64,000 nucleotides of DNA, from the NCBI RefSeq assembly GCF_024721605.1, contig NZ_CP102630.1:1302001-1366000 (forward strand), given 5' to 3'. Under the pieces are notes generated by a model. The model was not told the DNA's origin. It searched no databases and saw only the letters and a program-made list of their open reading frames with translations. A program made the position numbers and the translations under genes. This DNA is from Sphingomicrobium flavum (GTDB lineage Bacteria; Pseudomonadota; Alphaproteobacteria; Sphingomonadales; Sphingomonadaceae). Below are positions 1 to 64,000 of this stretch, in pieces; within the stretch, counting starts at the first letter, position 1; the number at the start of each line of letters is the position of its first letter.

Positions 1-975
1 CAGGAAGGCCTGGCGCGTATCGCGGCGGCTGCGCGGCTGCTCCATCAGGTCGCGCGCCAGTTTCTCGACCTTGGCAATCCGCTCCTCGATCGGGGCATTG
101 GCGATGCCGCTACGATCAAGATTGTCCGAATAGAGCATGCCCTCGACCCGCATCGAGCCCGGGAAGCGGCTATTGCCCGAAATCTTGCGCAAGGCGGAAA
201 TCAGCGCCGCCGGGTTATGCGTCAACCGCACCACTTCGGCATCGGCAAGATAATCGCGCCGCACCCGCAGCTTGCCCTTGGCGTGCCAGGCCAGTTTCTT
301 GGCGACCAGCGTCGCCAGATGGCCCGCCACAAAGATGAAAAGCGAAGGCGGGAAGATGAAAATGAAGATGAAGACCGCCCAATGATCGATGCGGAAGGGA
401 TTTTCCATCGCCATGCTGGTTCCGGTCTGCTCGAGCGCATGGTTGAGCGCGAGCAGCCTGGTGTCGCCCTGCCGGATATGCGCAAATTCGTGGGTGAGCA
501 CGGCCAGCAATTCATCATCGTCCAGCCCGTGCAGCAGCCCGCGCGACACAGCGATCAGCCCGCGATCGGCGCTTTCGCCCACGGTCAGCGCGTTCATCGC
601 CTTGCGCTCGAACACGCCAAAGCGCGGTAGCCGTACCCCGGCCGCGATTGCTGCCTGTTCGGCGATGGTGACGAAGCGTGGCTCGCTGGCGCGGCTGGCG
701 ATGCGGATGCCCAGCTTGCGCTTCACCTCATAGGCGTGGCGGCGATAATGCCAGACCAGATAGGCGCCCGACAGTAGCAGGACGACCCAGCCATAGCGCA
801 GCAGATAGCCCAGCGGATTGACGAAGGGCATGTGCGAATAATCGAACATCCACAGGAAGACGCCAATTACGAAGGCGCCGACCAGCTGGAAGGCGATGAG
901 ATAGAGAAGCGTCAGCTCGATCGCGACGCGGCGATTGTTCGCCACATGGGTGACGAAGCCCTGTGCCTCGGCCAT
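1..975 (-). CDS. M48 family metalloprotease, membrane-bound (3' end outside window)
   Basis: The open frame runs 325 codons from an ATG at 975 to base 1 without a stop, so the C-terminus is missing. The N-terminus has two hydrophobic stretches (about residues 20-45 and 55-72), followed by a zinc-protease core with the motif LTHEFAH (HExxH) and, further on, another hydrophobic segment. This is the HtpX/M48 arrangement: an integral membrane metallopeptidase with a cytoplasmic catalytic site, typically acting on membrane or lipoprotein substrates. It lies 10 bp downstream of a LemA-family gene on the same strand, a very common pairing, so the two are probably one operon. AGGAT precedes the ATG at good spacing. 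The exact M48 subfamily is not resolved from this fragment. Confidence 0.88.
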   Translation of the reverse strand, partial: MAEAQGFVTHVANNRRVAIELTLLYLIAFQLVGAFVIGVFLWMFDYSHMPFVNPLGYLLRYGWVVLLLSGAYLVWHYRRHAYEVKRKLGIRIASRASEPRFVTIAEQAAIAAGVRLPRFGVFERKAMNALTVGESADRGLIAVSRGLLHGLDDDELLAVLTHEFAHIRQGDTRLLALNHALEQTGTSMAMENPFRIDHWAVFIFIFIFPPSLFIFVAGHLATLVAKKLAWHAKGKLRVRRDYLADAEVVRLTHNPAALISALRKISGNSRFPGSMRVEGMLYSDNLDRSGIANAPIEERIAKVEKLARDLMEQPRSRRDTRQAFL

Positions 976-985
976 GGTACCGATC

Positions 986-1621
986 CTACAGCTGAAGCGC
1001 CGTCGGGTCCTGCAGATCCTCGCGCCGTTCACCCAGCGAGAATTTCTCGCGGACCTTGATCCCCATCATCCCGGCGAACAGCCCGGCGGGAAATGTGCGG
1101 CTCACCGCATTCAGTTCCTCGACCGACATGTTGTAGAATTTGCGCGACGCGGTGACCTTTTCCTCGATCCGGATCAGCTCGGCGCGCAATTCCTTATAGT
1201 CGGACTGCTGCGTCAGCTGCGGGAACTTGTCGGCCAGCGTGAATAAATTCTGCAGCGAATTGGCGAACTGCTGGTTGGCCATCATCATGCTGCCGCCATC
1301 GAGCGCCTCGATCGCATCGACCCGGCTCAGCAGCACATCGGTCACCACTTCTCGCTCGGTCTTGGCATAAGCACGCACCGTTTCGGCAAGGTTGCTGATC
1401 AGGCCATGCCGTTCGGCCAGCAGCGCGTCGACATCGGCAAAGGCAGCGTCAGCGCGTTCATCCAGCTCGGCAAGGATATGGTGCTGCTTCTTGAGATAGA
1501 GGAACAGCCACAGGAGGAAGAGAAGGATGGGCCAGAGAAACCAATTGTCGAGCGCCCAATTGGCCGCCGTTACGGCGCGATCATAAAGGCCGATATCTTC
1601 GCTGAAACTGCGATCCTGCAC
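986..1621 (-). CDS. LemA family protein
   Basis: A 211-residue protein with one N-terminal transmembrane segment (about residues 28-44) followed by a long helical domain containing the LemA signature around LLAERHGLISNL and a C-terminal half rich in charged helices. LemA proteins are membrane-anchored with a periplasmic helical bundle; their biochemical role is not settled, but they are repeatedly found next to M48 proteases and TPM-domain proteins, as here. The start is a GTG at 1621, preceded by GGGGGAG at 7 nt spacing. The gene is the first of a two-gene unit with the M48 protease. Confidence 0.88.
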   Translation of the reverse strand: MQDRSFSEDIGLYDRAVTAANWALDNWFLWPILLFLLWLFLYLKKQHHILAELDERADAAFADVDALLAERHGLISNLAETVRAYAKTEREVVTDVLLSRVDAIEALDGGSMMMANQQFANSLQNLFTLADKFPQLTQQSDYKELRAELIRIEEKVTASRKFYNMSVEELNAVSRTFPAGLFAGMMGIKVREKFSLGERREDLQDPTALQL

Positions 1622-1725
1622 GCGTTCACTCCCCCAAAACTCGGCCCCAAGCGAAAAGGGCCACCCCGCTATTTCGTAGCGTAATGGCCCTTAATCAAAA
1701 AGCGATAATGGAAGGTTAGCGGCGC

Positions 1726-2724
1726 TTAGCTGCCCAGCTGTGGCTTGCCGACATCGCCCTGCCCCACCGTGCGCCCGGCCATGTCGAGCATGCGATCGAG
1801 CGGTTTGCGCGCCGCGTCCATCAGCTCTTCCGACAGCTCGATCTTCGGCTCCAGGTCGCGCAGCGCGATATAGAGCTTTTCCAGCGTGTTGAGCGCCATA
1901 TAGGGGCACATGTTGCAATTGCAGTTGCCGTCGCCGCCGGGCACGCCGATGAACTTGGTGCCGGGCGCGGCCTTTTCCATCTGGTGGATGATGTGCGGCT
2001 CGGTCGCGACCAGGATGGTGTCATGCTCGCCCGAGGTGCAGAATTTCAGGATCGAGCTGGTCGAACCGACATGGTCGGCATGTTCGACGATATGCGGCGG
2101 GCATTCGGGATGCGCGGCGACCGGCGCGTCGGGATATTCCTGCTTCAGCTTCAAAAGTTCGGTTTCGCTGAAGGCCTGGTGGACGATGCAGATACCGGGC
2201 CACAGCAGCATGTCGCGCCCGGTCTTGCGCGCCAGATAGCCGCCCAGATGACGGTCGGGCGCGAAGATGATCTTCTGGTCCATCGGGATCTGGTCGAGGA
2301 TCACGCCCGCGGACGACGACGTGACGATGATGTCGCTGAGCGCTTTCACCTCTGCCGAGCAGTTGATGTAGGTCAGCGCGATATGATCGGGATGGGCTTC
2401 GCGAAAGGCCTTGAACTGGTCGGGCGGACAGCTGTCTTCAAGGCTGCAACCGGCGTCCATATCGGGCAGAATGACGGTCTTTTCCGGGCTCAAAATCTTG
2501 GCGGTTTCGGCCATGAAGCGCACGCCGCAAAAGGCGATGACATCGGCGTCGGTCGCTGCCGCCTTGCGCGAAAGATCGAGGCTGTCACCGACGAAATCGG
2601 CCAGGTCCTGGATTTCAGGCTTCTGGTAATAATGGGCAAGGATGACCGCATTGCGCTCTTCCTTGAGGCGCTGGATTTCGGCCAGCAATTCCTGTCCCAT
2701 CGGTGGCTTGCCTTCGACGCTCAC
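1726..2724 (-). CDS. nadA: Quinolinate synthase NadA
   Basis: Condenses iminoaspartate with dihydroxyacetone phosphate to quinolinate in de novo NAD synthesis, using a [4Fe-4S] cluster. The 332-residue protein shows the family opening (ILAHYYQKPEIQDLADFVGDS), the first cysteine in AFCGVRFMAETA, an NCSAEVKALSD segment and the C-terminal cysteine-rich NCNCNMCPYMALN motif supplying a cluster ligand. The start was moved: an ATG-started longer frame would run into the upstream DUF4230 gene, whereas a GTG at 2724 has a strong AGGAG seven bases upstream; an internal ATG at 2700 is an alternative. nadB and nadC are not in the window, so the gene is separated from the rest of the pathway here. Confidence 0.96.
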   Translation of the reverse strand: MSVEGKPPMGQELLAEIQRLKEERNAVILAHYYQKPEIQDLADFVGDSLDLSRKAAATDADVIAFCGVRFMAETAKILSPEKTVILPDMDAGCSLEDSCPPDQFKAFREAHPDHIALTYINCSAEVKALSDIIVTSSSAGVILDQIPMDQKIIFAPDRHLGGYLARKTGRDMLLWPGICIVHQAFSETELLKLKQEYPDAPVAAHPECPPHIVEHADHVGSTSSILKFCTSGEHDTILVATEPHIIHQMEKAAPGTKFIGVPGGDGNCNCNMCPYMALNTLEKLYIALRDLEPKIELSEELMDAARKPLDRMLDMAGRTVGQGDVGKPQLGS

Positions 2725-2785
2725 GTCCTGTCTCCTGTTCGTTACGCGGCCTATATGGTCATCAACGATGGCAAAGGCCAGCCTA

Positions 2786-3523
2786 TCATTGGCGCGATTG
2801 GCGCCGCCGCTCGCCCTCGGCCAGCGCATTGTCGATCGAGGTCGACACGTCGACCTGCTCGTTGCTGGCGCGGGGATCGCTGGCGAAGCGCGCTTCCACC
2901 CGCACATTGTCGATCCCTGCCGCACGCAGCGGCAACTCGAAATTGCGCCGCACCGCGTCGCGCGCGGCCTCGCGCGCAAGGTTGAGCGGCACCGCACTGG
3001 CGGCCTGCTTGCGCAAATCCTTGATTGCGCCCTGCTGGTTGGCACGGGTCAGCAGCGCGTCGGTATCGGTCACCACGCCCAAGACGCCGCTCTCGCCATA
3101 TTCGCGCGCGGCTTCCAGATCGACTTCGGGACCGGCAATCTCGATTTCGGGCATGGTGACGCTCAGCGTGCGGCTGGCCTCGTCCCAGCGTACGTCGTTG
3201 GCGCCAATCTTGGCCATGTCGAGCTCGTAGCGCGCCGTGCCCGGAAGGATGAGCGTGCGCTCAGCCTCCAGCAGCCCGCCAAGCCGCTGCTGGCGCGAGG
3301 TCACGACCGACACGAAGCGCGCCGAAAAGGGTACTAGCCGGTTCTGCGCCTGCATTGCCTCCAGGCTGGTCGCCGCGATCGTCTCAGGGTCGGGCCCGCG
3401 TTCGGCACGGTCGAGCAGGTCGCGCGCAAGAAAAAATAGCAGGAACAGGATGACCAGCGTCACCGCGCCGCCGATCAGCAGCCGTGCCTTGCCTTCATTC
3501 GCGCTGGTCAGCTGATCGTCCAT
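2786..3523 (-). CDS. DUF4230 domain-containing membrane-anchored protein
   Basis: A 245-residue protein with an N-terminal transmembrane anchor (about residues 14-33, LLIGGAVTLVILFLLFFLAR) and a soluble domain matching the DUF4230 pattern: an N-terminal strand-rich part (VSVVTSRQQRL, TARYELDM, VTMPEIEI) and a C-terminal amphipathic helix-strand region (AVRRNFELPLRAAG). Function of DUF4230 is unknown. The start at 3523 has GGAGG directly upstream and lies inside the last codons of the MBL-fold gene (16-nt overlap), indicating translational coupling with it. A longer reading from an upstream codon would only add sequence overlapping that gene. Confidence 0.8.
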   Translation of the reverse strand: MDDQLTSANEGKARLLIGGAVTLVILFLLFFLARDLLDRAERGPDPETIAATSLEAMQAQNRLVPFSARFVSVVTSRQQRLGGLLEAERTLILPGTARYELDMAKIGANDVRWDEASRTLSVTMPEIEIAGPEVDLEAAREYGESGVLGVVTDTDALLTRANQQGAIKDLRKQAASAVPLNLAREAARDAVRRNFELPLRAAGIDNVRVEARFASDPRASNEQVDVSTSIDNALAEGERRRQSRQ

Positions 3524-4356
3524 CCGTCCTCCATTTCTTGAACGCGCTGCTGGCGCTGAAGTTCGACCAGATGCGCCAGCACCGAACCGCCGGCGGCAGG
3601 AATCAGCCTTTTGTCGAGCCCCGGATAGCAATTGGCGACCAATTCATCGATCGTGCGGTCGCCCGCTTCCAAGCGCCCCAATATCTGCTTCTCGCGGCTC
3701 ATGCGGTGGCCGATCATGTGGCGCACCAGCCGCTGCGGCTGCTCGATCGCGGGGCCATGCGCGGGGTAATAGATATCGTCGCCGCGCTGGCGCAGCTTTT
3801 CGAGGCTTTTCATATAATCGCCCATATCGCCATCGGGCGGCACCACCACGGTGGTCGACCAGCCCATGACATGATCGCCCGTGATCAGCGCGCCATTGGC
3901 CGCGAAGCAGAGATGGTTGGAGGTGTGGCCGGGCGTCGCCACCGCCGTCATCGTGACGCTGCCCGCCAGCAATTCCTCACCATCCTCAAGGACCCGGTCA
4001 GGCTGGTAGTCGCTATCGAAACTGGCATCGGCGCGCGGCCCCGTGGCTTCCAGGCTCAGCGGCGCACACCCGATGATCGGCGCGCCCGTCCGCGCCTTGA
4101 GCGGCCTTGAAGCCGGGCTGTGATCGCGATGCGTATGGGTGCAGCTGATCGCCACCAGCTCACGCTCCCCGATGGCCGCGATGATGGCCTCGACATGCTC
4201 GTCCATGTCGGGCCCGGGGTCGACGACGATCACCGCATCTTCATCGCCCACCAGATAGGTCTGCGTCCCCGTATAGGTATAGGGCGAAGGATTGCGCGCC
4301 AGCAGCCGGGCGATGCCGGGTCGAAGCTCTTCCAATAAAGAATAAGGGGCGTCCAC
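3508..4356 (-). CDS. MBL-fold metallo-hydrolase (LACTB2-like)
   Basis: A 282-residue hydrolase with the binuclear metal motif THTHRDHS (HxHxDH), a following conserved histidine in ATPGHTSNH, an aspartate in LITGDHVMG and the distal histidine in YYPAHGPAI. The C-terminal ~80 residues form the winged-helix extension seen in the glyoxalase-II/LACTB2-like branch. Members hydrolyse thioesters or phosphodiesters; the substrate cannot be set from sequence. The GTG start has AGGAG upstream (4 nt). It overlaps the DUF4230 gene downstream, so both are likely co-transcribed, perhaps with nadA. Confidence 0.88.
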   Translation of the reverse strand: MDAPYSLLEELRPGIARLLARNPSPYTYTGTQTYLVGDEDAVIVVDPGPDMDEHVEAIIAAIGERELVAISCTHTHRDHSPASRPLKARTGAPIIGCAPLSLEATGPRADASFDSDYQPDRVLEDGEELLAGSVTMTAVATPGHTSNHLCFAANGALITGDHVMGWSTTVVVPPDGDMGDYMKSLEKLRQRGDDIYYPAHGPAIEQPQRLVRHMIGHRMSREKQILGRLEAGDRTIDELVANCYPGLDKRLIPAAGGSVLAHLVELQRQQRVQEMEDGWTIS

Positions 4357-4424
4357 GGCTCTCTCCTGCCACGGACGCCCCCGTCACGCAAAGGACCTTA
4401 TGGGTCCTCTCGCGCCGCTTCAGC

Positions 4425-6005
4425 TTATTTGCGCTTATGTTCTTCCATTTCGCTCAGTGCCTGGCGCATCGATTCCTGCGCCTGCGCCATCGAGGCTTCG
4501 ACCGCCGCGACGTCGACCGACGCCAAGGCTTCGCGGGTAATCTTTTCGACGTCGATAGCCTCGACGCTGGCGAGCGATGCGCGGATCGTTGCCTTGAACG
4601 CTTCCGGATCGATGCCATAGGAGCGCAGCTCGGCGGCTTCCTCGTCAATGTCCTGCATCGCTTCTTCGATATCGCGGCGCGCGTCCGCAAGATCGCTCTC
4701 CATCTCGGCACGGTCGATCTGGACGTCGGCCATCGCTTCGCGCAGTTCGCGGCGCACCTCGCTCTTTTCGTTTTCCATTTCGGCAATCGCTTCGCGCAAT
4801 TCCTGCATGCCCTCGTTGAATTCTCGCTTCTCCTCGGCCGTCATCTGGCTCCAGCTTTTCTGCTTGCCATCAACATAGATACCGGACGGCTGGAACGCGG
4901 CGGTCACATGCGGGACCGCAGGGGCGTGCGGTGCAACGGCAGCCGTCGGTGCCTGCAGGACAAGGCCAGGCAGGGTCGGCGCTGCCGGCGCGGCCGGTGC
5001 CTGGCCTGCTACAGGCGCAGCGGACGCGGCCGGTTCGGCGGGCACGTCGACATAATTGACGGCCTTGCTGGCGGTCAGCGGTAAGGCGATGCCGACAGCC
5101 GCGACGACCAGGACATTGCCGATCAGGCGGCGATGCTTGGGATGGGTATTCATCATGCTCTTCAATCTCCGTTTCAGGGTGCTTTCCTTGCCGAGCGCGC
5201 TGGCGAACAGCAGCGGTCGGCCCGAAGCGGCCTTGGCAATCGCCCGTCCATAGGACGCGCGGTCCTCCGGATGGCGATGCCCGGCAACGTCCAGCACCCG
5301 TGCATCGCATGCGGCTTCCTGGTCGAACCGGAAAGCGGCGTAGGATGCCCAGGCAAGTGGATTGAACCACTGGAGAGAGAGCAGGACAAAGGCGAAAAAA
5401 TTGGCAATGAGGTCGCCCGATTTATGATGGGCAAGCTCGTGCGCCAGCGCCAAGCGGCGCTCGCGCGGGGAATAATCGGTCATGAAATCCGTCGGCACCG
5501 CGATCACCCGATCGAAGATGCCAAAGGCGATCGGTCCGCTTGCCGCATGGCTGCGCACGATGCGGATCGATCTCAGCCGAGAGACAGGCTCGGCATCATG
5601 GAGGATGTCGCTGCGCTGCAGGCGGTATTGCAGCATACGATGGGCGAACAGCGCCATCGCGCCGGCCATCCACGCCATCATCAGGATGACGGGCCAGCCG
5701 CCCAGCGTCTCGATCATGTCGGGCCGCGCGGCGGGGCTGGCCTCGAAGCCGGCCGTGGTGATCGGCAGCAGCGCCGGGGTGGCCGTGATCGGCTCGCTTG
5801 CCATCGGCAGCGCGGCAGGGATGATCTGGATCTCGCGCTCGATGGTGCTCGTCAACGTCGGCATCACCATGCGCGCCGCCGGGATCAGCCACAAGGCATA
5901 GGCCACGCCTGACCCGAACTGCTGGCGCACCGGCTCGCGGATGAGCAAGACCAGCGCCATCAGTGCGCTGCTTGCGATCAGCGTATCGACCAGCCAGCCG
6001 CTCAT
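4425..6005 (-). CDS. M56 family metallopeptidase (BlaR1/MecR1-like sensor) with coiled-coil tail
   Basis: A 526-residue membrane protease. The N-terminal ~300 residues contain several membrane segments and the zinc motif LALAHELAHHKSGD (HExxH), as in BlaR1/MecR1 and other M56 proteins that transduce an extracellular signal into cleavage of a BlaI-type repressor. After another hydrophobic segment (about residue 295-312) comes an Ala/Pro-rich linker and then about 170 residues of highly charged, heptad-like helix (EMENEKSEVRRELREAM and similar), not the penicillin-binding sensor domain of BlaR1. The signal sensed is therefore probably not a beta-lactam. Its ATG overlaps the blaI-like stop by 4 nt (ATGA), so the pair is translationally coupled. 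Confidence 0.9.
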   Translation of the reverse strand: MSGWLVDTLIASSALMALVLLIREPVRQQFGSGVAYALWLIPAARMVMPTLTSTIEREIQIIPAALPMASEPITATPALLPITTAGFEASPAARPDMIETLGGWPVILMMAWMAGAMALFAHRMLQYRLQRSDILHDAEPVSRLRSIRIVRSHAASGPIAFGIFDRVIAVPTDFMTDYSPRERRLALAHELAHHKSGDLIANFFAFVLLSLQWFNPLAWASYAAFRFDQEAACDARVLDVAGHRHPEDRASYGRAIAKAASGRPLLFASALGKESTLKRRLKSMMNTHPKHRRLIGNVLVVAAVGIALPLTASKAVNYVDVPAEPAASAAPVAGQAPAAPAAPTLPGLVLQAPTAAVAPHAPAVPHVTAAFQPSGIYVDGKQKSWSQMTAEEKREFNEGMQELREAIAEMENEKSEVRRELREAMADVQIDRAEMESDLADARRDIEEAMQDIDEEAAELRSYGIDPEAFKATIRASLASVEAIDVEKITREALASVDVAAVEASMAQAQESMRQALSEMEEHKRK

Positions 6006-6373
6006 TTCTTCAGCTCCTGCAAGAGCTTCTCGATTTCGGCCACATCCTCAGGTGTCAGGGCGTCTTCGGCGGCCAGCCGCGCGATCATCGGCGACAATTT
6101 GCCACCGAACATGCGATCGACCAGCCGGCGCGATTCATGACCAACCGTGGCGGCCCGCTCGATCGCGGCATGATAGAGATAACGCCGCCCGTCCTGCACA
6201 TGCCCGACCGCACCTTTGGTGACGAGGCGCGACAGCATGGTCTTGACGGTGGCCAGGCTCCACTGGCGGTCGGACGGGACGGCCTGCGCCACATCGGCCG
6301 CCGTCAACGGATCACGCGACGCCCATAGCGCCTCCATGATTTCCCACTCCGCTTCGCTGACTCGCTTGTCCAT
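6002..6373 (-). CDS. BlaI/MecI/CopY family transcriptional repressor
   Basis: A 123-residue winged-helix repressor with the family features: MDKRVSEAEWEIMEALW opening, the helix-turn-helix around LATVKTMLSRLVTKGAV and a C-terminal dimerisation helix bundle. BlaI-type repressors are inactivated by proteolysis by the partner M56 protein, encoded immediately downstream with a 4-nt overlap. The ATG at 6373 was preferred over a GTG at 6382 because GAAAGG lies 8 nt upstream of the ATG but abuts the GTG. Two TTAC/GTAA inverted repeats upstream (6390-6401 and 6411-6422) look like its operators, implying autorepression. Confidence 0.92.
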   Translation of the reverse strand: MDKRVSEAEWEIMEALWASRDPLTAADVAQAVPSDRQWSLATVKTMLSRLVTKGAVGHVQDGRRYLYHAAIERAATVGHESRRLVDRMFGGKLSPMIARLAAEDALTPEDVAEIEKLLQELKK

Positions 6374-6389
6374 CGGGCCCACCTTTCGA

Positions 6390-6401
6390 TTACAGAAGTA
6401 A
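6390..6401. promoter_or_regulatory. Putative BlaI-type operator, proximal box
   Basis: TTACAGAAGTAA, an inverted repeat with TTAC/GTAA arms, 17 bp upstream of the blaI-like ATG. BlaI/MecI/CopY proteins recognise TACA/TGTA-type dyads. Its centre is 21 bp from the distal box, about two helical turns. Confidence 0.6.
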
Positions 6402-6410
6402 CCGACTCGA

Positions 6411-6422
6411 TTACACCTGTAA
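6411..6422. promoter_or_regulatory. Putative BlaI-type operator, distal box
   Basis: TTACACCTGTAA, a perfect TTACA/TGTAA inverted repeat with a 2-bp centre, the classical core of BlaI/CopY operators. It lies 38 bp upstream of the blaI-like ATG and on the same DNA face as the proximal box. Confidence 0.65.
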
Positions 6423-6460
6423 ACAATAAAGGCCCGCCGTTCGTCGAACGGAGACGGTCG

Positions 6461-6940
6461 CTAGCCGTCGATGCTGGTCACGGCTTTCCGGATTTCCTCG
6501 TCCAGATCGCTCAGCAATTGCTCCTTGGCGTCATCAGGAATCGTGTCGCTCAGCGCGATCTGGCGCTTGGCATTGTTGAGGAATTCCAGCCATGCCTCGT
6601 CCGTGTCGCTGTCGCTGCACAATGTTACCGCGCGCTTGTCGACATTGCCCTCGTCGTCCTTGGTCTCGACGCTGGTCCGGAAGACGCGGCCGGGGCAGTT
6701 GGACTTGATCTTCTCGATCTCCTCGACCTCCACCTCTTCCTCGGTTTCGTTGCCGTCCTGGTCGATTTTCTTGACGACGACCGTCTTCTCGACCTCTTCC
6801 TCCATCGGCGCCAGCGGGTCGGGCTGGGCATCCTGGCCCAGCGCGAAGACTTCCTCGACGGTCTTTTCAGTTGCAATGTCCTGCGCCAGCGCAGGCGTCG
6901 CCAAGATGGTCGAAGCGGCGATCAGGGTGATCAATTTCAT
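6461..6940 (-). CDS. Exported acidic protein of unknown function
   Basis: A 159-residue protein with a clear Sec signal peptide ending near ATPALAQ|D. The mature part is strongly acidic: a central run rich in Glu (around EEEVEVEEIEKIK) is followed by two cysteines (SNCPGRVF and VTLCSDS) that could form a disulfide in the periplasm, and a C-terminal helix. No family is recognised. It lies just upstream (in its own direction) of the BlaI/M56 pair, separated by the operator region, so regulation by BlaI is possible but the boxes are closer to blaI. AGAGGGA precedes the ATG. Confidence 0.72.
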   Translation of the reverse strand: MKLITLIAASTILATPALAQDIATEKTVEEVFALGQDAQPDPLAPMEEEVEKTVVVKKIDQDGNETEEEVEVEEIEKIKSNCPGRVFRTSVETKDDEGNVDKRAVTLCSDSDTDEAWLEFLNNAKRQIALSDTIPDDAKEQLLSDLDEEIRKAVTSIDG

Positions 6941-7199
6941 GGCAAGTCCCTCTTGTCCCTGTGAGTTGGAGCCAGAACGGCCTCCAGCGCCTGAATGGTG
7001 GTTGAACGATCCCTAGCATCGCTGCGCGGTCAGGACGAGATGGTGCGCGCCTGCGCCAAAAGCTGTCGGAAACTTTTACGATCAAAAGCTCACAGCCAAA
7101 GCCCGCGCGACTGTTTTTGGCAGTTTTACGCCATTCTCAAAAACTGGCACGGGGTGTGCAAAGTAAGGGCTGTCCACACACTGGTTCCACAAACCAAAC
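6941..7199. other. Intergenic region without a recognisable gene
   Basis: No coding frame with family features or a good ribosome binding site was seen. It must contain the promoter of the minus-strand exported acidic protein. Its right edge abuts the terminator hairpin at 7200-7246. Confidence 0.5.
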
Positions 7200-7246
7200 A
7201 AAAAGGACGGTGCAGCGATTTTCTGGTCTCGCGCACCGTCCTTTTT
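7200..7246 (-). terminator. Intrinsic terminator, bidirectional, behind the grxD unit
   Basis: A perfect 14-bp stem (AAAAAGGACGGTGC at 7200-7213 with its complement at 7233-7246) around a 19-nt loop. A and T tracts flank the stem on both sides, so it can end transcripts from either strand; the minus-strand grxD gene ends 22 bp away. Confidence 0.85.
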
Positions 7247-7268
7247 ATTTTCGGGCTGTCTGAACCGC

Positions 7269-7580
7269 CTATTCGGCGGCGAGCATCTGCTTCAATTCGC
7301 CGCTTTCGAACATTTCCATCATGATGTCGGACCCGCCGACAAATTCACCCTTGATGTAGAGCTGGGGGATGGTCGGCCAGTCCGAATATTCCTTGATGCC
7401 CTGGCGGATCTCCTGGTCCTGCAGCACGTCGACCGTCTCGAACTCGGTGCCGACATGATCGAGGATCGCCACTGCACGGCTCGAAAAGCCGCATTGCGGG
7501 AACAGCTTGCTGCCTTTCATGAACAGGACGACCTCATTGGCCTTCACCAATTCGTCGATGCGGGTTTTCACGTCACTCAT
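7269..7580 (-). CDS. grxD: Monothiol CGFS glutaredoxin (Grx4/GrxD family)
   Basis: A 103-residue single-domain glutaredoxin with the monothiol active site in LFPQCGFSSRAV, the TVP-like cis-Pro segment (WPTIPQLYIKG) and the GGSDI glutathione-binding motif. CGFS glutaredoxins carry and deliver [2Fe-2S] clusters rather than reduce disulfides and work as complexes with BolA proteins. The bolA-like gene ends 1 bp upstream, and the AAGGAAG ribosome binding site for grxD lies within its last codons, so the two are coupled. Together with the zeta-subunit gene it forms a compact three-gene unit ending at a strong terminator. Confidence 0.95.
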   Translation of the reverse strand: MSDVKTRIDELVKANEVVLFMKGSKLFPQCGFSSRAVAILDHVGTEFETVDVLQDQEIRQGIKEYSDWPTIPQLYIKGEFVGGSDIMMEMFESGELKQMLAAE

Positions 7581-7581
7581 G

Positions 7582-7824
7582 TCAGTTGCTTCCTTCGGGG
7601 ATTTTCGTGGTCAGCTGCAGCGCGTGCAGTTCGCCCCCCATCTTGCCCCCCAGCGCGGCATAGACCTTCTGGTGCTGGCGCACACGCGGCAGGCCGGCAA
7701 AGCTGGCGCTAGTCACCACCGCCGCCCAATGATCATTGTCACCGGCAAGGTCGGTCATCTCCACTTGGGCATCGGGGATCGCCGCCTTGATCATGGCAAC
7801 AATATCTTCGGCGGGCATGGGCAT
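7582..7824 (-). CDS. BolA family protein
   Basis: An 80-residue BolA protein. The conserved class II KH-like fold can be followed through IKAAIPDAQVEMTDLAGDNDHW, the surface where BolA contacts its partner, and RVRQHQKVYAALGG, which contains the histidine that coordinates a shared [2Fe-2S] cluster with a CGFS glutaredoxin. The glutaredoxin gene follows directly, so formation of a BolA-Grx heterodimer is well supported by family knowledge and context. Its ATG lies just after the stop of the DUF1476 gene. Confidence 0.93.
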   Translation of the reverse strand: MPMPAEDIVAMIKAAIPDAQVEMTDLAGDNDHWAAVVTSASFAGLPRVRQHQKVYAALGGKMGGELHALQLTTKIPEGSN

Positions 7825-7829
7825 GAGAT

Positions 7830-8156
7830 TTAGCCCATGCTCTCGATGAAGTGGCGGCGTGCTTCCACGTCCTTATGCTCGATCTGCTGGCGGATCGCGG
7901 CATCGTCGATCTCGACGCCCGCGGCGGTCAGGTCACCGAGCAGCTTGCGGATGACATCTTCATCGCCGGCTTCCTCAAAGTCGGCCCGGATCACTTCCTT
8001 GGCATAGGCGTCAGCCTCGACCTCGGTCAGGCCCATTTTCTCGGCCGCCCACAGGCCCAGCAGCTTGTTGCGACGCGCCGTCACCTTGAACTGCATCTCC
8101 TCATCGCGCGCGAATTTGGTCTCGAACGCATTCTTGCGATCGTCAAAATCAGTCAT
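7830..8156 (-). CDS. DUF1476 protein, F1-ATPase inhibitor zeta subunit homologue
   Basis: A 108-residue all-helical protein opening with FDDRKNAFETKFARDEEMQFKV, the signature of alphaproteobacterial DUF1476 proteins. In Paracoccus denitrificans this protein is the zeta subunit that inhibits ATP hydrolysis by the F1FO-ATPase through its N-terminal inhibitory helix. Here it heads the unit with bolA and grxD (5 bp from bolA), an arrangement frequent in this group. The biochemical role in this organism is inferred from the family. GGGAGCTTCC precedes the ATG. Confidence 0.9.
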   Translation of the reverse strand: MTDFDDRKNAFETKFARDEEMQFKVTARRNKLLGLWAAEKMGLTEVEADAYAKEVIRADFEEAGDEDVIRKLLGDLTAAGVEIDDAAIRQQIEHKDVEARRHFIESMG

Positions 8157-8219
8157 GGAAGCTCCCTTTCCTATCTCGAGTGCGAGATAGGATGCAGCGG
8201 CCCATGGCGCAATGGCCCT

Positions 8220-9569
8220 CTAGCGCATTGTGGGAACTGGAGCCTCTTGGGTGGCAGTAACACCGTTCGCGACCCGCGCATTGCGCGCCGCGACCTGCGC
8301 CAGCGTGGCGCCGTCGCGATTGTAAATGTCGGTGCCAAAGGCCAGTTGACCATCCACGGCATTTGCCGTCAGGTAGGTGACGAAGACCGGGACCGGCTCG
8401 GGAATGACAAAGTGCTTTTCGATCTCGGCCGTATCCGGAAGATTACCATTCCATAGCCAACGCCCGAAGCGGAAAGCGTCTTCCAGCCGGATGCAGCCGT
8501 TGCTCTGATCACGCCGGTTGTCATACTTCGCCTCGAAATATTCGCGCGTTGGCGTATCGTGCAGGTAGATGCCTTCAGGGTTGGCAAAGTTGAACTTGAT
8601 GTCGCCCATGGAATTGAGCGGGCTCGGCAACTGGCGGATCAGAAGATCGCCAGTCTTTTCCACTTCTGCCCAATTCACCTTCGATGCATCCAGCACGGTC
8701 GAATTGTCACCGAACTGATCCACCACCTGATATTTGTTACGGCTGAGGAAGGTCTTGTCACCACCCCTGATCTTGGTGGCGAACTTCTGAACCAGATGTG
8801 GCGGCACGTGCCAGTAAGGATTGTGCGTGGAATAATAGATCACGCTGCTGATCTCAGGTGTGTGCTGGAACGCCACGTTACGGTCACCCACCACGACCTT
8901 CATATGATCGACGACCTGGCCGTTCTCGAACATCCAGAGCCGCTGGGTCACGCTGTCGACAAGGACGAAGCGACCGCGCTGCGGAAAAGCCCGCACGCGA
9001 TTGAGGCTGGCTGTAACCTTGGCCTTCTGCTCGTCGTCCAGTTCAGCGCTCAGGGCAGCCTGCTTCAGATCATCATAAAGCTTGTTGATTCGCAGCGTGC
9101 TCTTCACCATCTGCTCGAGCGAGGGCACCGCCTGGCCATTCTTGAGCAATACGCCGCGACCCATCCGCGGGGGTCGCGCCCAGTCATCACCGTATAGCAC
9201 GGAAGACACAGGTGACTGCAAAAATTCCGCATAATCGAGAAAGGCATCGGTCAGCAATCGGTCTGCAGAAGCTGCTGCCGCGGCATCGCCAGCCGCCATT
9301 TGCTGTAGCAGGCCACGCGCCTGCGCCGCCAGCATCGGCCCTTCGCCAAAGCCTTCGAGGTCGGCCGTTTCCAGTAGGCCAATCAAATGGTTAGCGGCGG
9401 CCAATCCGTCAGCGTCGCTGGCCCAGTCGAGCGTGGAGGCCACGGTCGGCTGCGGTGCCATCGATGGCAGGTTGATACCGGGCTGGGGCGCATTGTCCTG
9501 CGCGGCAGCGGGTGCCATCGGCAAAGCGATGGCGGCGAAGAGCGAAAAAAGGCGGTGACTATGGTTCAT
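8220..9569 (-). CDS. L,D-transpeptidase family protein (YcbB/LdtD-like)
   Basis: A 449-residue exported enzyme. A Sec signal peptide (to about APAAAQ|D) is followed by an N-terminal scaffold region, an inserted helical segment and a YkuD catalytic domain: the motif GIYLHDTPTREYF and, about 20 residues on, the nucleophile in QSNGCIRLED (S-x-G-C-x-R). Such enzymes make 3-3 crosslinks in peptidoglycan or link it to other proteins. The long form with a substrate-capping insertion resembles YcbB. Met at 9569 was preferred to upstream starts because it begins the signal peptide; no strong ribosome binding site is visible for either, so the start is moderately certain. Confidence 0.9.
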   Translation of the reverse strand: MNHSHRLFSLFAAIALPMAPAAAQDNAPQPGINLPSMAPQPTVASTLDWASDADGLAAANHLIGLLETADLEGFGEGPMLAAQARGLLQQMAAGDAAAAASADRLLTDAFLDYAEFLQSPVSSVLYGDDWARPPRMGRGVLLKNGQAVPSLEQMVKSTLRINKLYDDLKQAALSAELDDEQKAKVTASLNRVRAFPQRGRFVLVDSVTQRLWMFENGQVVDHMKVVVGDRNVAFQHTPEISSVIYYSTHNPYWHVPPHLVQKFATKIRGGDKTFLSRNKYQVVDQFGDNSTVLDASKVNWAEVEKTGDLLIRQLPSPLNSMGDIKFNFANPEGIYLHDTPTREYFEAKYDNRRDQSNGCIRLEDAFRFGRWLWNGNLPDTAEIEKHFVIPEPVPVFVTYLTANAVDGQLAFGTDIYNRDGATLAQVAARNARVANGVTATQEAPVPTMR

Positions 9570-9757
9570 AACAATGCTTATGTAGGGGCAGCCGCTGGAA
9601 AGGACAAAGGGAGATTTCATACAGCCGCCGAAACGATTAGGCGTATGTGTGACAAAAAAACAACGGCATTTCCGCCAAACTCTGCTATGTCCGCGGCCAG
9701 GGAACCCGTTTGCCTCCATTTTGTTTGGGGGCAGACATTTTGAAGAGGGGTAAGAGT

Positions 9758-10591
<834 letters not shown>

Positions 10592-10622
10592 GCGTCGGGT
10601 TCGGCAACGAACCTAAGAAAAG

Positions 10623-10655
10623 AAGGGGTCGGTGTTCGCACCGGCCTCTTTTTTC
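10623..10655 (+). terminator. Intrinsic terminator of beta-barrel gene 1
   Basis: A 12-bp stem (10623-10634 with 10639-10650, two G-U pairs) capped by a TTCG tetraloop and followed by a T-rich run. It is nearly identical to the terminator behind the second copy, so it was duplicated with the gene. Confidence 0.88.
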
Positions 10656-10838
10656 TTGCCCCACTCACTTTTTGTGCGGCGCGGCAATATCCCGTAAATC
10701 GCGCTTTGCCGCCAAATTTTACGACCAGTCGAGCCATTGCATCGACGGGAGGAAAATTAACCGAGATTAGAATGAAACAATTCAGGTTATTGTGGTGTTG
10801 TTAGGGAACAGCAGTTTCCAAGCTGAAGGGGTAAATGC

Positions 10839-11672
10839 ATGAATAAGTATATCTTGGCCGGTTTGGCCACGACGACCATGCTCGCAACGCCTGCCATGGC
10901 CCGGGATAATACCTGGTACGTTGGCATCGATGGTGGTGTGATGTTGGTCGACGACACCGAAGTTGATTATAGCGACGGTGTTCTGGCGGTGGATAATGCC
11001 GTCATTCTCGACAATGAACTGGGCGCCGATTTCGATCTGCGCGCCGGTTATGACTTCGGCGCCCTGCGCGGCGAAGTCGAACTTGGCTACAAGAAGGCCG
11101 ACATCGACGAAGCCACCTATGATCTTGGCTTCGCAGATTTCACGACCGGTCCCGTCAACGGTGACGTCACTGCGCTGAGCGCGATGGCCAACCTGCTCCT
11201 CGACTTCGGGGATGACGATGGCTGGAGCGCGTCGGTCGGTGGTGGTGCCGGTTGGGCACGCATCACGCACGACGTGGCTCTCGCGGCCGATACGGCGTTC
11301 GACGAAAATGACAGCGGTTTTGCTTGGCAGCTCCTCGGTGAACTGCGCAAGGCTGTCAGCCCGAACCTCGATGTCGGTGTGAAGTATCGCTACTTCAACG
11401 GCCCGGACGTTGAATATGACATTGGCGGCGCCGTTCTCGACGCTGACTTCAGCTCGCATTCGCTGTTGGGCAGCCTGGTGTACAACTTTGCCGCTCCGGC
11501 AGCACCGCCGCCCCCGCCGCCTCCGCCGCCTCCGCCCCCGCCGCCGCCGCCTGCTCCTCCGCAGACGCAGACGTGCCCGGACGGTTCGGTGATCCTGGCG
11601 AGCCAGATGTGCCCGCCTCCGCCGGCACCGCCGCCGCCGCCGCCGCCGCCGCCTCGCGTAGAGCGTGGCTAA
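10839..11672 (+). CDS. Outer-membrane beta-barrel protein with proline-rich C-terminus, copy 2
   Basis: A 277-residue paralogue of the preceding gene, same length and same domain order: signal peptide (to PAMA|RD), OmpA-like barrel, long proline hinge, TQTCPDGSVILASQMCP cassette, second proline run and terminal ERG. Most divergence is in the extracellular-loop positions between strands, while barrel strands and the cassette are conserved, as expected for surface proteins under different selection. AAGGGG precedes the ATG at good spacing. A 247-bp intergenic region upstream should hold its own promoter. Confidence 0.9.
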   Translation: MNKYILAGLATTTMLATPAMARDNTWYVGIDGGVMLVDDTEVDYSDGVLAVDNAVILDNELGADFDLRAGYDFGALRGEVELGYKKADIDEATYDLGFADFTTGPVNGDVTALSAMANLLLDFGDDDGWSASVGGGAGWARITHDVALAADTAFDENDSGFAWQLLGELRKAVSPNLDVGVKYRYFNGPDVEYDIGGAVLDADFSSHSLLGSLVYNFAAPAAPPPPPPPPPPPPPPPPAPPQTQTCPDGSVILASQMCPPPPAPPPPPPPPPRVERG

Positions 11673-11701
11673 GCGACGGGTTCGGTAACGGACCAAAAAT
11701 G

Positions 11702-11735
11702 AAGGGGTCGGTGTTCGCACCGGCCCCTTTCTTTT
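11702..11735 (+). terminator. Intrinsic terminator of beta-barrel gene 2
   Basis: A 12-bp stem (11702-11713 with 11718-11729, one G-U pair) with a TTCG loop followed by TTTCTTTT. Sister of the terminator at 10623. Confidence 0.88.
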
Positions 11736-11765
11736 GCCATGTTATGGCAGCGGGTCGAAGAGCCG

Positions 11766-12764
11766 TCAGTCCATCGTGACGACGAGCTTGCCGATCGCCT
11801 TGCGCGCCGCCATTGCGGCGATCGCATCCCCGCCCCGCTCCAAGGGGTAGGTGCCGGTCACCTTGGGATTGATCCTGCCCTCTTCCCATAGCTGGAACAG
11901 CTGTGCGACATGGGCCGCATTGGCCTTGGGATCACGCGCGGCAAAGGCGCCCCAGAAAACCCCGCAAACATTGCAGCTTTTGAGCAGCGTCAAGTTGAGC
12001 GGCAATTTGGGGATGCCCGCAGGAAAGCCTACCACCAGATAGCGCCCTTCCCAGGCAATGGCCCGCAACGCGGCCTCGGCATAATCTCCGCCGACCGGAT
12101 CGTAGATTACATCAGCCCCGTCCGCGCCGACCGCATCCTTGAACTGTGTGGACAGCGCCTTCTTGCCATCCTGGTCGAAGGGCCCGCGCGGATAGATGAC
12201 GCAGCCATCGGCGCCTGCATCGCGCGCGGCGCGTGCCTTTTCCGGGCTGGAGACAGCAGCAATGACGCGCGCGCCCTTGGCCCTGCCCAGCTCGACAGCG
12301 GCCAGCCCCACCCCGCCCGCAGCGCCCAGTACGAGCAGCGTGTCGCCCGCCTTGAGCTCGCCGCGATCGCACAAGGCATGAATCGAGGTGGCATAGGTCA
12401 GCATCATTGCCGCACCATCACGAAAACTGCGATTTTCAGGCAGCGGCAGCGCGATGCGCGCCGGTACGACCATTTTTTCGGCCAGACCGCCAAAGCCCGG
12501 TACCGCCATCAGCCGGTCACCAACCGCCCAACCTTTAACCCCCTCGCCGAGCGCTTCGACCACGCCAGCAATCTCGCCGCCCGGTGCGAAAGGGCGCGGC
12601 GGCTTCATCTGGTAGAGATCCTGGATGATCAGCACGTCGGGATAGTTGATTGCGGTCGCCTTCACCCGCACCAGCAATTCGCCCGGACCGGCGACCGGAT
12701 CGTCCACATCGTCCAGTCGCAACGTTTCCGGGCCGCCCGCCTCATGGCTGCGCAGCGTGCGCAT
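11766..12764 (-). CDS. NADPH:quinone oxidoreductase-like medium-chain dehydrogenase
   Basis: A 332-residue zinc-free MDR family oxidoreductase. The N-terminal GroES-like domain (KATAINYPDVLIIQDLY, GGEIAGVVEALGEGV) precedes a Rossmann domain with the cofactor motif VLGAAGGVGLAAVELGRAKG; catalytic zinc ligands are lacking, as in QOR and crotonyl/acryloyl-type reductases. The reaction is probably NADPH-dependent reduction of a quinone or enone. The ATG at 12764 lies 1 bp after the stop of the CoA-transferase B gene, with GAGG in that gene's end; this makes it the last gene of the CoA-transferase operon. A TTG at 12776 is less likely because the ribosome binding site abuts it. Confidence 0.9.
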   Translation of the reverse strand: MRTLRSHEAGGPETLRLDDVDDPVAGPGELLVRVKATAINYPDVLIIQDLYQMKPPRPFAPGGEIAGVVEALGEGVKGWAVGDRLMAVPGFGGLAEKMVVPARIALPLPENRSFRDGAAMMLTYATSIHALCDRGELKAGDTLLVLGAAGGVGLAAVELGRAKGARVIAAVSSPEKARAARDAGADGCVIYPRGPFDQDGKKALSTQFKDAVGADGADVIYDPVGGDYAEAALRAIAWEGRYLVVGFPAGIPKLPLNLTLLKSCNVCGVFWGAFAARDPKANAAHVAQLFQLWEEGRINPKVTGTYPLERGGDAIAAMAARKAIGKLVVTMD

Positions 12765-12765
12765 G

Positions 12766-13407
12766 CTAAAGCGCAACCTCGTAAGCCGCGCTCGTCTTTT
12801 CGGCGATTTCCTCGGCGCTCACATCGGGTGCCAGCTCGATCAGCTGGAAGGGGCTGTCATGATCCTTGCGGCGGAATACCCCCAGATCGGTAATGATCAT
12901 GTCGACCACATTCTTGCCCGTCAGCGGCAGGTCGCAGTCCGGCTTGAACTTGGCATCGCCATTCTTGGACACATGCTCCATCACGACGATGATTTTTTTC
13001 ACACCCGCGACCAGGTCCATCGCGCCGCCCATGCCCTTGATCATCTTGCCCGGGATCATCCAGTTGGCGATATCGCCGCCCTGCGAAACTTCCATCGCGC
13101 CCAGCACGGTCAGGTCGATATGCCCGCCACGGATCATGCCAAAGCTCTGGTCGGAGGAAAAATAGCTCGAGCTCGGCAGCTCGCTGATGGTCTGCTTGCC
13201 TGCATTGATAAGGTCGGCATCCACTTCGTCGGGATAGGGAAATGGCCCGATGCCCAGCATCCCGTTTTCCGACTGGAGCGTGACCGTCTTGCCCTCGGGG
13301 ATATAGTTGGCAACCAGCGTCGGGATGCCGATGCCAAGGTTCACATAATAGCCGTCTTCCAACTCCTGTGCCGCGCGCGCGGCCATCTGGTTACGATCCC
13401 AAGGCAT
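12766..13407 (-). CDS. scoB: 3-oxoacid CoA-transferase, subunit B
   Basis: A 213-residue subunit B of a class I CoA-transferase. The catalytic glutamate lies in the SENGMLG motif, with the family blocks YVNLGIGIPTLVANYIP and MIRGGHIDLTVLGAMEV. With subunit A it moves CoA between succinyl-CoA and acetoacetate (or a related 3-oxoacid), in ketone-body or branched-chain catabolism. The ATG at 13407 has GAGGA 8 nt upstream and sits inside the end of the HAD-like lipoprotein gene. Unusually, two unrelated exported-protein genes separate it from the subunit A gene, although all overlaps show a single operon. Confidence 0.93.
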   Translation of the reverse strand: MPWDRNQMAARAAQELEDGYYVNLGIGIPTLVANYIPEGKTVTLQSENGMLGIGPFPYPDEVDADLINAGKQTISELPSSSYFSSDQSFGMIRGGHIDLTVLGAMEVSQGGDIANWMIPGKMIKGMGGAMDLVAGVKKIIVVMEHVSKNGDAKFKPDCDLPLTGKNVVDMIITDLGVFRRKDHDSPFQLIELAPDVSAEEIAEKTSAAYEVAL

Positions 13408-14266
13408 TGGCAATTTCCTCTTCTGAAAGCGGGGCGGGCACCAGGAACCAGCCGGCGCCGATCAGCGCTTCCAGCGCCAGTGCCCGGTCCCTGTCCCGAA
13501 TATAGTCATAAAGTTCGTCGAAGTCGGCGCGCGTGTCGCCGGCAATGGCGAGGACGCAGAATTGTTCGCCCGTCGCCTGGCGCAGCTCCTGCTTGCGGAT
13601 GCCTTCGGGCAGCATGAGGATGCTGTCCTGCGCATCGCCGTCCAGTCCCGATTGCACCAGCCGCGTCCTGAGCGGCACAAGATCGCCCTCGGGCCTGCCG
13701 GAAATCCAAACGATGCTCGCGCCCATTGCCCGGATTTGTCGGGCAGCCAGCGCCAGCTGATTCTGCGCCTGCCCCGCACCGCCCTCGGCTGCGTCGAGGT
13801 CGATGATCACTGCGGCGGGCGCATTGGAGGCGCATGGGTCGCGGTCGGGCCGCAAGCTTGCAGGATCGGAGAGCATTGCCTGCTGGCGATCGCCCGCCGG
13901 ACCATGCGACGCCACGAATTTTACCAGCGCTTCATAAGGACCAAAATCCGCGCCGGGCGCAGCGGTCGGTGGCGGTGGCGGGATGTTCGCCGTCACATTG
14001 ACGTTCTGGACCTCCGCTTCCCCTGACGCCCCATCCGTCTCGTCCTCCTCCGCTGCGACCTGCGCCACCACCCGTGTGGTGGAAATTGCAGGCGCGACGG
14101 GGGCCTGTGCAGGCGGCGGCGACCCGGCCTCCTCGACCTCGTCTTTTTCGAGCACTTCGCTGCCAGCCATCGCGCCCCCCGCGACGATCGGGATTGCGGC
14201 TGCGATGCAGCCGCTCAGCGCGCCCGCAGCACCGAAAAGGGCGACAGAGGCCAGCAACCGCTTCAT
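13391..14266 (-). CDS. Lipoprotein with HAD/acid-phosphatase-like domain
   Basis: A 291-residue protein with a lipobox (LSGC at about residues 17-20), an Ala/Pro-rich linker of about 100 residues and a C-terminal domain with a degenerate HAD pattern: IIDLDAAEG (motif I, DxD), VWISGRPEG (motif II Ser/Gly), RKQELRQ (possible motif III Lys) and IAGDTRADFDEL (motif IV Asp). This resembles class B/C acid phosphatases and other surface HAD lipoproteins; enzymatic function is inferred, not certain. It overlaps both neighbours (4 nt with the NTF2-like gene, 17 nt with scoB), so it is embedded in the CoA-transferase operon. Confidence 0.78.
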   Translation of the reverse strand: MKRLLASVALFGAAGALSGCIAAAIPIVAGGAMAGSEVLEKDEVEEAGSPPPAQAPVAPAISTTRVVAQVAAEEDETDGASGEAEVQNVNVTANIPPPPPTAAPGADFGPYEALVKFVASHGPAGDRQQAMLSDPASLRPDRDPCASNAPAAVIIDLDAAEGGAGQAQNQLALAARQIRAMGASIVWISGRPEGDLVPLRTRLVQSGLDGDAQDSILMLPEGIRKQELRQATGEQFCVLAIAGDTRADFDELYDYIRDRDRALALEALIGAGWFLVPAPLSEEEIANALGS

Positions 14267-14784
14267 TCGCCGCTTCCACCCGCCAGATCGGCCGGCACGG
14301 GCAGTGCCTCATCGGCCGCCTGCCACAGGATCGAGAAGATCTTCCACTCCCCCGCCTGCCTGACCAGCTGGAAGCTGTTGATCCCGGTCACGAATATGGG
14401 GCCATCGGCGCTGCCGGTGCGACCTTCATAGGCTGACCAGACCTGCGCGAGATCACCGTAAATCTCGATCCGGTTGCCGGTTTCCACCTCGAAAAAGCCT
14501 TGCTCGACCAGAAATTGTTCCGACCGTTCGATATAACCATCGATACTGTGCGTCTGATGGCCCTGTGCAGCGATCGGCGTCAGCCGCGCATCTGCAGTCA
14601 TCAGCGCGCGCATGCCGTCCCAGTCGCGCGGCTGGCCTACCGGTCCGCTGATGACCGCATAGATGCCGTCGATCGCGGCCTGGACCTTGGCCTCCTCGCT
14701 CATCACATTCTCTGCCTGCTCATGATGGTCGGCCATTGCTGCCGATGGCAGCGCCAGCGCGATCAGCAGGGCCAGCCATTTCAT
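14263..14784 (-). CDS. Exported SnoaL/NTF2-like protein
   Basis: A 173-residue protein with a signal peptide (to about SAAMA|DH) and a cystatin-like alpha+beta barrel domain typical of the SnoaL-like/NTF2 superfamily: helix DWDGMRALMTADARLTPI, then strands EIYGDLAQVWSAYEGR and FQLVRQAGEWKIFSILW. Such domains bind small ligands or act as small enzymes; nothing fixes a substrate. It overlaps the CoA-transferase A gene upstream and the HAD-like lipoprotein gene downstream by 4 nt each, so it is translationally coupled inside the operon. An exported protein in a cytoplasmic catabolic operon is odd. Confidence 0.8.
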   Translation of the reverse strand: MKWLALLIALALPSAAMADHHEQAENVMSEEAKVQAAIDGIYAVISGPVGQPRDWDGMRALMTADARLTPIAAQGHQTHSIDGYIERSEQFLVEQGFFEVETGNRIEIYGDLAQVWSAYEGRTGSADGPIFVTGINSFQLVRQAGEWKIFSILWQAADEALPVPADLAGGSGE

Positions 14785-15488
14785 GCCTCCTCGCGCTCGC
14801 GCGTAGTCACGAACTCGATCTTCTTGTCATAAGGCGCGCCGCAGATCAGGCGGTTCACATAGATGCTGGGCAGATGGATGCAGTCGGGATCGAGGCTGCC
14901 CACCGGCACGATTTCCTCGACTTCCGCGATACAAACTTTTCCGCAGGTGGCGGCAGGCTGGTTGAAGTTGCGGGCAGTCTTGCGGAAAATGAGGTTGCCG
15001 TCCTCGTCCGCCTTCCAGCCCTTGATGATCGACAGGTCGGCAAAGATGCCGCGTTCCATCACATAGGTTTCGCCGTCAAAATCCTTATGCTCCTTGCCCT
15101 CGGCCACCACGGTGCCGACGCCGGTCTTGGTGTAGAAGCCCGGAATGCCCGCCCCGCCCGCGCGCATGCGCTCGGCCAGCGTGCCCTGGGGGCAGAATTC
15201 CACCTCCAGCTCGCCGGCCAGATATTGGCGCTCGAATTCCTTATTCTCGCCGACATAGGAGGAGATCATCTTCTTGACCTGCCGGGTGCGCAGCAGCTTG
15301 CCGATGCCTTCATTGTCGATCCCGGCATTGTTGGAAACGAAGGTCAGGTCCTTCACGCCGCTGTCGCGGATGGCGTCCAGCAACCGCTCGGGGATCCCGC
15401 TCAGGCCAAAGCCGCCCGCCGCAATCAGAAGCCCGTCTTCAAGCAACCCGTCAAGCGCCGCTTCCGCACTGTCATAGACCTTCTTCAT
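14781..15488 (-). CDS. scoA: 3-oxoacid CoA-transferase, subunit A
   Basis: A 235-residue subunit A of a class I CoA-transferase. Family blocks include LIAAGGFGLSGIPERLLDAI, LTFVSNNAG and GGAGIPGFYTKTGVGT. It pairs with the subunit B encoded 1.4 kb downstream in the same operon to activate acetoacetate or another 3-oxoacid with CoA from succinyl-CoA. The ATG has AGGAGG upstream in the 59-bp gap to the divergent-side DUF2306 gene. It is the first gene of the five-gene unit scoA, NTF2-like, HAD-like lipoprotein, scoB, quinone oxidoreductase. Confidence 0.94.
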   Translation of the reverse strand: MKKVYDSAEAALDGLLEDGLLIAAGGFGLSGIPERLLDAIRDSGVKDLTFVSNNAGIDNEGIGKLLRTRQVKKMISSYVGENKEFERQYLAGELEVEFCPQGTLAERMRAGGAGIPGFYTKTGVGTVVAEGKEHKDFDGETYVMERGIFADLSIIKGWKADEDGNLIFRKTARNFNQPAATCGKVCIAEVEEIVPVGSLDPDCIHLPSIYVNRLICGAPYDKKIEFVTTREREEA

Positions 15489-15547
15489 ACCGCCTCCTTG
15501 CTTGCCCTTGGCACTAGGCCGGGGCGCGGGCGGCGGTCAACCGGGGA

Positions 15548-16072
15548 TCAATAGAAGACCCATTGCCACATCGTGCGTCCGGGCAGAAAGCTGGTGATGC
15601 CTGCGATGACCAGCGCGCCGATATAGAAGCCCAGCAATCCTTTCTTGTGGCGCACGATATCGCCGCGCTTGGCATGCATGATCGACTGGGGGATGGCGAT
15701 GAAGGTCAGGATGACGAACAAGTGGATCCAGCTGAAATTGCCGTCATTAATATGACGAATCCAGATGGTCGAAAATGCGGTGATCCCCATCAGCGTCAGC
15801 CATATCCGGCCAAGCAGCTTGTGGCCCGCATCGCCCTTCTTCGACAACAGCACATAAGCGCCGAGCGGGATGGCTGGCACCGCTGTCAGCAGGTGGATCG
15901 TCAGCGCCGTATCGCGCACCCATGGCGTGGGCGGGGCGATGCCCAGGATCCAACGGATCGAGCCGTAAAGCACGATTGCGGTCAGCCCGCCGGCGAAAAG
16001 CATGATCGCCCAACGTGCGACCTTGCCCATGCCATGCAGCCGGTCCTTGGTAAAAACTTGCGATGCAGTCAT
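15548..16072 (-). CDS. DUF2306-type membrane protein
   Basis: A 174-residue protein with four predicted membrane helices (about residues 20-45, 55-75, 88-105 and 118-170 containing two segments). Histidines in TIHLLTAVPAIPLG, LLGRIWLTLMG, IHLFVILTF and VRHKKGLLGFY are placed as in DUF2306/DUF2306-like proteins, which resemble small b-type cytochrome bundles. Function is unknown; heme binding is a guess from the paired histidines. It is transcribed toward scoA but separated by 59 bp and divergent from the LytTR gene. Confidence 0.75.
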   Translation of the reverse strand: MTASQVFTKDRLHGMGKVARWAIMLFAGGLTAIVLYGSIRWILGIAPPTPWVRDTALTIHLLTAVPAIPLGAYVLLSKKGDAGHKLLGRIWLTLMGITAFSTIWIRHINDGNFSWIHLFVILTFIAIPQSIMHAKRGDIVRHKKGLLGFYIGALVIAGITSFLPGRTMWQWVFY

Positions 16073-16228
16073 CCCTCATGCCTCCTGTCTACGGGTTCAA
16101 GAGGCAATTTGACGGGTTGCACCAATGGCTCAACCGGCCATACGTTAGCCGTGCAACTGCTTCGTGAATGGGGCGCAATTCCGGGCTTTTTCCAATTGGC
16201 GAAGCGTGAACGGGAGGGGAAAACTGCA

Positions 16229-16981
16229 GTGAAGCTGCGCCAGACGATCATCGATGTGGCAATCCTGCTCATCATCGGGCTGGCGCTGGCGCTGATCGGA
16301 CCGCTCGGCACTTTCCGCTTCGATCTGGCGGCGCGCATCGCCTACTGGCTACCCATCTGCCTGCTCGGCTATGCGATCTTCCGGCCGACCATCGCATTGG
16401 CCGACCATGTGGCGCATAGGCTCGACCTTCCGCGCTGGCCCACCATCATCGCCGCGCTGTGGTTTGCGGCCATGCCGATGAGCGTTCTGCTATCCTGGGC
16501 TGGCGACCGCTGGGGGCAACTGCCGCCCTTCGATATCTTTTTGCGGACGACGCTCTATGTCGCGCTGATCGGCAGCGGTATCTACACGATTTTCCTGCTC
16601 GTCGAACGCGCCCGCGCCGCGCCCGAGCAGCCAGTACCTGCACCTCCCGCCTCGACCGATGCTGCACCGACCAGCCGCTTCCATGATCGCTTGCCGGCCC
16701 GTTTTCCCCTCCCCCTCGTCGCGCTAGAAAATGAGGATCATTATGTCCGCGCGCACGGATCAGGCGGCAGCGAGCTCATCCTGATGCGCCTTCGCGATGC
16801 GGTGGCGGAACTGGACGGGATGGATGGAGCGCAGGTGCATCGCAGCTGGTGGGTGGCGCGCGATGCGGTGAAGGAAGCCCGCCGCGACGGTCGACGCTGG
16901 ATCCTTTCGCTGGGCGACGGTCTGGACGCCCCCGTGGCGCGCGAGCGCGTGGCCGACCTTCGCCAGAAAGGCTGGTTCTAG
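16229..16981 (+). CDS. LytTR-type transcriptional regulator with membrane domain
   Basis: A 250-residue protein: an N-terminal membrane domain with about four helices (residues 5-125), a Pro/Ala linker and a C-terminal LytTR DNA-binding domain (PLVALENEDHYVRAHG, LMRLRDAVAEL, VHRSWWVARDAV). Membrane-bound LytTR regulators act as one-component sensors without a separate kinase. The GTG at 16229 has GGGAGGGG about 9 nt upstream; a longer frame upstream overlaps the divergent DUF2306 gene. It lies head-to-head with that gene and 111 bp before the ABC exporter operon, either of which could be its target. Confidence 0.87.
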   Translation: MKLRQTIIDVAILLIIGLALALIGPLGTFRFDLAARIAYWLPICLLGYAIFRPTIALADHVAHRLDLPRWPTIIAALWFAAMPMSVLLSWAGDRWGQLPPFDIFLRTTLYVALIGSGIYTIFLLVERARAAPEQPVPAPPASTDAAPTSRFHDRLPARFPLPLVALENEDHYVRAHGSGGSELILMRLRDAVAELDGMDGAQVHRSWWVARDAVKEARRDGRRWILSLGDGLDAPVARERVADLRQKGWF

Positions 16982-17092
16982 GCCGCCCTTGGTCGAAAAT
17001 CCGCTTGCTCTTGCAGGACATCAGCCCGCTTTTACTTGACTTGCAGTGCCCAGCACCAAACATCTTGGCCAAGCGTTTGCGTGGGGGGATGG

Positions 17093-18010
17093 ATGTCACT
17101 TTTGATCATGGATAATGTCACCAAGAGTTTTGGTGACATCAAGGCCGTTGATGGCCTCAGCTTCGCCGTCGAACCGGGGGAAATCTTCGGCTTCCTCGGC
17201 GGAAATGGCGCGGGCAAGACGACCAGCCTGCGCATGGTATTGGACATTATCCGCCCGACCAGCGGCTCGATCGAGGTATTGGGCCAGGCGCCGGGCAAGC
17301 GCATCGCCCCGCAACTGGGCTTCCTTCCTGAAGAACGCGGCCTTTACGCCAACATGACCGCGATCGACACGATCGTCTATTTTGGCCAGATGAAGGGGCT
17401 GAGCGCCGCCGATGCGCGCCGCGAAGGCTTGGCGCTGCTTGAACGCTTCGACCTTGCCGACCGCGCCAAATCGCCCATTTCCGACATGTCCAAGGGCATG
17501 GCGCAGAAGGTCCAGCTCGCCACCTCGATCGTTAACCGCCCCCGCCTGCTCATCCTCGATGAACCCTTTTCCGGGCTCGACCCGGTCAACCAGCAATTGC
17601 TCGAAGCGGAAATCCAGCGCGCCTCCGACGATGGCGCCGCGGTCATCTTCTCCACCCATGTGATGCAGCATGCCGAACGGCTGTGCGATCGCCTGCTGGT
17701 GCTCAAGAAAGGCCGCAAGACGTTCGAGGGCACGGTGTCGCAAGCGCGCGGCCTGCTGCCGTCGCGGATCGAGGTTACCGCGACCGACGCCATCGCCACC
17801 ATGCCCGGCGTGCGCCACGCGCGCCGCACCCGTGACCTTGGCGAAGGCTGGGCCGACTGGATCGTCGAGCTCGAACCCGGCACCGATGGACCCGACCTTC
17901 TGGAAACCTGCACCCGCGCCGCCCAGCCGCTGCGCCGTTTCGATGAGCAGCGTGCCAGCCTGCACGACGTCTTCGTTCACCTTGTCGGCGAAGAGGAGGC
18001 CGCAGCATGA
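17093..18010 (+). CDS. ABC transporter ATP-binding protein (NatA-like)
   Basis: A 305-residue ABC ATPase with Walker A GGNGAGKTTS, a signature-like SDMSKGMAQKVQLA, Walker B LLILDEPFSGLDP and the switch histidine in FSTHVMQHAE. The ~90-residue C-terminal extension is the DUF4162-type domain of NatA/DrrA-like exporters. It would energise the membrane protein encoded by the next gene, with which it overlaps by 4 nt. The ATG at 17093 follows a GGGGGG run; an internal ATG at 17108 is possible. Substrate (sodium, antibiotic or lipid) is not determined. Confidence 0.93.
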   Translation: MSLLIMDNVTKSFGDIKAVDGLSFAVEPGEIFGFLGGNGAGKTTSLRMVLDIIRPTSGSIEVLGQAPGKRIAPQLGFLPEERGLYANMTAIDTIVYFGQMKGLSAADARREGLALLERFDLADRAKSPISDMSKGMAQKVQLATSIVNRPRLLILDEPFSGLDPVNQQLLEAEIQRASDDGAAVIFSTHVMQHAERLCDRLLVLKKGRKTFEGTVSQARGLLPSRIEVTATDAIATMPGVRHARRTRDLGEGWADWIVELEPGTDGPDLLETCTRAAQPLRRFDEQRASLHDVFVHLVGEEEAAA

Positions 18011-19503
18011 ATCTCGATCCCAAGGCCATCCTGCTGGTCGCCAAGCGCGAATTCCGCCAGATCCTGGCGATGAAGAGCTTCTGGGTGTCGCTTTTGCTGT
18101 TGCCCGCAGCGCTCGCGCTCGCCCCGTTGGTGACCAACTTCCTCGACGAGGATGAAGCCACCCGCATTGCGCTGATCGACCGCGCCGATAGCAGCGCCGG
18201 CGCCGCCATCCGCGACCGGATCGCGATGGAAAGCGACTTGGACGAGCTGCGCTCGCTCTCACGCTATGTCCGAAAGCATGAGCTGGAAGCCGCCGCGCCC
18301 GACGCGCCATGGAGCCAGCATGACCGCGTCTACGGCCCCGCCGACGTCATGGCCTTCCGCCAGGCCGGCGGGCTCGACGGCGCGCTCGAGCAGATCGATG
18401 GCGTGCGCGGTGACGACATTCCCGATTACGATCCCGCCCCGCTCGATTTCGAGCTGGTCGACGGGCCAACCATGCTCGCCACCGCCAGCGCAGAAGACAT
18501 CGAAGCGCAGCGCGAAGCCCTGTTCGATGAAGAGGCCAATGCCGAGGCGCCCGATATCGTCATGCTGATCGAGGAAGATTATGCCGATCGCCCGATGATC
18601 CGCCTGTGGTCGAACGAGCAGCCGTCGGTCTATTTCCTCAACCTCGTCAACGAAGTGACGACGGCGGATCTGCGCACCAGCCTGCTCGAGCGGCAGGGCG
18701 TCGATGCCGCCACCGTGGCCGCGATCGACCAGAGTGCGCCCGCGCTGCAAATCTCCACGCCCAAGCCCGGCGGCGGCGCGCGCGACATCTATTTCGTCCG
18801 CTCGCTCCTGCCGCTGGCCGCGGCCTATATCCTGATGATGAGCCTGACCCTGTCGGGCAGCTGGCTGGTCCAGGGATCGGTCGAGGAACGCGGCAACAAA
18901 TTGCTCGAATCGGTCATCGCCTGCATCCGCCCCGAAGAGCTGATGTACGGCAAGCTGATCGGCACCATGGCGGTCGGACTGTCGATGGTGGTGGTCTGGG
19001 TGCTGTGCGGGGTCTTTGCCGCGGTGGCAACACAAGGCGCCATCGCCCAATTCATCCAGCCCGCGCTGGAGCCACTCTCCGACCCCTCGGCGATCATCGC
19101 CATCATCTGGTTCTTCCTGCTTGGCTACGTCGCGCTATCGGTCATCTTCCTCGCTGTCGGCGCGATGAGCGACAGCATGAACGAGGCGCAGGGCTTCCTG
19201 ATGCCCGTCCTGCTCATCATCCTGATGCCGGTCATGTTCCTCATGCAGGCGGTGATGAGCGGCGGCAAAAGCCTGATGATCGACATCATGACCTGGATCC
19301 CCATCCTCACCCCCTTCGCGGTGCTCGCGCGCCTCGGGGTCGGGATCGAGAATTGGGAGCTGATCGGGGCGGGTCTCTTGCTGCTGGCCTTCGTGGTGCT
19401 GGAGCTATGGCTCCTGGGCAAGCTCTTCCGCGCCAGCCTGCTCTCGCAGGGTCAGAAAGGTGGTCTCAAGGCGCTGGTCGCGCGGTTCAAGCCTGCAGCT
19501 TAG
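18007..19503 (+). CDS. ABC-2 type transporter permease (NatB-like)
   Basis: A 498-residue permease of the ABC-2 exporter class. One N-terminal membrane helix (about residues 22-42), a large extracytoplasmic domain of about 220 residues, then five to six membrane helices in the C-terminal half including LLPLAAAYILMMSLTLSG and the conserved EERGNKLLESVIACIRPEELMYGKL loop that contacts the ATPase. This NatB/YhaP topology marks efflux systems. It is translationally coupled to the ATPase gene and its stop overlaps that of the convergent lipoprotein gene by 4 nt. Confidence 0.92.
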   Translation: MNLDPKAILLVAKREFRQILAMKSFWVSLLLLPAALALAPLVTNFLDEDEATRIALIDRADSSAGAAIRDRIAMESDLDELRSLSRYVRKHELEAAAPDAPWSQHDRVYGPADVMAFRQAGGLDGALEQIDGVRGDDIPDYDPAPLDFELVDGPTMLATASAEDIEAQREALFDEEANAEAPDIVMLIEEDYADRPMIRLWSNEQPSVYFLNLVNEVTTADLRTSLLERQGVDAATVAAIDQSAPALQISTPKPGGGARDIYFVRSLLPLAAAYILMMSLTLSGSWLVQGSVEERGNKLLESVIACIRPEELMYGKLIGTMAVGLSMVVVWVLCGVFAAVATQGAIAQFIQPALEPLSDPSAIIAIIWFFLLGYVALSVIFLAVGAMSDSMNEAQGFLMPVLLIILMPVMFLMQAVMSGGKSLMIDIMTWIPILTPFAVLARLGVGIENWELIGAGLLLLAFVVLELWLLGKLFRASLLSQGQKGGLKALVARFKPAA

Positions 19504-20045
19504 CGTAGCGGCGGATCGGCAATGATGATCTCGGCGTCGCCGGGATCGACCGCGCGCGCCGGTTCGACGGTGGGATTGTCGGCATAGCCGGTGCCATCGT
19601 GCGGCACCGCCATGACTGCAGCGGCCATCCCGCCGCCTGATACGCTGACGCCCAGCTCCGCCCAGCCATCGCCGGCTGCGGGCAGCTTGTAGATCGGCAG
19701 GCGCGCGGGTTTGATCTGGTCGAGAATGCGATAGCTGCTCCCCGCCCTGCGCAGGACGTAAAGCGAGCAGCCACCCGATCCGCAGATCATGGGATCGATG
19801 GCATAAGCGAGCACTTCGGGCTCGCCATCGCCGTCAAGATCGGCGGCGCCGGTCTGCAATTGCAGCGTATCCGGCGCCGACAGATCGTCTTTCAAGGCTT
19901 CATACATGACGCTGGCCAGCGCCTGCTCGTCAATCGGGGCGGGCGGTGTTTTGGCCACCTCGTTGACGGCTGCGTTCTCCACCGGCGCCTCGCCGCCCTC
20001 ACAGGCAGCGAGCGCCAGCAGCGCGAGCGGGGCCAGCGCGCGCAT
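19500..20045 (-). CDS. Lipoprotein of unknown function
   Basis: A 181-residue protein with a lipobox (LAAC, about residues 12-15), an acidic/proline linker and a domain containing ADLDGDGEPEVLAYAID, which resembles an FG-GAP/EF-hand-like calcium loop (DxDGDGxxE), followed by a disulfide-capable pair in MICGSGGCSLYVLRR. Proteins of this kind are usually periplasmic or outer-membrane lipoproteins; no specific role can be given. Its ATG overlaps the stop of the SCP2 gene by one base, so the two form an operon. Confidence 0.72.
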   Translation of the reverse strand: MRALAPLALLALAACEGGEAPVENAAVNEVAKTPPAPIDEQALASVMYEALKDDLSAPDTLQLQTGAADLDGDGEPEVLAYAIDPMICGSGGCSLYVLRRAGSSYRILDQIKPARLPIYKLPAAGDGWAELGVSVSGGGMAAAVMAVPHDGTGYADNPTVEPARAVDPGDAEIIIADPPLR

Positions 20046-20344
20046 CAGCCGCGCAGCTTGGCGAGCACGCCCTGGAGCTGCATGGCGTTGGACATGTCGC
20101 CCTCGACCTTCAGCTTACCGGTCATGAAGGCGGTCATGCCATCAAGCTGGCCATCGGCCATCGCCTGCCAGTCATCCCAGGCCACCTTGATGGTGGTGTC
20201 GGCATCGCCATCCTCTTCTCTGACGGCACCGGCCGCCCCGTCCAGCATCACCACGCCGGCATCGGCAAAATCGATCTTCACGCGTTTGCCATCCACCCAG
20301 GCATTATTTTCCTGCATCTTGGCGACGAGTTCGGCTTTGGTCAT
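20045..20344 (-). CDS. SCP2 sterol-binding domain protein
   Basis: A 99-residue single SCP2 domain: the hydrophobic-tunnel strands (VDGKRVKIDFADAGVVMLDG), the TTIKVAWDDWQAMADGQLDGMTAFMTGKLKVEGDM segment split over strands and helices as in the family, and the C-terminal helix. SCP2-like domains bind lipids or fatty acyl chains non-specifically. The start at 20344 has AGGAGA at 9 nt; a longer frame upstream has no ribosome binding site. It is divergent from the aldehyde dehydrogenase gene, 90 bp apart. Confidence 0.88.
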   Translation of the reverse strand: MTKAELVAKMQENNAWVDGKRVKIDFADAGVVMLDGAAGAVREEDGDADTTIKVAWDDWQAMADGQLDGMTAFMTGKLKVEGDMSNAMQLQGVLAKLRG

Positions 20345-20434
20345 TTGGGGGGCTCTCCTGATTCTAGTGCGCAACCGACCTAGTGTCCGCACTTGCCCCT
20401 TTCAACCCGGCTTGCGAGCGCCTATCTCGCGTAA

Positions 20435-21862
20435 ATGACCTATCAGACCGATCTCAAACTCTTCATCGACGGAGCATGGCGCGCGGGCGAAGGCCGCGAT
20501 CACCATGATGTCGTCAATCCAGCCACCGCCAGCACCATCGCCGAGTTGCCGCTCGCGACCAAGGACGATCTGGACGAAGCGCTCGCCGCTGCCGAGCGCG
20601 CTTTCCCGGGCTGGCGCGACACCGCGGTCGACAAGCGCGCCGCGATCCTGCGCAAGGCGAGCGACTATCTGAAGAAGAATGCATCGGACATCGGCGCGCT
20701 GCTGACGCAGGAGCAGGGCAAGCCGATCAAGGAAGCCACCGCCGAAGTCTATGGCGCGGCGCAGATGTTCGAATGGTATTCGGAAGAAATCAAACGCGAT
20801 TATGGCCGCACGCTGGTGCGCCCGGTCGGCCAGCGCTCGATCGTGCAGCGCCAGGCGGTCGGCGTGGTCGCGACCTTCACGCCGTGGAATTTCCCCATCT
20901 ATCTGCTGGCGAAAAAAGTCGCCGCCGCGCTGGCCGCGGGCTGCAGCGTCATTTCCAAGCCGCCCGAGGAAACCCCGGCCTGCTGCCATGCGGTCGCCAA
21001 GGCATTGGAAGAAGCGGGCCTGCCCAAGGGCGTATTCCAGCTGGTGCACGGCGTGCCGGACATGGTCAGCCGCCACATCATCGGCTCCGACATCGTCCGC
21101 AAGGTCAGCTTCACCGGTTCGATCCCGGTCGGCAAGCATCTGATGCATCTCGCCGCCGACGGCGTAAAGCGCCTGACGCTCGAACTGGGCGGCCATGCCC
21201 CCGTGCTGGTGTTCGACGATGTCGACTTGGATGACACGCTCGACAAGCTGGTGCCGCAGAAATTCCGCAATGCCGGCCAGGTCTGCGTCTCGCCGACCCG
21301 CTTCTACGTGCAGGAAGGCATTTACGACGATTTCATCAAGGGCTTTGCCGAACGCACCGCCAAGGTGCAGGTCGGCGATGGCATGGATGAGGCGACCGAC
21401 ATGGGCCCCCTCGCCAACGAGCGTCGCCCCGGCGAAATCGAAAAGCTGGTCGGCGATGCCACCGCCAAGGGCGCCCGGCTGATGGCGGGCGGCGAACGCG
21501 GCGGCAATGGCTATTTCTACCAGCCCACGCTGCTCGCCGATGTGCCGCTCGAAGCCGACATCATGTCCAACGAACCCTTCGGCCCCGTCGCTGTCGCCCG
21601 CCCGTTCAAGGATTTGGACGAAGCGCTGGAGCAGGCCAATCGCCTCCCCTATGGCCTCGCCGCATTTGCCTTCACGGAAAATTTGCGCCGCGCGAACATT
21701 TTGGGCGATCGAATTGAAGCCGGAATGGTCGGGATCAACGGTTTCGCCATCTCCAGCGCGGATGCGCCGTTTGGCGGCGTGAAGGATAGCGGGTTCGGCT
21801 CCGAAGGCGGCAAGGAAGGCCTTGAAACCTATCAGGTAACCAAGGCCATCCACATGTGCTGA
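20435..21862 (+). CDS. NAD(P)-dependent aldehyde dehydrogenase, succinate-semialdehyde type
   Basis: A 475-residue aldehyde dehydrogenase with the cofactor segment TPWNFPIYLLAKK, the general-base glutamate in LELGGHAPVLV, and the catalytic cysteine in NAGQVCVSPTRFYV. The motif set and length (around 480) fit the GabD/SSADH branch, oxidising succinate semialdehyde or a related semialdehyde to the acid. No transaminase gene is adjacent, so the pathway context is not shown. The ATG was kept although no strong ribosome binding site is evident; it matches the expected N-terminus. Confidence 0.9.
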   Translation: MTYQTDLKLFIDGAWRAGEGRDHHDVVNPATASTIAELPLATKDDLDEALAAAERAFPGWRDTAVDKRAAILRKASDYLKKNASDIGALLTQEQGKPIKEATAEVYGAAQMFEWYSEEIKRDYGRTLVRPVGQRSIVQRQAVGVVATFTPWNFPIYLLAKKVAAALAAGCSVISKPPEETPACCHAVAKALEEAGLPKGVFQLVHGVPDMVSRHIIGSDIVRKVSFTGSIPVGKHLMHLAADGVKRLTLELGGHAPVLVFDDVDLDDTLDKLVPQKFRNAGQVCVSPTRFYVQEGIYDDFIKGFAERTAKVQVGDGMDEATDMGPLANERRPGEIEKLVGDATAKGARLMAGGERGGNGYFYQPTLLADVPLEADIMSNEPFGPVAVARPFKDLDEALEQANRLPYGLAAFAFTENLRRANILGDRIEAGMVGINGFAISSADAPFGGVKDSGFGSEGGKEGLETYQVTKAIHMC

Positions 21863-21938
21863 GCCGTTACGCAAACGGAACCTTGTCGGCCAGCCGACGT
21901 TGGGTCCCCAACTCCATGATTAGGAAAGGGGAGCTATT

Positions 21939-22199
21939 ATGAACGAAGGTGGAAGCAACAAGACTCTGCTTTGGGTAATTTTGGGCGCGATTGCCCTGTT
22001 CGTCATCCTGCTCGCAACGGGCGTGATTGATTTCAGCTCCGAAGGCGGCGAACTGCCCGATGTCGAAGTGGATGGCGGCGCGCTGCCTGACGTCGATGCT
22101 GATGTCGCCGATATCGATGTGGGCACCGAAGAGGTGACCGTCGAGGTTCCCGAAGTTTCGGTCGATTCGGCCGATGCCGAAGCAACTGACGACGATTAA
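21939..22199 (+). CDS. Small acidic membrane-anchored protein
   Basis: An 86-residue protein with one transmembrane helix (about residues 9-28, LLWVILGAIALFVILLAT) and a very acidic tail rich in Asp, Glu and Val with imperfect repeats (LPDVEVDGGALPDVDAD, then VEVPEVSVD). No family is recognised. AGGGGAG lies 5 nt upstream of the ATG and a good terminator follows, so it is an independent small gene. The tail could bind cations electrostatically. Confidence 0.75.
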   Translation: MNEGGSNKTLLWVILGAIALFVILLATGVIDFSSEGGELPDVEVDGGALPDVDADVADIDVGTEEVTVEVPEVSVDSADAEATDDD

Positions 22200-22222
22200 G
22201 TCGGCCAAGAAATATGATGATG

Positions 22223-22251
22223 AAGGGTGGTCCTGCGGGGCCGCCCTTTTT
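22223..22251 (+). terminator. Intrinsic terminator of the small acidic protein gene
   Basis: An 11-bp stem (22223-22233 with 22238-22248, two G-U pairs), TGCG loop and T tract. Confidence 0.85.
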
Positions 22252-22526
22252 CGTTTCGCTGCCGTCATTAGCTGAATGCCCGGTGAAGCGCCGCCCCCAT
22301 TGGTCGAAGACAAGACCCCCGTTGGGCCAGCCCACAGGCCGCTTTGTCGACCGGTCGAACAATCCTTGCCGACAAGCCTGGGATGAACTCTTCTCATCAG
22401 GGTCTGGCGGGCATTCCCCCGTGACGCGAGGCCCCCGCCCGCCAGGCACCCCCGCCCGCGCCTTGCCCCCATGAGGCGCGGGCTTTTGCTTTTCTAGCAG
22501 CGCGCGCCGCGCTAAGGCCCCGCCCC
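22252..22526 (+). promoter_or_regulatory. Structured leader ahead of the TPP-dependent enzyme gene
   Basis: No gene is seen here. It contains a 9-bp perfect hairpin (22404-22412 with 22437-22445) followed by a second, terminator-like one: a 10-bp perfect stem (22454-22463 with 22474-22483) and a T-rich run to 22495, only 32 bp before the ATG at 22527. A terminator so close to a start, with another helix just before it, is the layout of an attenuator or riboswitch leader. It may alternatively end a small RNA. No known riboswitch consensus was recognised. Confidence 0.45.
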
Positions 22527-24200
22527 ATGACCAAGACGCAAGGCCTCCGCACCGGCGGACAGATTCTCGTTGACCAGTTGAAGCTGCAGGGCGTCGATCG
22601 CCTCTTTACCGTGCCTGGGGAAAGCTTCCTCGCCGTGCTCGATGCGCTGCACGGCAAAGACAGCATCCACACCGTCGTCTGCCGCCAGGAAGGCGGGGTC
22701 ACCTATATGGCCGATGCCGATGGCAAGATGACCGGCCGCCCGGGCATCGCCTTCGTCACCCGCGGCCCTGGCGCCACCAATGCCAGCGCAGGCGTCCATG
22801 TCGCCTTCCAGGATTCGACCCCGATGATCCTGTTCATCGGCGGGCCCGATCGGCGCGACAAGGATCGCGAAGGCTTCCAGGAAATCGACATGCCGGCCTT
22901 CTTCGCGCCGGTCGCCAAATGGGCCGCCCGGATCGATGATGCCGCGCGCATTCCCGAATATGTCGCGCGCGCCTTCCGCACCGCTACCGCCGGACGCCCC
23001 GGCCCGGTCGTGCTGGAAATCCCCGAAGATATGCTGCGCGACGAGGTTGAGGCGCTCGACCGCCCGGCCCTGCCCCCCATCGCCCAGCCGCCTTGCGCGG
23101 GCGCAGTCGGTGCCTTGTTCGAATTGCTCAAGGATGCCGCCAGCCCCGTCGCCATTATCGGCGGCGCCGACTGGTGCCCCAAGGCGGGCAGCTATTTTGC
23201 CACTTTTGCCGCGCGCTATGGCATTCCCGTCGCCGCCGCCTTCCGCCGCCAGGATGCGCTCGCCAACGACTGCAGCGTCTATGCCGGCCAGCTGGGCTAT
23301 GGCCCCAACCCCAAACTGCAGCAACGCATCCGCGAGGCCGACCTCGTCATCGCGGTGGGTGCGCGGCTCGGCGAAAGCACGATGGATGGCTATACGCTGA
23401 TCACCCCGGATCATCCCGACCAGATCCTCGTCCACGTCCACCCCGATCCCAATGAGCTCGACCATGTCTATCGCACCGATCTGCCGATCTGCGCCGACAT
23501 GGGCGAATTCGCCGAAATGCTGGCCGATTGGGTCGATCCCGACCTCGTCCCCTTCAAGGCGGGCGCCGAAGCCCATGGCGAGTGGCTCGAATGGTCGGAG
23601 CCCAAGCCGCGCGATGGTGTTGCGCTTGATCTTGGCCCCTGCGTCAAGGCAATGCGCGAGGCGCTGCCCGCCAACACCATCATCTGCAATGGCGCGGGCA
23701 ATTTTTCGGGATGGTGGCACCGCTACTGGCATTATGGCCCGCAGCCGACCCAGCTGGCGCCGACCAGCGGCACGATGGGCTATGGCCTGCCCGCAGCCGT
23801 CGCCGCCGCGATCCGGTTCAAGGACCGTCCGGTCGTCTGCATCGCAGGCGATGGCGATTTCCTGATGAATGGGCAGGAGCTGGCGACTGCCGCAGCCGAA
23901 GGCGCCGACCTGATGGTCGTCCTGGTGGACAATGGCGCCTATGGCACCATCCGCATGCACCAGGAACGCGATTATCCCGATCGCATCAGCGCGACCGAGC
24001 TCGCGCCCGGCAATCCCGACTTCGTGAAATTGGCGGAAAGTTTTGGCGGCTGGGGTCAGCGGGTCGAGACGACCGACAATTTCATGGCTGCCTTTGGGGA
24101 AGCGAAGGGCCGCAAGGGCATCCGCCTCCTCCACTGCATCACCGATGTCGAGGTCATTACCAACGCGACCACGCTGAGCGCGCTCAAGGCCAAAGGCTAG
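22527..24200 (+). CDS. Thiamine-pyrophosphate enzyme, acetolactate synthase-like
   Basis: A 557-residue three-domain TPP enzyme. The N-terminal PYR domain has the catalytic glutamate in VPGESFLAVLDAL, the middle domain is the DHS-like Rossmann fold, and the C-terminal PP domain has the Mg/TPP motif GDGDFLMNGQELATAA...NGAYG (GDG-N). It belongs to the acetolactate synthase/benzoylformate decarboxylase superfamily, but no regulatory small-subunit gene (ilvH/N) is adjacent, so it may be a catabolic decarboxylase rather than branched-chain synthesis. The ATG is preceded by a GC-rich leader with hairpins. Confidence 0.9.
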   Translation: MTKTQGLRTGGQILVDQLKLQGVDRLFTVPGESFLAVLDALHGKDSIHTVVCRQEGGVTYMADADGKMTGRPGIAFVTRGPGATNASAGVHVAFQDSTPMILFIGGPDRRDKDREGFQEIDMPAFFAPVAKWAARIDDAARIPEYVARAFRTATAGRPGPVVLEIPEDMLRDEVEALDRPALPPIAQPPCAGAVGALFELLKDAASPVAIIGGADWCPKAGSYFATFAARYGIPVAAAFRRQDALANDCSVYAGQLGYGPNPKLQQRIREADLVIAVGARLGESTMDGYTLITPDHPDQILVHVHPDPNELDHVYRTDLPICADMGEFAEMLADWVDPDLVPFKAGAEAHGEWLEWSEPKPRDGVALDLGPCVKAMREALPANTIICNGAGNFSGWWHRYWHYGPQPTQLAPTSGTMGYGLPAAVAAAIRFKDRPVVCIAGDGDFLMNGQELATAAAEGADLMVVLVDNGAYGTIRMHQERDYPDRISATELAPGNPDFVKLAESFGGWGQRVETTDNFMAAFGEAKGRKGIRLLHCITDVEVITNATTLSALKAKG

Positions 24201-24370
24201 AACAGGCTCGGCAGGATTCGGCGCAATTGCTCGGTCGTCAGGCCGCGATGTTCCTGCTTGATCCGACGGACCCAGGGCTGACTATCGACCAGGCGGCCCA
24301 GCGCCGGCTGGTGCACTCCGAAATTTCCTTTCTCATCCCCCCCCGTCTTGGCTACGAACCGTCCAGTCAT
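24197..24370 (-). CDS. Small basic hypothetical protein
   Basis: A 57-residue frame with a start at 24370 and AGGGAG about 8 nt upstream. The product is basic (RRIKQEHRGLTTEQLRRIL) with a predicted C-terminal helix; no family is recognised. Its stop overlaps the stop of the convergent TPP-enzyme gene by 3 nt (shared CTAG), and a run of seven guanines in the first third makes it sensitive to indels. It fills an otherwise empty 347-bp gap. Support is a plausible ribosome binding site and position only. Confidence 0.42.
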   Translation of the reverse strand: MTGRFVAKTGGDEKGNFGVHQPALGRLVDSQPWVRRIKQEHRGLTTEQLRRILPSLF

Positions 24371-24488
24371 CTGTCGCTCCCTGGGCTTGCGAAAAGATGC
24401 TGAACGAACGCGGTTAAGCTACTGTTGTTGCTGAAGAAATAGTCCGGAATTCATCCATATTGGCGGCGATCGATATTGTTTCGGACAC

Positions 24489-24522
24489 GAAAAAAGGGCC
24501 GCTCCCGGGGGAGCGACCCTTC
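24489..24522 (-). terminator. Intrinsic terminator of the csbD-like gene
   Basis: A GC-rich stem, AAGGG-x-CGCTCCC paired with GGGAGCG-x-CCCTT around a short G-rich loop, with a T run in the minus-strand direction. Confidence 0.85.
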
Positions 24523-24547
24523 CTGATCAGGCGGTTGCAGGGCCCGA

Positions 24548-24730
24548 TCAGATATCGTTGCCGAGCGCGCCTTCGACTTCGCCCTTCAGTTGCTGGCCTT
24601 CGCCCTTGATTTCCTGCTTGCGGCCTTCATTTTCGAGGCTCTCATTGTCGGTGGCATCGCCCACGGCCTGCTTGGTGTTGCCAATGGCTTCGTTGGTGTT
24701 GCCTTTGATCTTTTCCGAAAGTTCACCCAT
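24548..24730 (-). CDS. CsbD family stress protein
   Basis: A 60-residue highly charged, helical protein. Repeats of the kind KIKGNTNEAIGNTKQAVGDATDN and EIKGEGQQLKGEVEGALG are the CsbD signature. CsbD-like proteins are induced in the general stress response; mechanism unknown. It is a single-gene unit with its own terminator downstream. The ATG is preceded by AGGAGTAT, a good ribosome binding site. Confidence 0.92.
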   Translation of the reverse strand: MGELSEKIKGNTNEAIGNTKQAVGDATDNESLENEGRKQEIKGEGQQLKGEVEGALGNDI

Positions 24731-24821
24731 TTTTGATACTCCTGCGCGTGTTAGAATTACCCAACCAACGCAAGGATTTAGGGATGGTGCCTCGGCTCGT
24801 CCGGCAGGATGGTCGGCTGGG

Positions 24822-25592
24822 CTAAATCAGTCCCGCCAGCGGGCTTGAAGGATCGGCGTAGCGGCGCTTGGCCATGCGTCCGGCCAGGTAGCTGTCGCGC
24901 CCCGCCTCCACTGCCAGCTTCATCGCGCGGGCCATGCGAATGGGATCCTTGGCCTCCGCGATGGCAGTGTTCATCAGCACGCCGTCGCAGCCCAATTCCA
25001 TCGCCACCGCCGCATCGGACGCCGTCCCCACGCCGGCATCGACCAGCACGGGTACATTGGCGCCTTCGACGATCAGCCGGATGGTGACGCGGTTCTGGAT
25101 GCCAAGCCCCGAGCCGATCGGCGCGCCCAACGGCATGATCGCCACCGCGCCCGCATCTTCCAACTGCTTGGCGGCGATCGGATCGTCGACGCAATAGACC
25201 ATCGGCTTGAAACCTTCATTGGCCAGCACTTCGGTGGCGCGCAGCGTCTCGCGCATGTCGGGGTAGAGCGTCTTCGCCTCTCCCAGCACTTCCAGCTTCA
25301 CCAGCTCCCAGCCGCCCGCCTCGCGCGCCAGTCGCAGCGTGCGGATCGCCTCGTCGGCAGTGAAACAGCCGGCCGTATTGGGCAGGTAGGTGATCTTTTT
25401 GGGGTCGATATAATCCTGCAGCACCGGCTGGCCGGGATCGGAGATATTGACCCGCCGCACCGCCACCGTGACGATCTGCGCGCCCGAAGCTTCGACCGCG
25501 GCGGCATTTTCGGCAAAATCCTTATATTTGCCGGTGCCGACGATCAGCCTGCTGGTGAAATTCTGGCCCGCAACGCTCCAATGATCGGTCAA
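24822..25592 (-). CDS. thiG: Thiazole synthase ThiG
   Basis: A 256-residue (betaalpha)8 enzyme that makes the thiazole phosphate moiety of thiamine from deoxyxylulose 5-phosphate, dehydroglycine and ThiS-thiocarboxylate. Family blocks: [13 protein letters not shown] near the start, [38 protein letters not shown] with the Schiff-base lysine, [15 protein letters not shown] and [29 protein letters not shown]. The start is a TTG at 25592, 4 nt after the thiS stop, with GGGGG upstream. Only thiS and thiG of the pathway are present here. Confidence 0.96.
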
Positions 25593-25596
25593 TGGA

Positions 25597-25815
25597 TCAA
25601 CCCCCGCCTACAAAATGGACAATCTCGAATGCATCGCCATCTTCGACCTCGACGTCGGCAAAGGTCGAACGCGGCACGATCTCCAGATTGCGCTCGACCG
25701 CCACCTTGGTGGGATCCAGCCCATATTCGGCGATCATCTGGGCAATCGACGTTCCCGACTGGACGCGCCGATGTTCGCCGTTGATGGTCACACCCCTGCC
25801 GGGATCGTCACTCAT
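25597..25815 (-). CDS. thiS: Sulfur carrier protein ThiS
   Basis: A 72-residue ubiquitin-like protein ending in the required C-terminal Gly-Gly (HFVGGG) that is adenylated and converted to a thiocarboxylate by ThiF and a sulfur donor. Family features: [25 protein letters not shown] and [10 protein letters not shown]. It precedes thiG, its partner, with a 4-nt gap. The annotated ATG at 25815 has AAGG upstream; a GTG nine codons in (VTINGE) would be a more usual start and cannot be excluded. Confidence 0.95.
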
Positions 25816-25863
25816 ATTTCTGCACCTTCACGGATGGCTCTGGGCCTCATATAGGGACTGATC

Positions 25864-26304
25864 ATGACTTCGCTACCGATGATTTTGGTCCTGCACGGCC
25901 CCAACCTCGATCGCCTCGGGCGGCGCGAGCCCGAAATTTACGGCTCGGAAAGCCTGGATGAGATCAACAACCGCATCTCCGATCATGCCGACAGCCTGGG
26001 CGTGGCCGTGACCATGCGCCAATCCAACCATGAAGGCCATCTGATCGACTGGCTCTACGAAGCCGAGGATGAAGGCGTCAAAGCCGTGCTGCTCAATGCC
26101 GGGGGCTTTACCCATACATCGGTGGCGCTGCGCGATGCGGTGGCGGCGATCAACGTGCCGGTCATCGAAGTGCATCTTTCCAACACCTCGCGCCGCGAAG
26201 ATTTTCGGCATCGCAGCCTGATGGCCCCGGTTTGCAAGGGGACCATTTCCGGCTTCGGCGCACTAAGCTATACACTAGGACTGGACGCAGCGGCCCGCCT
26301 CTGA
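25864..26304 (+). CDS. aroQ: Type II 3-dehydroquinate dehydratase
   Basis: A 146-residue enzyme of the shikimate pathway that dehydrates 3-dehydroquinate to 3-dehydroshikimate. Signature residues are visible: LVLHGPNLDRLGRREPEIYG with the active-site tyrosine, QSNHEGHLIDWL, LNAGGFTHTSVALRDA and EVHLSNTSRREDFRH. It is followed 39 bp later by accB and accC, the conserved aroQ-accB-accC arrangement of many alphaproteobacteria. Divergent from thiS, 48 bp apart. Confidence 0.97.
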   Translation: MTSLPMILVLHGPNLDRLGRREPEIYGSESLDEINNRISDHADSLGVAVTMRQSNHEGHLIDWLYEAEDEGVKAVLLNAGGFTHTSVALRDAVAAINVPVIEVHLSNTSRREDFRHRSLMAPVCKGTISGFGALSYTLGLDAAARL

Positions 26305-26343
26305 CTAGAAGCGCCCCGCTGATTGGGAACAGGGAATAATTTT

Positions 26344-26841
26344 ATGGCAGACGCCACGAAGAAGACGGACGCCATGCGCGTCGACGGCGCGCTGGTGCGC
26401 GAACTGGCCGAACTTCTCTCCGAAAATGAGCTGAGCGAGATCGAGGTCGAGGATGGCGACCGCAAGATTCGCGTGCGCCGCGAAATCACCATGGCTGCCG
26501 CGCCGATCGCTTATGCTGCGCCTGCTGCTCCGGCCCCCGCTACAGCCGCCGCCCCGGCTGGAGAACCTGTCACCGCCGGTTCGGGCGGCAATGGCGCAGT
26601 CGTCGATTCCGACGCCGTTAAATCGCCGATGGTCGGCACCGCCTACATGTCGGCTGAACCGGGTGCCAAGCCCTTTATTGCCGAAGGCGACAGCGTCAAG
26701 GAAGGCGACACGCTCCTCATCGTCGAAGCGATGAAGGTGATGAACCCCATCATCGCCCACAAGTCGGGCACGGTGAAGCAGATTCTCGTCTCCGACGCCC
26801 AGCCCGTCGAGTTCGACCAGCCGCTGGTGGTGATCGGCTAA
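26344..26841 (+). CDS. accB: Biotin carboxyl carrier protein of acetyl-CoA carboxylase
   Basis: A 165-residue BCCP: N-terminal dimerisation region, an Ala/Pro-rich flexible linker (around residues 55-85) and the biotinyl domain with the acceptor lysine in [10 protein letters not shown]. The residue after the lysine is Val rather than the Met of Escherichia coli; related bacteria also vary here. It carries CO2 from the AccC biotin carboxylase to the carboxyltransferase in fatty acid synthesis. The ATG at 26344 has AGGG at 9 nt; an upstream in-frame ATG lacks support. Stop overlaps the accC start by one base (TAATG). Confidence 0.96.
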
Positions 26842-28199
26842 TGGCCATCAAGAAGCTGCTCATTGCCAACCGCGGTGAGATTGCCCTGCGCATCCACCGC
26901 GCCTGCCACGAAATGGGCATCAAGACGGTCGCGGTGCACTCCACCGCCGATGCCGATGCCATGCATGTGCGCCTGGCCGATGAAACGGTCTGCATCGGGC
27001 CGCCACCCGCGGGCCAATCCTATCTGAATATCGCCAACATCATTTCGGCCGCCGAAGTGACCCATGCCGACGCGATCCATCCGGGCTATGGCTTCCTTTC
27101 GGAAAATGCCCAATTCGCCGAAATCGTCGAAAGCCACGATATCATCTGGGTCGGCCCCAAGCCCGAACATATCCGCGTCATGGGCGACAAGGTCGAAGCC
27201 AAGCGCTCCGCCGCCAAGCTCGGCCTGCCGCTCGTCCCCGGCTCTGACGGCGCGCTCGAAAGCGTCGAGGAAGCCAAGGCGCTGGCCGCCGAGATCGGTT
27301 ACCCCGTCCTCATCAAGGCTGCCTCCGGCGGCGGCGGTCGCGGGATGAAGGTGGTGCCATCCGAAGACCAGATGGAAACGCTGATGAGCCAGGCATCGTC
27401 CGAGGCCAATGCGGCCTTTGGCGACCCCACCGTCTACATGGAAAAATATCTGGGCGACCCGCGCCATATCGAATTCCAGGTCTTCGGTGACGGCGAAGGC
27501 AATGCCATCCATGTGGGCGAGCGCGATTGTTCGATCCAGCGTCGTCACCAGAAGGTCATCGAGGAAGCCCCCTCGCCCGTCATTTCCGCCGAGCAGCGCG
27601 CCGAAATGGGCGAGCGTGTGCGAAAGGCTATGGCCGATATGGGCTATCGCGGCGCCGGCACGATCGAGTTTCTTTATGAAAATGGCGAATTCTATTTCAT
27701 CGAAATGAATACCCGCCTGCAGGTCGAACATCCGGTCACCGAGATGATTTCCGGCCTCGACCTGGTGCGCGAACAAATCCATGTCGCGCAGGGCGATGGC
27801 CTGACCGTCAAACAGGAAGATCTGCGCCTGTTCGGCCATGCCATCGAATGCCGCATCAATGCCGAGGATCCGAAGAATTTCACCCCCTCGCCCGGCGTGG
27901 TCGAACGCTATGTCGCCCCTGGCGGCATGCATGTGCGCGTCGATAGCGGCCTTTATGCCGGCTACCGCGTCCCGCCTTATTACGACAGCATGATCGGCAA
28001 GCTGATCGTCTATGGCCGCAACCGCGAAGGCTGCATCCTGCGCCTCAAACGCGCGCTGGAAGAGTTCGTTGTGACGGGTGCGGGCATGAAGACCAACGTC
28101 CCGCTCCACCAGGATATCATCCAGACCGAAGCCTTCCAGACCGGCGATTATACGATCAAATGGCTGGAACAATGGCTGAAGGACAAGGAAGAGGCGTGA
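26841..28199 (+). CDS. accC: Acetyl-CoA carboxylase biotin carboxylase subunit
   Basis: A 452-residue ATP-grasp enzyme that carboxylates the biotin of AccB. Visible blocks: [18 protein letters not shown] at the start, the ATP-binding glycine-rich loop [32 protein letters not shown] and the metal/active-site [17 protein letters not shown]. Length is as expected (about 450). Translationally coupled to accB by the TAATG overlap and to the following ACT-domain gene by the GTGA overlap. Confidence 0.97.
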
Positions 28200-28567
28200 G
28201 CCCGCTGGAGCCATGCCTCCATGAAGAGGAGCATGGCTTCGCCACCCTGCCCATGAGCGCCGCCTGTCCGCAGGGCCTCACGCCTGTCGCCACCTTCGCG
28301 GAAGATGAGGGCCCAAGCATCATCGCCACTGTGGCGGAGCTTGCGCAAGCCGGTCTCGTTCACCAGCCCGGCTGGGCGCGGATCAGCCTGACGCTCGCCA
28401 CCGCGCTCGACGGCGTCGGCCTGACCGCCCGCATCGCCACCGCGCTCGCCGACGCCGGCATAAGCTGCAACATGGTTGCGGCCTATCATCACGATCATTG
28501 CTTCGTGCCTTGGCAACGGCGCGAAGACGCTCTTTCCATCATCGAGAAACTGGAGTTGCCCCGATGA
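28196..28567 (+). CDS. ACT-domain protein (DUF/CASTOR-ACT type)
   Basis: A 123-residue protein with two ACT-like halves: an N-terminal one around [22 protein letters not shown] and a C-terminal one ([44 protein letters not shown]). Small ACT proteins of this kind bind amino acids or related metabolites allosterically. The start is a GTG at 28196 overlapping the accC stop (GTGA) with GGAAGAGG upstream, so it is the third gene of the acc operon. Its stop overlaps the start of the ArsC-like gene. Function unknown. Confidence 0.82.
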
Positions 28568-28908
28568 AAGCCACCATCCTGTTCAATTCGCGCTGCGGCA
28601 CTGCGCGCAAGACCAAGGCCATCCTCGAAGAGGAAGGCTATGAGGTCGAGGTCATCAACTATCTCGAGGACACGCCGTCCAAGGCCGAACTGAAGCGCCT
28701 CTACGATCGCGCCGGCATGACGCCTGCTGAAGGCCTCCGCATGAAGCAGCCCGAGGTAGCCGAGCTGGGCCTGACCGCGACGAGCGATGACGACACTGTC
28801 CTCGACGCCATGATCGCCAACCCCATCATCATCGAACGTCCGCTGGTGGAAACCGAAAAAGGCGTCATCCTCGCCCGCCCGCAGGACAAGGTGCGCGACA
28901 TCCTCTAG
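28564..28908 (+). CDS. ArsC/Spx-like arsenate reductase family protein
   Basis: A 114-residue glutaredoxin-fold protein with the ArsC pattern: the catalytic-position cysteine in LFNSRCGTARKTKAILEEEG and the downstream arginine region IIIERPLVETEKGVILARP. This is the YfgD/ArsC branch; whether it reduces arsenate or has another redox role is not shown. The ATG at 28564 overlaps the preceding stop (ATGA), so it ends the aroQ-acc transcription unit or is coupled to the ACT gene. Confidence 0.9.
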   Translation: MKATILFNSRCGTARKTKAILEEEGYEVEVINYLEDTPSKAELKRLYDRAGMTPAEGLRMKQPEVAELGLTATSDDDTVLDAMIANPIIIERPLVETEKGVILARPQDKVRDIL

Positions 28909-28978
28909 CTCTTGCACCGCATGTCGCGTTGCGACATCATAACGCTCGATTCAAAGCTCTTCGGGGGGAGTGCGCGTA

Positions 28979-29389
28979 ATGTTTCGATTGATCGGAATGG
29001 GCCTGGCGGTGCTGTTCATCGCCGTCGGCTCGGCTTTGATGGCGGCGCACAAGGCGCTCTATTATGAAGAAGTCGAAGCACGGGTCGACAATATCGAACG
29101 GATCTGCGCGATGACCGTGACCTTCGGCGATGCCTCGAGCGAGACGCGCGAGGCCTGCAGCAATAGCAGCGACTGGTCCGAGATCGTCGCCAAACCCCAT
29201 AGCGAGCGGCGCAAGGTCGAGGGCGAAGCGACCATCACTGTCAGCTATCTGTCGCCCGCCGACAATCAGCAGCACAGCGCCACGCTGAGTTTCAATGGCC
29301 GCGACCGCGAATTTTACGAGATCAACTATGGCGGCATGATGAAAATCCTCGCCCATACGAGCGAGCCCGAAAAGATCCGCAAGCTTTGA
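28979..29389 (+). CDS. Single-pass membrane protein of unknown function
   Basis: A 136-residue protein with an N-terminal membrane helix (about residues 4-26, IGMGLAVLFIAVGSALMAAH) and an extracytoplasmic domain with a pair of cysteines (RICAMTV and REACSNS) likely to form a disulfide. The overall shape recalls DUF3592-like proteins but the match is weak. GGGGGAG lies 8 nt before the ATG at 28979; a GTG three codons upstream has a worse fit. It is followed 32 bp later by aat. Confidence 0.68.
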   Translation: MFRLIGMGLAVLFIAVGSALMAAHKALYYEEVEARVDNIERICAMTVTFGDASSETREACSNSSDWSEIVAKPHSERRKVEGEATITVSYLSPADNQQHSATLSFNGRDREFYEINYGGMMKILAHTSEPEKIRKL

Positions 29390-29421
29390 TCTGGCGGCCC
29401 GTATAGGTTTAGAGGGCAAGC

Positions 29422-30150
29422 GTGAGCGAACCCCTCGATCCCCGGCTGCTATTGCGCGGCTATGCGTCCGGCATCTTCCCGATGGCCGACAGCCGCGATG
29501 ACCCCGAAATCTTCTGGGTCGAGCCGCGCGAACGCGCGATCATCCCGATTGATCGCTTCCGCCTGTCGCGCAGCTTGGCCCGCACCGTGCGCGCAGACAC
29601 CTTCACGGTCACCGCCAACCACGCCTTTATCGACGTGCTTCACGGCTGCGCCGATCGTGAAGAGACCTGGATCAACGCCTCGATCGAACAGGCGGTGCTC
29701 GGCCTCCATGCCGCCGGCCACGCGCATAGCGTCGAATGCTGGCAGGACGACCAATTGGTCGGCGGGCTTTACGGCGTCAGCCTCGGCGGAGCCTTTTTCG
29801 GGGAATCCATGTTCAGCCGCCGCACCAACGCATCCAAGGTTGCGCTGGCCTGGCTGGTGGCGCGTCTCAAGGTCGGGGGTTTCGCGCTGCTGGATTGCCA
29901 GTTCATGACCAGCCACCTCGCCTCACTCGGCGCGATCAGCGTCAGCCGGGAGGAATATCAGTCGCTGCTGTCCGATGCGCTGTCGCTGGGCGGCGCGGCG
30001 GGTTCGGGCGAAGGCTCCTCGGCTGCGTCGGGCAGCGCCGCCGGCGTATCGTTCGACGCGCTCGACCGGCTGGCCGACCCTCCGGTACGCGCGGGCGCCG
30101 CCGCGCCTTCGGGGAAGCTCATCGCGCAGCTTTTGACCCAGACGTCATAG
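29422..30150 (+). CDS. aat: Leucyl/phenylalanyl-tRNA-protein transferase
   Basis: A 242-residue N-end-rule enzyme that adds Leu or Phe to N-terminal Arg or Lys, marking proteins for ClpS/ClpAP. Family blocks: [63 protein letters not shown] and [16 protein letters not shown]; the C-terminus ends in AQLLTQTS, a tail typical of alphaproteobacterial Aat. GTG start with GAGGG upstream. The last 193 bp lie opposite the end of the convergent DUF2155 gene, an unusually long overlap. Confidence 0.95.
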
Positions 30151-30590
30151 ACCTGGTGCTCGACCACGTTGAGCGACGGGCTTTCCTTGTAGAGCCAGCC
30201 TGAAAAGACCCGCTGGAAATCGTTCGACTGGCGTGGTTTCACATCGACCTGCACGAAGGCGCCGGTCCATTGCGTCGGCTCCCAGGGCGGGGTCACTTCG
30301 CAGGCGCGCAGCCGGACGATGACATCCTCGCCGATCCGTACGGCCTGCCCGGGCCGCATCTCCAGATCGCGGGTCAGCCCGTTGCGCTTGTTGAGAAAGC
30401 CCAGCACCGCGACGCGCTCGCTCATCGGCGTCGCGCCCTCGACGGTCACATTGCCCGTAACATCGGAATCCTCGAAGGTCTGGCTGTCGAGCGCATTGCC
30501 GCTGCGTTCGGGCGGGGCATTGTCGCACGCCGCCATCCCCAACGCCAAAGCGGCGATGAAGAGAAGCTTATTCGGGCTGCCAGGCTTCAT
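29958..30590 (-). CDS. DUF2155 lipoprotein
   Basis: A 210-residue protein with a lipobox (GMAAC, about residues 18-22) and the DUF2155 domain: [63 protein letters not shown] and YDVWVKSC. Beyond the domain, 55 residues are low-complexity Ala/Ser/Pro and lie opposite aat. DUF2155 proteins are alphaproteobacterial envelope proteins of unknown function, often next to the NDUFA12-like gene, as here (23-nt overlap upstream). Confidence 0.88.
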
Positions 30591-30951
30591 AATCGCCGGT
30601 CGCGGCCGCGCGCTGTCCCTTGCCCATCAGCGAACCGGCCGGGCGATGCGCCTCGATCGTGCCGGTCATGTTGGCCCGGGGATCCTTTTCGAAGCTGCGC
30701 CTGGGCGGCATGCTCTTTTCGGGCACATCGTCCACTGTGCCGCGCAGCCAGGCATTCCAGGCCGGCGGAACGCGACTGGAATCGTTGCTGCCTTCGTAGA
30801 TCACCCAGCGCCGGGCCGGGTTGCTGCGATGGCGAAAATAGGTGTTGCCGGCCTCGTCCGTGCCGACTTCCTCCCCGCGCGCGCGGGTAACGATGCTGGT
30901 GCCGAGGCTGGCCCCGTTCCACCAGGTAAATAGGTTGGCGAACATTCCCAT
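30568..30951 (-). CDS. NDUFA12-like accessory subunit of NADH dehydrogenase
   Basis: A 127-residue protein matching the NDUFA12/B17.2 family of Complex I supernumerary subunits: TRARGEEVGTDEAGNTYFRH, RRWVIYEG and VPPAWNAWLRG. This subunit is shared by alphaproteobacteria and mitochondria and sits on the peripheral arm of Complex I. The nuo operon is not nearby; family genes are usually remote from it. The ATG at 30951 lies 41 bp downstream of the DUF192 stop, and the gene overlaps DUF2155 by 23 nt. Confidence 0.92.
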   Translation of the reverse strand: MGMFANLFTWWNGASLGTSIVTRARGEEVGTDEAGNTYFRHRSNPARRWVIYEGSNDSSRVPPAWNAWLRGTVDDVPEKSMPPRRSFEKDPRANMTGTIEAHRPAGSLMGKGQRAAATGDYEAWQPE

Positions 30952-30992
30952 GATGCGGCTGCCTTTGCCCTGAAGTGATGCCTAACGCAAGG

Positions 30993-31451
30993 CTACCATT
31001 CGACCTTGTCGCCGGGCTTGATGCCAAGTTCCGACGAACGCCCGCCCGCAATTTCCAGCACCAGGTTGATCGGCTCGAAGCTGTAATAAGGCTCCTCGCG
31101 CAGCGGCACCGTATTCTCATGGATCACCGCGATCGTCCCGTCGGTGCGCACATAGATGATGTCTAGCGGGATATAGGTATTCTTCATCCAGAAGCTGGCT
31201 TCCTTGGGCGGATCGTAAGGAAAGATCATCCCGCGATCAGGGGCCAGCTCCTGTCGATACATCAGCCCGCGCGATTGCTGTTCGGGCGTCGCCGCCACCT
31301 CCACCGTGAATTGATGAACCTGCCCCGCTGCCGTGGTGACGCTGAGCGCCGCCTCTTCAAGCCCTGCGGGCGAGACCTGGCGCGCTTCTTCGGCGGGCTG
31401 GCACGCGCTGACCGGCAGGGCCGCCAGCGATGCAATCAGTAATGCGATCAG
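30993..31451 (-). CDS. DUF192 lipoprotein, apparently with a CTG start
   Basis: A protein of about 152 residues with a lipobox signal peptide (LPVSAC) followed by the DUF192 domain (GLMYRQELAPDRGMIFPYD, SFWMKNTYIPLDIIYV, LVLEIAGG), a periplasmic family of unknown function. No ATG, GTG or TTG is in frame near the signal peptide; the only one is an ATG at 31634, deep inside the cold-shock gene, which would put 61 Arg-rich residues before it. A CTG at 31451 overlaps the upstream stop as CTGA, gives a textbook lipoprotein signal (LIALLIASLAALPVSAC), and is used here as the working start. Confidence 0.8.
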   Translation of the reverse strand: MIALLIASLAALPVSACQPAEEARQVSPAGLEEAALSVTTAAGQVHQFTVEVAATPEQQSRGLMYRQELAPDRGMIFPYDPPKEASFWMKNTYIPLDIIYVRTDGTIAVIHENTVPLREEPYYSFEPINLVLEIAGGRSSELGIKPGDKVEW

Positions 31452-32014
31452 GGATCGCGAAGGTCGACGACGGTGAGGCCCTTGTTGCCCTCGGCAATCC
31501 GCGCCAGCAATTGGTCGCCCGGCAGCAGTTCGGGCACATCGGCCTGCCGCACCGTTTCCATATGGACGAAGATATCCGTGTCCGGATCGCCCATCCGGTT
31601 GACGAACCCATAGCCCCGTACGCGATTGAACCATTTGACCTCGACCTCCTCAAACTCACCGGCCTCTTCGACCAGCGCTACGCGATCCGCTCGTTCAGCG
31701 GAAGAGGCACCATGATGTTCGCGCGGAGCAACCGCGGTGGACAGGTCGATATCGAGCACTTCGCGCGCCTGGAAGCCGCGTTCCTGCTCGACCGCGATGA
31801 CGCGCATTCCCGCGCCCTCGGGCACGCTGCGGCGACCATGATCGCGCAGGACCGAAAAATGCAGGAGGATGTCGCCGTCAATCTCGTCGCTGACGACGAA
31901 ACCGAAGCCCCGCGTGGCGTCGAACCATTTGACATGGCCGCTCACTTCGCGGCCATCTTCCAGTTCTTCGCTTTGTTCCGGCGTGGGTGCCGGGGACCGT
32001 TCTGTCGTAAACAC
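31448..32014 (-). CDS. Double cold-shock-domain protein
   Basis: A 188-residue protein with two cold-shock domains: one at about residues 24-85 (HVKWFDATRGFGFVVSDE, DILLHFSVLRD) and one at about 124-182 (VEVKWFNRVRGYGFVNRMGD, DIFVHMETVR). Both carry the RNP1-like aromatic strand and the RNP2-like FVH/LLH strand of nucleic-acid-binding CSDs. Twin-CSD proteins are a recurrent alphaproteobacterial variant, probably RNA chaperones. Start is a GTG at 32014; no strong ribosome binding site is visible. Its stop overlaps the DUF192 start as CTGA. Confidence 0.9.
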   Translation of the reverse strand: MFTTERSPAPTPEQSEELEDGREVSGHVKWFDATRGFGFVVSDEIDGDILLHFSVLRDHGRRSVPEGAGMRVIAVEQERGFQAREVLDIDLSTAVAPREHHGASSAERADRVALVEEAGEFEEVEVKWFNRVRGYGFVNRMGDPDTDIFVHMETVRQADVPELLPGDQLLARIAEGNKGLTVVDLRDP

Positions 32015-32109
32015 TATACCGAGTCTGCCTTACTAAGAGCGCCACTCTAGCAAATTTCGCAAAGTCGGCAAACCGACATTACACATGCGTTACGAATAGT
32101 TAAAATGGA

Positions 32110-32649
32110 TCATATATCCGTTTCTATTTCCTGCCCCGGCTCCAGCGCCAAAATCCGCCGCGCCAGCGCGAAGTCATGCCCGGCGCGCATCATGGCCGCG
32201 AGCTGCTTCTGGCGCAGTGCCGGGTCCTCCACTTCCTGCTGGGCGAAGGGCCCGAGCCGGCGCCGGCGCGCAAAGGCCATGGCCGCCTCCAGCTTGGCCT
32301 CCTCGGCGATGTCGCGCGCCTGTGCGCCGTCTTCCTCGCTGATCCCGGCGGCGTAGAGCGTCTGCCCCAATCGGCGCGCACCATAGCCTCGCGCGCTGAG
32401 GTCGCGCGCCTTGGCCGCGGCAAAGGCGGCATCGTCGACATATCCAAGCTCGGCAAAACGTTCGATCATCGCATCGACGGGCGCTGGCGAGTCCCCGTCC
32501 CAGCCGCGTTCGCGCAGCTTGCGATGCAGATAGGCGCGCAATTTTCCCCGGCTGGTGGCGTAGCGACCGACATAATGCAGCGCGAGGTCGCGCAAATGGG
32601 CCTCGTCCAATGGCGGTTTTGCGCGCTTTTGCCTTCTTCCCTCGCCCAT
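32110..32649 (-). CDS. recX: RecX family regulator
   Basis: A 179-residue RecX protein made of helical triplets: YVGRYATSRGKLRAYLHRKLRERG and the following repeats containing FAELGYVDDAAFAAAKARDLSARGYGARRL. RecX binds inside the RecA filament groove and modulates its activity. recA is not adjacent here. The ATG at 32649 has AAGGG upstream; a longer frame to 32748 lacks a site and would overlap the region before the acyl-AMP ligase. Divergent from the acyl-AMP ligase gene, 116 bp apart. Confidence 0.9.
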   Translation of the reverse strand: MGEGRRQKRAKPPLDEAHLRDLALHYVGRYATSRGKLRAYLHRKLRERGWDGDSPAPVDAMIERFAELGYVDDAAFAAAKARDLSARGYGARRLGQTLYAAGISEEDGAQARDIAEEAKLEAAMAFARRRRLGPFAQQEVEDPALRQKQLAAMMRAGHDFALARRILALEPGQEIETDI

Positions 32650-32765
32650 ATCGCCCTTTTTGTGCCATAGTGTCCGCCCATCAGGCAAAACAAGCGGCCT
32701 CGAAGGGGCCACCGGGGGCGAGGAAAAGCAAGCCCTCTTTGGGAGCAACAGACCAGGATTTCCGC

Positions 32766-34538
32766 GTGTCCGACCTCAGCCTAGCGACTGACACCGATCT
32801 CGCGCCCGCAGGCGCGACGCCCACCACCGACAGCCATCCGCGCCGGATCGCCGACTTCGAAACATTGGGCGAAGCGCTCGATTATGCAGCCATGGGGCGC
32901 CGCGGCATGAATTTTCATGACGCGCGGGGCACGCTCGTGCGCTCCTATCCCTATGCCGAACTGCGCGAAGACAGCCTGGCCCATGCCCAGCGCTTCATCG
33001 CGCTTGGCCTCAATCCTGGCGATCGCGTCGCGCTCGTCGCCGAAACCGGCGCCGAATTCGCCGCCTGCTTCTTCGGTGCGGTCTATGCCGGGCTTTGGCC
33101 CGTGCCGCTGCCGCTACCCACCAGCTTTGGCGGACGCGATGCCTATACCGACCAGCTCGACGTGATGCTGCAGTCGAGCGATCCGCAGCTTTTCCTCTAT
33201 CCCGCCGAAATGGAAAGCTTCACCACGCCTGCCGCCAAGCAGCGCGGCATTGCCCATCGCAGCTGGGAAAGCCTTGAGGACATCAAGGGTGCGGGCGCCG
33301 ACCTGCCCAAGGCCGATCCCGATGCCATCGGCTATCTGCAATATAGTTCGGGTTCGACCCGCTTCCCGCACGGCGTTGCCGTCACGCACCGTTCGCTGCT
33401 CGACAATCTGCGCGCCCATGGCCTTGGCCTGCAGGTGGAAGATACCGACCGCGTGGTCAGCTGGCTGCCCTGGTATCATGACATGGGCCTGGTCGGCTGC
33501 ATGCTCTCGCCGATGGCGAACCAGCTGTCGGTCGATTATCAGAAGACCGAGGACTTCGCCCGTCGCCCGCTTGCCTGGCTCGATCTCATCAGCCGCAATC
33601 CTGGCACCACGCTCAGCTATTCGCCCACCTTTGGGTATGACATCTGCGCGCGTCGTATGAGCTCGCAAACCAAGGCCGCCGACCGTTTCGACCTGTCGCG
33701 CTGGCGCATCGCCGGCAATGGCGCGGACATGATCCGCCCCGATGTCATGCAGGCCTTCGTCGATGGTTTTGCCGATGCCGGCTTCAAGGCCAGCGCCTTC
33801 TGCCCCAGCTACGGCCTTGCCGAAGCCACGCTGGCCGTATCGCTGATGCCGCCGGGCGAAGGCATCCGCATCGAACTGGTCGAGGAAGAAAAGCTCGCCG
33901 GCGGCGACCCGGCGCCGGGCGGCGATGATCGTCCCCAGCGCTACCGCGCCATCGTCAATTGCGGCAAGGCGGTCGAGGGCATGGAAATCGAGATCCGCGA
34001 CGCCAGCGACGCGATCCTGCCCGATCACCAGATCGGCAAGGTGTTCGTGCGCGGCGCTTCGATCATGGTCGGCTATTATCGCGACGAGGAATCGACCAAG
34101 GCCTGCCTGTCAGACGATGGCTGGCTCGACACCGGCGACATGGGTTATCTGTCCAACGGCTACATCTTCATCGTCGGCCGCGCCAAGGACATGATCATCA
34201 TCAACGGCAAGAATCACTGGCCGCAGGATATCGAATGGGCCGTGGAACAGCTGCCCGGCTTCAAGAATGGCGACATTGCCGCCTTCGCCATCACCGGCCC
34301 GTCGGGCGAGGAGACGCCTGCCGTGCTGGTCCATTGCCGCGTTTCGGACAGCCAGGAGCGCGTGCGCCTGCGCGACGACATCAAGGAGCGCGTCCGCTCG
34401 ATCACCGGCATCTCGCCGATCGTCGAACTGGTCCCGCCCCGCACCCTGCCCCGCACCAGCTCGGGCAAGCTGAGCCGCGTGAAGGCCCGCAACCTCTATT
34501 TGTCGGGCGAAATCCAGCCCTTCGACGTTGCGGCCTGA
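32766..34538 (+). CDS. Fatty-acyl-AMP ligase (FAAL, FadD32-like)
   Basis: A 590-residue ANL-superfamily enzyme. Visible motifs: ATP-binding YLQYSSGSTRFPHGV, WLPWYHDMGLVG of FAALs, the GYGLAEA-type motif in SYGLAEATLAV, and the C-terminal GRAKDMIIINGKNHWPQDIE. FAALs load fatty acyl groups as acyl-adenylates onto acyl carrier proteins or polyketide/NRPS enzymes rather than onto CoA. Start is a GTG at 32766 with AGGA 7 nt upstream; the longer frame would overlap recX. No PKS, NRPS or ACP gene is adjacent, so the acceptor is unknown. Confidence 0.9.
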   Translation: MSDLSLATDTDLAPAGATPTTDSHPRRIADFETLGEALDYAAMGRRGMNFHDARGTLVRSYPYAELREDSLAHAQRFIALGLNPGDRVALVAETGAEFAACFFGAVYAGLWPVPLPLPTSFGGRDAYTDQLDVMLQSSDPQLFLYPAEMESFTTPAAKQRGIAHRSWESLEDIKGAGADLPKADPDAIGYLQYSSGSTRFPHGVAVTHRSLLDNLRAHGLGLQVEDTDRVVSWLPWYHDMGLVGCMLSPMANQLSVDYQKTEDFARRPLAWLDLISRNPGTTLSYSPTFGYDICARRMSSQTKAADRFDLSRWRIAGNGADMIRPDVMQAFVDGFADAGFKASAFCPSYGLAEATLAVSLMPPGEGIRIELVEEEKLAGGDPAPGGDDRPQRYRAIVNCGKAVEGMEIEIRDASDAILPDHQIGKVFVRGASIMVGYYRDEESTKACLSDDGWLDTGDMGYLSNGYIFIVGRAKDMIIINGKNHWPQDIEWAVEQLPGFKNGDIAAFAITGPSGEETPAVLVHCRVSDSQERVRLRDDIKERVRSITGISPIVELVPPRTLPRTSSGKLSRVKARNLYLSGEIQPFDVAA

Positions 34539-34626
34539 ACTAAAGACTTGAACAATCCGGCGGCTTCGGCGTAGAGGCCGCCTCCGGTCGGTAGGACATG
34601 TCCTACAACCAAAAAGGACTGGCCAT

Positions 34627-34702
34627 AGGGGTATAGCTCAGATGGTAGAGCGACGGTCTCCAAAACCGTAGGTCGCGGGTTCGATCCCTGCTGCCCCTGC
34701 CA
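34627..34702 (+). tRNA. trnW: tRNA-Trp (CCA)
   Basis: A 76-nt cloverleaf: acceptor AGGGGTA paired with TGCCCCT, D-arm starting at the conserved TAGCTCAGA, anticodon loop CTCCAAA giving anticodon CCA, T-arm GGTTCGATCC and an encoded CCA end after discriminator G. It precedes secE-nusG, the usual location of tRNA-Trp in many proteobacteria. Confidence 0.97.
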
Positions 34703-34962
34703 CTCCTTGAAGCACCGAGCGGAAAGCTCGGCTTTCCGTCGAGAGTTGCTGAAAGCGGACGGCCTGCAGCCACAGGCTGACAGGACCGACGGGGCAAGCC
34801 GCCTTGCCCCGCTCCCACACACCTTGCAAAACCCCGGACTCGCCGCTACATCGCCAACCCATGCGGACATGGTAGTGCATGCTCCCCGACACCGGCCCCG
34901 GCCGGCGGCGGGGGAAAAGCCCTACCCGAAAGCCGCGACAGATATCGAACGGAAGACGAAAC

Positions 34963-35160
34963 GTGGCCAAGACCAATCCCAGCCAGTTCATCAAGGAAGT
35001 GCGCGCCGAGACCAAGAAGGTCGTCTGGCCCACCCGCAAGGAAACCGTCACCACCGCGATCATGGTGCTGATCATGACCACGCTGCTGGCCGCATTCTTC
35101 ATGCTGACCGACACTGCGTTCGGCTCGCTGGTCCGCTTCCTCGTCGACCTCATCCGCTAA
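34963..35160 (+). CDS. secE: Preprotein translocase subunit SecE
   Basis: A 65-residue single-span SecE: basic amphipathic N-terminal helix FIKEVRAETKKVVWPTRKE followed by one membrane helix (about residues 37-59). SecE stabilises SecY in the SecYEG channel. The start is a GTG at 34963 with GGAAGACG upstream; the longer frame to 34879 has no support. Located between tRNA-Trp and nusG, the canonical order. Confidence 0.96.
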   Translation: MAKTNPSQFIKEVRAETKKVVWPTRKETVTTAIMVLIMTTLLAAFFMLTDTAFGSLVRFLVDLIR

Positions 35161-35185
35161 CGCATTTTCAAAGGGTTTTAGCCTT

Positions 35186-35722
35186 ATGTCCCGCTGGTAC
35201 ATCATCCATGCTTATTCGGGTTTCGAAGGCAAGGTTCGCGACGCGATCCTGTCGGAAGCCAAGCGCCTGGGCCTCGAACAGGGCGTCGAGCGCGTCGAGG
35301 TGCCGACCGAGACCGTGACCGAGATCAAGCGCGGCAAGAAGGTGCAGACCGAGCGCAAGTTCATGCCCGGCTATGTGCTGGCCAAGCTGACCATGACCGA
35401 CGATGTCTTCCACCTGGTGAAGAACACCCCCAAGGTCACCGGCTTCCTGGGCAATAATGGCAAGCCGCAGCCCATTCCCGACGCGCAGGCGAACCGCATG
35501 CTCGACACCAAGGAAGAAACCGCCGACGCGCCCAAGCAGAAGATCACGGTCGATTACGAGATCGGCGATAACGTCAAGGTGCTCGAAGGCCCCTTCGCCA
35601 GCTTCACCGGTCTCGTCGAGGAACTGGATTTCGACCGCAGCCGCGTGAAGGTTTCGGTGAGCATCTTCGGCCGCGCCACCCCGGTCGAACTGGAATTCGA
35701 CCAGGTCGAACTGATCAAATAA
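35186..35722 (+). CDS. nusG: Transcription termination/antitermination factor NusG
   Basis: A 178-residue NusG with an NGN domain (SRWYIIHAYSGFEGKVRDAI, FMPGYVLAKLTMTD, VTGFLG) and a KOW domain (DNVKVLEGPFASFTGLVEEL). It binds the RNA polymerase clamp helices, promotes processivity, and links to Rho or to ribosomal S10. It follows secE by 25 bp. In most bacteria rplK comes next; here the gene is followed by a convergent TPR gene and rplK is 9.5 kb away. Confidence 0.98.
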   Translation: MSRWYIIHAYSGFEGKVRDAILSEAKRLGLEQGVERVEVPTETVTEIKRGKKVQTERKFMPGYVLAKLTMTDDVFHLVKNTPKVTGFLGNNGKPQPIPDAQANRMLDTKEETADAPKQKITVDYEIGDNVKVLEGPFASFTGLVEELDFDRSRVKVSVSIFGRATPVELEFDQVELIK

Positions 35723-35770
35723 TCGAGACACCGAGCAGATGGCAGGGAGCGCAGCGAAACGCTTTAAGCC

Positions 35771-37114
35771 CTAGTGATTTCCGAAGGCCAGCATGTCGGC
35801 GCCCGGATCGAATGCTTTGGAATTGAAGGCGCGCGCCTTGGCGCGGGCGCGGGCGGCGCACAGATGGTTTCCCAGCGCCGTGCAGGCATTGTCGAGCGCC
35901 AGATATTGTTCGGTCGAGCGCCAGCCGCTTTCTTCAACCTCCTCCAGCAGCGCTCGGGCCTGGCGAGGCTGTCCCGCGAGGTTCAGCGCCCGGGCAAGGC
36001 CAACCTTGCTGTCCCCGTAGGGGCGATTGGCATGGTTTGCCCGCGCATGGCGCAGGGCCGCATCCACATCTCCCTGTCCAATCGCGCTATCCAGCAAGTG
36101 ATCGGCAAAAGCTTCTGGCGCCATTTCAGCGCGCTGCGCCAGGATGGCGTCGGCCTTCTGTTCAAGGCGGCGCGCCTGCACGTCCTGCCCGCGGGAGGCC
36201 AGCATGGTTGCATAAGCGAGCATGACTGACGGTTCATTTTTCTCGGACAGGATCGCACGGTAACGACGAGCTGCCGCGCCATGATGACCTTCGGCTGCAT
36301 CAAGCTGGGCAATGTGGGCGCTGGTCAGCCAGTGGCCGGGGAATTGCATTTCCGCCCGTTCGAAATATTGGCGCGCTTCGTCCCAACGCCCTCGCTTCAG
36401 CTCCGCACCACCAGCGTAAAGCAGATAGAGCGCGGCCATGCGGGGGGTCGGGGTGCCAAAGCGGTGGCGAGCCTGTTCAAGCTCGACAATGGCGGCGTCA
36501 AAATCTCCCAGGCGCTGCAAAAGGTTGGCGCGGCGGATGGCAATGCCCGGCCCCGGCGCTACCTTCATCGCGCGATCATAGAGGCTGGCGGCAGTATCAT
36601 AATCACCGCGATACAAGGCGATGTCACCCTTTAACGCTTGCGCTTCGGAGCGCAGCACGCGGCGCTGCGGCACGCTCGCCTGGTCCAACTGTTCCAGATA
36701 GGTTTCCGCTTCCGCGTTGCGGTGCAGTGAGAAGGCCACAAGGGCAGACGACATGAGCGGGCCGCTGCCATGCGGGGCATTGCGGCGCGCGGCGGAAAGA
36801 AGCTGGTCAGCGGCGCGCAGATCATCGAAGTTGCCGCTGAGCTGAGCGCGGCGATGCAGGGCCATCGCCTGATATTCGCGCGCCAACCAAATGCCATCCT
36901 GGATGTCTGCGCGATTTGAGGCAGCCATGACAGAGCGATTGCTAAGCTCCAGCGCTGCGCCATAATCTTGCGCGCCATCGGCCACGGCGGCCGACAGCAA
37001 GAAGCCCGAGGGCATCTCCTTTTGTAACGCGATCATCGCGGTCGCCAGGGCAAACAGGCCCATGACGCCCAACAGACGCAAGCTCCAGCGTGTTGAAGAG
37101 AGAGATCGTTTCAC
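35771..37114 (-). CDS. Tetratricopeptide-repeat membrane-anchored protein
   Basis: A 447-residue protein with an N-terminal membrane anchor (about residues 11-28) and an array of TPR helices through most of its length (SLYDRAMKVAPGPGIAIRRANLLQRLGDFDAAIVELEQA is a clear pair split over positions 179-217, with more at 225-290 and 365-400). TPR arrays mediate protein-protein contacts; its partner is unknown. It lies downstream of two DUF4331 genes on the same strand, with only a stem-loop in the 65-bp gap, so it likely belongs to the sigma/anti-sigma-linked DUF4331 locus. GTG start. Confidence 0.8.
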   Translation of the reverse strand: MKRSLSSTRWSLRLLGVMGLFALATAMIALQKEMPSGFLLSAAVADGAQDYGAALELSNRSVMAASNRADIQDGIWLAREYQAMALHRRAQLSGNFDDLRAADQLLSAARRNAPHGSGPLMSSALVAFSLHRNAEAETYLEQLDQASVPQRRVLRSEAQALKGDIALYRGDYDTAASLYDRAMKVAPGPGIAIRRANLLQRLGDFDAAIVELEQARHRFGTPTPRMAALYLLYAGGAELKRGRWDEARQYFERAEMQFPGHWLTSAHIAQLDAAEGHHGAAARRYRAILSEKNEPSVMLAYATMLASRGQDVQARRLEQKADAILAQRAEMAPEAFADHLLDSAIGQGDVDAALRHARANHANRPYGDSKVGLARALNLAGQPRQARALLEEVEESGWRSTEQYLALDNACTALGNHLCAARARAKARAFNSKAFDPGADMLAFGNH

Positions 37115-37136
37115 GGCGCCTTTCCAGAGAGTGAAG

Positions 37137-37171
37137 GCCTGCCGGTCCGAAAAGGGGAAGAACCGGCAGGC
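37137..37171 (-). repeat. Intercistronic stem-loop between DUF4331 gene and TPR gene
   Basis: A perfect 10-bp stem (GCCTGCCGGT at 37137-37146 and its complement at 37162-37171) with a 15-nt loop and no T run on the TPR side. It may stabilise the upstream message or attenuate readthrough. Confidence 0.5.
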
Positions 37172-37179
37172 TAAGGCGG

Positions 37180-37860
37180 TTAGCTGACAGTAGCGCAGGG
37201 CGTTAGCCCGGCACCTTCAAGGTCGTCGGCAAGTGCTTGCGTCAATGCGGTCAGTACGGTGCGGATGTCATCGACGAATATGCCCTCGGCATCGTCTCCC
37301 GGGCTTGCATCATTATATTCGATTTTCACGTCGGTGGGGATGAGCGCGGTGGACACTGCCGGCATTCCCATCCGGTCCACCCGGACATAAGCGCTGTCCG
37401 GGCTGGAATCGAATGTGAACAATGTTCCGTCAGCGCTCGCCATGGGGGGCGTACCTTGCGCCGTAGCGAGATAGGGAAAAACGCTCCTGAAGCTGACGTC
37501 ATTCGCCGCCGGGTTGAGCGGCAGTCCCGCAAAGGTGGCAGGCGAATGGGTGGCCAGATCCAGGAAAATGACGGCCAGCGTCACATCGATCACCGGATCG
37601 GTCAGCGCGCGGCCATTGGGGAAACCCGAAGGGCTGCGATAGTCGATGGTGAGTGTATCGGGAACGACCGCCTCTGCTACCGTCACGCCAGTGCCAGGGA
37701 TTGCCTGATTGAGGCAGGGTGTCACGTCGATCATAACGGTATCGTCATCGTCGCCGCCAAGATCGGGCGGCAATTCCACATCATCATTTTTCGAACAACC
37801 CATCACGGCAAGTGCCAAAATGGCCGGCGCGCAGGTCAGGAGCTTTGTTTGCTTGTTCAT
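37180..37860 (-). CDS. DUF4331-like lipoprotein (C-terminal-half type)
   Basis: A 226-residue protein with a lipobox (VMGC, about residues 19-22), an acidic Asp-rich segment, and a domain that includes FPNGRALTDPVIDVTLAVIFLDL, the motif found near the C-terminal half of DUF4331 proteins. It seems to be one half of a DUF4331 fold, the other being encoded by the gene upstream, whose stop overlaps this ATG by one base (TAATG). Function of DUF4331 is unknown; many are secreted and locate next to ECF sigma/anti-sigma pairs. Confidence 0.75.
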   Translation of the reverse strand: MNKQTKLLTCAPAILALAVMGCSKNDDVELPPDLGGDDDDTVMIDVTPCLNQAIPGTGVTVAEAVVPDTLTIDYRSPSGFPNGRALTDPVIDVTLAVIFLDLATHSPATFAGLPLNPAANDVSFRSVFPYLATAQGTPPMASADGTLFTFDSSPDSAYVRVDRMGMPAVSTALIPTDVKIEYNDASPGDDAEGIFVDDIRTVLTALTQALADDLEGAGLTPCATVS

Positions 37861-38531
37861 TAGAGCTGCCCTCCCAGGCGAAGAGTTTCGGTCCAGACAT
37901 CGATGACATTGTTGCCATTGGAGATGTTGGCGTTGGGAATTTCGATGACGACGGCGGTGATGTTCTGGCCGGCGAAGAAATCACGGCTGCTGTCGAAGCT
38001 GAGATCGCCGGTATCCAGTGTCTCCCTGAAGCCTTGAAGGTCGAAGAAGAAGGGGTCGTCATACAAGCCAGCGCGCACTTTGACGCCCTGTTCTTCAAGG
38101 TCGGTTTCCACCGGACCGATAATGTCGCCGGTCACGCCCGGAAGGCCGCTGACGCGAATGCCGAATTGATCGCCCGGCTGCACAGCATCCTCGCCAAACT
38201 GGATCTGAATACGCGTGTTGCTTTCGGTTCGCGGTTCCTGGGTCGACACGTTGATGTAATAACGCACGTCCGGATCGAATGTCGCCGCGGCATCGGTTGG
38301 TACCGGTCCCGCAAAGGTGAGGATCAGCTTGGTCGTCTGGTCATCGAAGAAAGTGTAGATGTCGGCGATGTCGGCGGCCCTGTCGGGAGTATCGTCAACG
38401 CTGGGGTCGGTCCGCTGTGGCGGATCAAGATGATCCGCGGCGAGCGTGGGAAACTCGCCAAGGTGGAAGGTTAAGATGGCAGCAGACAACAATGCCGCGC
38501 CCCCGTAAATTCGCTTGCTACTGGTCCGCAT
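37860..38531 (-). CDS. DUF4331 family exported protein
   Basis: A 223-residue protein with a signal peptide (to about PTLA|AD) and the DUF4331 opening ADHLDPPQRTDPSVDDTPDRAADIADIYTFFDDQTTK, where family members have a similar SSH-x-EAP...D-x-DVYAF pattern, followed by strand-rich segments. GGAGG lies 8 nt upstream of the ATG. It heads a transcript containing the second DUF4331 gene and probably the TPR gene, and is divergent from the ECF sigma gene (239 bp apart), so control by that sigma factor is likely. Confidence 0.85.
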   Translation of the reverse strand: MRTSSKRIYGGAALLSAAILTFHLGEFPTLAADHLDPPQRTDPSVDDTPDRAADIADIYTFFDDQTTKLILTFAGPVPTDAAATFDPDVRYYINVSTQEPRTESNTRIQIQFGEDAVQPGDQFGIRVSGLPGVTGDIIGPVETDLEEQGVKVRAGLYDDPFFFDLQGFRETLDTGDLSFDSSRDFFAGQNITAVVIEIPNANISNGNNVIDVWTETLRLGGQL

Positions 38532-38770
38532 CGTGGCGACCTCCTTGCGACATGTGGCGATCCTTCATGCCTGTCACCATGCCGGACCATCGCGCCATTT
38601 CGGCTCGACAGTGTAAGATACGTTGAAATGGTCTGAACGGTTGTGGCGCGTCACGACAACGGCGGTCGAACAGCTCGCGTCAACGGGAAAGAGTGGCCTT
38701 TTCACACCATCTTGGCTAGCACGACACATCAGGGCGCGTTGGTGCCATCAACTTTTTGCGAGGCTCCGAC

Positions 38771-39331
38771 ATGTCTCAGGTGGATCAGGAAGAACAGCGA
38801 AGCGCCCTTGTCGGGGCGCTGCACGCGGCCGCATCCGGCGACCCTGAGGCGCTCACCGACATTTTCGAGCGGACCAACGGTAAACTGTTCGGGATCTGCA
38901 TGCGTATTTTGAGGAACCGCGAACTGGCAGAAGATGTCGTGCAAGAGGTCTATATCAAGATCTGGCGCAAGGCAGGCCGTTACCAAGAGGACAAAGCCAG
39001 CCCGATGACCTGGATGGCAACCATCGCACGCAACAGCGCGATTGACGTTCTGCGCCGAAAACAGCCTGCGCAGGTTGGCGACGAAGTGCTCGCCAATCTG
39101 CCCGATCCTGCGCCTCTCTCGGACCAGCATATCGAAGCGGATCAATTGAAAAACCGGATCGAAGACTGCCTTGGCGAACTGGATGCCAAGTATCGCGAGT
39201 GCATACGCCACGCCTATTTTGAAGGTCTTAGCTATTCGCAGGTCGCCACAAAGGTGGACAGGCCGCTGGGCACCATCAAGGGCTGGATGCGCCGTGCCTT
39301 CATCTCGCTGAGGGATTGTCTCGATGTCTGA
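38771..39331 (+). CDS. ECF-type RNA polymerase sigma factor
   Basis: A 186-residue ECF sigma factor with region 2 (LRNRELAEDVVQEVYIKIWRKA and the -10-melting MTWMATIARNSAIDVLRR) and region 4 (CLGELDAKYRECIRHAYFEGLSYSQVATKVDRPLGTIKGWMRRAF), joined by an acidic linker. This resembles the SigK-like ECF group. The ATG at 38771 has GAGG 7 nt upstream; an upstream TTG is less likely. It overlaps the anti-sigma gene by 8 nt and faces the DUF4331 genes, its likely targets. Confidence 0.95.
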   Translation: MSQVDQEEQRSALVGALHAAASGDPEALTDIFERTNGKLFGICMRILRNRELAEDVVQEVYIKIWRKAGRYQEDKASPMTWMATIARNSAIDVLRRKQPAQVGDEVLANLPDPAPLSDQHIEADQLKNRIEDCLGELDAKYRECIRHAYFEGLSYSQVATKVDRPLGTIKGWMRRAFISLRDCLDV

Positions 39332-40073
39332 CGCCCCTCGCCTTGATCCGGACATGACCGTGCTTGCCGCAGAAACAGCGCTTGGGCTGTTGGAAGGCGA
39401 CGACCTCGCGCGCGCAAGCCGCCTGTTACTGTCTGATGCGCAGTTCGCTGCCATGGTTGAATGGTGGGATTTGCAGTTCAATGACCTGCACGGCGATTTC
39501 GCAGATATTCAGGCACCTGCAGATGTGTTGCAGGCAGTGCGCTCCCGCATTGCAGGCCTGGACGAAGCCGTCGTCACTCCAGTCAGGAGCAGCGCCCGGC
39601 AATCGTTGCTGCAACGGGTCGCCACTCTGGCTGCGATCGCTCTGGGGGCCGTGCTGATGCTACTTGTCGGGATGCAGCTTGGCAGCAGGGATTCCGGCGA
39701 ACCGACCGAAGCGGCTGCGCCAGCGCCAACACCGCAATATTTCGCGGCGCTGGACGGCGGCGAAACCGGGCCCAGCATTTCTGCCCGGATCGACCCCGAG
39801 TCGGGCCAGTTGAATGTCCGTATCGAAGGCGCCGCCAATCAGCTTGAAGCCGGGCGGGCGCCTGAACTCTGGGTGGTGCCAGCGGGCGGAAGCCCGCAAT
39901 CGCTTGGACTTCTGCCTGCCGATGGAAGTTTTTCCCGCGTGCTTGGCAAAGCTGAAATCAATCTGATTCAGGAAGGCGCCACGATGGCAGTGACCTTCGA
40001 AGAGGTAGTGAGCGCGCCGCATCCTGCTCCGACCAGCGACATCGTCGCAGCCGGAACGATCATCCGCGTCTGA
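39324..40073 (+). CDS. Anti-sigma factor, RskA-like, membrane-anchored
   Basis: A 249-residue protein: an N-terminal cytoplasmic domain with anti-sigma helices (LAAETALGLLEGDDLARASRLLL...WWDLQFNDLHGDF), one membrane segment (about residues 94-113, VATLAAIALGAVLMLLVGMQ), and an extracytoplasmic domain with the RskA-C features (YFAALDGGETGP, APELWVVPAGGSPQSLGLLPADGSF). RskA family proteins hold their sigma factor inactive until regulated proteolysis. The 8-nt overlap with the sigma gene keeps stoichiometry. Confidence 0.92.
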   Translation: MSDAPRLDPDMTVLAAETALGLLEGDDLARASRLLLSDAQFAAMVEWWDLQFNDLHGDFADIQAPADVLQAVRSRIAGLDEAVVTPVRSSARQSLLQRVATLAAIALGAVLMLLVGMQLGSRDSGEPTEAAAPAPTPQYFAALDGGETGPSISARIDPESGQLNVRIEGAANQLEAGRAPELWVVPAGGSPQSLGLLPADGSFSRVLGKAEINLIQEGATMAVTFEEVVSAPHPAPTSDIVAAGTIIRV

Positions 40074-40104
40074 CGCCCTGGGGGTGTAACGACAGAGAAA
40101 AGAA

Positions 40105-40133
40105 AAGGGCCAGCGCTCCACACGCCGGCCCTT
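40105..40133 (-). terminator. Intrinsic terminator of the DUF2383 gene
   Basis: An 11-bp stem with one mismatch (40105-40115 with 40123-40133) and a T-rich minus-strand tail (TTTTCTTTTCT). It also lies between the convergent anti-sigma and DUF2383 genes. Confidence 0.75.
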
Positions 40134-40157
40134 CCCTCACTTCGCGTCGCGCGAAGA

Positions 40158-40589
40158 TTAGCGGTCGTATTTCTGTTCCAGCATGTCGGACAGGCGCTCG
40201 CCCTCCTTCACTTCGGCATAGGCCGACTGGATGATCGTACGATCTTCGGCGCTCAGATCGCTATGCTCGAGCGCTTCTTCATACTTCCTGGCCAGATAAT
40301 CCTCGCCTTCCTCGACCCGTTCGGTCGCGGCTTCGTCGCCATTTTCGAACAGGTTGGCGATGCCCATCCAGGCCTGGTGCAGTTCGCCCGTCATCGTGCC
40401 CTTGGTGACCAGCTCCTCGCCGCGGCGATGCAGTTCGTCATTGAGGCGAGTGACCAGCGCTTCGCGCTTCCCGGCCTGCTCGAGAAGGATGCCCTTCAGT
40501 TGCGGATCATTGGCCTTTTCGGCAGCCTTGCGATAGCCTTCGACGCTATCGAACGTAGTGTCGGTCAGGGTCTTGAGGATGGTGCTCAT
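40158..40589 (-). CDS. DUF2383/PA2169-type four-helix-bundle protein
   Basis: A 143-residue ferritin-like helical protein: LTDTTFDSVEGYRKAAEKANDPQLKGILLEQAGKREALVTRLNDE spans helices 1-2, and GEDYLARKYEEALEHSDLS the third. PA2169 family members form ferritin-like bundles; metal ligands are not clearly conserved and the function is unknown. AGGAG lies 9 nt before the ATG at 40589; a longer frame would need to run into the next gene region. It ends in a good terminator. Confidence 0.85.
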   Translation of the reverse strand: MSTILKTLTDTTFDSVEGYRKAAEKANDPQLKGILLEQAGKREALVTRLNDELHRRGEELVTKGTMTGELHQAWMGIANLFENGDEAATERVEEGEDYLARKYEEALEHSDLSAEDRTIIQSAYAEVKEGERLSDMLEQKYDR

Positions 40590-40694
40590 CTGGGGGTACT
40601 CCTTTTTGTTACGTTGCCCCACCAACGGGCGGGCGCGGCGATATGTCCCTGATTCGTCGCAGGAAAATGGCAACAGGGCGCAAGGGAGCACGGC

Positions 40695-41075
40695 ATGAAG
40701 GCATTGGAGCGCTGGTATGACGTCGAACGCAGCCGCGATCCCGCCGCGCTGGAAGCCCTGCTCCACCCCGACGCCATCTTTATTGGCCCCATCCTCCACA
40801 CCCCCCAGCGCGGCCGCGCGGTGACGATGGCCTATCTCACCGCCGCGATGGAGGTGCTGGGCAATGAGCATTTCCGCTATGTCGGCGAATGGCGCAGCGA
40901 GCATGGCGCCATCCTCGAATTCACCACCCGCCTGGGCGGGGTGGAAGTGAACGGCGTCGACATGCTGACCTTCGATGAGACCAACAGGCAGATCACTGAA
41001 TTCAAAGTCATGCTCCGCCCCGCCAAGGCGCTCGAGGCGGTGGGGATGGCGATGATGGCGGCGTTGGGGCGCTAG
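40695..41075 (+). CDS. SnoaL-like/NTF2-superfamily protein
   Basis: A 126-residue single-domain protein with the NTF2-like pattern: helix MKALERWYDVERSRDPAALEALLHPDAIFIGP, then the strands around YVGEWRSEHGAILEFTTRLGGVEVNGVDMLTFDE. No signal peptide, so it is cytoplasmic. Such domains often act on small hydrophobic ligands. AAGGGAG precedes the ATG. It is convergent with the PAS histidine kinase gene and separated from it by a short repeat-like stretch. Confidence 0.8.
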   Translation: MKALERWYDVERSRDPAALEALLHPDAIFIGPILHTPQRGRAVTMAYLTAAMEVLGNEHFRYVGEWRSEHGAILEFTTRLGGVEVNGVDMLTFDETNRQITEFKVMLRPAKALEAVGMAMMAALGR

Positions 41076-41082
41076 CTGCGCA

Positions 41083-41106
41083 TCCCTTCGACTACGCTCA
41101 TGACGG
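41083..41106. repeat. REP-like element, partial
   Basis: The stretch CCCTTCGACTACGCTCATGACGG resembles the dispersed imperfect palindromes that follow many sphingomonad genes. It contains the stop codon of the PAS histidine kinase (41098-41100). Confidence 0.35.
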
Positions 41107-42231
41107 CATCCTGAATGTGAAACGGGTTTCATCCACCGTTGAGCTGGCCTCCAGCGTGCCGCCGTGCGCTTTGGCGATTTCCGACGCGATAAAAAGACCG
41201 AGGCCTAAGCCGTGCCGACTTGGTCGAACTGCGCCGCGAAAAAAGGGCTGGAACAGCTGTACCTGCGCTTCGGGCGGAATGGGTTCGCCGGAGTTGGCAA
41301 CCGACAGCACGAATTCATCGCCCTGCGTTGTCGCCTCCAGTCTGATGGGTCCCTCCGACGAACCGTGCGTTACCGCGTTGGAAAGGAGGTTGGACACCAG
41401 TTGGGCCAACCTTGAGCGATCGCATGACAGGGGTTCGTCGATCGAGATGGCCGCAAGAAGGTGGTGATCCGGCGCGATGGCGCGAATTTCGGCAATGACC
41501 TGCTCCAGCACCGGTGTCAAAGGCGCATCCGCATCTCGCTCGACGACCAACCCGCCGCCCAGGCTACCGCGCGCAAGATCGAGCGTATCGTCGACCAAAG
41601 TCGATGCCCTGTCCATGCTGCTTTGCATTTCGACAAGGATCGTCCGACCTCTTTCACTCAATTGCTCGCTGCCCTGCAAAATCCGCGTTCCGGCTGCGAT
41701 GGCTGCCAACGGGTTGCGCAAGTCATGGCCAAGCACAGCGATGAACTGATCTCTCATCTCGGCAGTCATTTTCTGGGTCTTGGATTCGGCCTCCGATTTC
41801 AACTTCGCTTCAAGCAAGCTGCGTTCGTAGGTGCGGCGGTCCACGGCCTTGAACAGGGTCAATCGGGTAAAGAGATGCTCCCCATCTGCGCATCGCTTTT
41901 CAGCGGCATTTGCAATCGTGGGAATTTTCTCGCCCGCATCGGTCAACAGGTCGAGAGCAATCTCATGAACATGCCCCTGTAGGCGTAGCAGCGGGGCAAT
42001 ATGCGTTTCCAGGGCAATCCGTCCGCCAAAGCCCAATATGTCATGGATCGATCGACCGACCAATTGCCTCGCATCCGATCCCAGCCAGTCTGACAGAGTG
42101 CGATTGATCTTCGCAATCTTGCCATTGGGCGTAACGGAGAGATAACCGCATGGAGCAGTCTCGTAGAGATCTTCCAAATCTTCGACGGCAGGCTTTTCAG
42201 ACAAAGCTTCGGATCGCTGCGGTAACCTCAT
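41098..42231 (-). CDS. PAS-domain sensor histidine kinase, RsbP-like PAS
   Basis: A 377-residue kinase. N-terminal PAS domain (about residues 16-130) whose sequence, TAPCGYLSVTPNGKIAKINRTL...DAGEKIPTIANAAEK, closely resembles the PAS domain of Bacillus subtilis RsbP. It is followed by a short coiled linker, a HisKA domain with the phospho-acceptor in VLGHDLRNPLAAI, and an HATPase domain with an N box (QLVSNLLSNAVTHG) and a G2 box (HGLGLGLFIASEIAKAHGG). No membrane segment, so soluble. It overlaps the rsbQ-like gene upstream by 35 nt, suggesting joint action. No response regulator is adjacent. Confidence 0.93.
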   Translation of the reverse strand: MRLPQRSEALSEKPAVEDLEDLYETAPCGYLSVTPNGKIAKINRTLSDWLGSDARQLVGRSIHDILGFGGRIALETHIAPLLRLQGHVHEIALDLLTDAGEKIPTIANAAEKRCADGEHLFTRLTLFKAVDRRTYERSLLEAKLKSEAESKTQKMTAEMRDQFIAVLGHDLRNPLAAIAAGTRILQGSEQLSERGRTILVEMQSSMDRASTLVDDTLDLARGSLGGGLVVERDADAPLTPVLEQVIAEIRAIAPDHHLLAAISIDEPLSCDRSRLAQLVSNLLSNAVTHGSSEGPIRLEATTQGDEFVLSVANSGEPIPPEAQVQLFQPFFRGAVRPSRHGLGLGLFIASEIAKAHGGTLEASSTVDETRFTFRMPS

Positions 42232-43000
42232 CAGGTGCGCTGAGATGCGGACAATGGCCAGTCGCGTTCAGCAATCGATATTCGCTGTCCTTGATCTTGG
42301 CATGAACATATCTGCCCACTTCGACCGGCGCGATGATATCGTCGGTGCATTGCAGGATGAGCGTGCGCACGTTGACCAAAGCGAGATCATCGCGATTATC
42401 GGCAAGGAACGTGACACGAGCGAAGTCACGTGCGATTTCAGGGTCGGTGCTGCAGAAGCTATTTTCCAACCGCGCGCCCAACTCGGGCCGGTCCGAATTG
42501 CCCATGATTGCTGGGGCCATGGCGGCAGACCATCCAAGATAGTTGTCCCCCAGGAATTCAAGCAACTCTTGAATCTGCTCTTTCGAAAAGCCGCCACGAT
42601 AGTCATGATCATCGACATAGCGGGGAGAGGGTCCGACCATCACCAGCTCTGAAAACATATCGGGCGCCTTGAGCGTTGCAATGGCACCGATCATCGCGCT
42701 CACCGAATGCCCGACGAATATCGCGTCATGCAAATCTAGAGCCTGGCCGATCTCCACGACATCCTCGGCAAAACTTGACAGGGTCGAATAATGCTCGCCG
42801 GAATAAGCCGCCAGGTCCGATCGTCCGTGGCCGACATAGTCAAACAACACGATCCGGAAACCCTGTTCGAATTCGCGCGACACTGCGTCCCACATGGTCT
42901 GGTCACAGCCAAAGCCATGGGCGAACATCATCGTTCGCTCACCCGAGCCGGAAATTTTGACATTGTTGCGGCGAAGGACCGCCTCAGATGCGGAGTTCAT
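42197..43000 (-). CDS. Alpha/beta hydrolase, RsbQ/KAI2-like
   Basis: A 267-residue alpha/beta hydrolase with strong RsbQ resemblance along its length: NNVKISGSGERTMMFAHGFGCDQTMW, VLFDYVGHGRSDL, the nucleophile elbow VGHSVSAMIG (Ser at about residue 99), LILQCTDDIIAPVEVG with the acid Asp and NATGHCPHLSAP with the His. In Bacillus subtilis RsbQ partners RsbP to sense energy stress; plant homologues bind strigolactone and karrikin. Here its gene precedes and overlaps a PAS kinase whose PAS domain resembles that of RsbP. The natural ligand is unknown. Confidence 0.92.
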   Translation of the reverse strand: MNSASEAVLRRNNVKISGSGERTMMFAHGFGCDQTMWDAVSREFEQGFRIVLFDYVGHGRSDLAAYSGEHYSTLSSFAEDVVEIGQALDLHDAIFVGHSVSAMIGAIATLKAPDMFSELVMVGPSPRYVDDHDYRGGFSKEQIQELLEFLGDNYLGWSAAMAPAIMGNSDRPELGARLENSFCSTDPEIARDFARVTFLADNRDDLALVNVRTLILQCTDDIIAPVEVGRYVHAKIKDSEYRLLNATGHCPHLSAPDEVTAAIRSFV

Positions 43001-43094
43001 TGTGCGTTCTCACTGAAGGAACATAAGCGTGCTGGGCTGCAACGGAAGTATCTGGAAACATTAGGTCAATCACCCTGCCTCGGCAAGCGCTTCA

Positions 43095-43760
43095 TCACCG
43101 CCGCCCCTTCCTCTCCATCCACCACAAATATTGCATCGCCTGCGCCACCGTCACTTCGGGCGGGCTGGGGTCTTGCCCGGCGGTGCGCATGCGCTCGCGT
43201 AGGTGCAGATCGAAGCTCAATTCGCATTTCTTGAAGATCAGGCCCTGCAAGACGTCATAGGCAATATCCATCGCCATATCGAAGCGCTCGGCGAAGTCGG
43301 GGTCGATATGGCGGCGGCGGTGGATGGTGCTGGGCGAAATGCCCACCGCTTCGGCGGCCAGCTTCACATTGCCCACCGCGGCCAGATGATGGAAGAAACG
43401 CTCCGCGCCCTCGGCGCTCAAACTGCCCTTGGGCATGCGCCGGATCTTGGGCGGCCTGCCGCCGCGCCCCGGCACCAGCATCAATGATCCGGGCTGCGTG
43501 CGCAGATCGCGGCTGTGGGTCAGGAACTCGCTGTTCGGCCCCACCTCGTGGAAATGCGCCAGCGCGGCCACGCAGCGCGCGGCAAAATCCGCCTCGCGCC
43601 GCCGCTTGCGCCGCACCGCCCCCTCGGTTCGCCCGATCATCTGCGCGGCAAAGGCATGGTTGCCGGTGGCGGACAGGACATAAAGGTAGCGCCGCACCTC
43701 CGGCTCGCGGATTTTCTTGCCGCGCCGATTGCTGGTGGCATGTGTAGGATCGGGCTTCAT
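43095..43760 (-). CDS. Protein with two tandem terminase-like helix-turn-helix units
   Basis: A 221-residue basic protein with an internal duplication: YLYVLSATGNHAFAAQMIGRTEGAVRRKRRREADFAARCVAAL and HHLAAVGNVKLAAEAVGISPSTIHRRRHIDPDFAERFDMAM align as two helix-turn-helix units about 85 residues apart (near residues 25-67 and 123-163). Units of this shape occur in phage terminase small subunits and Helix-turn-helix 'homeodomain-like' regulators. No phage gene is nearby. A DNA-binding role is likely; the exact function is unknown. Confidence 0.65.
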   Translation of the reverse strand: MKPDPTHATSNRRGKKIREPEVRRYLYVLSATGNHAFAAQMIGRTEGAVRRKRRREADFAARCVAALAHFHEVGPNSEFLTHSRDLRTQPGSLMLVPGRGGRPPKIRRMPKGSLSAEGAERFFHHLAAVGNVKLAAEAVGISPSTIHRRRHIDPDFAERFDMAMDIAYDVLQGLIFKKCELSFDLHLRERMRTAGQDPSPPEVTVAQAMQYLWWMERKGRR

Positions 43761-43804
43761 GCTGAGTGTCAGCAGGCCAAATCCTACTTTGCAAGCCCCT
43801 TGCC

Positions 43805-44971
43805 TCAGGCGATGCCGAAGCTGCGGTCCACCAGCCGCGCGGCCAGCCCTTCTTCCTGGTCGTCATTGACCGAGGCCGCCACCGCATCGAGCGGTACGAT
43901 CAGCCGATAGGTGAAGCTGTCCATCTCGAAGCTGCGCGTCGCCTCGCCCTTCAGCATGGCCGGCACGATGCGGTTGAGCAATTTGCTGCCAAAGCCTTCG
44001 CGGTCGCCGCGGGCGAAGTCCACGTCGATCGCCTCGCCGCCATGTTCGCGCCAGACAAGGTCGAACGCCTGTAATTCGTCGGGTCCGGCATGCACGTCCC
44101 AGCTGATCTCGACGATGCCGTCGGCGGAACGGGGCAGGAAATATTTCTGCGCATTGGTGGCCAGTTCGTGCAACGCCAGGCTCAATTGCTGCGCCGCCTC
44201 GGCGGTGATGGGGAAGGAGGTACCGCTGATGCGCACCTGGTCGGGCACGGCGTGGATCAGCGGTTCCAATTGCTTGTCGATGATGGCGCGCAGGTCGCCC
44301 ACGGATTGCTTGCCCTCCGACACCACCAGCGCGGTCGCATCGGCAAGCGAACCCACCCGGCCGTGGAAAGAGGTCAGGAAATCGTCCATCGAGGTGGCAC
44401 CGCGCGCGCTCTGGCTGGCGAGCGAGCTGACGACCGAGAGGAGGTTGCGGCTGCGATGCACCGCCTCGCGCGCCTGGACCGCCAGGCGGGTATTGAGCTC
44501 GTTCAATTCCTCGGTGCGCTGTTCGACCTTGCTTTCGAGCGAGGCCAGCGTCGCCTCATGCGCCGCCGCTTCGGCGCGCAACTGCTCGTTCACCTCGCGC
44601 AGATGCGCGGGCGATGGCAGCGATACCAGGGTCGGGATCAGCCGGAACAACACCAGCGCGGTGATCATCGACACGATGCCGGTCGCCAGCTTGAGGATGC
44701 CGACATAGGGATAGATGGGCTGCCACAGCGTCACGATCCCCATCAGGTGGGTCAGCCCGCACAGCAGGATGAAAGAGGCGAACAGGACGATCAGCCCGCG
44801 ATGCGGAATGTCGCCGCGCTTTTTCAGCACCGTCAGCAGCGCGATCGGGATCGCCATATAGGACAGGAAGATGAGAAGGTCCGACCCGGCCCATAGCGTG
44901 ATCAGCCAGGGTTGCCACAACAGGCACATGCCGTGGGGCATATATTGGGCGATGTCGATGAATGGGTTCAT
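43805..44971 (-). CDS. HWE-type sensor histidine kinase with ETR1-like ethylene-binding membrane domain
   Basis: A 388-residue kinase. Residues about 22-113 form three membrane helices that align without gaps through helix 2 with plant ETR1: Asp31, Tyr38, Pro42, Ile68, Cys71 and His75 match ETR1 Asp25, Tyr32, Pro36, Ile62, Cys65 and His69, which bind copper and ethylene; a Lys and the final IP motif of helix 3 also match. A coiled coil (about 125-165) links to an HWE-type dimerisation helix with the phospho-acceptor in EAVHRSRNLL (His172) and an ATPase domain with ELATNAQKYF. The ATG at 44971 has GAGGG 10 nt upstream. Ethylene or copper sensing is inferred from these residues. No response regulator is adjacent. 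Confidence 0.93.
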   Translation of the reverse strand: MNPFIDIAQYMPHGMCLLWQPWLITLWAGSDLLIFLSYMAIPIALLTVLKKRGDIPHRGLIVLFASFILLCGLTHLMGIVTLWQPIYPYVGILKLATGIVSMITALVLFRLIPTLVSLPSPAHLREVNEQLRAEAAAHEATLASLESKVEQRTEELNELNTRLAVQAREAVHRSRNLLSVVSSLASQSARGATSMDDFLTSFHGRVGSLADATALVVSEGKQSVGDLRAIIDKQLEPLIHAVPDQVRISGTSFPITAEAAQQLSLALHELATNAQKYFLPRSADGIVEISWDVHAGPDELQAFDLVWREHGGEAIDVDFARGDREGFGSKLLNRIVPAMLKGEATRSFEMDSFTYRLIVPLDAVAASVNDDQEEGLAARLVDRSFGIA

Positions 44972-45103
44972 GCTGTTCGATCCCTCTGACGCAATACAGG
45001 TCGCGGGCATGACGGCCCCGCGCGGGCGGACCATAGCGCGGGCATCCGCGATAAGACAGGTCATTTCGCCCGCGTGACGGACGTTATGGCGCTGTTTTTT
45101 GGG

Positions 45104-45132
45104 TTGATTTGGCAGGCCCTCTTGGCTAGGGC
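45104..45132 (+). promoter_or_regulatory. Candidate promoter for rplKA
   Basis: TTGATT and TAGGGC separated by 17 bp, 126 bp before rplK. Similar TTGA/TAG-R-G pairs precede tRNA-Trp and rplJ, which is the main support. Confidence 0.35.
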
Positions 45133-45210
45133 GCGGCGTCTTGTCCTTCGGGGGCAAGATGTTCGCGCGGGAGGTCTGTTTCGGTAGGCCGCATGTACCG
45201 CTTAGTCAGA

Positions 45211-45230
45211 GCCCCGGCCTGCGCCGGGGC
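45211..45230 (+). repeat. GC-rich hairpin in the rplK leader
   Basis: A perfect 8-bp stem (GCCCCGGC/GCCGGGGC) with a CTGC loop, 28 bp before rplK. The sequence around it is like dispersed sphingomonad palindromes. Confidence 0.55.
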
Positions 45231-45258
45231 GACAGGATGAAAGAAAGGACTTTTTGGC

Positions 45259-45690
45259 ATGGCCAAGAAGATTACCGGCTATATCAAGCTGCAGGTGCCT
45301 TCGGGCGTCGCAAACCCCTCCCCTCCCATCGGCCCGGCCCTCGGTCAGCGCGGTGTGAACATCATGGAATTCTGCAAGGCCTTCAATGCCGCCACGCAGG
45401 ACATGGAAAAGAATATGCCGATCCCGACCGTGATCACGGTCTATGCCGATCGCAGCTTCTCCTTCACCATGAAGACCCCGCCCGCCAGCTTCCTTTTGAA
45501 GCGCGCCGCCAAGCTCAAGAAGGGCTCGACCGCCCCGGGCAAGGAAAGCGCTGGCACGATCAAGCGGAGCGACGTGACCAAGATCGCGGAAACCAAGATG
45601 GCCGACCTCAATGCCAATGACATTGAAGCCGCGACCAAGATCATCGAAGGCTCGGCACGCGCCATGGGCCTCGAAGTGGTGGAGGGCTAA
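45259..45690 (+). CDS. rplK: 50S ribosomal protein L11
   Basis: A 143-residue L11 with the family features [40 protein letters not shown] and the C-terminal RNA-binding domain. L11 forms the GTPase-associated centre with L10-L12 and 23S rRNA. AAAGGA precedes the ATG. It is followed by rplA (3-bp gap), but the usual upstream neighbour nusG is 9.5 kb away. Confidence 0.98.
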
Positions 45691-45693
45691 ACG

Positions 45694-46392
45694 ATGGCGA
45701 AGCTGACCAAGAAGCAGAAGATGCTCACCGAAAAGCTCGATGCAGACAAACTGTACGGCGTCGATGAAGCGATTGCGCTGATCAAGGAACTGACCTCGAC
45801 CAAGTTCGACGAAACGGTCGAGATCGCCTTGAACCTGGGCGTCGATCCGCGCCACGCCGACCAGATGGTCCGCGGCATGGTGTCGCTGCCCAAGGGCACC
45901 GGCAAGGACGTCAAGGTCGCCGTGTTCGCCAAGGGCGACAAGGCCGAGGAAGCATTGAAGGCTGGTGCCGACAAGGTCGGTGCCGAAGACCTCATGGAAG
46001 ACATGCAGGCCGGCAACCTCAACTACGACCGCGTCATTGCCACCCCCGACATGATGGGCATCGTCGGCCGTCTGGGTAAGGTGCTGGGTCCCAAGGGCCT
46101 GATGCCGAACCCCAAGCTGGGTACGGTCACGCCGAACCCCGCTGCTGCGGTTGAAGCTGCCAAGGGCGGCGAAGTGCAGTTCCGTGTCGAAAAGCAGGGC
46201 ATCGTCCATGCCGGCATCGGCAAGGCGAGCTTCGATGCCGCCGCGATCCGCGAGAATTTCGACGCGTTCGTGGGTGCCATCGTCAAGGCCAAGCCGTCGG
46301 GCTCGAAGGGCAAATATGTCAAGAAGGTCGCGCTGACCTCGACCATGGGCCCGGGCCTCAAGATCGACCTGGCGGACGTCGAAGGCGCCTAA
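45694..46392 (+). CDS. rplA: 50S ribosomal protein L1
   Basis: A 232-residue L1 with [39 protein letters not shown] and [31 protein letters not shown]1 binds the 23S L1 stalk and represses its own operon by binding the rplK leader in many bacteria. The gene ends at a strong terminator, so rplKA form a separate transcription unit, unlike the longer rplKAJL-rpoBC arrangement. Confidence 0.98.
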
Positions 46393-46421
46393 GCCCAAGA
46401 CGCCCCAAGGCAAAAGAAAAG

Positions 46422-46455
46422 GGCCGGAGCGGTTTGACGCCGCTCCGGCCTTTTT
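46422..46455 (+). terminator. Intrinsic terminator of rplKA
   Basis: A perfect 11-bp stem (GGCCGGAGCGG at 46422-46432 and complement at 46440-46450) with a 7-nt loop and T5. Confidence 0.92.
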
Positions 46456-46527
46456 GCGTTCGGTCTTGTGGGCTCGCCTAAACCAAGGCGGTCACTAGTG
46501 TTGCGATCATTCACGAAGGGGGCCTTG

Positions 46528-47517
46528 ATGAGTGATTTTCGCATGAACCGCCGCCATTTCCTCGGCAGCGCCACCATTGCAGGCGCCGCGATGTCGGCGC
46601 CCGTGCTGGCAGCGCCAACCAATGGGCCGACCTTGGTGACCAGCTGGCAGTTCGGGCCGGCCGCCAATGCGGTGGGCTATCCGTTGCTGGCCGAAGGCCG
46701 CATGGCCGATGCGGTGGAAGCGGCGATCAACTATGTCGAGCTGCTGCCCGATGAATTTTACGTCGGCTATGGCGGATCCCCCAATGAGGTGGGCGAAACC
46801 ACGCTGGATGCCATGTTCATGTGGGGGCCGACGCATGATTGCGGGGCGGTGGGCTGCCTCAAGCGGGTGAAGCGCGCGATCTCGGTGGCGCGCCAGGTGC
46901 AGGAAAAGACCCAGCACACGCTGATCGTGGGCGATGACGCCACGCGCTTTGCCGCGCGCGTGGGCTTTAGCGAGGAAAGCCTCACCAACCTCCAGTCGCA
47001 AACCGCTTACGAAGAATGGGCGGCCAAGAAGGTGCCGACCGACGCCTTCGATCCCGAACCCATCACCGATGATGCCGCCCGCCCGCCGGGTCATGACACG
47101 GTCGGCACCATGGCGGTCGATGGCGACGGCAATATCTGCGTCGGCTGTTCGACCAATGGCCGCACCTTCAAGATCCCTGGGCGCGTCGGCGACAGCCCGA
47201 TTGCGGGAGCCGGCGCCTATTGCGACAATGCGGTGGGCGCGGCCATCGCCACGGGCAATGGCGATGTGATGATGCGTTTCCTGCCGACCTACCAGACGGT
47301 GGAGAATATGCGCGCAGGCATGTCGCCCGCAGCGGCGGCGGCCCATGCACTCAGCCGCATTCTGGCGCGCGGATATCGCTTCGATGGCGCCATAATCGCC
47401 TTGGCTAGAGACGGTCGCCATGGCGGCGCCAAGGCTGGCTGGGCGGATTCCAAAGTCAGCTATGCCGCGACCAATGCCGCTGGCACCACAGAAGTCGAGG
47501 TGGCAAGTATCGGCTGA
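46528..47517 (+). CDS. Tat-exported glycosylasparaginase (N-terminal nucleophile hydrolase)
   Basis: A 329-residue Ntn hydrolase with a twin-arginine signal (MNRRHFLGSATIAGAAMS...VLAA). The precursor cleavage and nucleophile site GHDTVGTMAV and the following CVGCSTNGRTFKIPGRVGDSPIAGAGAYCDN and GNGDVMMRFLPTYQTVENM closely match aspartylglucosaminidase, which cleaves the GlcNAc-Asn bond. Autocleavage before the Thr would give alpha and beta chains. AAGGGGG precedes the ATG. It lies between rplA and rplJ. Confidence 0.92.
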   Translation: MSDFRMNRRHFLGSATIAGAAMSAPVLAAPTNGPTLVTSWQFGPAANAVGYPLLAEGRMADAVEAAINYVELLPDEFYVGYGGSPNEVGETTLDAMFMWGPTHDCGAVGCLKRVKRAISVARQVQEKTQHTLIVGDDATRFAARVGFSEESLTNLQSQTAYEEWAAKKVPTDAFDPEPITDDAARPPGHDTVGTMAVDGDGNICVGCSTNGRTFKIPGRVGDSPIAGAGAYCDNAVGAAIATGNGDVMMRFLPTYQTVENMRAGMSPAAAAAHALSRILARGYRFDGAIIALARDGRHGGAKAGWADSKVSYAATNAAGTTEVEVASIG

Positions 47518-47557
47518 GCCGGTCGCCCGAACTCAGCGGATACTTCGAACGTCCGCC

Positions 47558-50380
47558 TTACCGCTTGGCGCTGGCTGTCGCTACATCGAGGTCGGTCGCG
47601 GCGATCACCTCCACATCGCCACGCATCTCGCGGATGCCGTCGATGAACATGCTGGAATCGCCAACGATCAGCAGCGTGACATCCTCGGGCTGGAGCATGC
47701 GCGCCATGGCCGCGGTGGTGCGCCCCAGCGGCGCGGCATCGATGCTGGCGGCGCGGGCCAGGATGTCGCCGGGTTCGATCCCTTCAAGCAACCCTTCGGC
47801 CAGCTGACCGCCAAGGCCACGACCCGTCTCTACCGAGCGCTGGAAGCCGCCCTTCAGCAGGGTGCGGCGGCTGTCGATCAGCGCGGCATCGACCGGTTCG
47901 GTAGCAATCCGCTGCAACTCGCCAAGAATGATCGAGGCGACTTCGGGGGCGCTTTCATTCTTGGTTTGCGCGCTGGCGAGGAACAGCCCGCCATCGCGCG
48001 AGGACGAGACCTGGCTGTAGGAGCCGTAGGACAGCGCCCGCTTGGTGCGAATTTCCTCGAACAGGCGCGCTGTGCTGGAGCCGCCGAGGACAGCATTGGC
48101 GAGCTGGGCCGCCACCAGATCCTCATCGCCGCGCGACAGGCCGCGGGCCAGCGCATAGACCGCCGCCTGCCCAGCGCCCGGAAGGTCGACGACCAGCGTG
48201 CGGCCCGGCAGCTTGGCACCGGCCAGATTGTCGGGAAGCGCGGGCGCTGCGCCCTCGGCCGTCCAGTTACCAAAGGCATTTTCAGCAATCGCCTTCGCCT
48301 CGCCTTCATCGAGCGCGCCGGTGACGATGATCGAGGCAAGGTCGGGGTGCCAATAGGTGGCGCGATATTCGACCAAATCCTGGCGGCTCATCGCGGCGAG
48401 CGAAGCGGGGTTGCCGCCCGACTGATTGCCATAAGGCGCATCGCCATAGACGACCGGGCCGATCAGCAGCCCGGCAATGCCGCCCGGCTCATTGAGCGCC
48501 ACGGTGAGGTTGTCGAGCGCGCGCTTGCGTTCGCGCTGAAAATCTTCCTCGGGATAGGTCGCATTCTTGATGACATCTTCAAGGATGGCGACGGCATCAG
48601 CAAAGGTGGTGGTCGGTGCGGTGACCGAAAGATAGGTGCCATCGGCGTTGGCCGAGGTCCCGATCGAGGCGCCCAGCCGTTCAAGCCCGCCCGCAATCTG
48701 TTCGGCGCTGCGGGTCGACGTGCCGCGTTCGGCCAGGTTGGCGGCAAAATTGGCGCGCCCGGCAAGCCCGCGCGGATCGACCGCCGAACCGGCCTTCAGC
48801 ACCACGGTCATCGTGGCGATGGGCGTTTCGCCGGTCTTCGCCGAAAGGATGCGGATGCCGTTGGACAGCGTGCCGTCATTGACCGTGGGGATTTCATAGG
48901 ATGCGGGCGTGGAAGGCGCAGGCGGTGCCATCCGCTCGCCTTCCGGCAGCAGGCTGAACTGCGCGCGCGTGGCGGTGGGCAGGTCGCGGAAAGCCGGCAT
49001 GGGCTGTGGGTTCGCCCAGGTCGCGGGATCGCCCTCCCCCTTCACGTAGCGCAGCCGCAATTCGCCTTGGGGCGCGAGATATTGGCGCGCGACACGCAGC
49101 ACGTCGTCGCTGGTCACCTCCTTGATCCGGCCCAGATAGATATCGGGATAGTTGGGATTGCCGGTGGTGACTACCGCCTCGCCGAGGGCGAAAGCGCGGC
49201 TGGAAAAGGTCTCGCGGCTGGCCAGCGCCGAGGAAAGGATTTCATTCTTCGCTTCGAACACTTCATCTTCGCTCACGCCATCGGTGCGAATGTCGAGGAT
49301 CATCTGGTCGAGCGCAGCAGTCATCTCGGCCTCGGTCTTGCCCCCGGCCAAGATGCCGAAGACCGAGAAATAGCCGCGTTCCTCGCTATCGGCGGCAAAG
49401 GCGCCCGCGCTGACCGCGAGCCCCTGCTTCACCAGACCGTTTTCGACACGGTTGTTCTGCCCGCGCGAAATGATCGCGGCGAGGATATCGAGCGCCGCCA
49501 TATCGGGATGATCGGCGGCAGGCAGCAGATAGGCGCGCGCAAAGGCGGGCAGCGGCACGTTGGGGCCCGACCCGGTGACAGTGCGCGGGACGATCGGCGC
49601 TTCCTCGATCGTGATGTCGAGCGGGATGGGATTGGCGCGCGGCGCGATGCCGGCGAAATATTCGTCGACCAGGCTGCGCAGCTCATCCATCTGGAAATTG
49701 CCCGCGACGATCAGCGTTGCCGTATCGGGGCCATAATAGGCGGCATGAAAGCGGCGCGCATCCTCGACCGTGGCGCTGTCCAGATCCTCGATGCTGCCGA
49801 TGCCGGGGCGGCGCTGGGGCAGGTTGGTGTAGATATTCTCGGGCATCAGGAAGCGCTGGAAGCGGCCATAGGGCGGAGCCAGCACGCGCTGGCGCAACTC
49901 TTCCTTCACCACGCCGCGTTCGGTTTCGAACACTTCCTCATCGATCACCGGGCGGGCCATGCGCTCGGCATGGGTCCACAACATGCGCTCAAGATATTCG
50001 GCCGGTACGATCTCATAATAGTTGGTGCGATCCGGGCCGTTGGAGGCATTGCGCGTGCCGCCGATTTCATCAACCATGCGGTTGATCTGGTTGTAGGGCA
50101 TATTCTGCGTCTTGCGCGACAGGATATGCTCGAACAGATGGGCAAAACCGCTGCGGCCCTCGGGATCGAGCTTTGAGCCGATATCGTACCACATCGAGGT
50201 CATGACATTGGCGGTGGTGTCATCCTGCACGGCGATGACGCGCAGCCCATTATCCAGCCGCCATTCAGTAAATTCGATCGGCGGCACGGTCAGCTCGGCG
50301 TTGTCCTGCGCGGTGGCGGTCATCGGTACGGTCGCGGCCAGCGCGATGGCCGAACAGGCGGTCAGGAAAATCTTGGTCAT
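47558..50380 (-). CDS. M16 family zinc peptidase, exported
   Basis: A 940-residue double-unit M16 protease with a signal peptide (to about TATAQ|D). The N-terminal active unit has the inverted zinc motif HLFEH and the distal glutamate in ETERGVVKEELRQ about 70 residues on; the second unit (from about residue 500) is inactive, as in pitrilysin-like enzymes. Such periplasmic enzymes degrade peptides. The ATG at 50380 has GGGGAC upstream. The gene is convergent with the glycosylasparaginase gene. Confidence 0.95.
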   Translation of the reverse strand: MTKIFLTACSAIALAATVPMTATAQDNAELTVPPIEFTEWRLDNGLRVIAVQDDTTANVMTSMWYDIGSKLDPEGRSGFAHLFEHILSRKTQNMPYNQINRMVDEIGGTRNASNGPDRTNYYEIVPAEYLERMLWTHAERMARPVIDEEVFETERGVVKEELRQRVLAPPYGRFQRFLMPENIYTNLPQRRPGIGSIEDLDSATVEDARRFHAAYYGPDTATLIVAGNFQMDELRSLVDEYFAGIAPRANPIPLDITIEEAPIVPRTVTGSGPNVPLPAFARAYLLPAADHPDMAALDILAAIISRGQNNRVENGLVKQGLAVSAGAFAADSEERGYFSVFGILAGGKTEAEMTAALDQMILDIRTDGVSEDEVFEAKNEILSSALASRETFSSRAFALGEAVVTTGNPNYPDIYLGRIKEVTSDDVLRVARQYLAPQGELRLRYVKGEGDPATWANPQPMPAFRDLPTATRAQFSLLPEGERMAPPAPSTPASYEIPTVNDGTLSNGIRILSAKTGETPIATMTVVLKAGSAVDPRGLAGRANFAANLAERGTSTRSAEQIAGGLERLGASIGTSANADGTYLSVTAPTTTFADAVAILEDVIKNATYPEEDFQRERKRALDNLTVALNEPGGIAGLLIGPVVYGDAPYGNQSGGNPASLAAMSRQDLVEYRATYWHPDLASIIVTGALDEGEAKAIAENAFGNWTAEGAAPALPDNLAGAKLPGRTLVVDLPGAGQAAVYALARGLSRGDEDLVAAQLANAVLGGSSTARLFEEIRTKRALSYGSYSQVSSSRDGGLFLASAQTKNESAPEVASIILGELQRIATEPVDAALIDSRRTLLKGGFQRSVETGRGLGGQLAEGLLEGIEPGDILARAASIDAAPLGRTTAAMARMLQPEDVTLLIVGDSSMFIDGIREMRGDVEVIAATDLDVATASAKR

Positions 50381-50461
50381 GAAATCGGGTCCCCATGTGT
50401 GTCTGGGGAGCACCCTAAGGCCCGGGACCGAAGCCTCAACCCCCAACTCGACGAATGGGGG

Positions 50462-52480
50462 TCACTCGATCGGCAGCGGCAGCCCTGCGGTCTGCCCATT
50501 GGCGCGGCGGGCCTGTGCCAGCGCTTTCATCTGCGGATGCGACCAGAGCGCATGGTAGCGCGGATCGCGGCGCAGTTCTTCGGGATATTCAAGACGGCCA
50601 GGCAGCAACGGCAGGAAATCGTTGGGGCCGAACAATTCCATCTCCTTGCGGCCATTTTCGAGGAGGATCAGCGCCTCGTCGAAATGCCCGGAATGCGCGA
50701 GGAGGGTGGCAGGCGTCGCCAGTCCGACCCCGATGCGATAGGCCGCTGGGTCGGCTGGAAGCTGGGCGGTGAAGCTCTGATCCGACGTGACGCTGCGGGC
50801 ATAATCGCTCAGCCAGTTCAGCCACAGATCGTCTTCGCCGCTCTCGCCGGCGACGCGCTGGCGATTTTCACCGAGCAGCGCCAGCCAGCGGCCGATATCC
50901 TCCGCAGACTGGTCATGGACCGTCGCCAATAGCCCCGACGCTGCAAAGATGACCTGGCCGAAATGGCACGTGTCGGTGCAGGTCGCGGCGTTCATCAATT
51001 CCTCGCTGACCTCGTCGAAGCGCCCGGCGCCCGAATAAGCGAACGTGCGGATGCGCCAGACCGTAAGGTTGAGCGGGTCCAGCGCCAGCGACCGGTCGAA
51101 CTGGCGTATCGCTTCGTCCATGTCGCCGACGAATTGGGCATGTAGCCCCGCCGAATAGGCGACGAAGGCATCGTTGGGCGCGCGCGCCAGTGCAGCGTCG
51201 ATGAAACCCTGGGCGCCTGCCGGGTCCACGCCCCAGGCCGCGAGAACGGCATTGGCGCGCGCATTGCCGGGATCGAGTTCGAGCGCGCGATCGAGGGCAG
51301 CACGGATTTTGCGGACCGATTGTTCCGGATCGCTATTCTGGAAATAGGCGGTGCCGGTCAGCGACAAGGCCATGCCGTAGGCCGACCAGCCATCAGCAAA
51401 GGCGGGATCGAATTCGGTCGCCTGGCGGAAATGGTCGATCGCCGCCATTCGCCGTTCCAGCAACTCGCGCCGTGACCATAGGTCGAGACCCTTGAGATAG
51501 GCCTCGTAAGCGCGCGGATCGACATTCTTGGCATCGGCCCGGCCGGCCCCAGCGCCGACACCCAAACGGAATTGCAGGACGCGGGCCAGTTCGCCGACAA
51601 TTTCATCCTGGATGGCGAAAATGTCGGTCAGCTCGCGCTCATAGGTTTCGGCCCATATCTGCTCGCCGGTCGAAGCGCTGGTCAAAGCTGCGGTGATGCG
51701 CACCCGCTCGCCCGCCCGGCGCACGGTGCCGCGCAGGACATGCTCGACGCCAAGCTGGTCGCCGATTTCGTTGGCCAGCGCATCCTCGTCGAAGGAGAAA
51801 GCCGACGAGCGTCCGGCCACCTTGAGATCGGGAAATTCTGTGAGGGCGTTGAGCAATTCTTCGGCGATGCCGCGACCGAAATAGTCATCGCTCTCGTCAT
51901 TGCTTAGCGCTTCGAAGGGAAGCACCGCGATGGACGCTGCCTGCGCCGCCTGCGCATTCTCATCCTCGCGCGTCACCCCATAATAGATGAGGCCGCCCAC
52001 CCCCAGCAGCAGGAGCAGCGCCGCCAGCCAGCCGAATTTGCGTTTGGGCGCGATATCGGGCGCCGCGGCAGGCTGGGGTTCGGGAGACAGCGCATGATCG
52101 CCCATCTTGCGGCGGATGGTGGCCAGCAATTCGGCCAGCCCCTCGCGCCCGCCATCCCAGCCCGACAGGTCGAGCGAATGATATTGTCTGAAGCCCATCG
52201 GCGGCATCGTGCCGTCCAGGCTGACCGCGAGCAGCTTGTCCGCATCGGCGGCGAAACTGGCCTCGTCGCGCACCCACCGGCTTTCGCAGCTATGTTCGGA
52301 CCAGCAAACGATCGCCGCCTTGGCATCGGCCAGCTGCTTCTCGATTTCCTTGGAGAATTGCGAACCCGACTCCATGTGCCGGTCCCACCAGATATTATAG
52401 CCCTCCGCCTCCAGCGCCGATGCCAGCGCCTGCACCCGATCGCGGTCCGCCCGCGCGTAGGAGATGAAGATGTCGCTCAA
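50462..52480 (-). CDS. TIR-domain protein with membrane helix, TolB-N-like domain and TPR tail
   Basis: A 672-residue protein. TIR domain at 1-125 (DIFISYARADRDRVQALASALEAEGYNIWWD; SRWVRDEASFA with the putative catalytic Glu73), a membrane helix at about 149-168, then a periplasmic FlgO/TolB-N-like domain at about 183-305 (IAVLPFEALSNDESDDYFGRGIAEELLNALT) common in adenylate cyclase-like receptors, and TPR repeats to the end. The start is a TTG at 52480 with AAGGAG upstream. Bacterial TIRs hydrolyse NAD or make cyclic ADP-ribose isomers, but no defence-effector gene is adjacent; a receptor or chemical-signal role is possible. Confidence 0.88.
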   Translation of the reverse strand: MSDIFISYARADRDRVQALASALEAEGYNIWWDRHMESGSQFSKEIEKQLADAKAAIVCWSEHSCESRWVRDEASFAADADKLLAVSLDGTMPPMGFRQYHSLDLSGWDGGREGLAELLATIRRKMGDHALSPEPQPAAAPDIAPKRKFGWLAALLLLLGVGGLIYYGVTREDENAQAAQAASIAVLPFEALSNDESDDYFGRGIAEELLNALTEFPDLKVAGRSSAFSFDEDALANEIGDQLGVEHVLRGTVRRAGERVRITAALTSASTGEQIWAETYERELTDIFAIQDEIVGELARVLQFRLGVGAGAGRADAKNVDPRAYEAYLKGLDLWSRRELLERRMAAIDHFRQATEFDPAFADGWSAYGMALSLTGTAYFQNSDPEQSVRKIRAALDRALELDPGNARANAVLAAWGVDPAGAQGFIDAALARAPNDAFVAYSAGLHAQFVGDMDEAIRQFDRSLALDPLNLTVWRIRTFAYSGAGRFDEVSEELMNAATCTDTCHFGQVIFAASGLLATVHDQSAEDIGRWLALLGENRQRVAGESGEDDLWLNWLSDYARSVTSDQSFTAQLPADPAAYRIGVGLATPATLLAHSGHFDEALILLENGRKEMELFGPNDFLPLLPGRLEYPEELRRDPRYHALWSHPQMKALAQARRANGQTAGLPLPIE

Positions 52481-52603
52481 ATCCGGCTTAGCTCCTTCCC
52501 TGTTGCAAGCATGAGAAAGCAAACCGCTTGCCGATGCAAGGTTTTGCCGCTTTTGTGGAGGCCCGTGCGTTGGGAGAAGGCACGAGACGACAGGAGCGGA
52601 CGT

Positions 52604-54256
52604 GTGGAAGGTATTGGCGGCAATCTTGAGGAGATGAAGCGGGTTCCGCTGGCGACCGAGCATGTCGAAGCCATCCGAGGTATCGCGCGCGAGGTCGACT
52701 ATGGTGCCGGTGACATGGTCGCCGAGGTGGGCGAGCCGCTGGATCGCTTCGTCTATGTGCTCGAGGGCGAGATCGAGGTGGTGAATGCCTATACGGGCGA
52801 GCGGCTGCTGGAAAGTTCTCTCGGGCCGACGCAATTCATGGGCGAAATCTCCTTCCTCAATGCCGGTACGCTGACGCTGCCGATGCGGGCGGCCAAGCCG
52901 ACCAGAACGCTGGAGGCGCCGCGCGAGGCCATGCTCGACCTGATGGCCAAGATTCCGGAATTGTCCGACCATGTCTTGACCATCTTCTCGGCACGGCGGC
53001 GCAAGCAGTATGAGGATAATCGCTCCTCCCTGAAGCTGATCGGTGCGGACAAGGATCCGGCGATCCAGCAGGTGGCGAGCTTCCTGTCGCGCAACCGCAT
53101 CCCTTTCCAGAATTTCGACCTGGACGGCGCGGATGAAGAGAGCGCCGCGATCTGCACTATCGTCGGCCATGAGCCCGCGGTCATTTTCAATGCCGATCAT
53201 GTCGTCGACGAGCCGACGCCGCGCAAGGTGGCGCAATTGCTGGGGCTCGATCTCGACATCTGCACGAAGAGCGATGTCGACGTGCTGATCGTCGGCGGCG
53301 GCCCGGCAGGCGTGGCAGCAGCGGTCTATGCCGGGGCCGAGGGGCTGTCGGCGCTGGTGATCGAGGATGTGGCGATCGGCGGTCAGGCCGGCACCTCGAG
53401 CCGGATCGAAAATTATATGGGCTTTCCCACGGGCATATCGGGCGCCGACCTCACCTATCGCGGGCAGGTGCAGGCGATGAAGTTCGGCACGCGATTCGCC
53501 ATGCCGCGCCGGGTCGAAGCGTTGCGGCATCGCGAAGATGGCGGCTTTTGCGCGACGCTCGACGATGGCGACGAGGTGTGCGCCAGATCGGTGCTGGTGG
53601 CGACGGGAGTGCAATATCGCCGCCTGCCGATCGACCGGCTCGAAGAGTTTGAGGGCGCGGGCATCTATTATGCCGCGACCGAGATGGAAGCACGCTTCTG
53701 CGCGAGCAAGGACGCCATCATCATCGGCGGGGGCAACAGCGCGGGCCAGGCAGCGATGTACCTGTCGCGAACTGCCAGCCATGTCCATGTGCTGATCCGC
53801 GGCGACAGCCTGGCCGACAGCATGTCCTCCTACCTGCGCGAACGGTTGGAGGCAGACCCGGCCATCACCATCCATTACGGCACGCAGGTGCGCGGCCTGC
53901 ACGGGGATACGACGCTTGAGAGCGTCACCGTCAGCACGCCGGAGGGCGAGACGCAGATGCCGTGCGGCGCGCTGTTCATCATGGTCGGTGCAGCGCCCAA
54001 TACGGGCTGGCTGTCGGGGCTGGTCGAGCTTGACGAAAAGGGCTTCGTGAAGACCGGCGACGCTGCCGGGATGCCCTCACCCTACCAGACATCGGCCCCC
54101 GGCATTTTCGCCGTTGGCGATGTGCGCGCGGGCAGCGTCAAACGCGTCGCCAGCGCGGTGGGCGAAGGATCGGTGGTGGTCAGCGCCATCTGGCAATTCG
54201 TCGCCGATCAGGATGCCGACCTGCCCGACGATCCGCCGGGCAGCGCCGACGACTAG
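52604..54256 (+). CDS. Cyclic-nucleotide-binding thioredoxin-reductase-like flavoprotein
   Basis: A 550-residue fusion. Residues 15-130: cNMP-binding domain (VDYGAGDMVAEVGEPLDRFVYVLEGEIEVV, FMGEISFLNAG). Residues 140-220: thioredoxin-fold domain without a CxxC. Residues 225-540: a TrxR-like flavoprotein with FAD motif IVGGGPAGVAAAVYA, NADPH motif IIIGGGNSAGQAAMYL and the FAD-binding GIFAVGDVRAGSVKRVASAVGEG. The position of the TrxR catalytic CATC reads AATE (357-360), so it cannot use that disulfide. GTG start with AGGAG 7 nt upstream. Divergent from the TIR gene, 123 bp apart. Confidence 0.9.
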   Translation: MEGIGGNLEEMKRVPLATEHVEAIRGIAREVDYGAGDMVAEVGEPLDRFVYVLEGEIEVVNAYTGERLLESSLGPTQFMGEISFLNAGTLTLPMRAAKPTRTLEAPREAMLDLMAKIPELSDHVLTIFSARRRKQYEDNRSSLKLIGADKDPAIQQVASFLSRNRIPFQNFDLDGADEESAAICTIVGHEPAVIFNADHVVDEPTPRKVAQLLGLDLDICTKSDVDVLIVGGGPAGVAAAVYAGAEGLSALVIEDVAIGGQAGTSSRIENYMGFPTGISGADLTYRGQVQAMKFGTRFAMPRRVEALRHREDGGFCATLDDGDEVCARSVLVATGVQYRRLPIDRLEEFEGAGIYYAATEMEARFCASKDAIIIGGGNSAGQAAMYLSRTASHVHVLIRGDSLADSMSSYLRERLEADPAITIHYGTQVRGLHGDTTLESVTVSTPEGETQMPCGALFIMVGAAPNTGWLSGLVELDEKGFVKTGDAAGMPSPYQTSAPGIFAVGDVRAGSVKRVASAVGEGSVVVSAIWQFVADQDADLPDDPPGSADD

Positions 54257-54275
54257 GCAAATCGCCGTCCGGGCC

Positions 54276-54303
54276 TTGACTTCGCGCCCGCACATTGTAG
54301 AGA
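54276..54303 (+). promoter_or_regulatory. Candidate promoter for rplJL
   Basis: TTGACT and TAGAGA separated by 16 bp, about 230 bp ahead of rplJ. It looks like the pairs upstream of rplK and tRNA-Trp. Confidence 0.4.
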
Positions 54304-54489
54304 GCGCCCCGACCGCTGCCTTCGGGCGGCGTTCTCGTCCGAGACAGTTGCTGACCATCTGGTCTTAATTTGCAGCCTAGACGGGGAAGAAGACGATACC
54401 GGCGAACGGCCATTTTGCGCCCCTTTTCGCCTGTGTTTGATCCAAGCCCCACGGACATCTGGCACGGAAGGTTTTCTTTCGCGTCATCG

Positions 54490-54511
54490 CCTGCCGGAAT
54501 GGTCCGGCAGG
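54490..54511 (+). promoter_or_regulatory. Hairpin in the rplJ leader, possible L10 autoregulation site
   Basis: A perfect 9-bp stem (CCTGCCGGA and complement) with an ATGG loop, ending 10 bp before the ribosome binding site of rplJ. rplJ leaders are bound by the L10-L12 complex in many bacteria; this is a candidate part of that structure. Confidence 0.5.
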
Positions 54512-54532
54512 TGGAACGATTAGGAGTATGGC

Positions 54533-55039
54533 ATGGATCGTTCGCAAAAAGCGGATCTGGTTGCCGAGCTGAAGAATGTCTTTGCCGAGACCGGCGTGGT
54601 CGTCGTCACCCGTAACCACGGGCTGACTGTCGAGCAGTCGTCGGATCTTCGTGCCAAGATGCGCGACGCCGGTGCCCAGTTCAAGGTTGCGAAGAACCGG
54701 CTCGCCCTGATCGCGCTCGAAGACAGCAAGTACCAGCCGATCAGTGAGTTCCTCACTGGCCCGACGGCGCTTGCCACTTCGTCCGACCCCGTTGCCGCCG
54801 CCAAGGTGGCAGTGGAGTTCGCCAAGGGTAACGAGAAATTCGAAATCATTGGCGGTGCCATGGGCGAAACCGTCCTCGACGTGAACGGGATCAAGGCGCT
54901 CGCCGAACTGCCCTCGCTCGATGAACTGCGCGGCACGCTCGTCGGCCTTATTCAGGCCCCGGCGACCAAGATTGCGCGGATCGCGAAGGAACCGGGTGGC
55001 ATGCTCGCCCGCGTTCTGTCGGCGAAGGCCGCAGCCTAA
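54533..55039 (+). CDS. rplJ: 50S ribosomal protein L10
   Basis: A 168-residue L10: N-terminal 23S-binding domain ([40 protein letters not shown]) and C-terminal helix that carries L12 dimers. L10 with L12 binds its own leader to repress translation. AGGAG lies 6 nt upstream. It is followed by rplL and preceded, unusually, by 8 kb of unrelated genes rather than by rplA. Confidence 0.98.
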
Positions 55040-55101
55040 GATTTTTTGGTTCTTACAAACACAAATGAAAAACGGGCGCTGAGCCCATTAGGAGTAGTAA
55101 A

Positions 55102-55476
55102 ATGGCTGATCTGGAAAAGATTGTTGACCAGCTTTCGGAACTGACCGTTCTCGAAGCTGCCGAGCTCGCCAAGATGCTCGAAGATAAGTGGGGCGTTTCC
55201 GCCTCGGCCGCTGTTGCGGTTGCCGGTCCGGCTGCGGGTGGCGCTGCCCCGGCCGCTGAAGAAAAGGACGAATTCGACGTGATCCTCACCGGCGACGGTG
55301 GCAAGAAGATCAACGTCATCAAGGAAGTCCGTGCGATCACCGGCCTGGGTCTTGGCGAAGCCAAGGCACTCGTCGAAGGCGCTCCGAAGGCCCTCAAGGA
55401 AGGTGCTTCGAAGGCCGAAGCCGAAGAAATCAAGGCGAAGATTGAAGAAGCCGGCGGCACCGTCGAGCTCAAGTAA
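55102..55476 (+). CDS. rplL: 50S ribosomal protein L7/L12
   Basis: A 124-residue L12: N-terminal dimer helix [24 protein letters not shown], an Ala/Gly-rich hinge and the C-terminal factor-binding domain ([45 protein letters not shown]). It recruits translation GTPases. An intrinsic terminator follows directly, and the gene after it is not rpoB. Confidence 0.98.
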
Positions 55477-55524
55477 ATCTTACCCAAGATTTTCGCGGGT
55501 GTCTTGAAGCGCCCGCGGGAAGGA

Positions 55525-55555
55525 AGGGCGGCCCCTCGTGGGTCGCCCTTTTTCT
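55525..55555 (+). terminator. Intrinsic terminator of rplJL
   Basis: An 11-bp stem (55525-55535 with 55541-55551, one G-U pair) followed by T4CTTT. It separates rplL from the GGDEF gene. Confidence 0.9.
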
Positions 55556-55614
55556 TTGCCTTTGCCTCAGCAGTTTAGCGAGATATTCACCTTCGCCGGC
55601 TATGCGTGGCCTCG

Positions 55615-56778
55615 ATGCGTAATATCCTGTTCCCTGCCCATCCCGATGCGGATGTCGAGCGCGAATATGTCCGCGCGATGATCGATCGTGCGGCAAATAG
55701 CTTTGTCGCCAACGCGATCGGCCTGTTGCTGCTCGCTTGCGCCTGCCTCGTCGTACCCTTTGGCAAGACGCTTGCCATCGGGCTGCTGCTGCGCACGCTG
55801 GCGGTCGTCAACAGCGCTTTCAATACCAAGCGGCTGCTGCATGCCGTGCGCACCGATGCCCCACTGGACGGGCCCATCCGGCATTTCACACTGGGAATGG
55901 CCTTTGCCGGCTTCACCTGGGGCCTCTTGCTCTGGTTCATTCCCATTGCCAGCCTGGCCAGCCTTTCGGCGGTGATCGTGCTTCTGATTGTAGCGGTCGG
56001 CGTGACGCTGATCACTGCGGCGTCGGCCCCTGCCCCGAGGGTGATGGTGGCCTTCCAGATCCCCTTCGCGATCACGCTGACGGCATGGCTGGCCAGCATG
56101 GCGGGCAGCTATGGGGTGATGCCGGTTTTCTTCGCTCTGGGATTGTGCGTGGGAACGCTGTCCTTCGGACTTGGCCTGACGCGGCAGGCGCATGAGGCGG
56201 CAAGGACCATGGTCGAAAGTCGCCGCATGGCGGCCGAGCTGGCCGAGGCGAACGAGCGGCTGGAACAGGCGATGGGCGACGTGGATCGCATGGCGCGCCA
56301 TGACATGCTGACCGGCCTGTTGAACCGCCGCTGCTTCGACGAGCAGATGGAGGCCATCATGCTGGCCGGGGAACAGTCAAGCTGGGCGGTGATGCTGATC
56401 GACCTCGATCATTTCAAGGCGATCAACGATAGCGCAGGCCATCATGGCGGCGATGCCGTGCTGCGCGAGACGGGCGGCTTGCTCAGCTGTGTTGCCGATA
56501 CGCTGCCCAAAGGGACGATGGCGGCGCGCGTGGGCGGCGAAGAATTTGCTATCCTTGTCCCGATCGTTCGCGGCGATGCCCTGAAGGATTTCGCCACCAC
56601 CTTGTGCGGTCGTTTTCGTTGTATCGAAGCGCCGCCGGGCTATGGCGGATCGATCAGCGCGTCCATTGGCGTTGCCGACTGGCAGGATGGCGAAGGCGCC
56701 CATCACCTGATGCAGCGCGCCGACCGCGCCCTTTATCGCGCCAAGAATGCCGGCCGCGACCGCGCCATCGCCGCCTGA
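55615..56778 (+). CDS. Membrane diguanylate cyclase (GGDEF)
   Basis: A 387-residue protein with a five- to six-helix membrane domain (residues 20-195), a short coiled linker and a GGDEF domain (residues 215-385) with active site GGEEF in AARVGGEEFAILVP and the substrate-binding MLIDLDHFKAINDSAGHHGGD. The GGEEF form is active in diguanylate cyclases, making cyclic di-GMP. The start is uncertain: ATG at 55615 or a GTG three codons earlier, with no strong ribosome binding site. It begins after the rplL terminator. Confidence 0.9.
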   Translation: MRNILFPAHPDADVEREYVRAMIDRAANSFVANAIGLLLLACACLVVPFGKTLAIGLLLRTLAVVNSAFNTKRLLHAVRTDAPLDGPIRHFTLGMAFAGFTWGLLLWFIPIASLASLSAVIVLLIVAVGVTLITAASAPAPRVMVAFQIPFAITLTAWLASMAGSYGVMPVFFALGLCVGTLSFGLGLTRQAHEAARTMVESRRMAAELAEANERLEQAMGDVDRMARHDMLTGLLNRRCFDEQMEAIMLAGEQSSWAVMLIDLDHFKAINDSAGHHGGDAVLRETGGLLSCVADTLPKGTMAARVGGEEFAILVPIVRGDALKDFATTLCGRFRCIEAPPGYGGSISASIGVADWQDGEGAHHLMQRADRALYRAKNAGRDRAIAA

Positions 56779-56936
56779 GCCGCCTCCGACCCTCGCCTCA
56801 AGCGCCAACCACCGACCAAAGTCCTAGGGCACAAGGTCCATCTATACGGCGAGCCGGCAATGGCCCATTTGTGATCATGCGAGAGCTGCCTGGGGGTGGC
56901 ATTTCGATCGGGGGGTGGGACCAGAGGAGTTTCACC

Positions 56937-57467
56937 ATGACCAAGTGTAAGCTGATTGCCGCCGCGACTGCCGCCGCGGGACTGATGACCATTCCTGCCG
57001 CCGCGCACGATCACAAGATGGCCAAGAAGACCATCGTCGAGACTGCCGTGGCTTCTGACCAGTTCGACACGCTGGAGACCGCCGTCGTGACGGCGGGTCT
57101 TGCCGAGACGCTGTCGGGCGATGGCCCTTTCACCGTGTTCGCGCCGACCGACGATGCATTTGCCAAGCTGCCGGCCGGCACGGTCGATACGCTCTTGCAG
57201 CCTGAAAATCGCGCGCAGCTGACCGACATCCTGACCTATCATGTCGTCGCCGGGCGCTACACGTCGGGCCAGATCGTGGCCGCTGCCAAGAAGAACGGCG
57301 GCACCGCGACGTTGACCACCGTGCAGGGCGGCACGCTGACCGCGATGCTGCACGGCAATGACATCATGCTGCACGACAGCGACAATAATATGATCGGCGT
57401 GGTGAAGGCCAATGTCGCCGCCAAGAATGGCATTATCCATGCCATCGATGGCGTGCTGATGCCGTAA
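56937..57467 (+). CDS. Fasciclin-domain exported protein
   Basis: A 176-residue protein with a signal peptide (to about IPAAA|HD) and one FAS1 domain: TIVETAVASDQFDTLETAVVTAGLAETLSGDGPFTVFAPTDDAFAKLP and the conserved H2-motif end NGIIHAIDGVLMP. FAS1 domains mediate adhesion and matrix contacts; in Mycobacterium similar proteins are regulated by SigK-type ECF systems. AGAGGAG lies 7 nt upstream. A single-gene unit with a terminator behind it. Confidence 0.92.
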   Translation: MTKCKLIAAATAAAGLMTIPAAAHDHKMAKKTIVETAVASDQFDTLETAVVTAGLAETLSGDGPFTVFAPTDDAFAKLPAGTVDTLLQPENRAQLTDILTYHVVAGRYTSGQIVAAAKKNGGTATLTTVQGGTLTAMLHGNDIMLHDSDNNMIGVVKANVAAKNGIIHAIDGVLMP

Positions 57468-57488
57468 GCTTGAACGGCCGTCTTCAGT

Positions 57489-57528
57489 AAGGGCGTCCCC
57501 GGTGACCCGCCGGGGGCACCCTTTTTTT
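57489..57528 (+). terminator. Intrinsic terminator of the fasciclin gene
   Basis: A 14-bp stem with one mismatch (57489-57502 with 57510-57523) and T7. Confidence 0.85.
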
Positions 57529-57645
57529 CGTTAAATTATCGCCGTTCACGACGAGCCGTTACCGCGCGGCGGCAACGCTGCTCGAACTCGCGACAGAAAG
57601 GCTTATAAGAATAAGCAGATGCTGGCGGGACCCACCGCACGGCAC

Positions 57646-57679
57646 GGGGCGGCCCGAACCCCCAGGGGCCGCCCCATTT
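57646..57679 (+). terminator. Unassigned terminator-like hairpin
   Basis: A perfect 10-bp stem (57646-57655 with 57666-57675) followed by ATTTT. No gene upstream of it on either strand within 120 bp except the fasciclin terminator, so it may end a small RNA or be a spacer hairpin. Confidence 0.45.
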
Positions 57680-57759
57680 TCCCTCTCAGCAGGGAAAAAT
57701 CGACCGCGCGAAATCCGGTTTTCATTGCCGAAAATCGGGGCTTTTGGTAGCGTCAGTCG

Positions 57760-58398
57760 ATGTTGATACCCACCACCCTTTTCCCCTTCGCAGCGGCCTT
57801 TGTGGTGCTGTTCGCGATCGCCCTGATGCAGGTGATCGGGCTTGGCGACGTATTCGGCGATGCCGACGCGGATGGCGAGTTCGATATGGACGCGGACGTG
57901 GACGGCCATGCCGGTGCGGTCGAGGGACTGATGAGCTTTCTAGGGATGGGCAAGATGCCCTTCCTGATGTGGCTTTCGCTGCTGCTCTTCCTTTTCTCCT
58001 CGACCGGCTTCATCGGCCAATATGTGATCGAGGGACTGACCGGATCGATGCTGCCGGCCCTGCTCGCCGCGCCGCTGGCGCTGGTTCCGGCGCTGCCGCT
58101 GACCGGCCTGGCCAGTTCGGCGTTCGCTCGCATCCTCCCGCGCGACGAGACGACCGCGATTGCGCGCCAGTCGCTGCTGGGCAAGCGCGGGCATATCGAT
58201 ATCGGCATGGCACGCCGCGGCAGCCCCGCGCGCGCTATCGTCAAGGATATTTACGGCCAGTCACACAATGTGATGGTCGAACCCCATGAAGACGGGGCCA
58301 GCTATGTCGCCGGGGACGAAGTTCTCCTGGTGCGACAGGAAGGCGACCTCTTCTTCGCCATCTCCGACAGTGACCGAAGGCTCGGTACGGTAGGCTGA
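57760..58398 (+). CDS. YqiJ-like membrane protein (OB-fold, NfeD-type)
   Basis: A 212-residue protein with membrane helices at about residues 5-28, 60-80 and 88-115, an acidic loop (VFGDADADGEFDMDADVDGHAG), and a C-terminal beta-domain (ALLG-type start RQSLLGKRGHIDIGM...GDEVLLVRQEG) of the OB-fold NfeD class. In Escherichia coli yqiJ precedes yqiK, a flotillin; the same order is found here, 23 bp from the flotillin gene. The pair likely acts in lipid-domain organisation. Confidence 0.85.
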   Translation: MLIPTTLFPFAAAFVVLFAIALMQVIGLGDVFGDADADGEFDMDADVDGHAGAVEGLMSFLGMGKMPFLMWLSLLLFLFSSTGFIGQYVIEGLTGSMLPALLAAPLALVPALPLTGLASSAFARILPRDETTAIARQSLLGKRGHIDIGMARRGSPARAIVKDIYGQSHNVMVEPHEDGASYVAGDEVLLVRQEGDLFFAISDSDRRLGTVG

Positions 58399-58421
58399 CG
58401 GCCTGTAGTGAAAGGAATGCG

Positions 58422-60134
58422 ATGACCGATCTTGTTTTGTACGGCACTGTTGGCGGCGGGAGTATCCTCCTCCTGCTGATTTTCGGCTGGATTATCGCCA
58501 AGATGTATCTGCGAGCGACCAAGGAAGTCGCCTTCGTGCGGACCGGCATGGGCGGCGAAAAGGTCGTCATGAACGGCGGCGCGATGGTGCTGCCCGTCCT
58601 GCACGAAACCATGCCCGTCAACATGAATACCGTACGGCTTGCGGTCGAACGCAAGAATGCCGACGCGCTGATCACGCTCGACCGATTGCGCATCGACGTG
58701 AAAGCGGAATTCTATGTCCGCGTGCGGCCCGATGCCAATGCGATCGCCATGGCCGCGCAGACGCTGGGCATGCGCACGATGCAGCCCGAAGCGCTGAAAG
58801 ACCTGGTCGAAGGCAAGTTCGTCGACGCGCTGCGCTCGGTCGCGGCGGGGATGAGCATGAACCAGCTGCACGAACAACGCGCGGATTTCGTGCAGAAGGT
58901 GCAGCAGGTCTCGTCCTCCGATCTCGCGATGAACGGTCTGGAACTGGAATCGGTCTCGCTGACCGGTCTCGACCAGACCTCTATCGAGCATTTCAACGCC
59001 AATAACGCGTTCGACGCCGAGGGTTTGACCAAGCTGACCGAGCAGATCGAAGCGCGCAAGAAATTGCGCAACGACATCGAGCAGGACACGCGCGTTCAGA
59101 TGGAAACCAAGAATCTCGAAGCCGACCAGCGCAGCTTCGAGATTAGCCGTGACAATGAATATGCGCGGCTGGAGCAGGAGCGCGCCGTCGAAGTGCGCCG
59201 CGCGGAACAGATGTCCGAAGTCGCGCGCGAACAGGCCAAGCGCGAACAGGAGGCCGAAGGCGCCCGCATCGAGGCCAAGAAGATGGTCGACAGCCAGCAG
59301 ATCGAGGCTGACCGTACCGTCAAGGAAGCCCAGATCGAGCAGCAGCGTTCGATCGAGATTGCGCGCCAGGAACAGCAGATCGCGATCCAGAATAAGAGCC
59401 GCGAAGAAAGCCAGGCCAAGGCCGAAGCCGACGAAGCGCGTGCCAAGGCGGTCGAAGCTGAAGAACGCGTCCTCACCGCCCGTGAGACCGAGATTGCCGA
59501 GCGCGACAAGCGCATTGAGCTGATCGAAGCGGCCAAGCAGGCCGAACGCGACGCCATCCGCATCAAGGTCGATGCCGAGGCTGAAAAGGATGCGGCGATG
59601 AACCGCGCCGAAGCGATGAAGCGCGAAGCCGAGGGTGAGGCCGAAGCCGAAAAGCTGCGCGCCGAAGCTGCCCGCATCCGCTTCGAGGTAGAAGCGGCGG
59701 GCCAGCAGGCGATCAACGAGGCGGCCAATATCCTGTCGTCCGAACAGATCAGCCTGAAGATGAAGCTGGCGCTGCTCGACGTGCTGCCCACGGTGGTGCG
59801 CGAAAGCGCCAAGCCGATGGAAGCCATCGACAGCATCAAGATCGTCAAGGTTGACGGTCTGACCGGCGCAGGCTCGGGCGGCGGCAAGGGCGTGACGCAG
59901 GGCAGCAATGGCCTGGCGCAGGACGCCGTGGCCGCAGCGCTCGCCTATCGCGCGCAGGCGCCGATGATCGACGGGCTGATGAAGGAGCTCGGCATGTCGG
60001 GCGGCACGCTCGACGGGCTGTCGGCGCCGATGGTGCCCGAGGCTCACGAACCGCTGGAGGCCGAAGAGGAGGCGGACGAAACGCCCGCCATCGAAAAGCC
60101 CAAGGCGAAGGACAAGGGCGACAAGGCCGAATAG
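58422..60134 (+). CDS. Flotillin family protein (YqiK-like)
   Basis: A 570-residue flotillin: an N-terminal membrane helix (about residues 9-31), a PHB/SPFH domain (about 35-200) and a long charged coiled coil (about 205-440; many repeats of the type EARIEAKKMVDSQQIEADRTV and KRIELIEAAKQAERDAIRI), and an acidic tail. Flotillins oligomerise on membranes and organise lipid microdomains. It is coupled to the YqiJ-like gene and followed by a terminator. AAAGGA precedes the ATG. Confidence 0.95.
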   Translation: MTDLVLYGTVGGGSILLLLIFGWIIAKMYLRATKEVAFVRTGMGGEKVVMNGGAMVLPVLHETMPVNMNTVRLAVERKNADALITLDRLRIDVKAEFYVRVRPDANAIAMAAQTLGMRTMQPEALKDLVEGKFVDALRSVAAGMSMNQLHEQRADFVQKVQQVSSSDLAMNGLELESVSLTGLDQTSIEHFNANNAFDAEGLTKLTEQIEARKKLRNDIEQDTRVQMETKNLEADQRSFEISRDNEYARLEQERAVEVRRAEQMSEVAREQAKREQEAEGARIEAKKMVDSQQIEADRTVKEAQIEQQRSIEIARQEQQIAIQNKSREESQAKAEADEARAKAVEAEERVLTARETEIAERDKRIELIEAAKQAERDAIRIKVDAEAEKDAAMNRAEAMKREAEGEAEAEKLRAEAARIRFEVEAAGQQAINEAANILSSEQISLKMKLALLDVLPTVVRESAKPMEAIDSIKIVKVDGLTGAGSGGGKGVTQGSNGLAQDAVAAALAYRAQAPMIDGLMKELGMSGGTLDGLSAPMVPEAHEPLEAEEEADETPAIEKPKAKDKGDKAE

Positions 60135-60153
60135 GCCAGCCTGACCCAAAGAT

Positions 60154-60186
60154 GGGGAGCGCCGGGCGACTGGCGCTCCCCTTTTT
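60154..60186 (+). terminator. Intrinsic terminator of the flotillin operon
   Basis: A perfect 10-bp stem (GGGGAGCGCC at 60154-60163 and complement at 60172-60181) followed by T5. Confidence 0.92.
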
Positions 60187-60253
60187 CGATGGGCCTTCCT
60201 GTTCCTGGCCGCCCGCGCTAGGATGGCGGGGCAAGGGCGAATTTGGGGGTGTC

Positions 60254-60889
60254 ATGCGCGCGGGCCGCTTATTTCTGAAGCTGACGCTTTATTACCTGCT
60301 GGTGACCGGCCTGGTGCTGGGGATCAGCGCGGTCTATCCGCCCTTCCAGCAATTGCTGCCCATCGGCGGCGCCGAGGCGCTGATCGGCGGGCCGTCGGAC
60401 GATCCCTTCGACAGTATCGAAATCGGCGCGACGCGCGTGGGCAACCTTGTCGAAAGCATCGCCTGGCTCGCCATCGCGGTCACCGGCGCATTGCTCACCA
60501 TCCTGCCGGTCAGCTGGACCTATATGGCCTGCCGCGTGCGCAAGGATTATGACCAGTCGCTGGTCGAGACCATCATCATCCTGCCGATCGCGGTCACCGC
60601 AATCGTCGTCATCGTTCACAATTCGCTGGCGCTGGCCTTCTCGCTCGCCGGGATCGTGGGCGGGGTGCGTTTTCGCAATACGCTCAAAAGCTCGGGCGAT
60701 GCGCTGTTCATCCTGCTGGCCATCGGCATCGGGCTGTCGGCAGGGATCGGCGCCATCGAAATCGCGCTCGTGATGAGCATCTTCTTCAACTATGCCTTCC
60801 TCGCCTTGTGGACGAGCGATTATGGCGCGGTGGACGGCGCGCGCCGCTATATGCGCGACCATCATGCCAATGTGCCGGACGAAGAATGA
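60254..60889 (+). CDS. DUF4956 membrane protein
   Basis: A 211-residue protein with about four to five membrane helices (residues 8-28, 72-95, 117-135 and 150-185) and the DUF4956 motif ETIIILPIAVTAIVVIVHNSLALAFSLAGIVGGVRFRNTLKSSGD. DUF4956 genes often sit beside CotH-like kinase or polyphosphate-polymerase genes; a CotH-like gene is two genes away here. The ATG at 60254 has GGGGGT upstream; its stop overlaps the next start as ATGA. Confidence 0.88.
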   Translation: MRAGRLFLKLTLYYLLVTGLVLGISAVYPPFQQLLPIGGAEALIGGPSDDPFDSIEIGATRVGNLVESIAWLAIAVTGALLTILPVSWTYMACRVRKDYDQSLVETIIILPIAVTAIVVIVHNSLALAFSLAGIVGGVRFRNTLKSSGDALFILLAIGIGLSAGIGAIEIALVMSIFFNYAFLALWTSDYGAVDGARRYMRDHHANVPDEE

Positions 60890-61701
60890 AGCGGCTGGGC
60901 GCCCTGACCATCGGCCTGATGGCCCTGCCCCTGGCCTCTGCAGCGCCCGGCGATCAGCAGGATAGCGTCCGGCACGGCCTGCCTGCCATCCTTGCCGAAG
61001 TCTCGGGGTTGGCGCCTGCAACCAGCGACAGCGTGTTTGCGCATAATGACGAACATGCCATCGTCTTCGAGATCGCCGTACAGTCCGGGCGCATCCGCCG
61101 CGCCTTTGCGCTGGGCGATCCGACCATCGAAGGGGATTTCGAGGGGATCGCGACGCATGACGGCCGCATCTACCTCATCACCAGCGACGGGCTGATCTAC
61201 AGCGCCCCGCCGGGCAAGCATCGCGAGCGTGTCAGCTTTGAGACCTTCGATACCGGCGTTGGTCCCAAATGCGAGATTGAAGGCCTGTCGCGCTCTCCCC
61301 ATGCCGGCGAACTGCTGCTTCTGTGCAAGCGCTTTCGCGACCGCGAGACCGATGACCGGCTGGAAATCTACCGCTGGAAGATCGGCACCGACCACGCGCT
61401 GGATGAGCCGCTATTGTCGGTGCCCATCGCGCGCTTCCTGGAAAAGGGCGAACGATCGCGCTTCGGCCCGTCCGGGCTGGAATGGGACCCGAAAAAACAG
61501 CGGCTGATGGTGGTGTCGGCGCGGGGCAACTGGCTGATCACCATGCGCCCCGATGGCAGCCAGATCCGCCGCCAGAAGCTCAATGCCAAGGGTCATCCGA
61601 AGACCGAGGGGATCACCCTGTTGGGCGGCAACCGGCTGGTATTGGCGGACGAAGGGTCGACCACGCGGCAGGGCCGCCTCGCTGCCTATCGCTGGCGCTA
61701 G
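60886..61701 (+). CDS. Exported YjiK/SdiA-regulated-like beta-propeller protein
   Basis: A 271-residue protein with a signal peptide (to about LASA|AP) and repeated strand blocks such as AEVSGLAPATSDSVFAHNDEHAIVFEIAVQSGRI and PSGLEWDPKKQRLMVVSARGNWLITM that fit the SdiA-regulated (YjiK) family of predicted beta-propellers. Function is unknown; phytase-like phosphoester binding has been suggested for the fold. It is coupled to DUF4956 by ATGA, and its stop shares a CTAG with the convergent CotH-like gene. Confidence 0.78.
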   Translation: MKRLGALTIGLMALPLASAAPGDQQDSVRHGLPAILAEVSGLAPATSDSVFAHNDEHAIVFEIAVQSGRIRRAFALGDPTIEGDFEGIATHDGRIYLITSDGLIYSAPPGKHRERVSFETFDTGVGPKCEIEGLSRSPHAGELLLLCKRFRDRETDDRLEIYRWKIGTDHALDEPLLSVPIARFLEKGERSRFGPSGLEWDPKKQRLMVVSARGNWLITMRPDGSQIRRQKLNAKGHPKTEGITLLGGNRLVLADEGSTTRQGRLAAYRWR

Positions 61702-62726
61702 CGGCAGTCCTTGACCAATTCCTTTTCCAGGCCATCGGGCGTCGCCAGGTCTTCGAAGTAGCCGATCAGATAAGAAAGCAGCGCCCTCTTGGTCTTCTCG
61801 TCCATGCCCGGCACGCCCTCGATCTCCGCTTCCAGCGCTGCGCGCTGAGATCTGAATGCTGCCAGCATCGCGGGCAGTTCGCCATTCCAGACGCAATAGC
61901 CGCGATAAAGGCGCTGGCGCACATTGCGGATCGGCAGGCTGTCATTGGGCACCGCATAGGGCGCATCGACCCAGCCCGACATATCAAAATCATAGGGCAC
62001 GGGGATCAGTCCCGTGCGCGTTTCCTTGGTGGCGCCAATCAGCTTGCTGTTGTGGCAGCAATATTCACCCTCGGGGCCATAGCGGGTCGACCAATCGGTA
62101 TTGCCGATCATATATTGGAACAGTGCGTAGCGCGCGCTGTCGCTGGGCGAGAGCGCATCGCGCCTGACGCCCGATACGTCGATTTCCTTCATGTCGAGCC
62201 GCTTGGCGGCGTCATCAATATCTTCGATGAAGAAGCCGTAGCTGGTGATGTCGGGCTTGGCATCATTGCCGTCATGATAATTGATCCGGGCGAGACGCAC
62301 CTTGAGGCTGCGATCGGTCAACACATTGTAGAGCCGGTAGGCCGAATATTCGCGCAGCAGATGCTGCTGGAACTTGGCGCCGCTGCGGCAATGGCTGACC
62401 AGCTTGAGGCTCTTTTGTTTGTGGAAGATGGAGCCATCCGCCGGCGCCTGGGTGAAGCGCACGCGCAAGGGAACGAAATCGCAAATATCGTCCTGCTGGC
62501 GCGACTTTCCGCGGCGACCCAGCGTGATGGCATGGCTGAGGCCGCCTGCCTCGATCGTGGCGGGGAAGGCTTCGTTGGAAGCCTTGGAGCCGGTTCGATA
62601 TTCCTTCAGCGGCGCGCGGATGGTCACCTCGATGGGCGCACTTTCCTCGAACAGCGGCCGCGCCGACGCCGGCGACGCAATGAGGCCCGCCAGCAGCGCG
62701 AGGAATCCGAGCGCCCCGCGCATCAT
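61698..62726 (-). CDS. Exported CotH-kinase-like protein
   Basis: A 342-residue protein with a signal peptide (to about PASA|RP). A degenerate protein-kinase-like pattern can be followed: KQKSLKLVSHC (candidate ATP lysine), LLREYSAYRLYNVLTD (alphaC-like), QYMIGNTDWSTRYG with the catalytic-loop Asp and Asn, HNSKLIGA, and the metal-binding VPYDFDMSGWVD. This resembles the atypical CotH kinase fold. The assignment rests on spacing of these residues, not on high overall identity. It overlaps the amidohydrolase gene by 4 nt (ATGA). Confidence 0.62.
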   Translation of the reverse strand: MMRGALGFLALLAGLIASPASARPLFEESAPIEVTIRAPLKEYRTGSKASNEAFPATIEAGGLSHAITLGRRGKSRQQDDICDFVPLRVRFTQAPADGSIFHKQKSLKLVSHCRSGAKFQQHLLREYSAYRLYNVLTDRSLKVRLARINYHDGNDAKPDITSYGFFIEDIDDAAKRLDMKEIDVSGVRRDALSPSDSARYALFQYMIGNTDWSTRYGPEGEYCCHNSKLIGATKETRTGLIPVPYDFDMSGWVDAPYAVPNDSLPIRNVRQRLYRGYCVWNGELPAMLAAFRSQRAALEAEIEGVPGMDEKTKRALLSYLIGYFEDLATPDGLEKELVKDCR

Positions 62727-64000
62727 TGCTTGTCCGGCAGGCCGATGCCCTTGGCGAAGGGCTTCACGCCAAATTCGGGCAGAACCTGGTCCGGCACGTA
62801 AAAGGTGCCGCCGCGCGAGACGAGGCCGATCTTCTTCAGATCGCCCAGGTCGGCGGTGGGATCACCGCGCACCAGGAAGAAATCGGCATATTTGCCGCGC
62901 TCGACCGAGCCCAGATCCTCATCCTGGCCGAGATAGCGCGCCATATCGATGGTGGCGCGGGCCAGCACGTCGGCGCGGCTCATGCCCAATTGCTCGAACA
63001 GCTCAAGCTCGCGATGATAGGTGAGCGCGCCGCCCATATCGGTGCCGGGGATCAGCAGGATGCCCATTGCGTGCATGCGGCGCAGCACATCCAGAATGGT
63101 GCCATAGGCATCGACATATTCCTGGCGTTCCTGCGGAGTATCGGCACCGAACAATGCTTCCTTCAGGCTGCGCTGGACGGAGGGCGGCATATGATCGGCA
63201 TAGCTGACCGAGCCCGCGCCATATTGGCCGTTGACCTGCGTCAGCCCAAGTTCGTGAATGCCGAGCGTAGGTTCGTGGGCGACGCCCTTCGCCTTCATCG
63301 CATCGAGCGTTGCGTTGACTGTATCGCCATCGAGATCGAGCGTTGGGAAGCGCTTCATCGCGGTGAAACGGAACAGGGTGCGCGTATCCTCGCCCTCGTT
63401 GAGTACCCAGCCCAGCATCAGCTGGTTGACATGGGTGACCTCGGTATAGCCCAACGCGATCATGGCGTCGGCAGAGGAGAATGCGGGAACATGGCCCGCC
63501 ACTTCCATCCCCAGTCGCTTGGCCTCGGCGATGGCGACCTCATTCCATTCGGGCTTCATCGAATTGTAGAGCTTAATGCCGTGGAAGCCGCGCGCGGCAT
63601 AGCGGCGCACCGCCTCGACCGCTTCGTCGGCCGAGGAAACAAGCACGCCGGTGCGGCTTGAGAAGGGGCTCTCCCCTTCGATGAAGCCCATGCGGGTGAC
63701 ACGCGGCCCCGCCAGTTCGCCGGTTGCGACGCGTTCGAGCAATTTGTCGAGCACTTCGTTGCGGTTGCCGATGTCGCGCACTGAGGTGATGCCGTAGAGC
63801 ACGTTGGACAGCGCATCCTCGCGTCCCAGATGGCCATGCATTTCATACATGCCGGGGATCATCATGGCGCCTTCGCCATCGATCATGACTTCGCCGTCGC
63901 TCGGAGTCGCCCCGGTCGGTTCGATGAGCGCGATCCGGCCTTCATGCACCACCACGTCGCTGGCCGCGCCGACGGTCTTGCTGACGCTGTCGAAGATGCG
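62723..64000 (-). CDS. Amidohydrolase family protein (5' end outside window)
   Basis: The frame is open from base 64000, so the N-terminus is missing; 425 residues are visible. It starts in a small beta-sandwich (DVVVHEGRIALIEPTG) and has the amidohydrolase metal site: IPGMYEMHGHLGRED (HxH), a Lys in FHGIKLYNS, a His in EVAGHVPAFS, a His in YTEVTHVNQ and the Asp in IPGTDMGGAL. The imidazolonepropionase/enamidase-like branch is likely. Its stop overlaps the start of the CotH-like gene, so the two are co-transcribed. Confidence 0.88.
   Translation of the reverse strand, partial: RIFDSVSKTVGAASDVVVHEGRIALIEPTGATPSDGEVMIDGEGAMMIPGMYEMHGHLGREDALSNVLYGITSVRDIGNRNEVLDKLLERVATGELAGPRVTRMGFIEGESPFSSRTGVLVSSADEAVEAVRRYAARGFHGIKLYNSMKPEWNEVAIAEAKRLGMEVAGHVPAFSSADAMIALGYTEVTHVNQLMLGWVLNEGEDTRTLFRFTAMKRFPTLDLDGDTVNATLDAMKAKGVAHEPTLGIHELGLTQVNGQYGAGSVSYADHMPPSVQRSLKEALFGADTPQERQEYVDAYGTILDVLRRMHAMGILLIPGTDMGGALTYHRELELFEQLGMSRADVLARATIDMARYLGQDEDLGSVERGKYADFFLVRGDPTADLGDLKKIGLVSRGGTFYVPDQVLPEFGVKPFAKGIGLPDKQ

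Follow-up and report, generated by a model that had tools for sequence, protein, structure and literature searches.

A putative copper-dependent ethylene receptor with an HWE histidine kinase in Sphingomicrobium flavum

The putative receptor gene, its product and its surroundings

A gene encoding a protein of 388 amino acids was found on the minus strand of the window (the whole 64,000-nucleotide stretch of Sphingomicrobium flavum DNA analyzed here), with its ATG at position 44971 and its TGA at 43807 to 43805 (Table 1). Translation of the open reading frame upheld the coordinates given in a first-pass annotation made from the sequence letters and added the strand, which that annotation had left out. 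Relatives of the protein over its full length showed 42 to 61% identity. The N-terminal part matched the Pfam model ETR1_N (PF25487) with 108 bits against a cut-off of 27, covering profile positions 2 to 97 of 97. That annotation had named an HMM search as a possible refutation of the proposed ETR1-type ethylene-binding domain, and the search placed the domain in ETR1_N. In addition, the ETR1_N model matched none of 14 control genomes, and a match by chance is therefore very unlikely.

The C-terminal half matched HWE_HK (PF07536) with 61.8 bits (cut-off, 22.8), and HisKA_2 scored lower and remained under its own cut-off (19.4 versus 22.3 bits). In NCBIfam, the top-scoring models were those of a LOV blue-light kinase and of a related subfamily, both far under their cut-offs, and a Pfam scan gave no PAS or GAF match in the linker between the two domains (residues 119 to 168). 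HWE kinases are defined by a conserved N-box His and a W-x-E motif. In an alignment of 36 proteins combining an ethylene-binding domain with an HWE kinase (EBD-HWE), the window protein has these as LALHELATNAQKY and LVWREHG, respectively. The earlier assignment of the kinase to the HWE family agrees with Pfam, with the motifs AVHRSRN, LALHELATNAQKY, LVWRE and GFGSKLL, and with the predicted fold, which resembles the kinase of LOV-HK (E 2.7e-14).

An AlphaFold2 model was built from a 30-sequence alignment (A4), from which L035, L046 to L048 and L052 were left out. Its mean pLDDT was 85.4 and its pTM 0.54, and the domain arrangement in the model is therefore unsure. A short helix is followed by three long helices, a single helix formed by residues 121 to 191, and the kinase. 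These helices, together with the distribution of Lys and Arg residues (four in loop 1 and two after helix 3, but none in the N-terminus or loop 2), suggest three transmembrane helices with the N-terminus outside. The best PDB structures among the Foldseek matches listed were LOV-HK and EL346 of Erythrobacter litoralis, both over the kinase, and the kinase part of the model superposes on LOV-HK. No solved structure matching the membrane domain was found by sequence search or among the 50 of 381 Foldseek matches listed.

Table 1. Features of the putative ethylene-receptor gene in the window
Feature	Position	Strand	Basis
Whole gene: ethylene-binding domain, helical linker and HWE histidine kinase	43805..44971	-	388 aa; translation, Pfam
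H13-G-x-C16-x-x-W19 motif, short helix before helix 1, predicted periplasmic	44915..44935	-	36 of 36 proteins; model helix 13-19
ETR1_N ethylene-binding domain, residues 23-118	44618..44905	-	Pfam PF25487, E 3.1e-31
Helix 1, residues 21-51, with Asp31, Tyr38, Ile41 and Pro42	44819..44911	-	AlphaFold2, translation; membrane role inferred
Helix 2, residues 58-83, carrying Ile68, Cys71 and His75	44723..44800	-	AlphaFold2, translation
Presumed Cu(I) ligands Cys71 and His75	44759..44761 (Cys71), 44747..44749 (His75)	-	Role from ETR1 C65/H69 as described in PMC6586836
Helix 3, residues 87-117, with Lys94, counterpart of ETR1 Lys91	44621..44713	-	AlphaFold2, translation; numbering as described in PMC11819568
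Linker and signalling helix, residues 119-168	44468..44617	-	AlphaFold2 helix 121-191; Pfam scan
HWE phospho-acceptor domain, residues 169-251, with H172	44219..44467	-	Pfam PF07536, E 1.1e-16
ATP-binding part, residues 252-361: HELATNA N-box, W307-x-E309, GFG box	43889..44218	-	Alignment of 36; phmmer to 5epv/6ph4, to residue 361
C-terminal tail LAARLVDRSFG, residues 376-386	43814..43846	-	Recognizable in most of 30 relatives without a decayed kinase

A search for conserved neighbours, proposed in the first-pass annotation, yielded no operon partner. The most widely shared surroundings were rplK/nusG flanks, the receptor gene standing between nusG and rplK in 7 of 25 relatives (L019 to L022, L024, L025, and L030). 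rplK also adjoins the window gene, and nusG was also found at L027; both gene names were read from sequence, and some loci had short flanks. With a home-made receiver profile, no receiver-domain gene was detected in the 8-kb flanks of the window gene, and the kinase therefore looks like an orphan. Receiver-domain matches were present in the fetched flanks of 5 of the 25 relatives (L034 and L038 to L041), those of L041 being a hybrid kinase and an OmpR-type regulator.

An open reading frame of 221 amino acids (43095 to 43760, minus strand), which had only helix-turn-helix matches below cut-off, lies between the receptor gene and an RsbQ-type gene; several relatives have nusG on the corresponding side. 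The RsbQ-type gene (42197 to 43000, minus strand) encodes an alpha/beta hydrolase that matched RsbQ in the PDB with E 1e-92 and the plant proteins KAI2 and D14 with E of about 1e-56 to 1e-52, and it overlaps a PAS-HisKA kinase gene (41098 to 42231, minus strand). KAI2 and D14 are the karrikin and strigolactone receptors of plants. The ETR1-type gene and the hydrolase gene, relatives of two plant hormone receptors, are accordingly placed about 0.8 kb apart in the window. Among clusters present in at least 4 loci, no such pairing was found in the flanks of the relatives, and the proximity is therefore probably a coincidence.

Ethylene-binding residues and the N-terminal HGxCxxW motif

In the translated protein, Asp31, Tyr38, Pro42, Ile68, Cys71, and His75 stand exactly where the first-pass annotation had read them, and Ile41 and Lys94 are also present. 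Tyr38, Ile41, Pro42, and Ile68 are presumably the counterparts of ETR1 Tyr32, Ile35, Pro36, and Ile62. As described for AzoEtr1 of Azospirillum brasilense, D35, C75, H79, and K98 of that receptor correspond to ETR1 D25, C65, H69, and K91 (PMC11819568). The window residues D31, C71, H75, and K94 follow this AzoEtr1 numbering at a constant −4, and the offset from ETR1 is therefore +6 in helices 1 and 2 and +3 in helix 3. The +6 offset claimed earlier for helices 1 and 2 was thus recovered through the Pfam model and the AzoEtr1 numbering of that article. All seven residues required in ETR1 (D25, Y32, I35, P36, I62, C65, and H69) have their equivalents in the window protein. The membrane domain of ETR1 is described as binding one Cu(I) per monomer, with C65 and H69 as ligands (PMC6586836), which is the basis for the presumed ligand role of Cys71 and His75.

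The seven residues read DYIPICH in all 36 EBD-HWE proteins, the window protein included. Among 115 distinct domains of all layouts (124 loci after merging of identical domains, with the fragment L018 counted), 90 retained all seven; Cys71 was kept in 109, His75 in 111, His13 in 107, and Cys16 in 109. From these sequence features, the membrane domain is predicted to bind copper and ethylene. Several ETR1_N matches (L103, L100, L101, L168, and L169) are without a copper ligand or other binding residues, and it is possible that the fold has been put to non-ethylene uses there.

The HGxCxxW motif was carried by 36 of 36 EBD-HWE proteins and stands upstream of the Pfam match, whose first residue is 23. 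It is conserved about as well as the copper ligands and occurs in most of the bacterial domains sampled; to our knowledge, it is absent from ETR1. His13/Cys16 was missing in 6 of the 8 rows without Cys71/His75 (one of them the fragment L018) versus 4 of the 107 others (Fisher p 2e-6 over 115 related rows), a p value that is inflated because the rows are related and some domains are generally decayed. Only 4 tree-independent pairs were available for this co-loss, of which a mean of 3.5 were in agreement (median p 0.25), and 4 pairs cannot reach significance. Seven tree rows lack the ligands; of these, 5 had lost His13, 4 Cys16, 3 Trp19, and 2 Gly14, compared with losses in 1 to 4 of the same rows at each of ten control positions (Pro113 in 4). 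Asp31 was also lost in five of the ten motif-less rows. Since eight of these ten rows have lost Asp31 or stand on long end branches, the co-loss may largely reflect general decay. A link between loss of the motif and loss of the copper ligands is thus suggestive only.

Distribution of the layout and a branch with decayed kinases

Of the 61 genomes sampled from the genus, 12 had an ETR1_N match, as did 33 of the 296 from the order, 28 of the 385 from the class, and 29 of the 398 from the phylum (28 above the cut-off); these samples overlap. The 12 matches in the genus consisted of seven EBD-HisKA-receiver hybrids (L007 to L013), four EBD-HWE proteins (L014 to L017, including that of the window), and one 90-amino-acid fragment. 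The 30 distinct proteins from the genus and order carried HisKA in 16 cases, HWE_HK in 11, and HisKA_2 in 1; the corresponding numbers for the 52 distinct proteins from the class and phylum were 36, 5, and 3. L078 matched both HWE_HK and, more strongly, HisKA_2. In single scans, L166 and L103 were both HWE and both had PAS; the ethylene domain of L103 is decayed. One scan through named genomes yielded 34 loci. The match spans most of the protein in 25 of these (L019 to L043), which belong to Erythrobacteraceae, Sphingomonadaceae (Novosphingobium marinum), Roseobacteraceae, Paracoccaceae, Ahrensiaceae, and one unplaced MAG. The record names of several relatives indicate marine, estuarine or saline places, and most genera carrying EBD-HWE relatives are marine.

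In a quick tree of 114 domains (150 columns), where kinase labels were taken from motifs and reading and 21 of the 114 rows were unlabelled, 35 main-group HWE rows fell on one side of a branch with an SH-aLRT support of 95. L166 was placed next to them (91), and L103 apart from the main group, on a long branch. The 90-amino-acid fragment L018 was dropped from the trees, and L174 is in the 36-protein alignment and absent from the tree; the alignment also includes L035, which has a truncated open frame and an incomplete kinase. Judged from alignment and tree, the EBD-HWE layout is a conserved group, and the window protein is one of its 36 members.

Among 72,556 plasmid records, one has a copy that spans 80% or more of the protein. 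The plasmid is pBSY18_2, and its host, Blastomonas sp. RAC04, was isolated from an algal phycosphere. This copy (L174, 2113 to 4095) is annotated only as 'sensor histidine kinase'; it is followed by two convergent single-domain response regulators, and a site-specific integrase is near. One scan of viral contigs, as a check for phage carriage, gave no relative. L052 of Qipengyuania mesophila matched only residues 324 to 386 of the receptor, with no open reading frame for the domain, and is perhaps a broken receptor copy.

The kinase is decayed in 6 of the 36 EBD-HWE proteins, L038 (Erythrobacter sp. NAP1), L039, L040, L042, L069, and L077. The N-box is lost in all six, with WELASRF-like sequences in place of HELATNA, and so is the GFG box, whereas W-x-E is retained. 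The phospho-acceptor His is changed to Gln in five of them, and L042 retains it; L038 still matches HWE_HK by score. Among the relatives without a decayed kinase, the N-box His is missing in three (L041, L075, and L174). The six form one branch in the quick domain tree (SH-aLRT 100) and retain every ethylene residue, as would be expected if selection acted on the sensor without kinase catalysis. Plant subfamily 2 receptors have likewise lost kinase residues, and the six bacterial relatives resemble them in this respect. With such members at hand, the need for kinase activity can be tested.

Relation to known receptors, output and proposed mechanism

The cyanobacterial receptor SynEtr1 (Synechocystis slr1212) contains PAS and phytochrome-like GAF domains besides its ethylene-binding domain. 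Like the window protein, it is a bacterial ethylene receptor, described as signalling through a histidine kinase and a response regulator; SynEtr1 and AzoEtr1 were the functionally described bacterial ethylene receptors found (PMC11819568). AzoEtr1, which is reported there to bind 14C-ethylene, is alphaproteobacterial as well and shares the N-terminal ETR1-type domain, the seven residues plus the lysine, and a histidine kinase output. According to its published description, however, AzoEtr1 has 525 amino acids, its sensor and kinase are separated by a PAS domain, and the end of its gene overlaps that of a response regulator, whereas the window protein combines an HWE kinase with the lack of any PAS match and has no regulator neighbour. 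The plant ETR1 family has ETR1_N, the Cys and His copper ligands, the Asp-Lys pair, and the histidine-kinase layout in common with the window protein, which differs from ETR1 in having no GAF or receiver match and HWE instead of HisKA. The hybrids L007 to L013 come from the same genus and have the same ethylene-binding domain and N-terminal motif, but they are about 530 to 570 amino acids long, carry HisKA and a receiver, and occupy another part of the domain tree. LOV-HK (5epv, 6ph4) and other HWE/HisKA2 kinases give the best sequence and structure matches to the kinase half; in LOV-HK the input is a light-sensing LOV domain instead of a membrane ethylene domain.

No description of an ethylene-binding domain joined to an HWE kinase was found in searches of an open-licence library, which agrees with the earlier suggestion of a new receptor layout. 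The layout is not unique to this locus, since 36 proteins share it, and an alphaproteobacterial ethylene receptor was already known in AzoEtr1. Three things appear to be new: that proteins of the HWE layout form a conserved group, the window genome also encoding PhyR, NepR, and an ECF sigma factor; that six of the 36 members have lost kinase motifs with their ethylene residues intact; and that all 36 carry the N-terminal HGxCxxW motif, ahead of the Pfam match.

The window genome has 6 HWE_HK matches, including that of the window, and 31 receiver-domain matches. At one locus it encodes PhyR (NCBIfam, 374 bits against a cut-off of 240), NepR (Pfam), an adjacent ECF sigma factor, and a HisKA_2 kinase; the sigma factor is called EcfG from its position beside PhyR/NepR, and with this designation PhyR, NepR, and EcfG are all present. 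A FATG-motif regulator with the run PVLFATGN is also encoded (L137). A loose EcfG-type promoter pattern, GG[AG]A[CT]-N15-18-CGTT, was sought in the 300 bases preceding each of 23 genes, namely the window gene and 22 of 26 relatives (L023, L028, L033, and L035 being left out). It was present for one relative (L031) and absent for the window gene. Such a promoter would favour a stress-response input but is not needed for it. In Sphingomonas melonis, most HWE/HisKA2 kinases are described as phosphorylating SdrG and converging on PhyR (PMC5964349). By analogy, PhyR and/or the FATG-motif regulator of the window genome are the likely targets, and we put forward tentatively, at somewhat less than even chances, that the receptor feeds the general stress response through them. 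Regulator neighbours differ between copies, two single-domain regulators adjoining the plasmid copy and none the window gene; with no regulator neighbour common to the copies, the link to the stress response rests on analogy.

The gene probably encodes a copper-dependent ethylene receptor histidine kinase. In the mechanism that we propose, the receptor would sit in the inner membrane as a dimer whose N-termini face the periplasm, and each membrane domain would hold Cu(I) via Cys71 and His75. Asp31 and Lys94 would relay the state of the ligand to helix 3. Once bound to the copper, ethylene would shift helix 3 and, through the linker, the phospho-acceptor helix, so that autophosphorylation would change; the kinase would then phosphorylate PhyR and/or the FATG-motif regulator, making ethylene an input of the general stress response.

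Profile searches can be misled by hydrophobic sequence, and the ETR1_N match might arise by accident from the composition of a hydrophobic N-terminus in an otherwise ordinary HWE kinase. A chance or compositional match was rejected on the score far above the cut-off and the empty control genomes; the required residues are, moreover, invariant in 36 proteins, and such an accident has next to no probability. It is also improbable that the membrane domain, while binding copper, serves to detect a signal different from ethylene, such as copper itself, the redox state, or some other gas or small alkene. The HGxCxxW motif does bring in a further conserved Cys and His outside the plant-type site, and no tie between the gene and an ethylene source was found; nevertheless, all seven ethylene residues, beyond the metal ligands, are retained, and the AzoEtr1 domain with the same seven is described as binding ethylene (PMC11819568).

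The choice of output is a closer matter. The protein might be a real ethylene receptor with its kinase acting on a dedicated regulator, or on a surface, biofilm or c-di-GMP pathway, instead of on the general stress response. Known bacterial ethylene receptors are described as affecting biofilm formation and, in Synechocystis, phototaxis (PMC11819568), the plasmid copy adjoins two single-domain regulators, and the window genome has 31 receiver-domain matches; on the other hand, most of the S. melonis kinases mentioned above converge on PhyR and SdrG (PMC5964349), and the 8-kb flanks in the window are without a receiver-domain gene. We regard a dedicated output as possible but doubtful. Returning to the proposed stress-response input, a broader reading would join three parts: ethylene as a direct general-stress input through the HWE kinase to PhyR or the hub, a kinase-independent decayed branch, and an HGxCxxW motif that loads or caps the copper. 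It is unlikely that all three hold together. Within this joint reading, the decay of the kinase beside an intact ethylene site would mean that the receptors can work without histidine kinase activity, and the decayed-kinase branch would be a bacterial parallel to the plant subfamily 2 receptors.

Taken by its sequence, the window protein is very probably a well-conserved ethylene-receptor kinase. Being compact (388 amino acids, with no PAS or GAF match), it would be useful for learning how copper and ethylene move helix 3. The conserved HWE group, the phycosphere plasmid copy, and the marine and saline records suggest that ethylene may matter to bacteria away from land plants and may act on their stress physiology.
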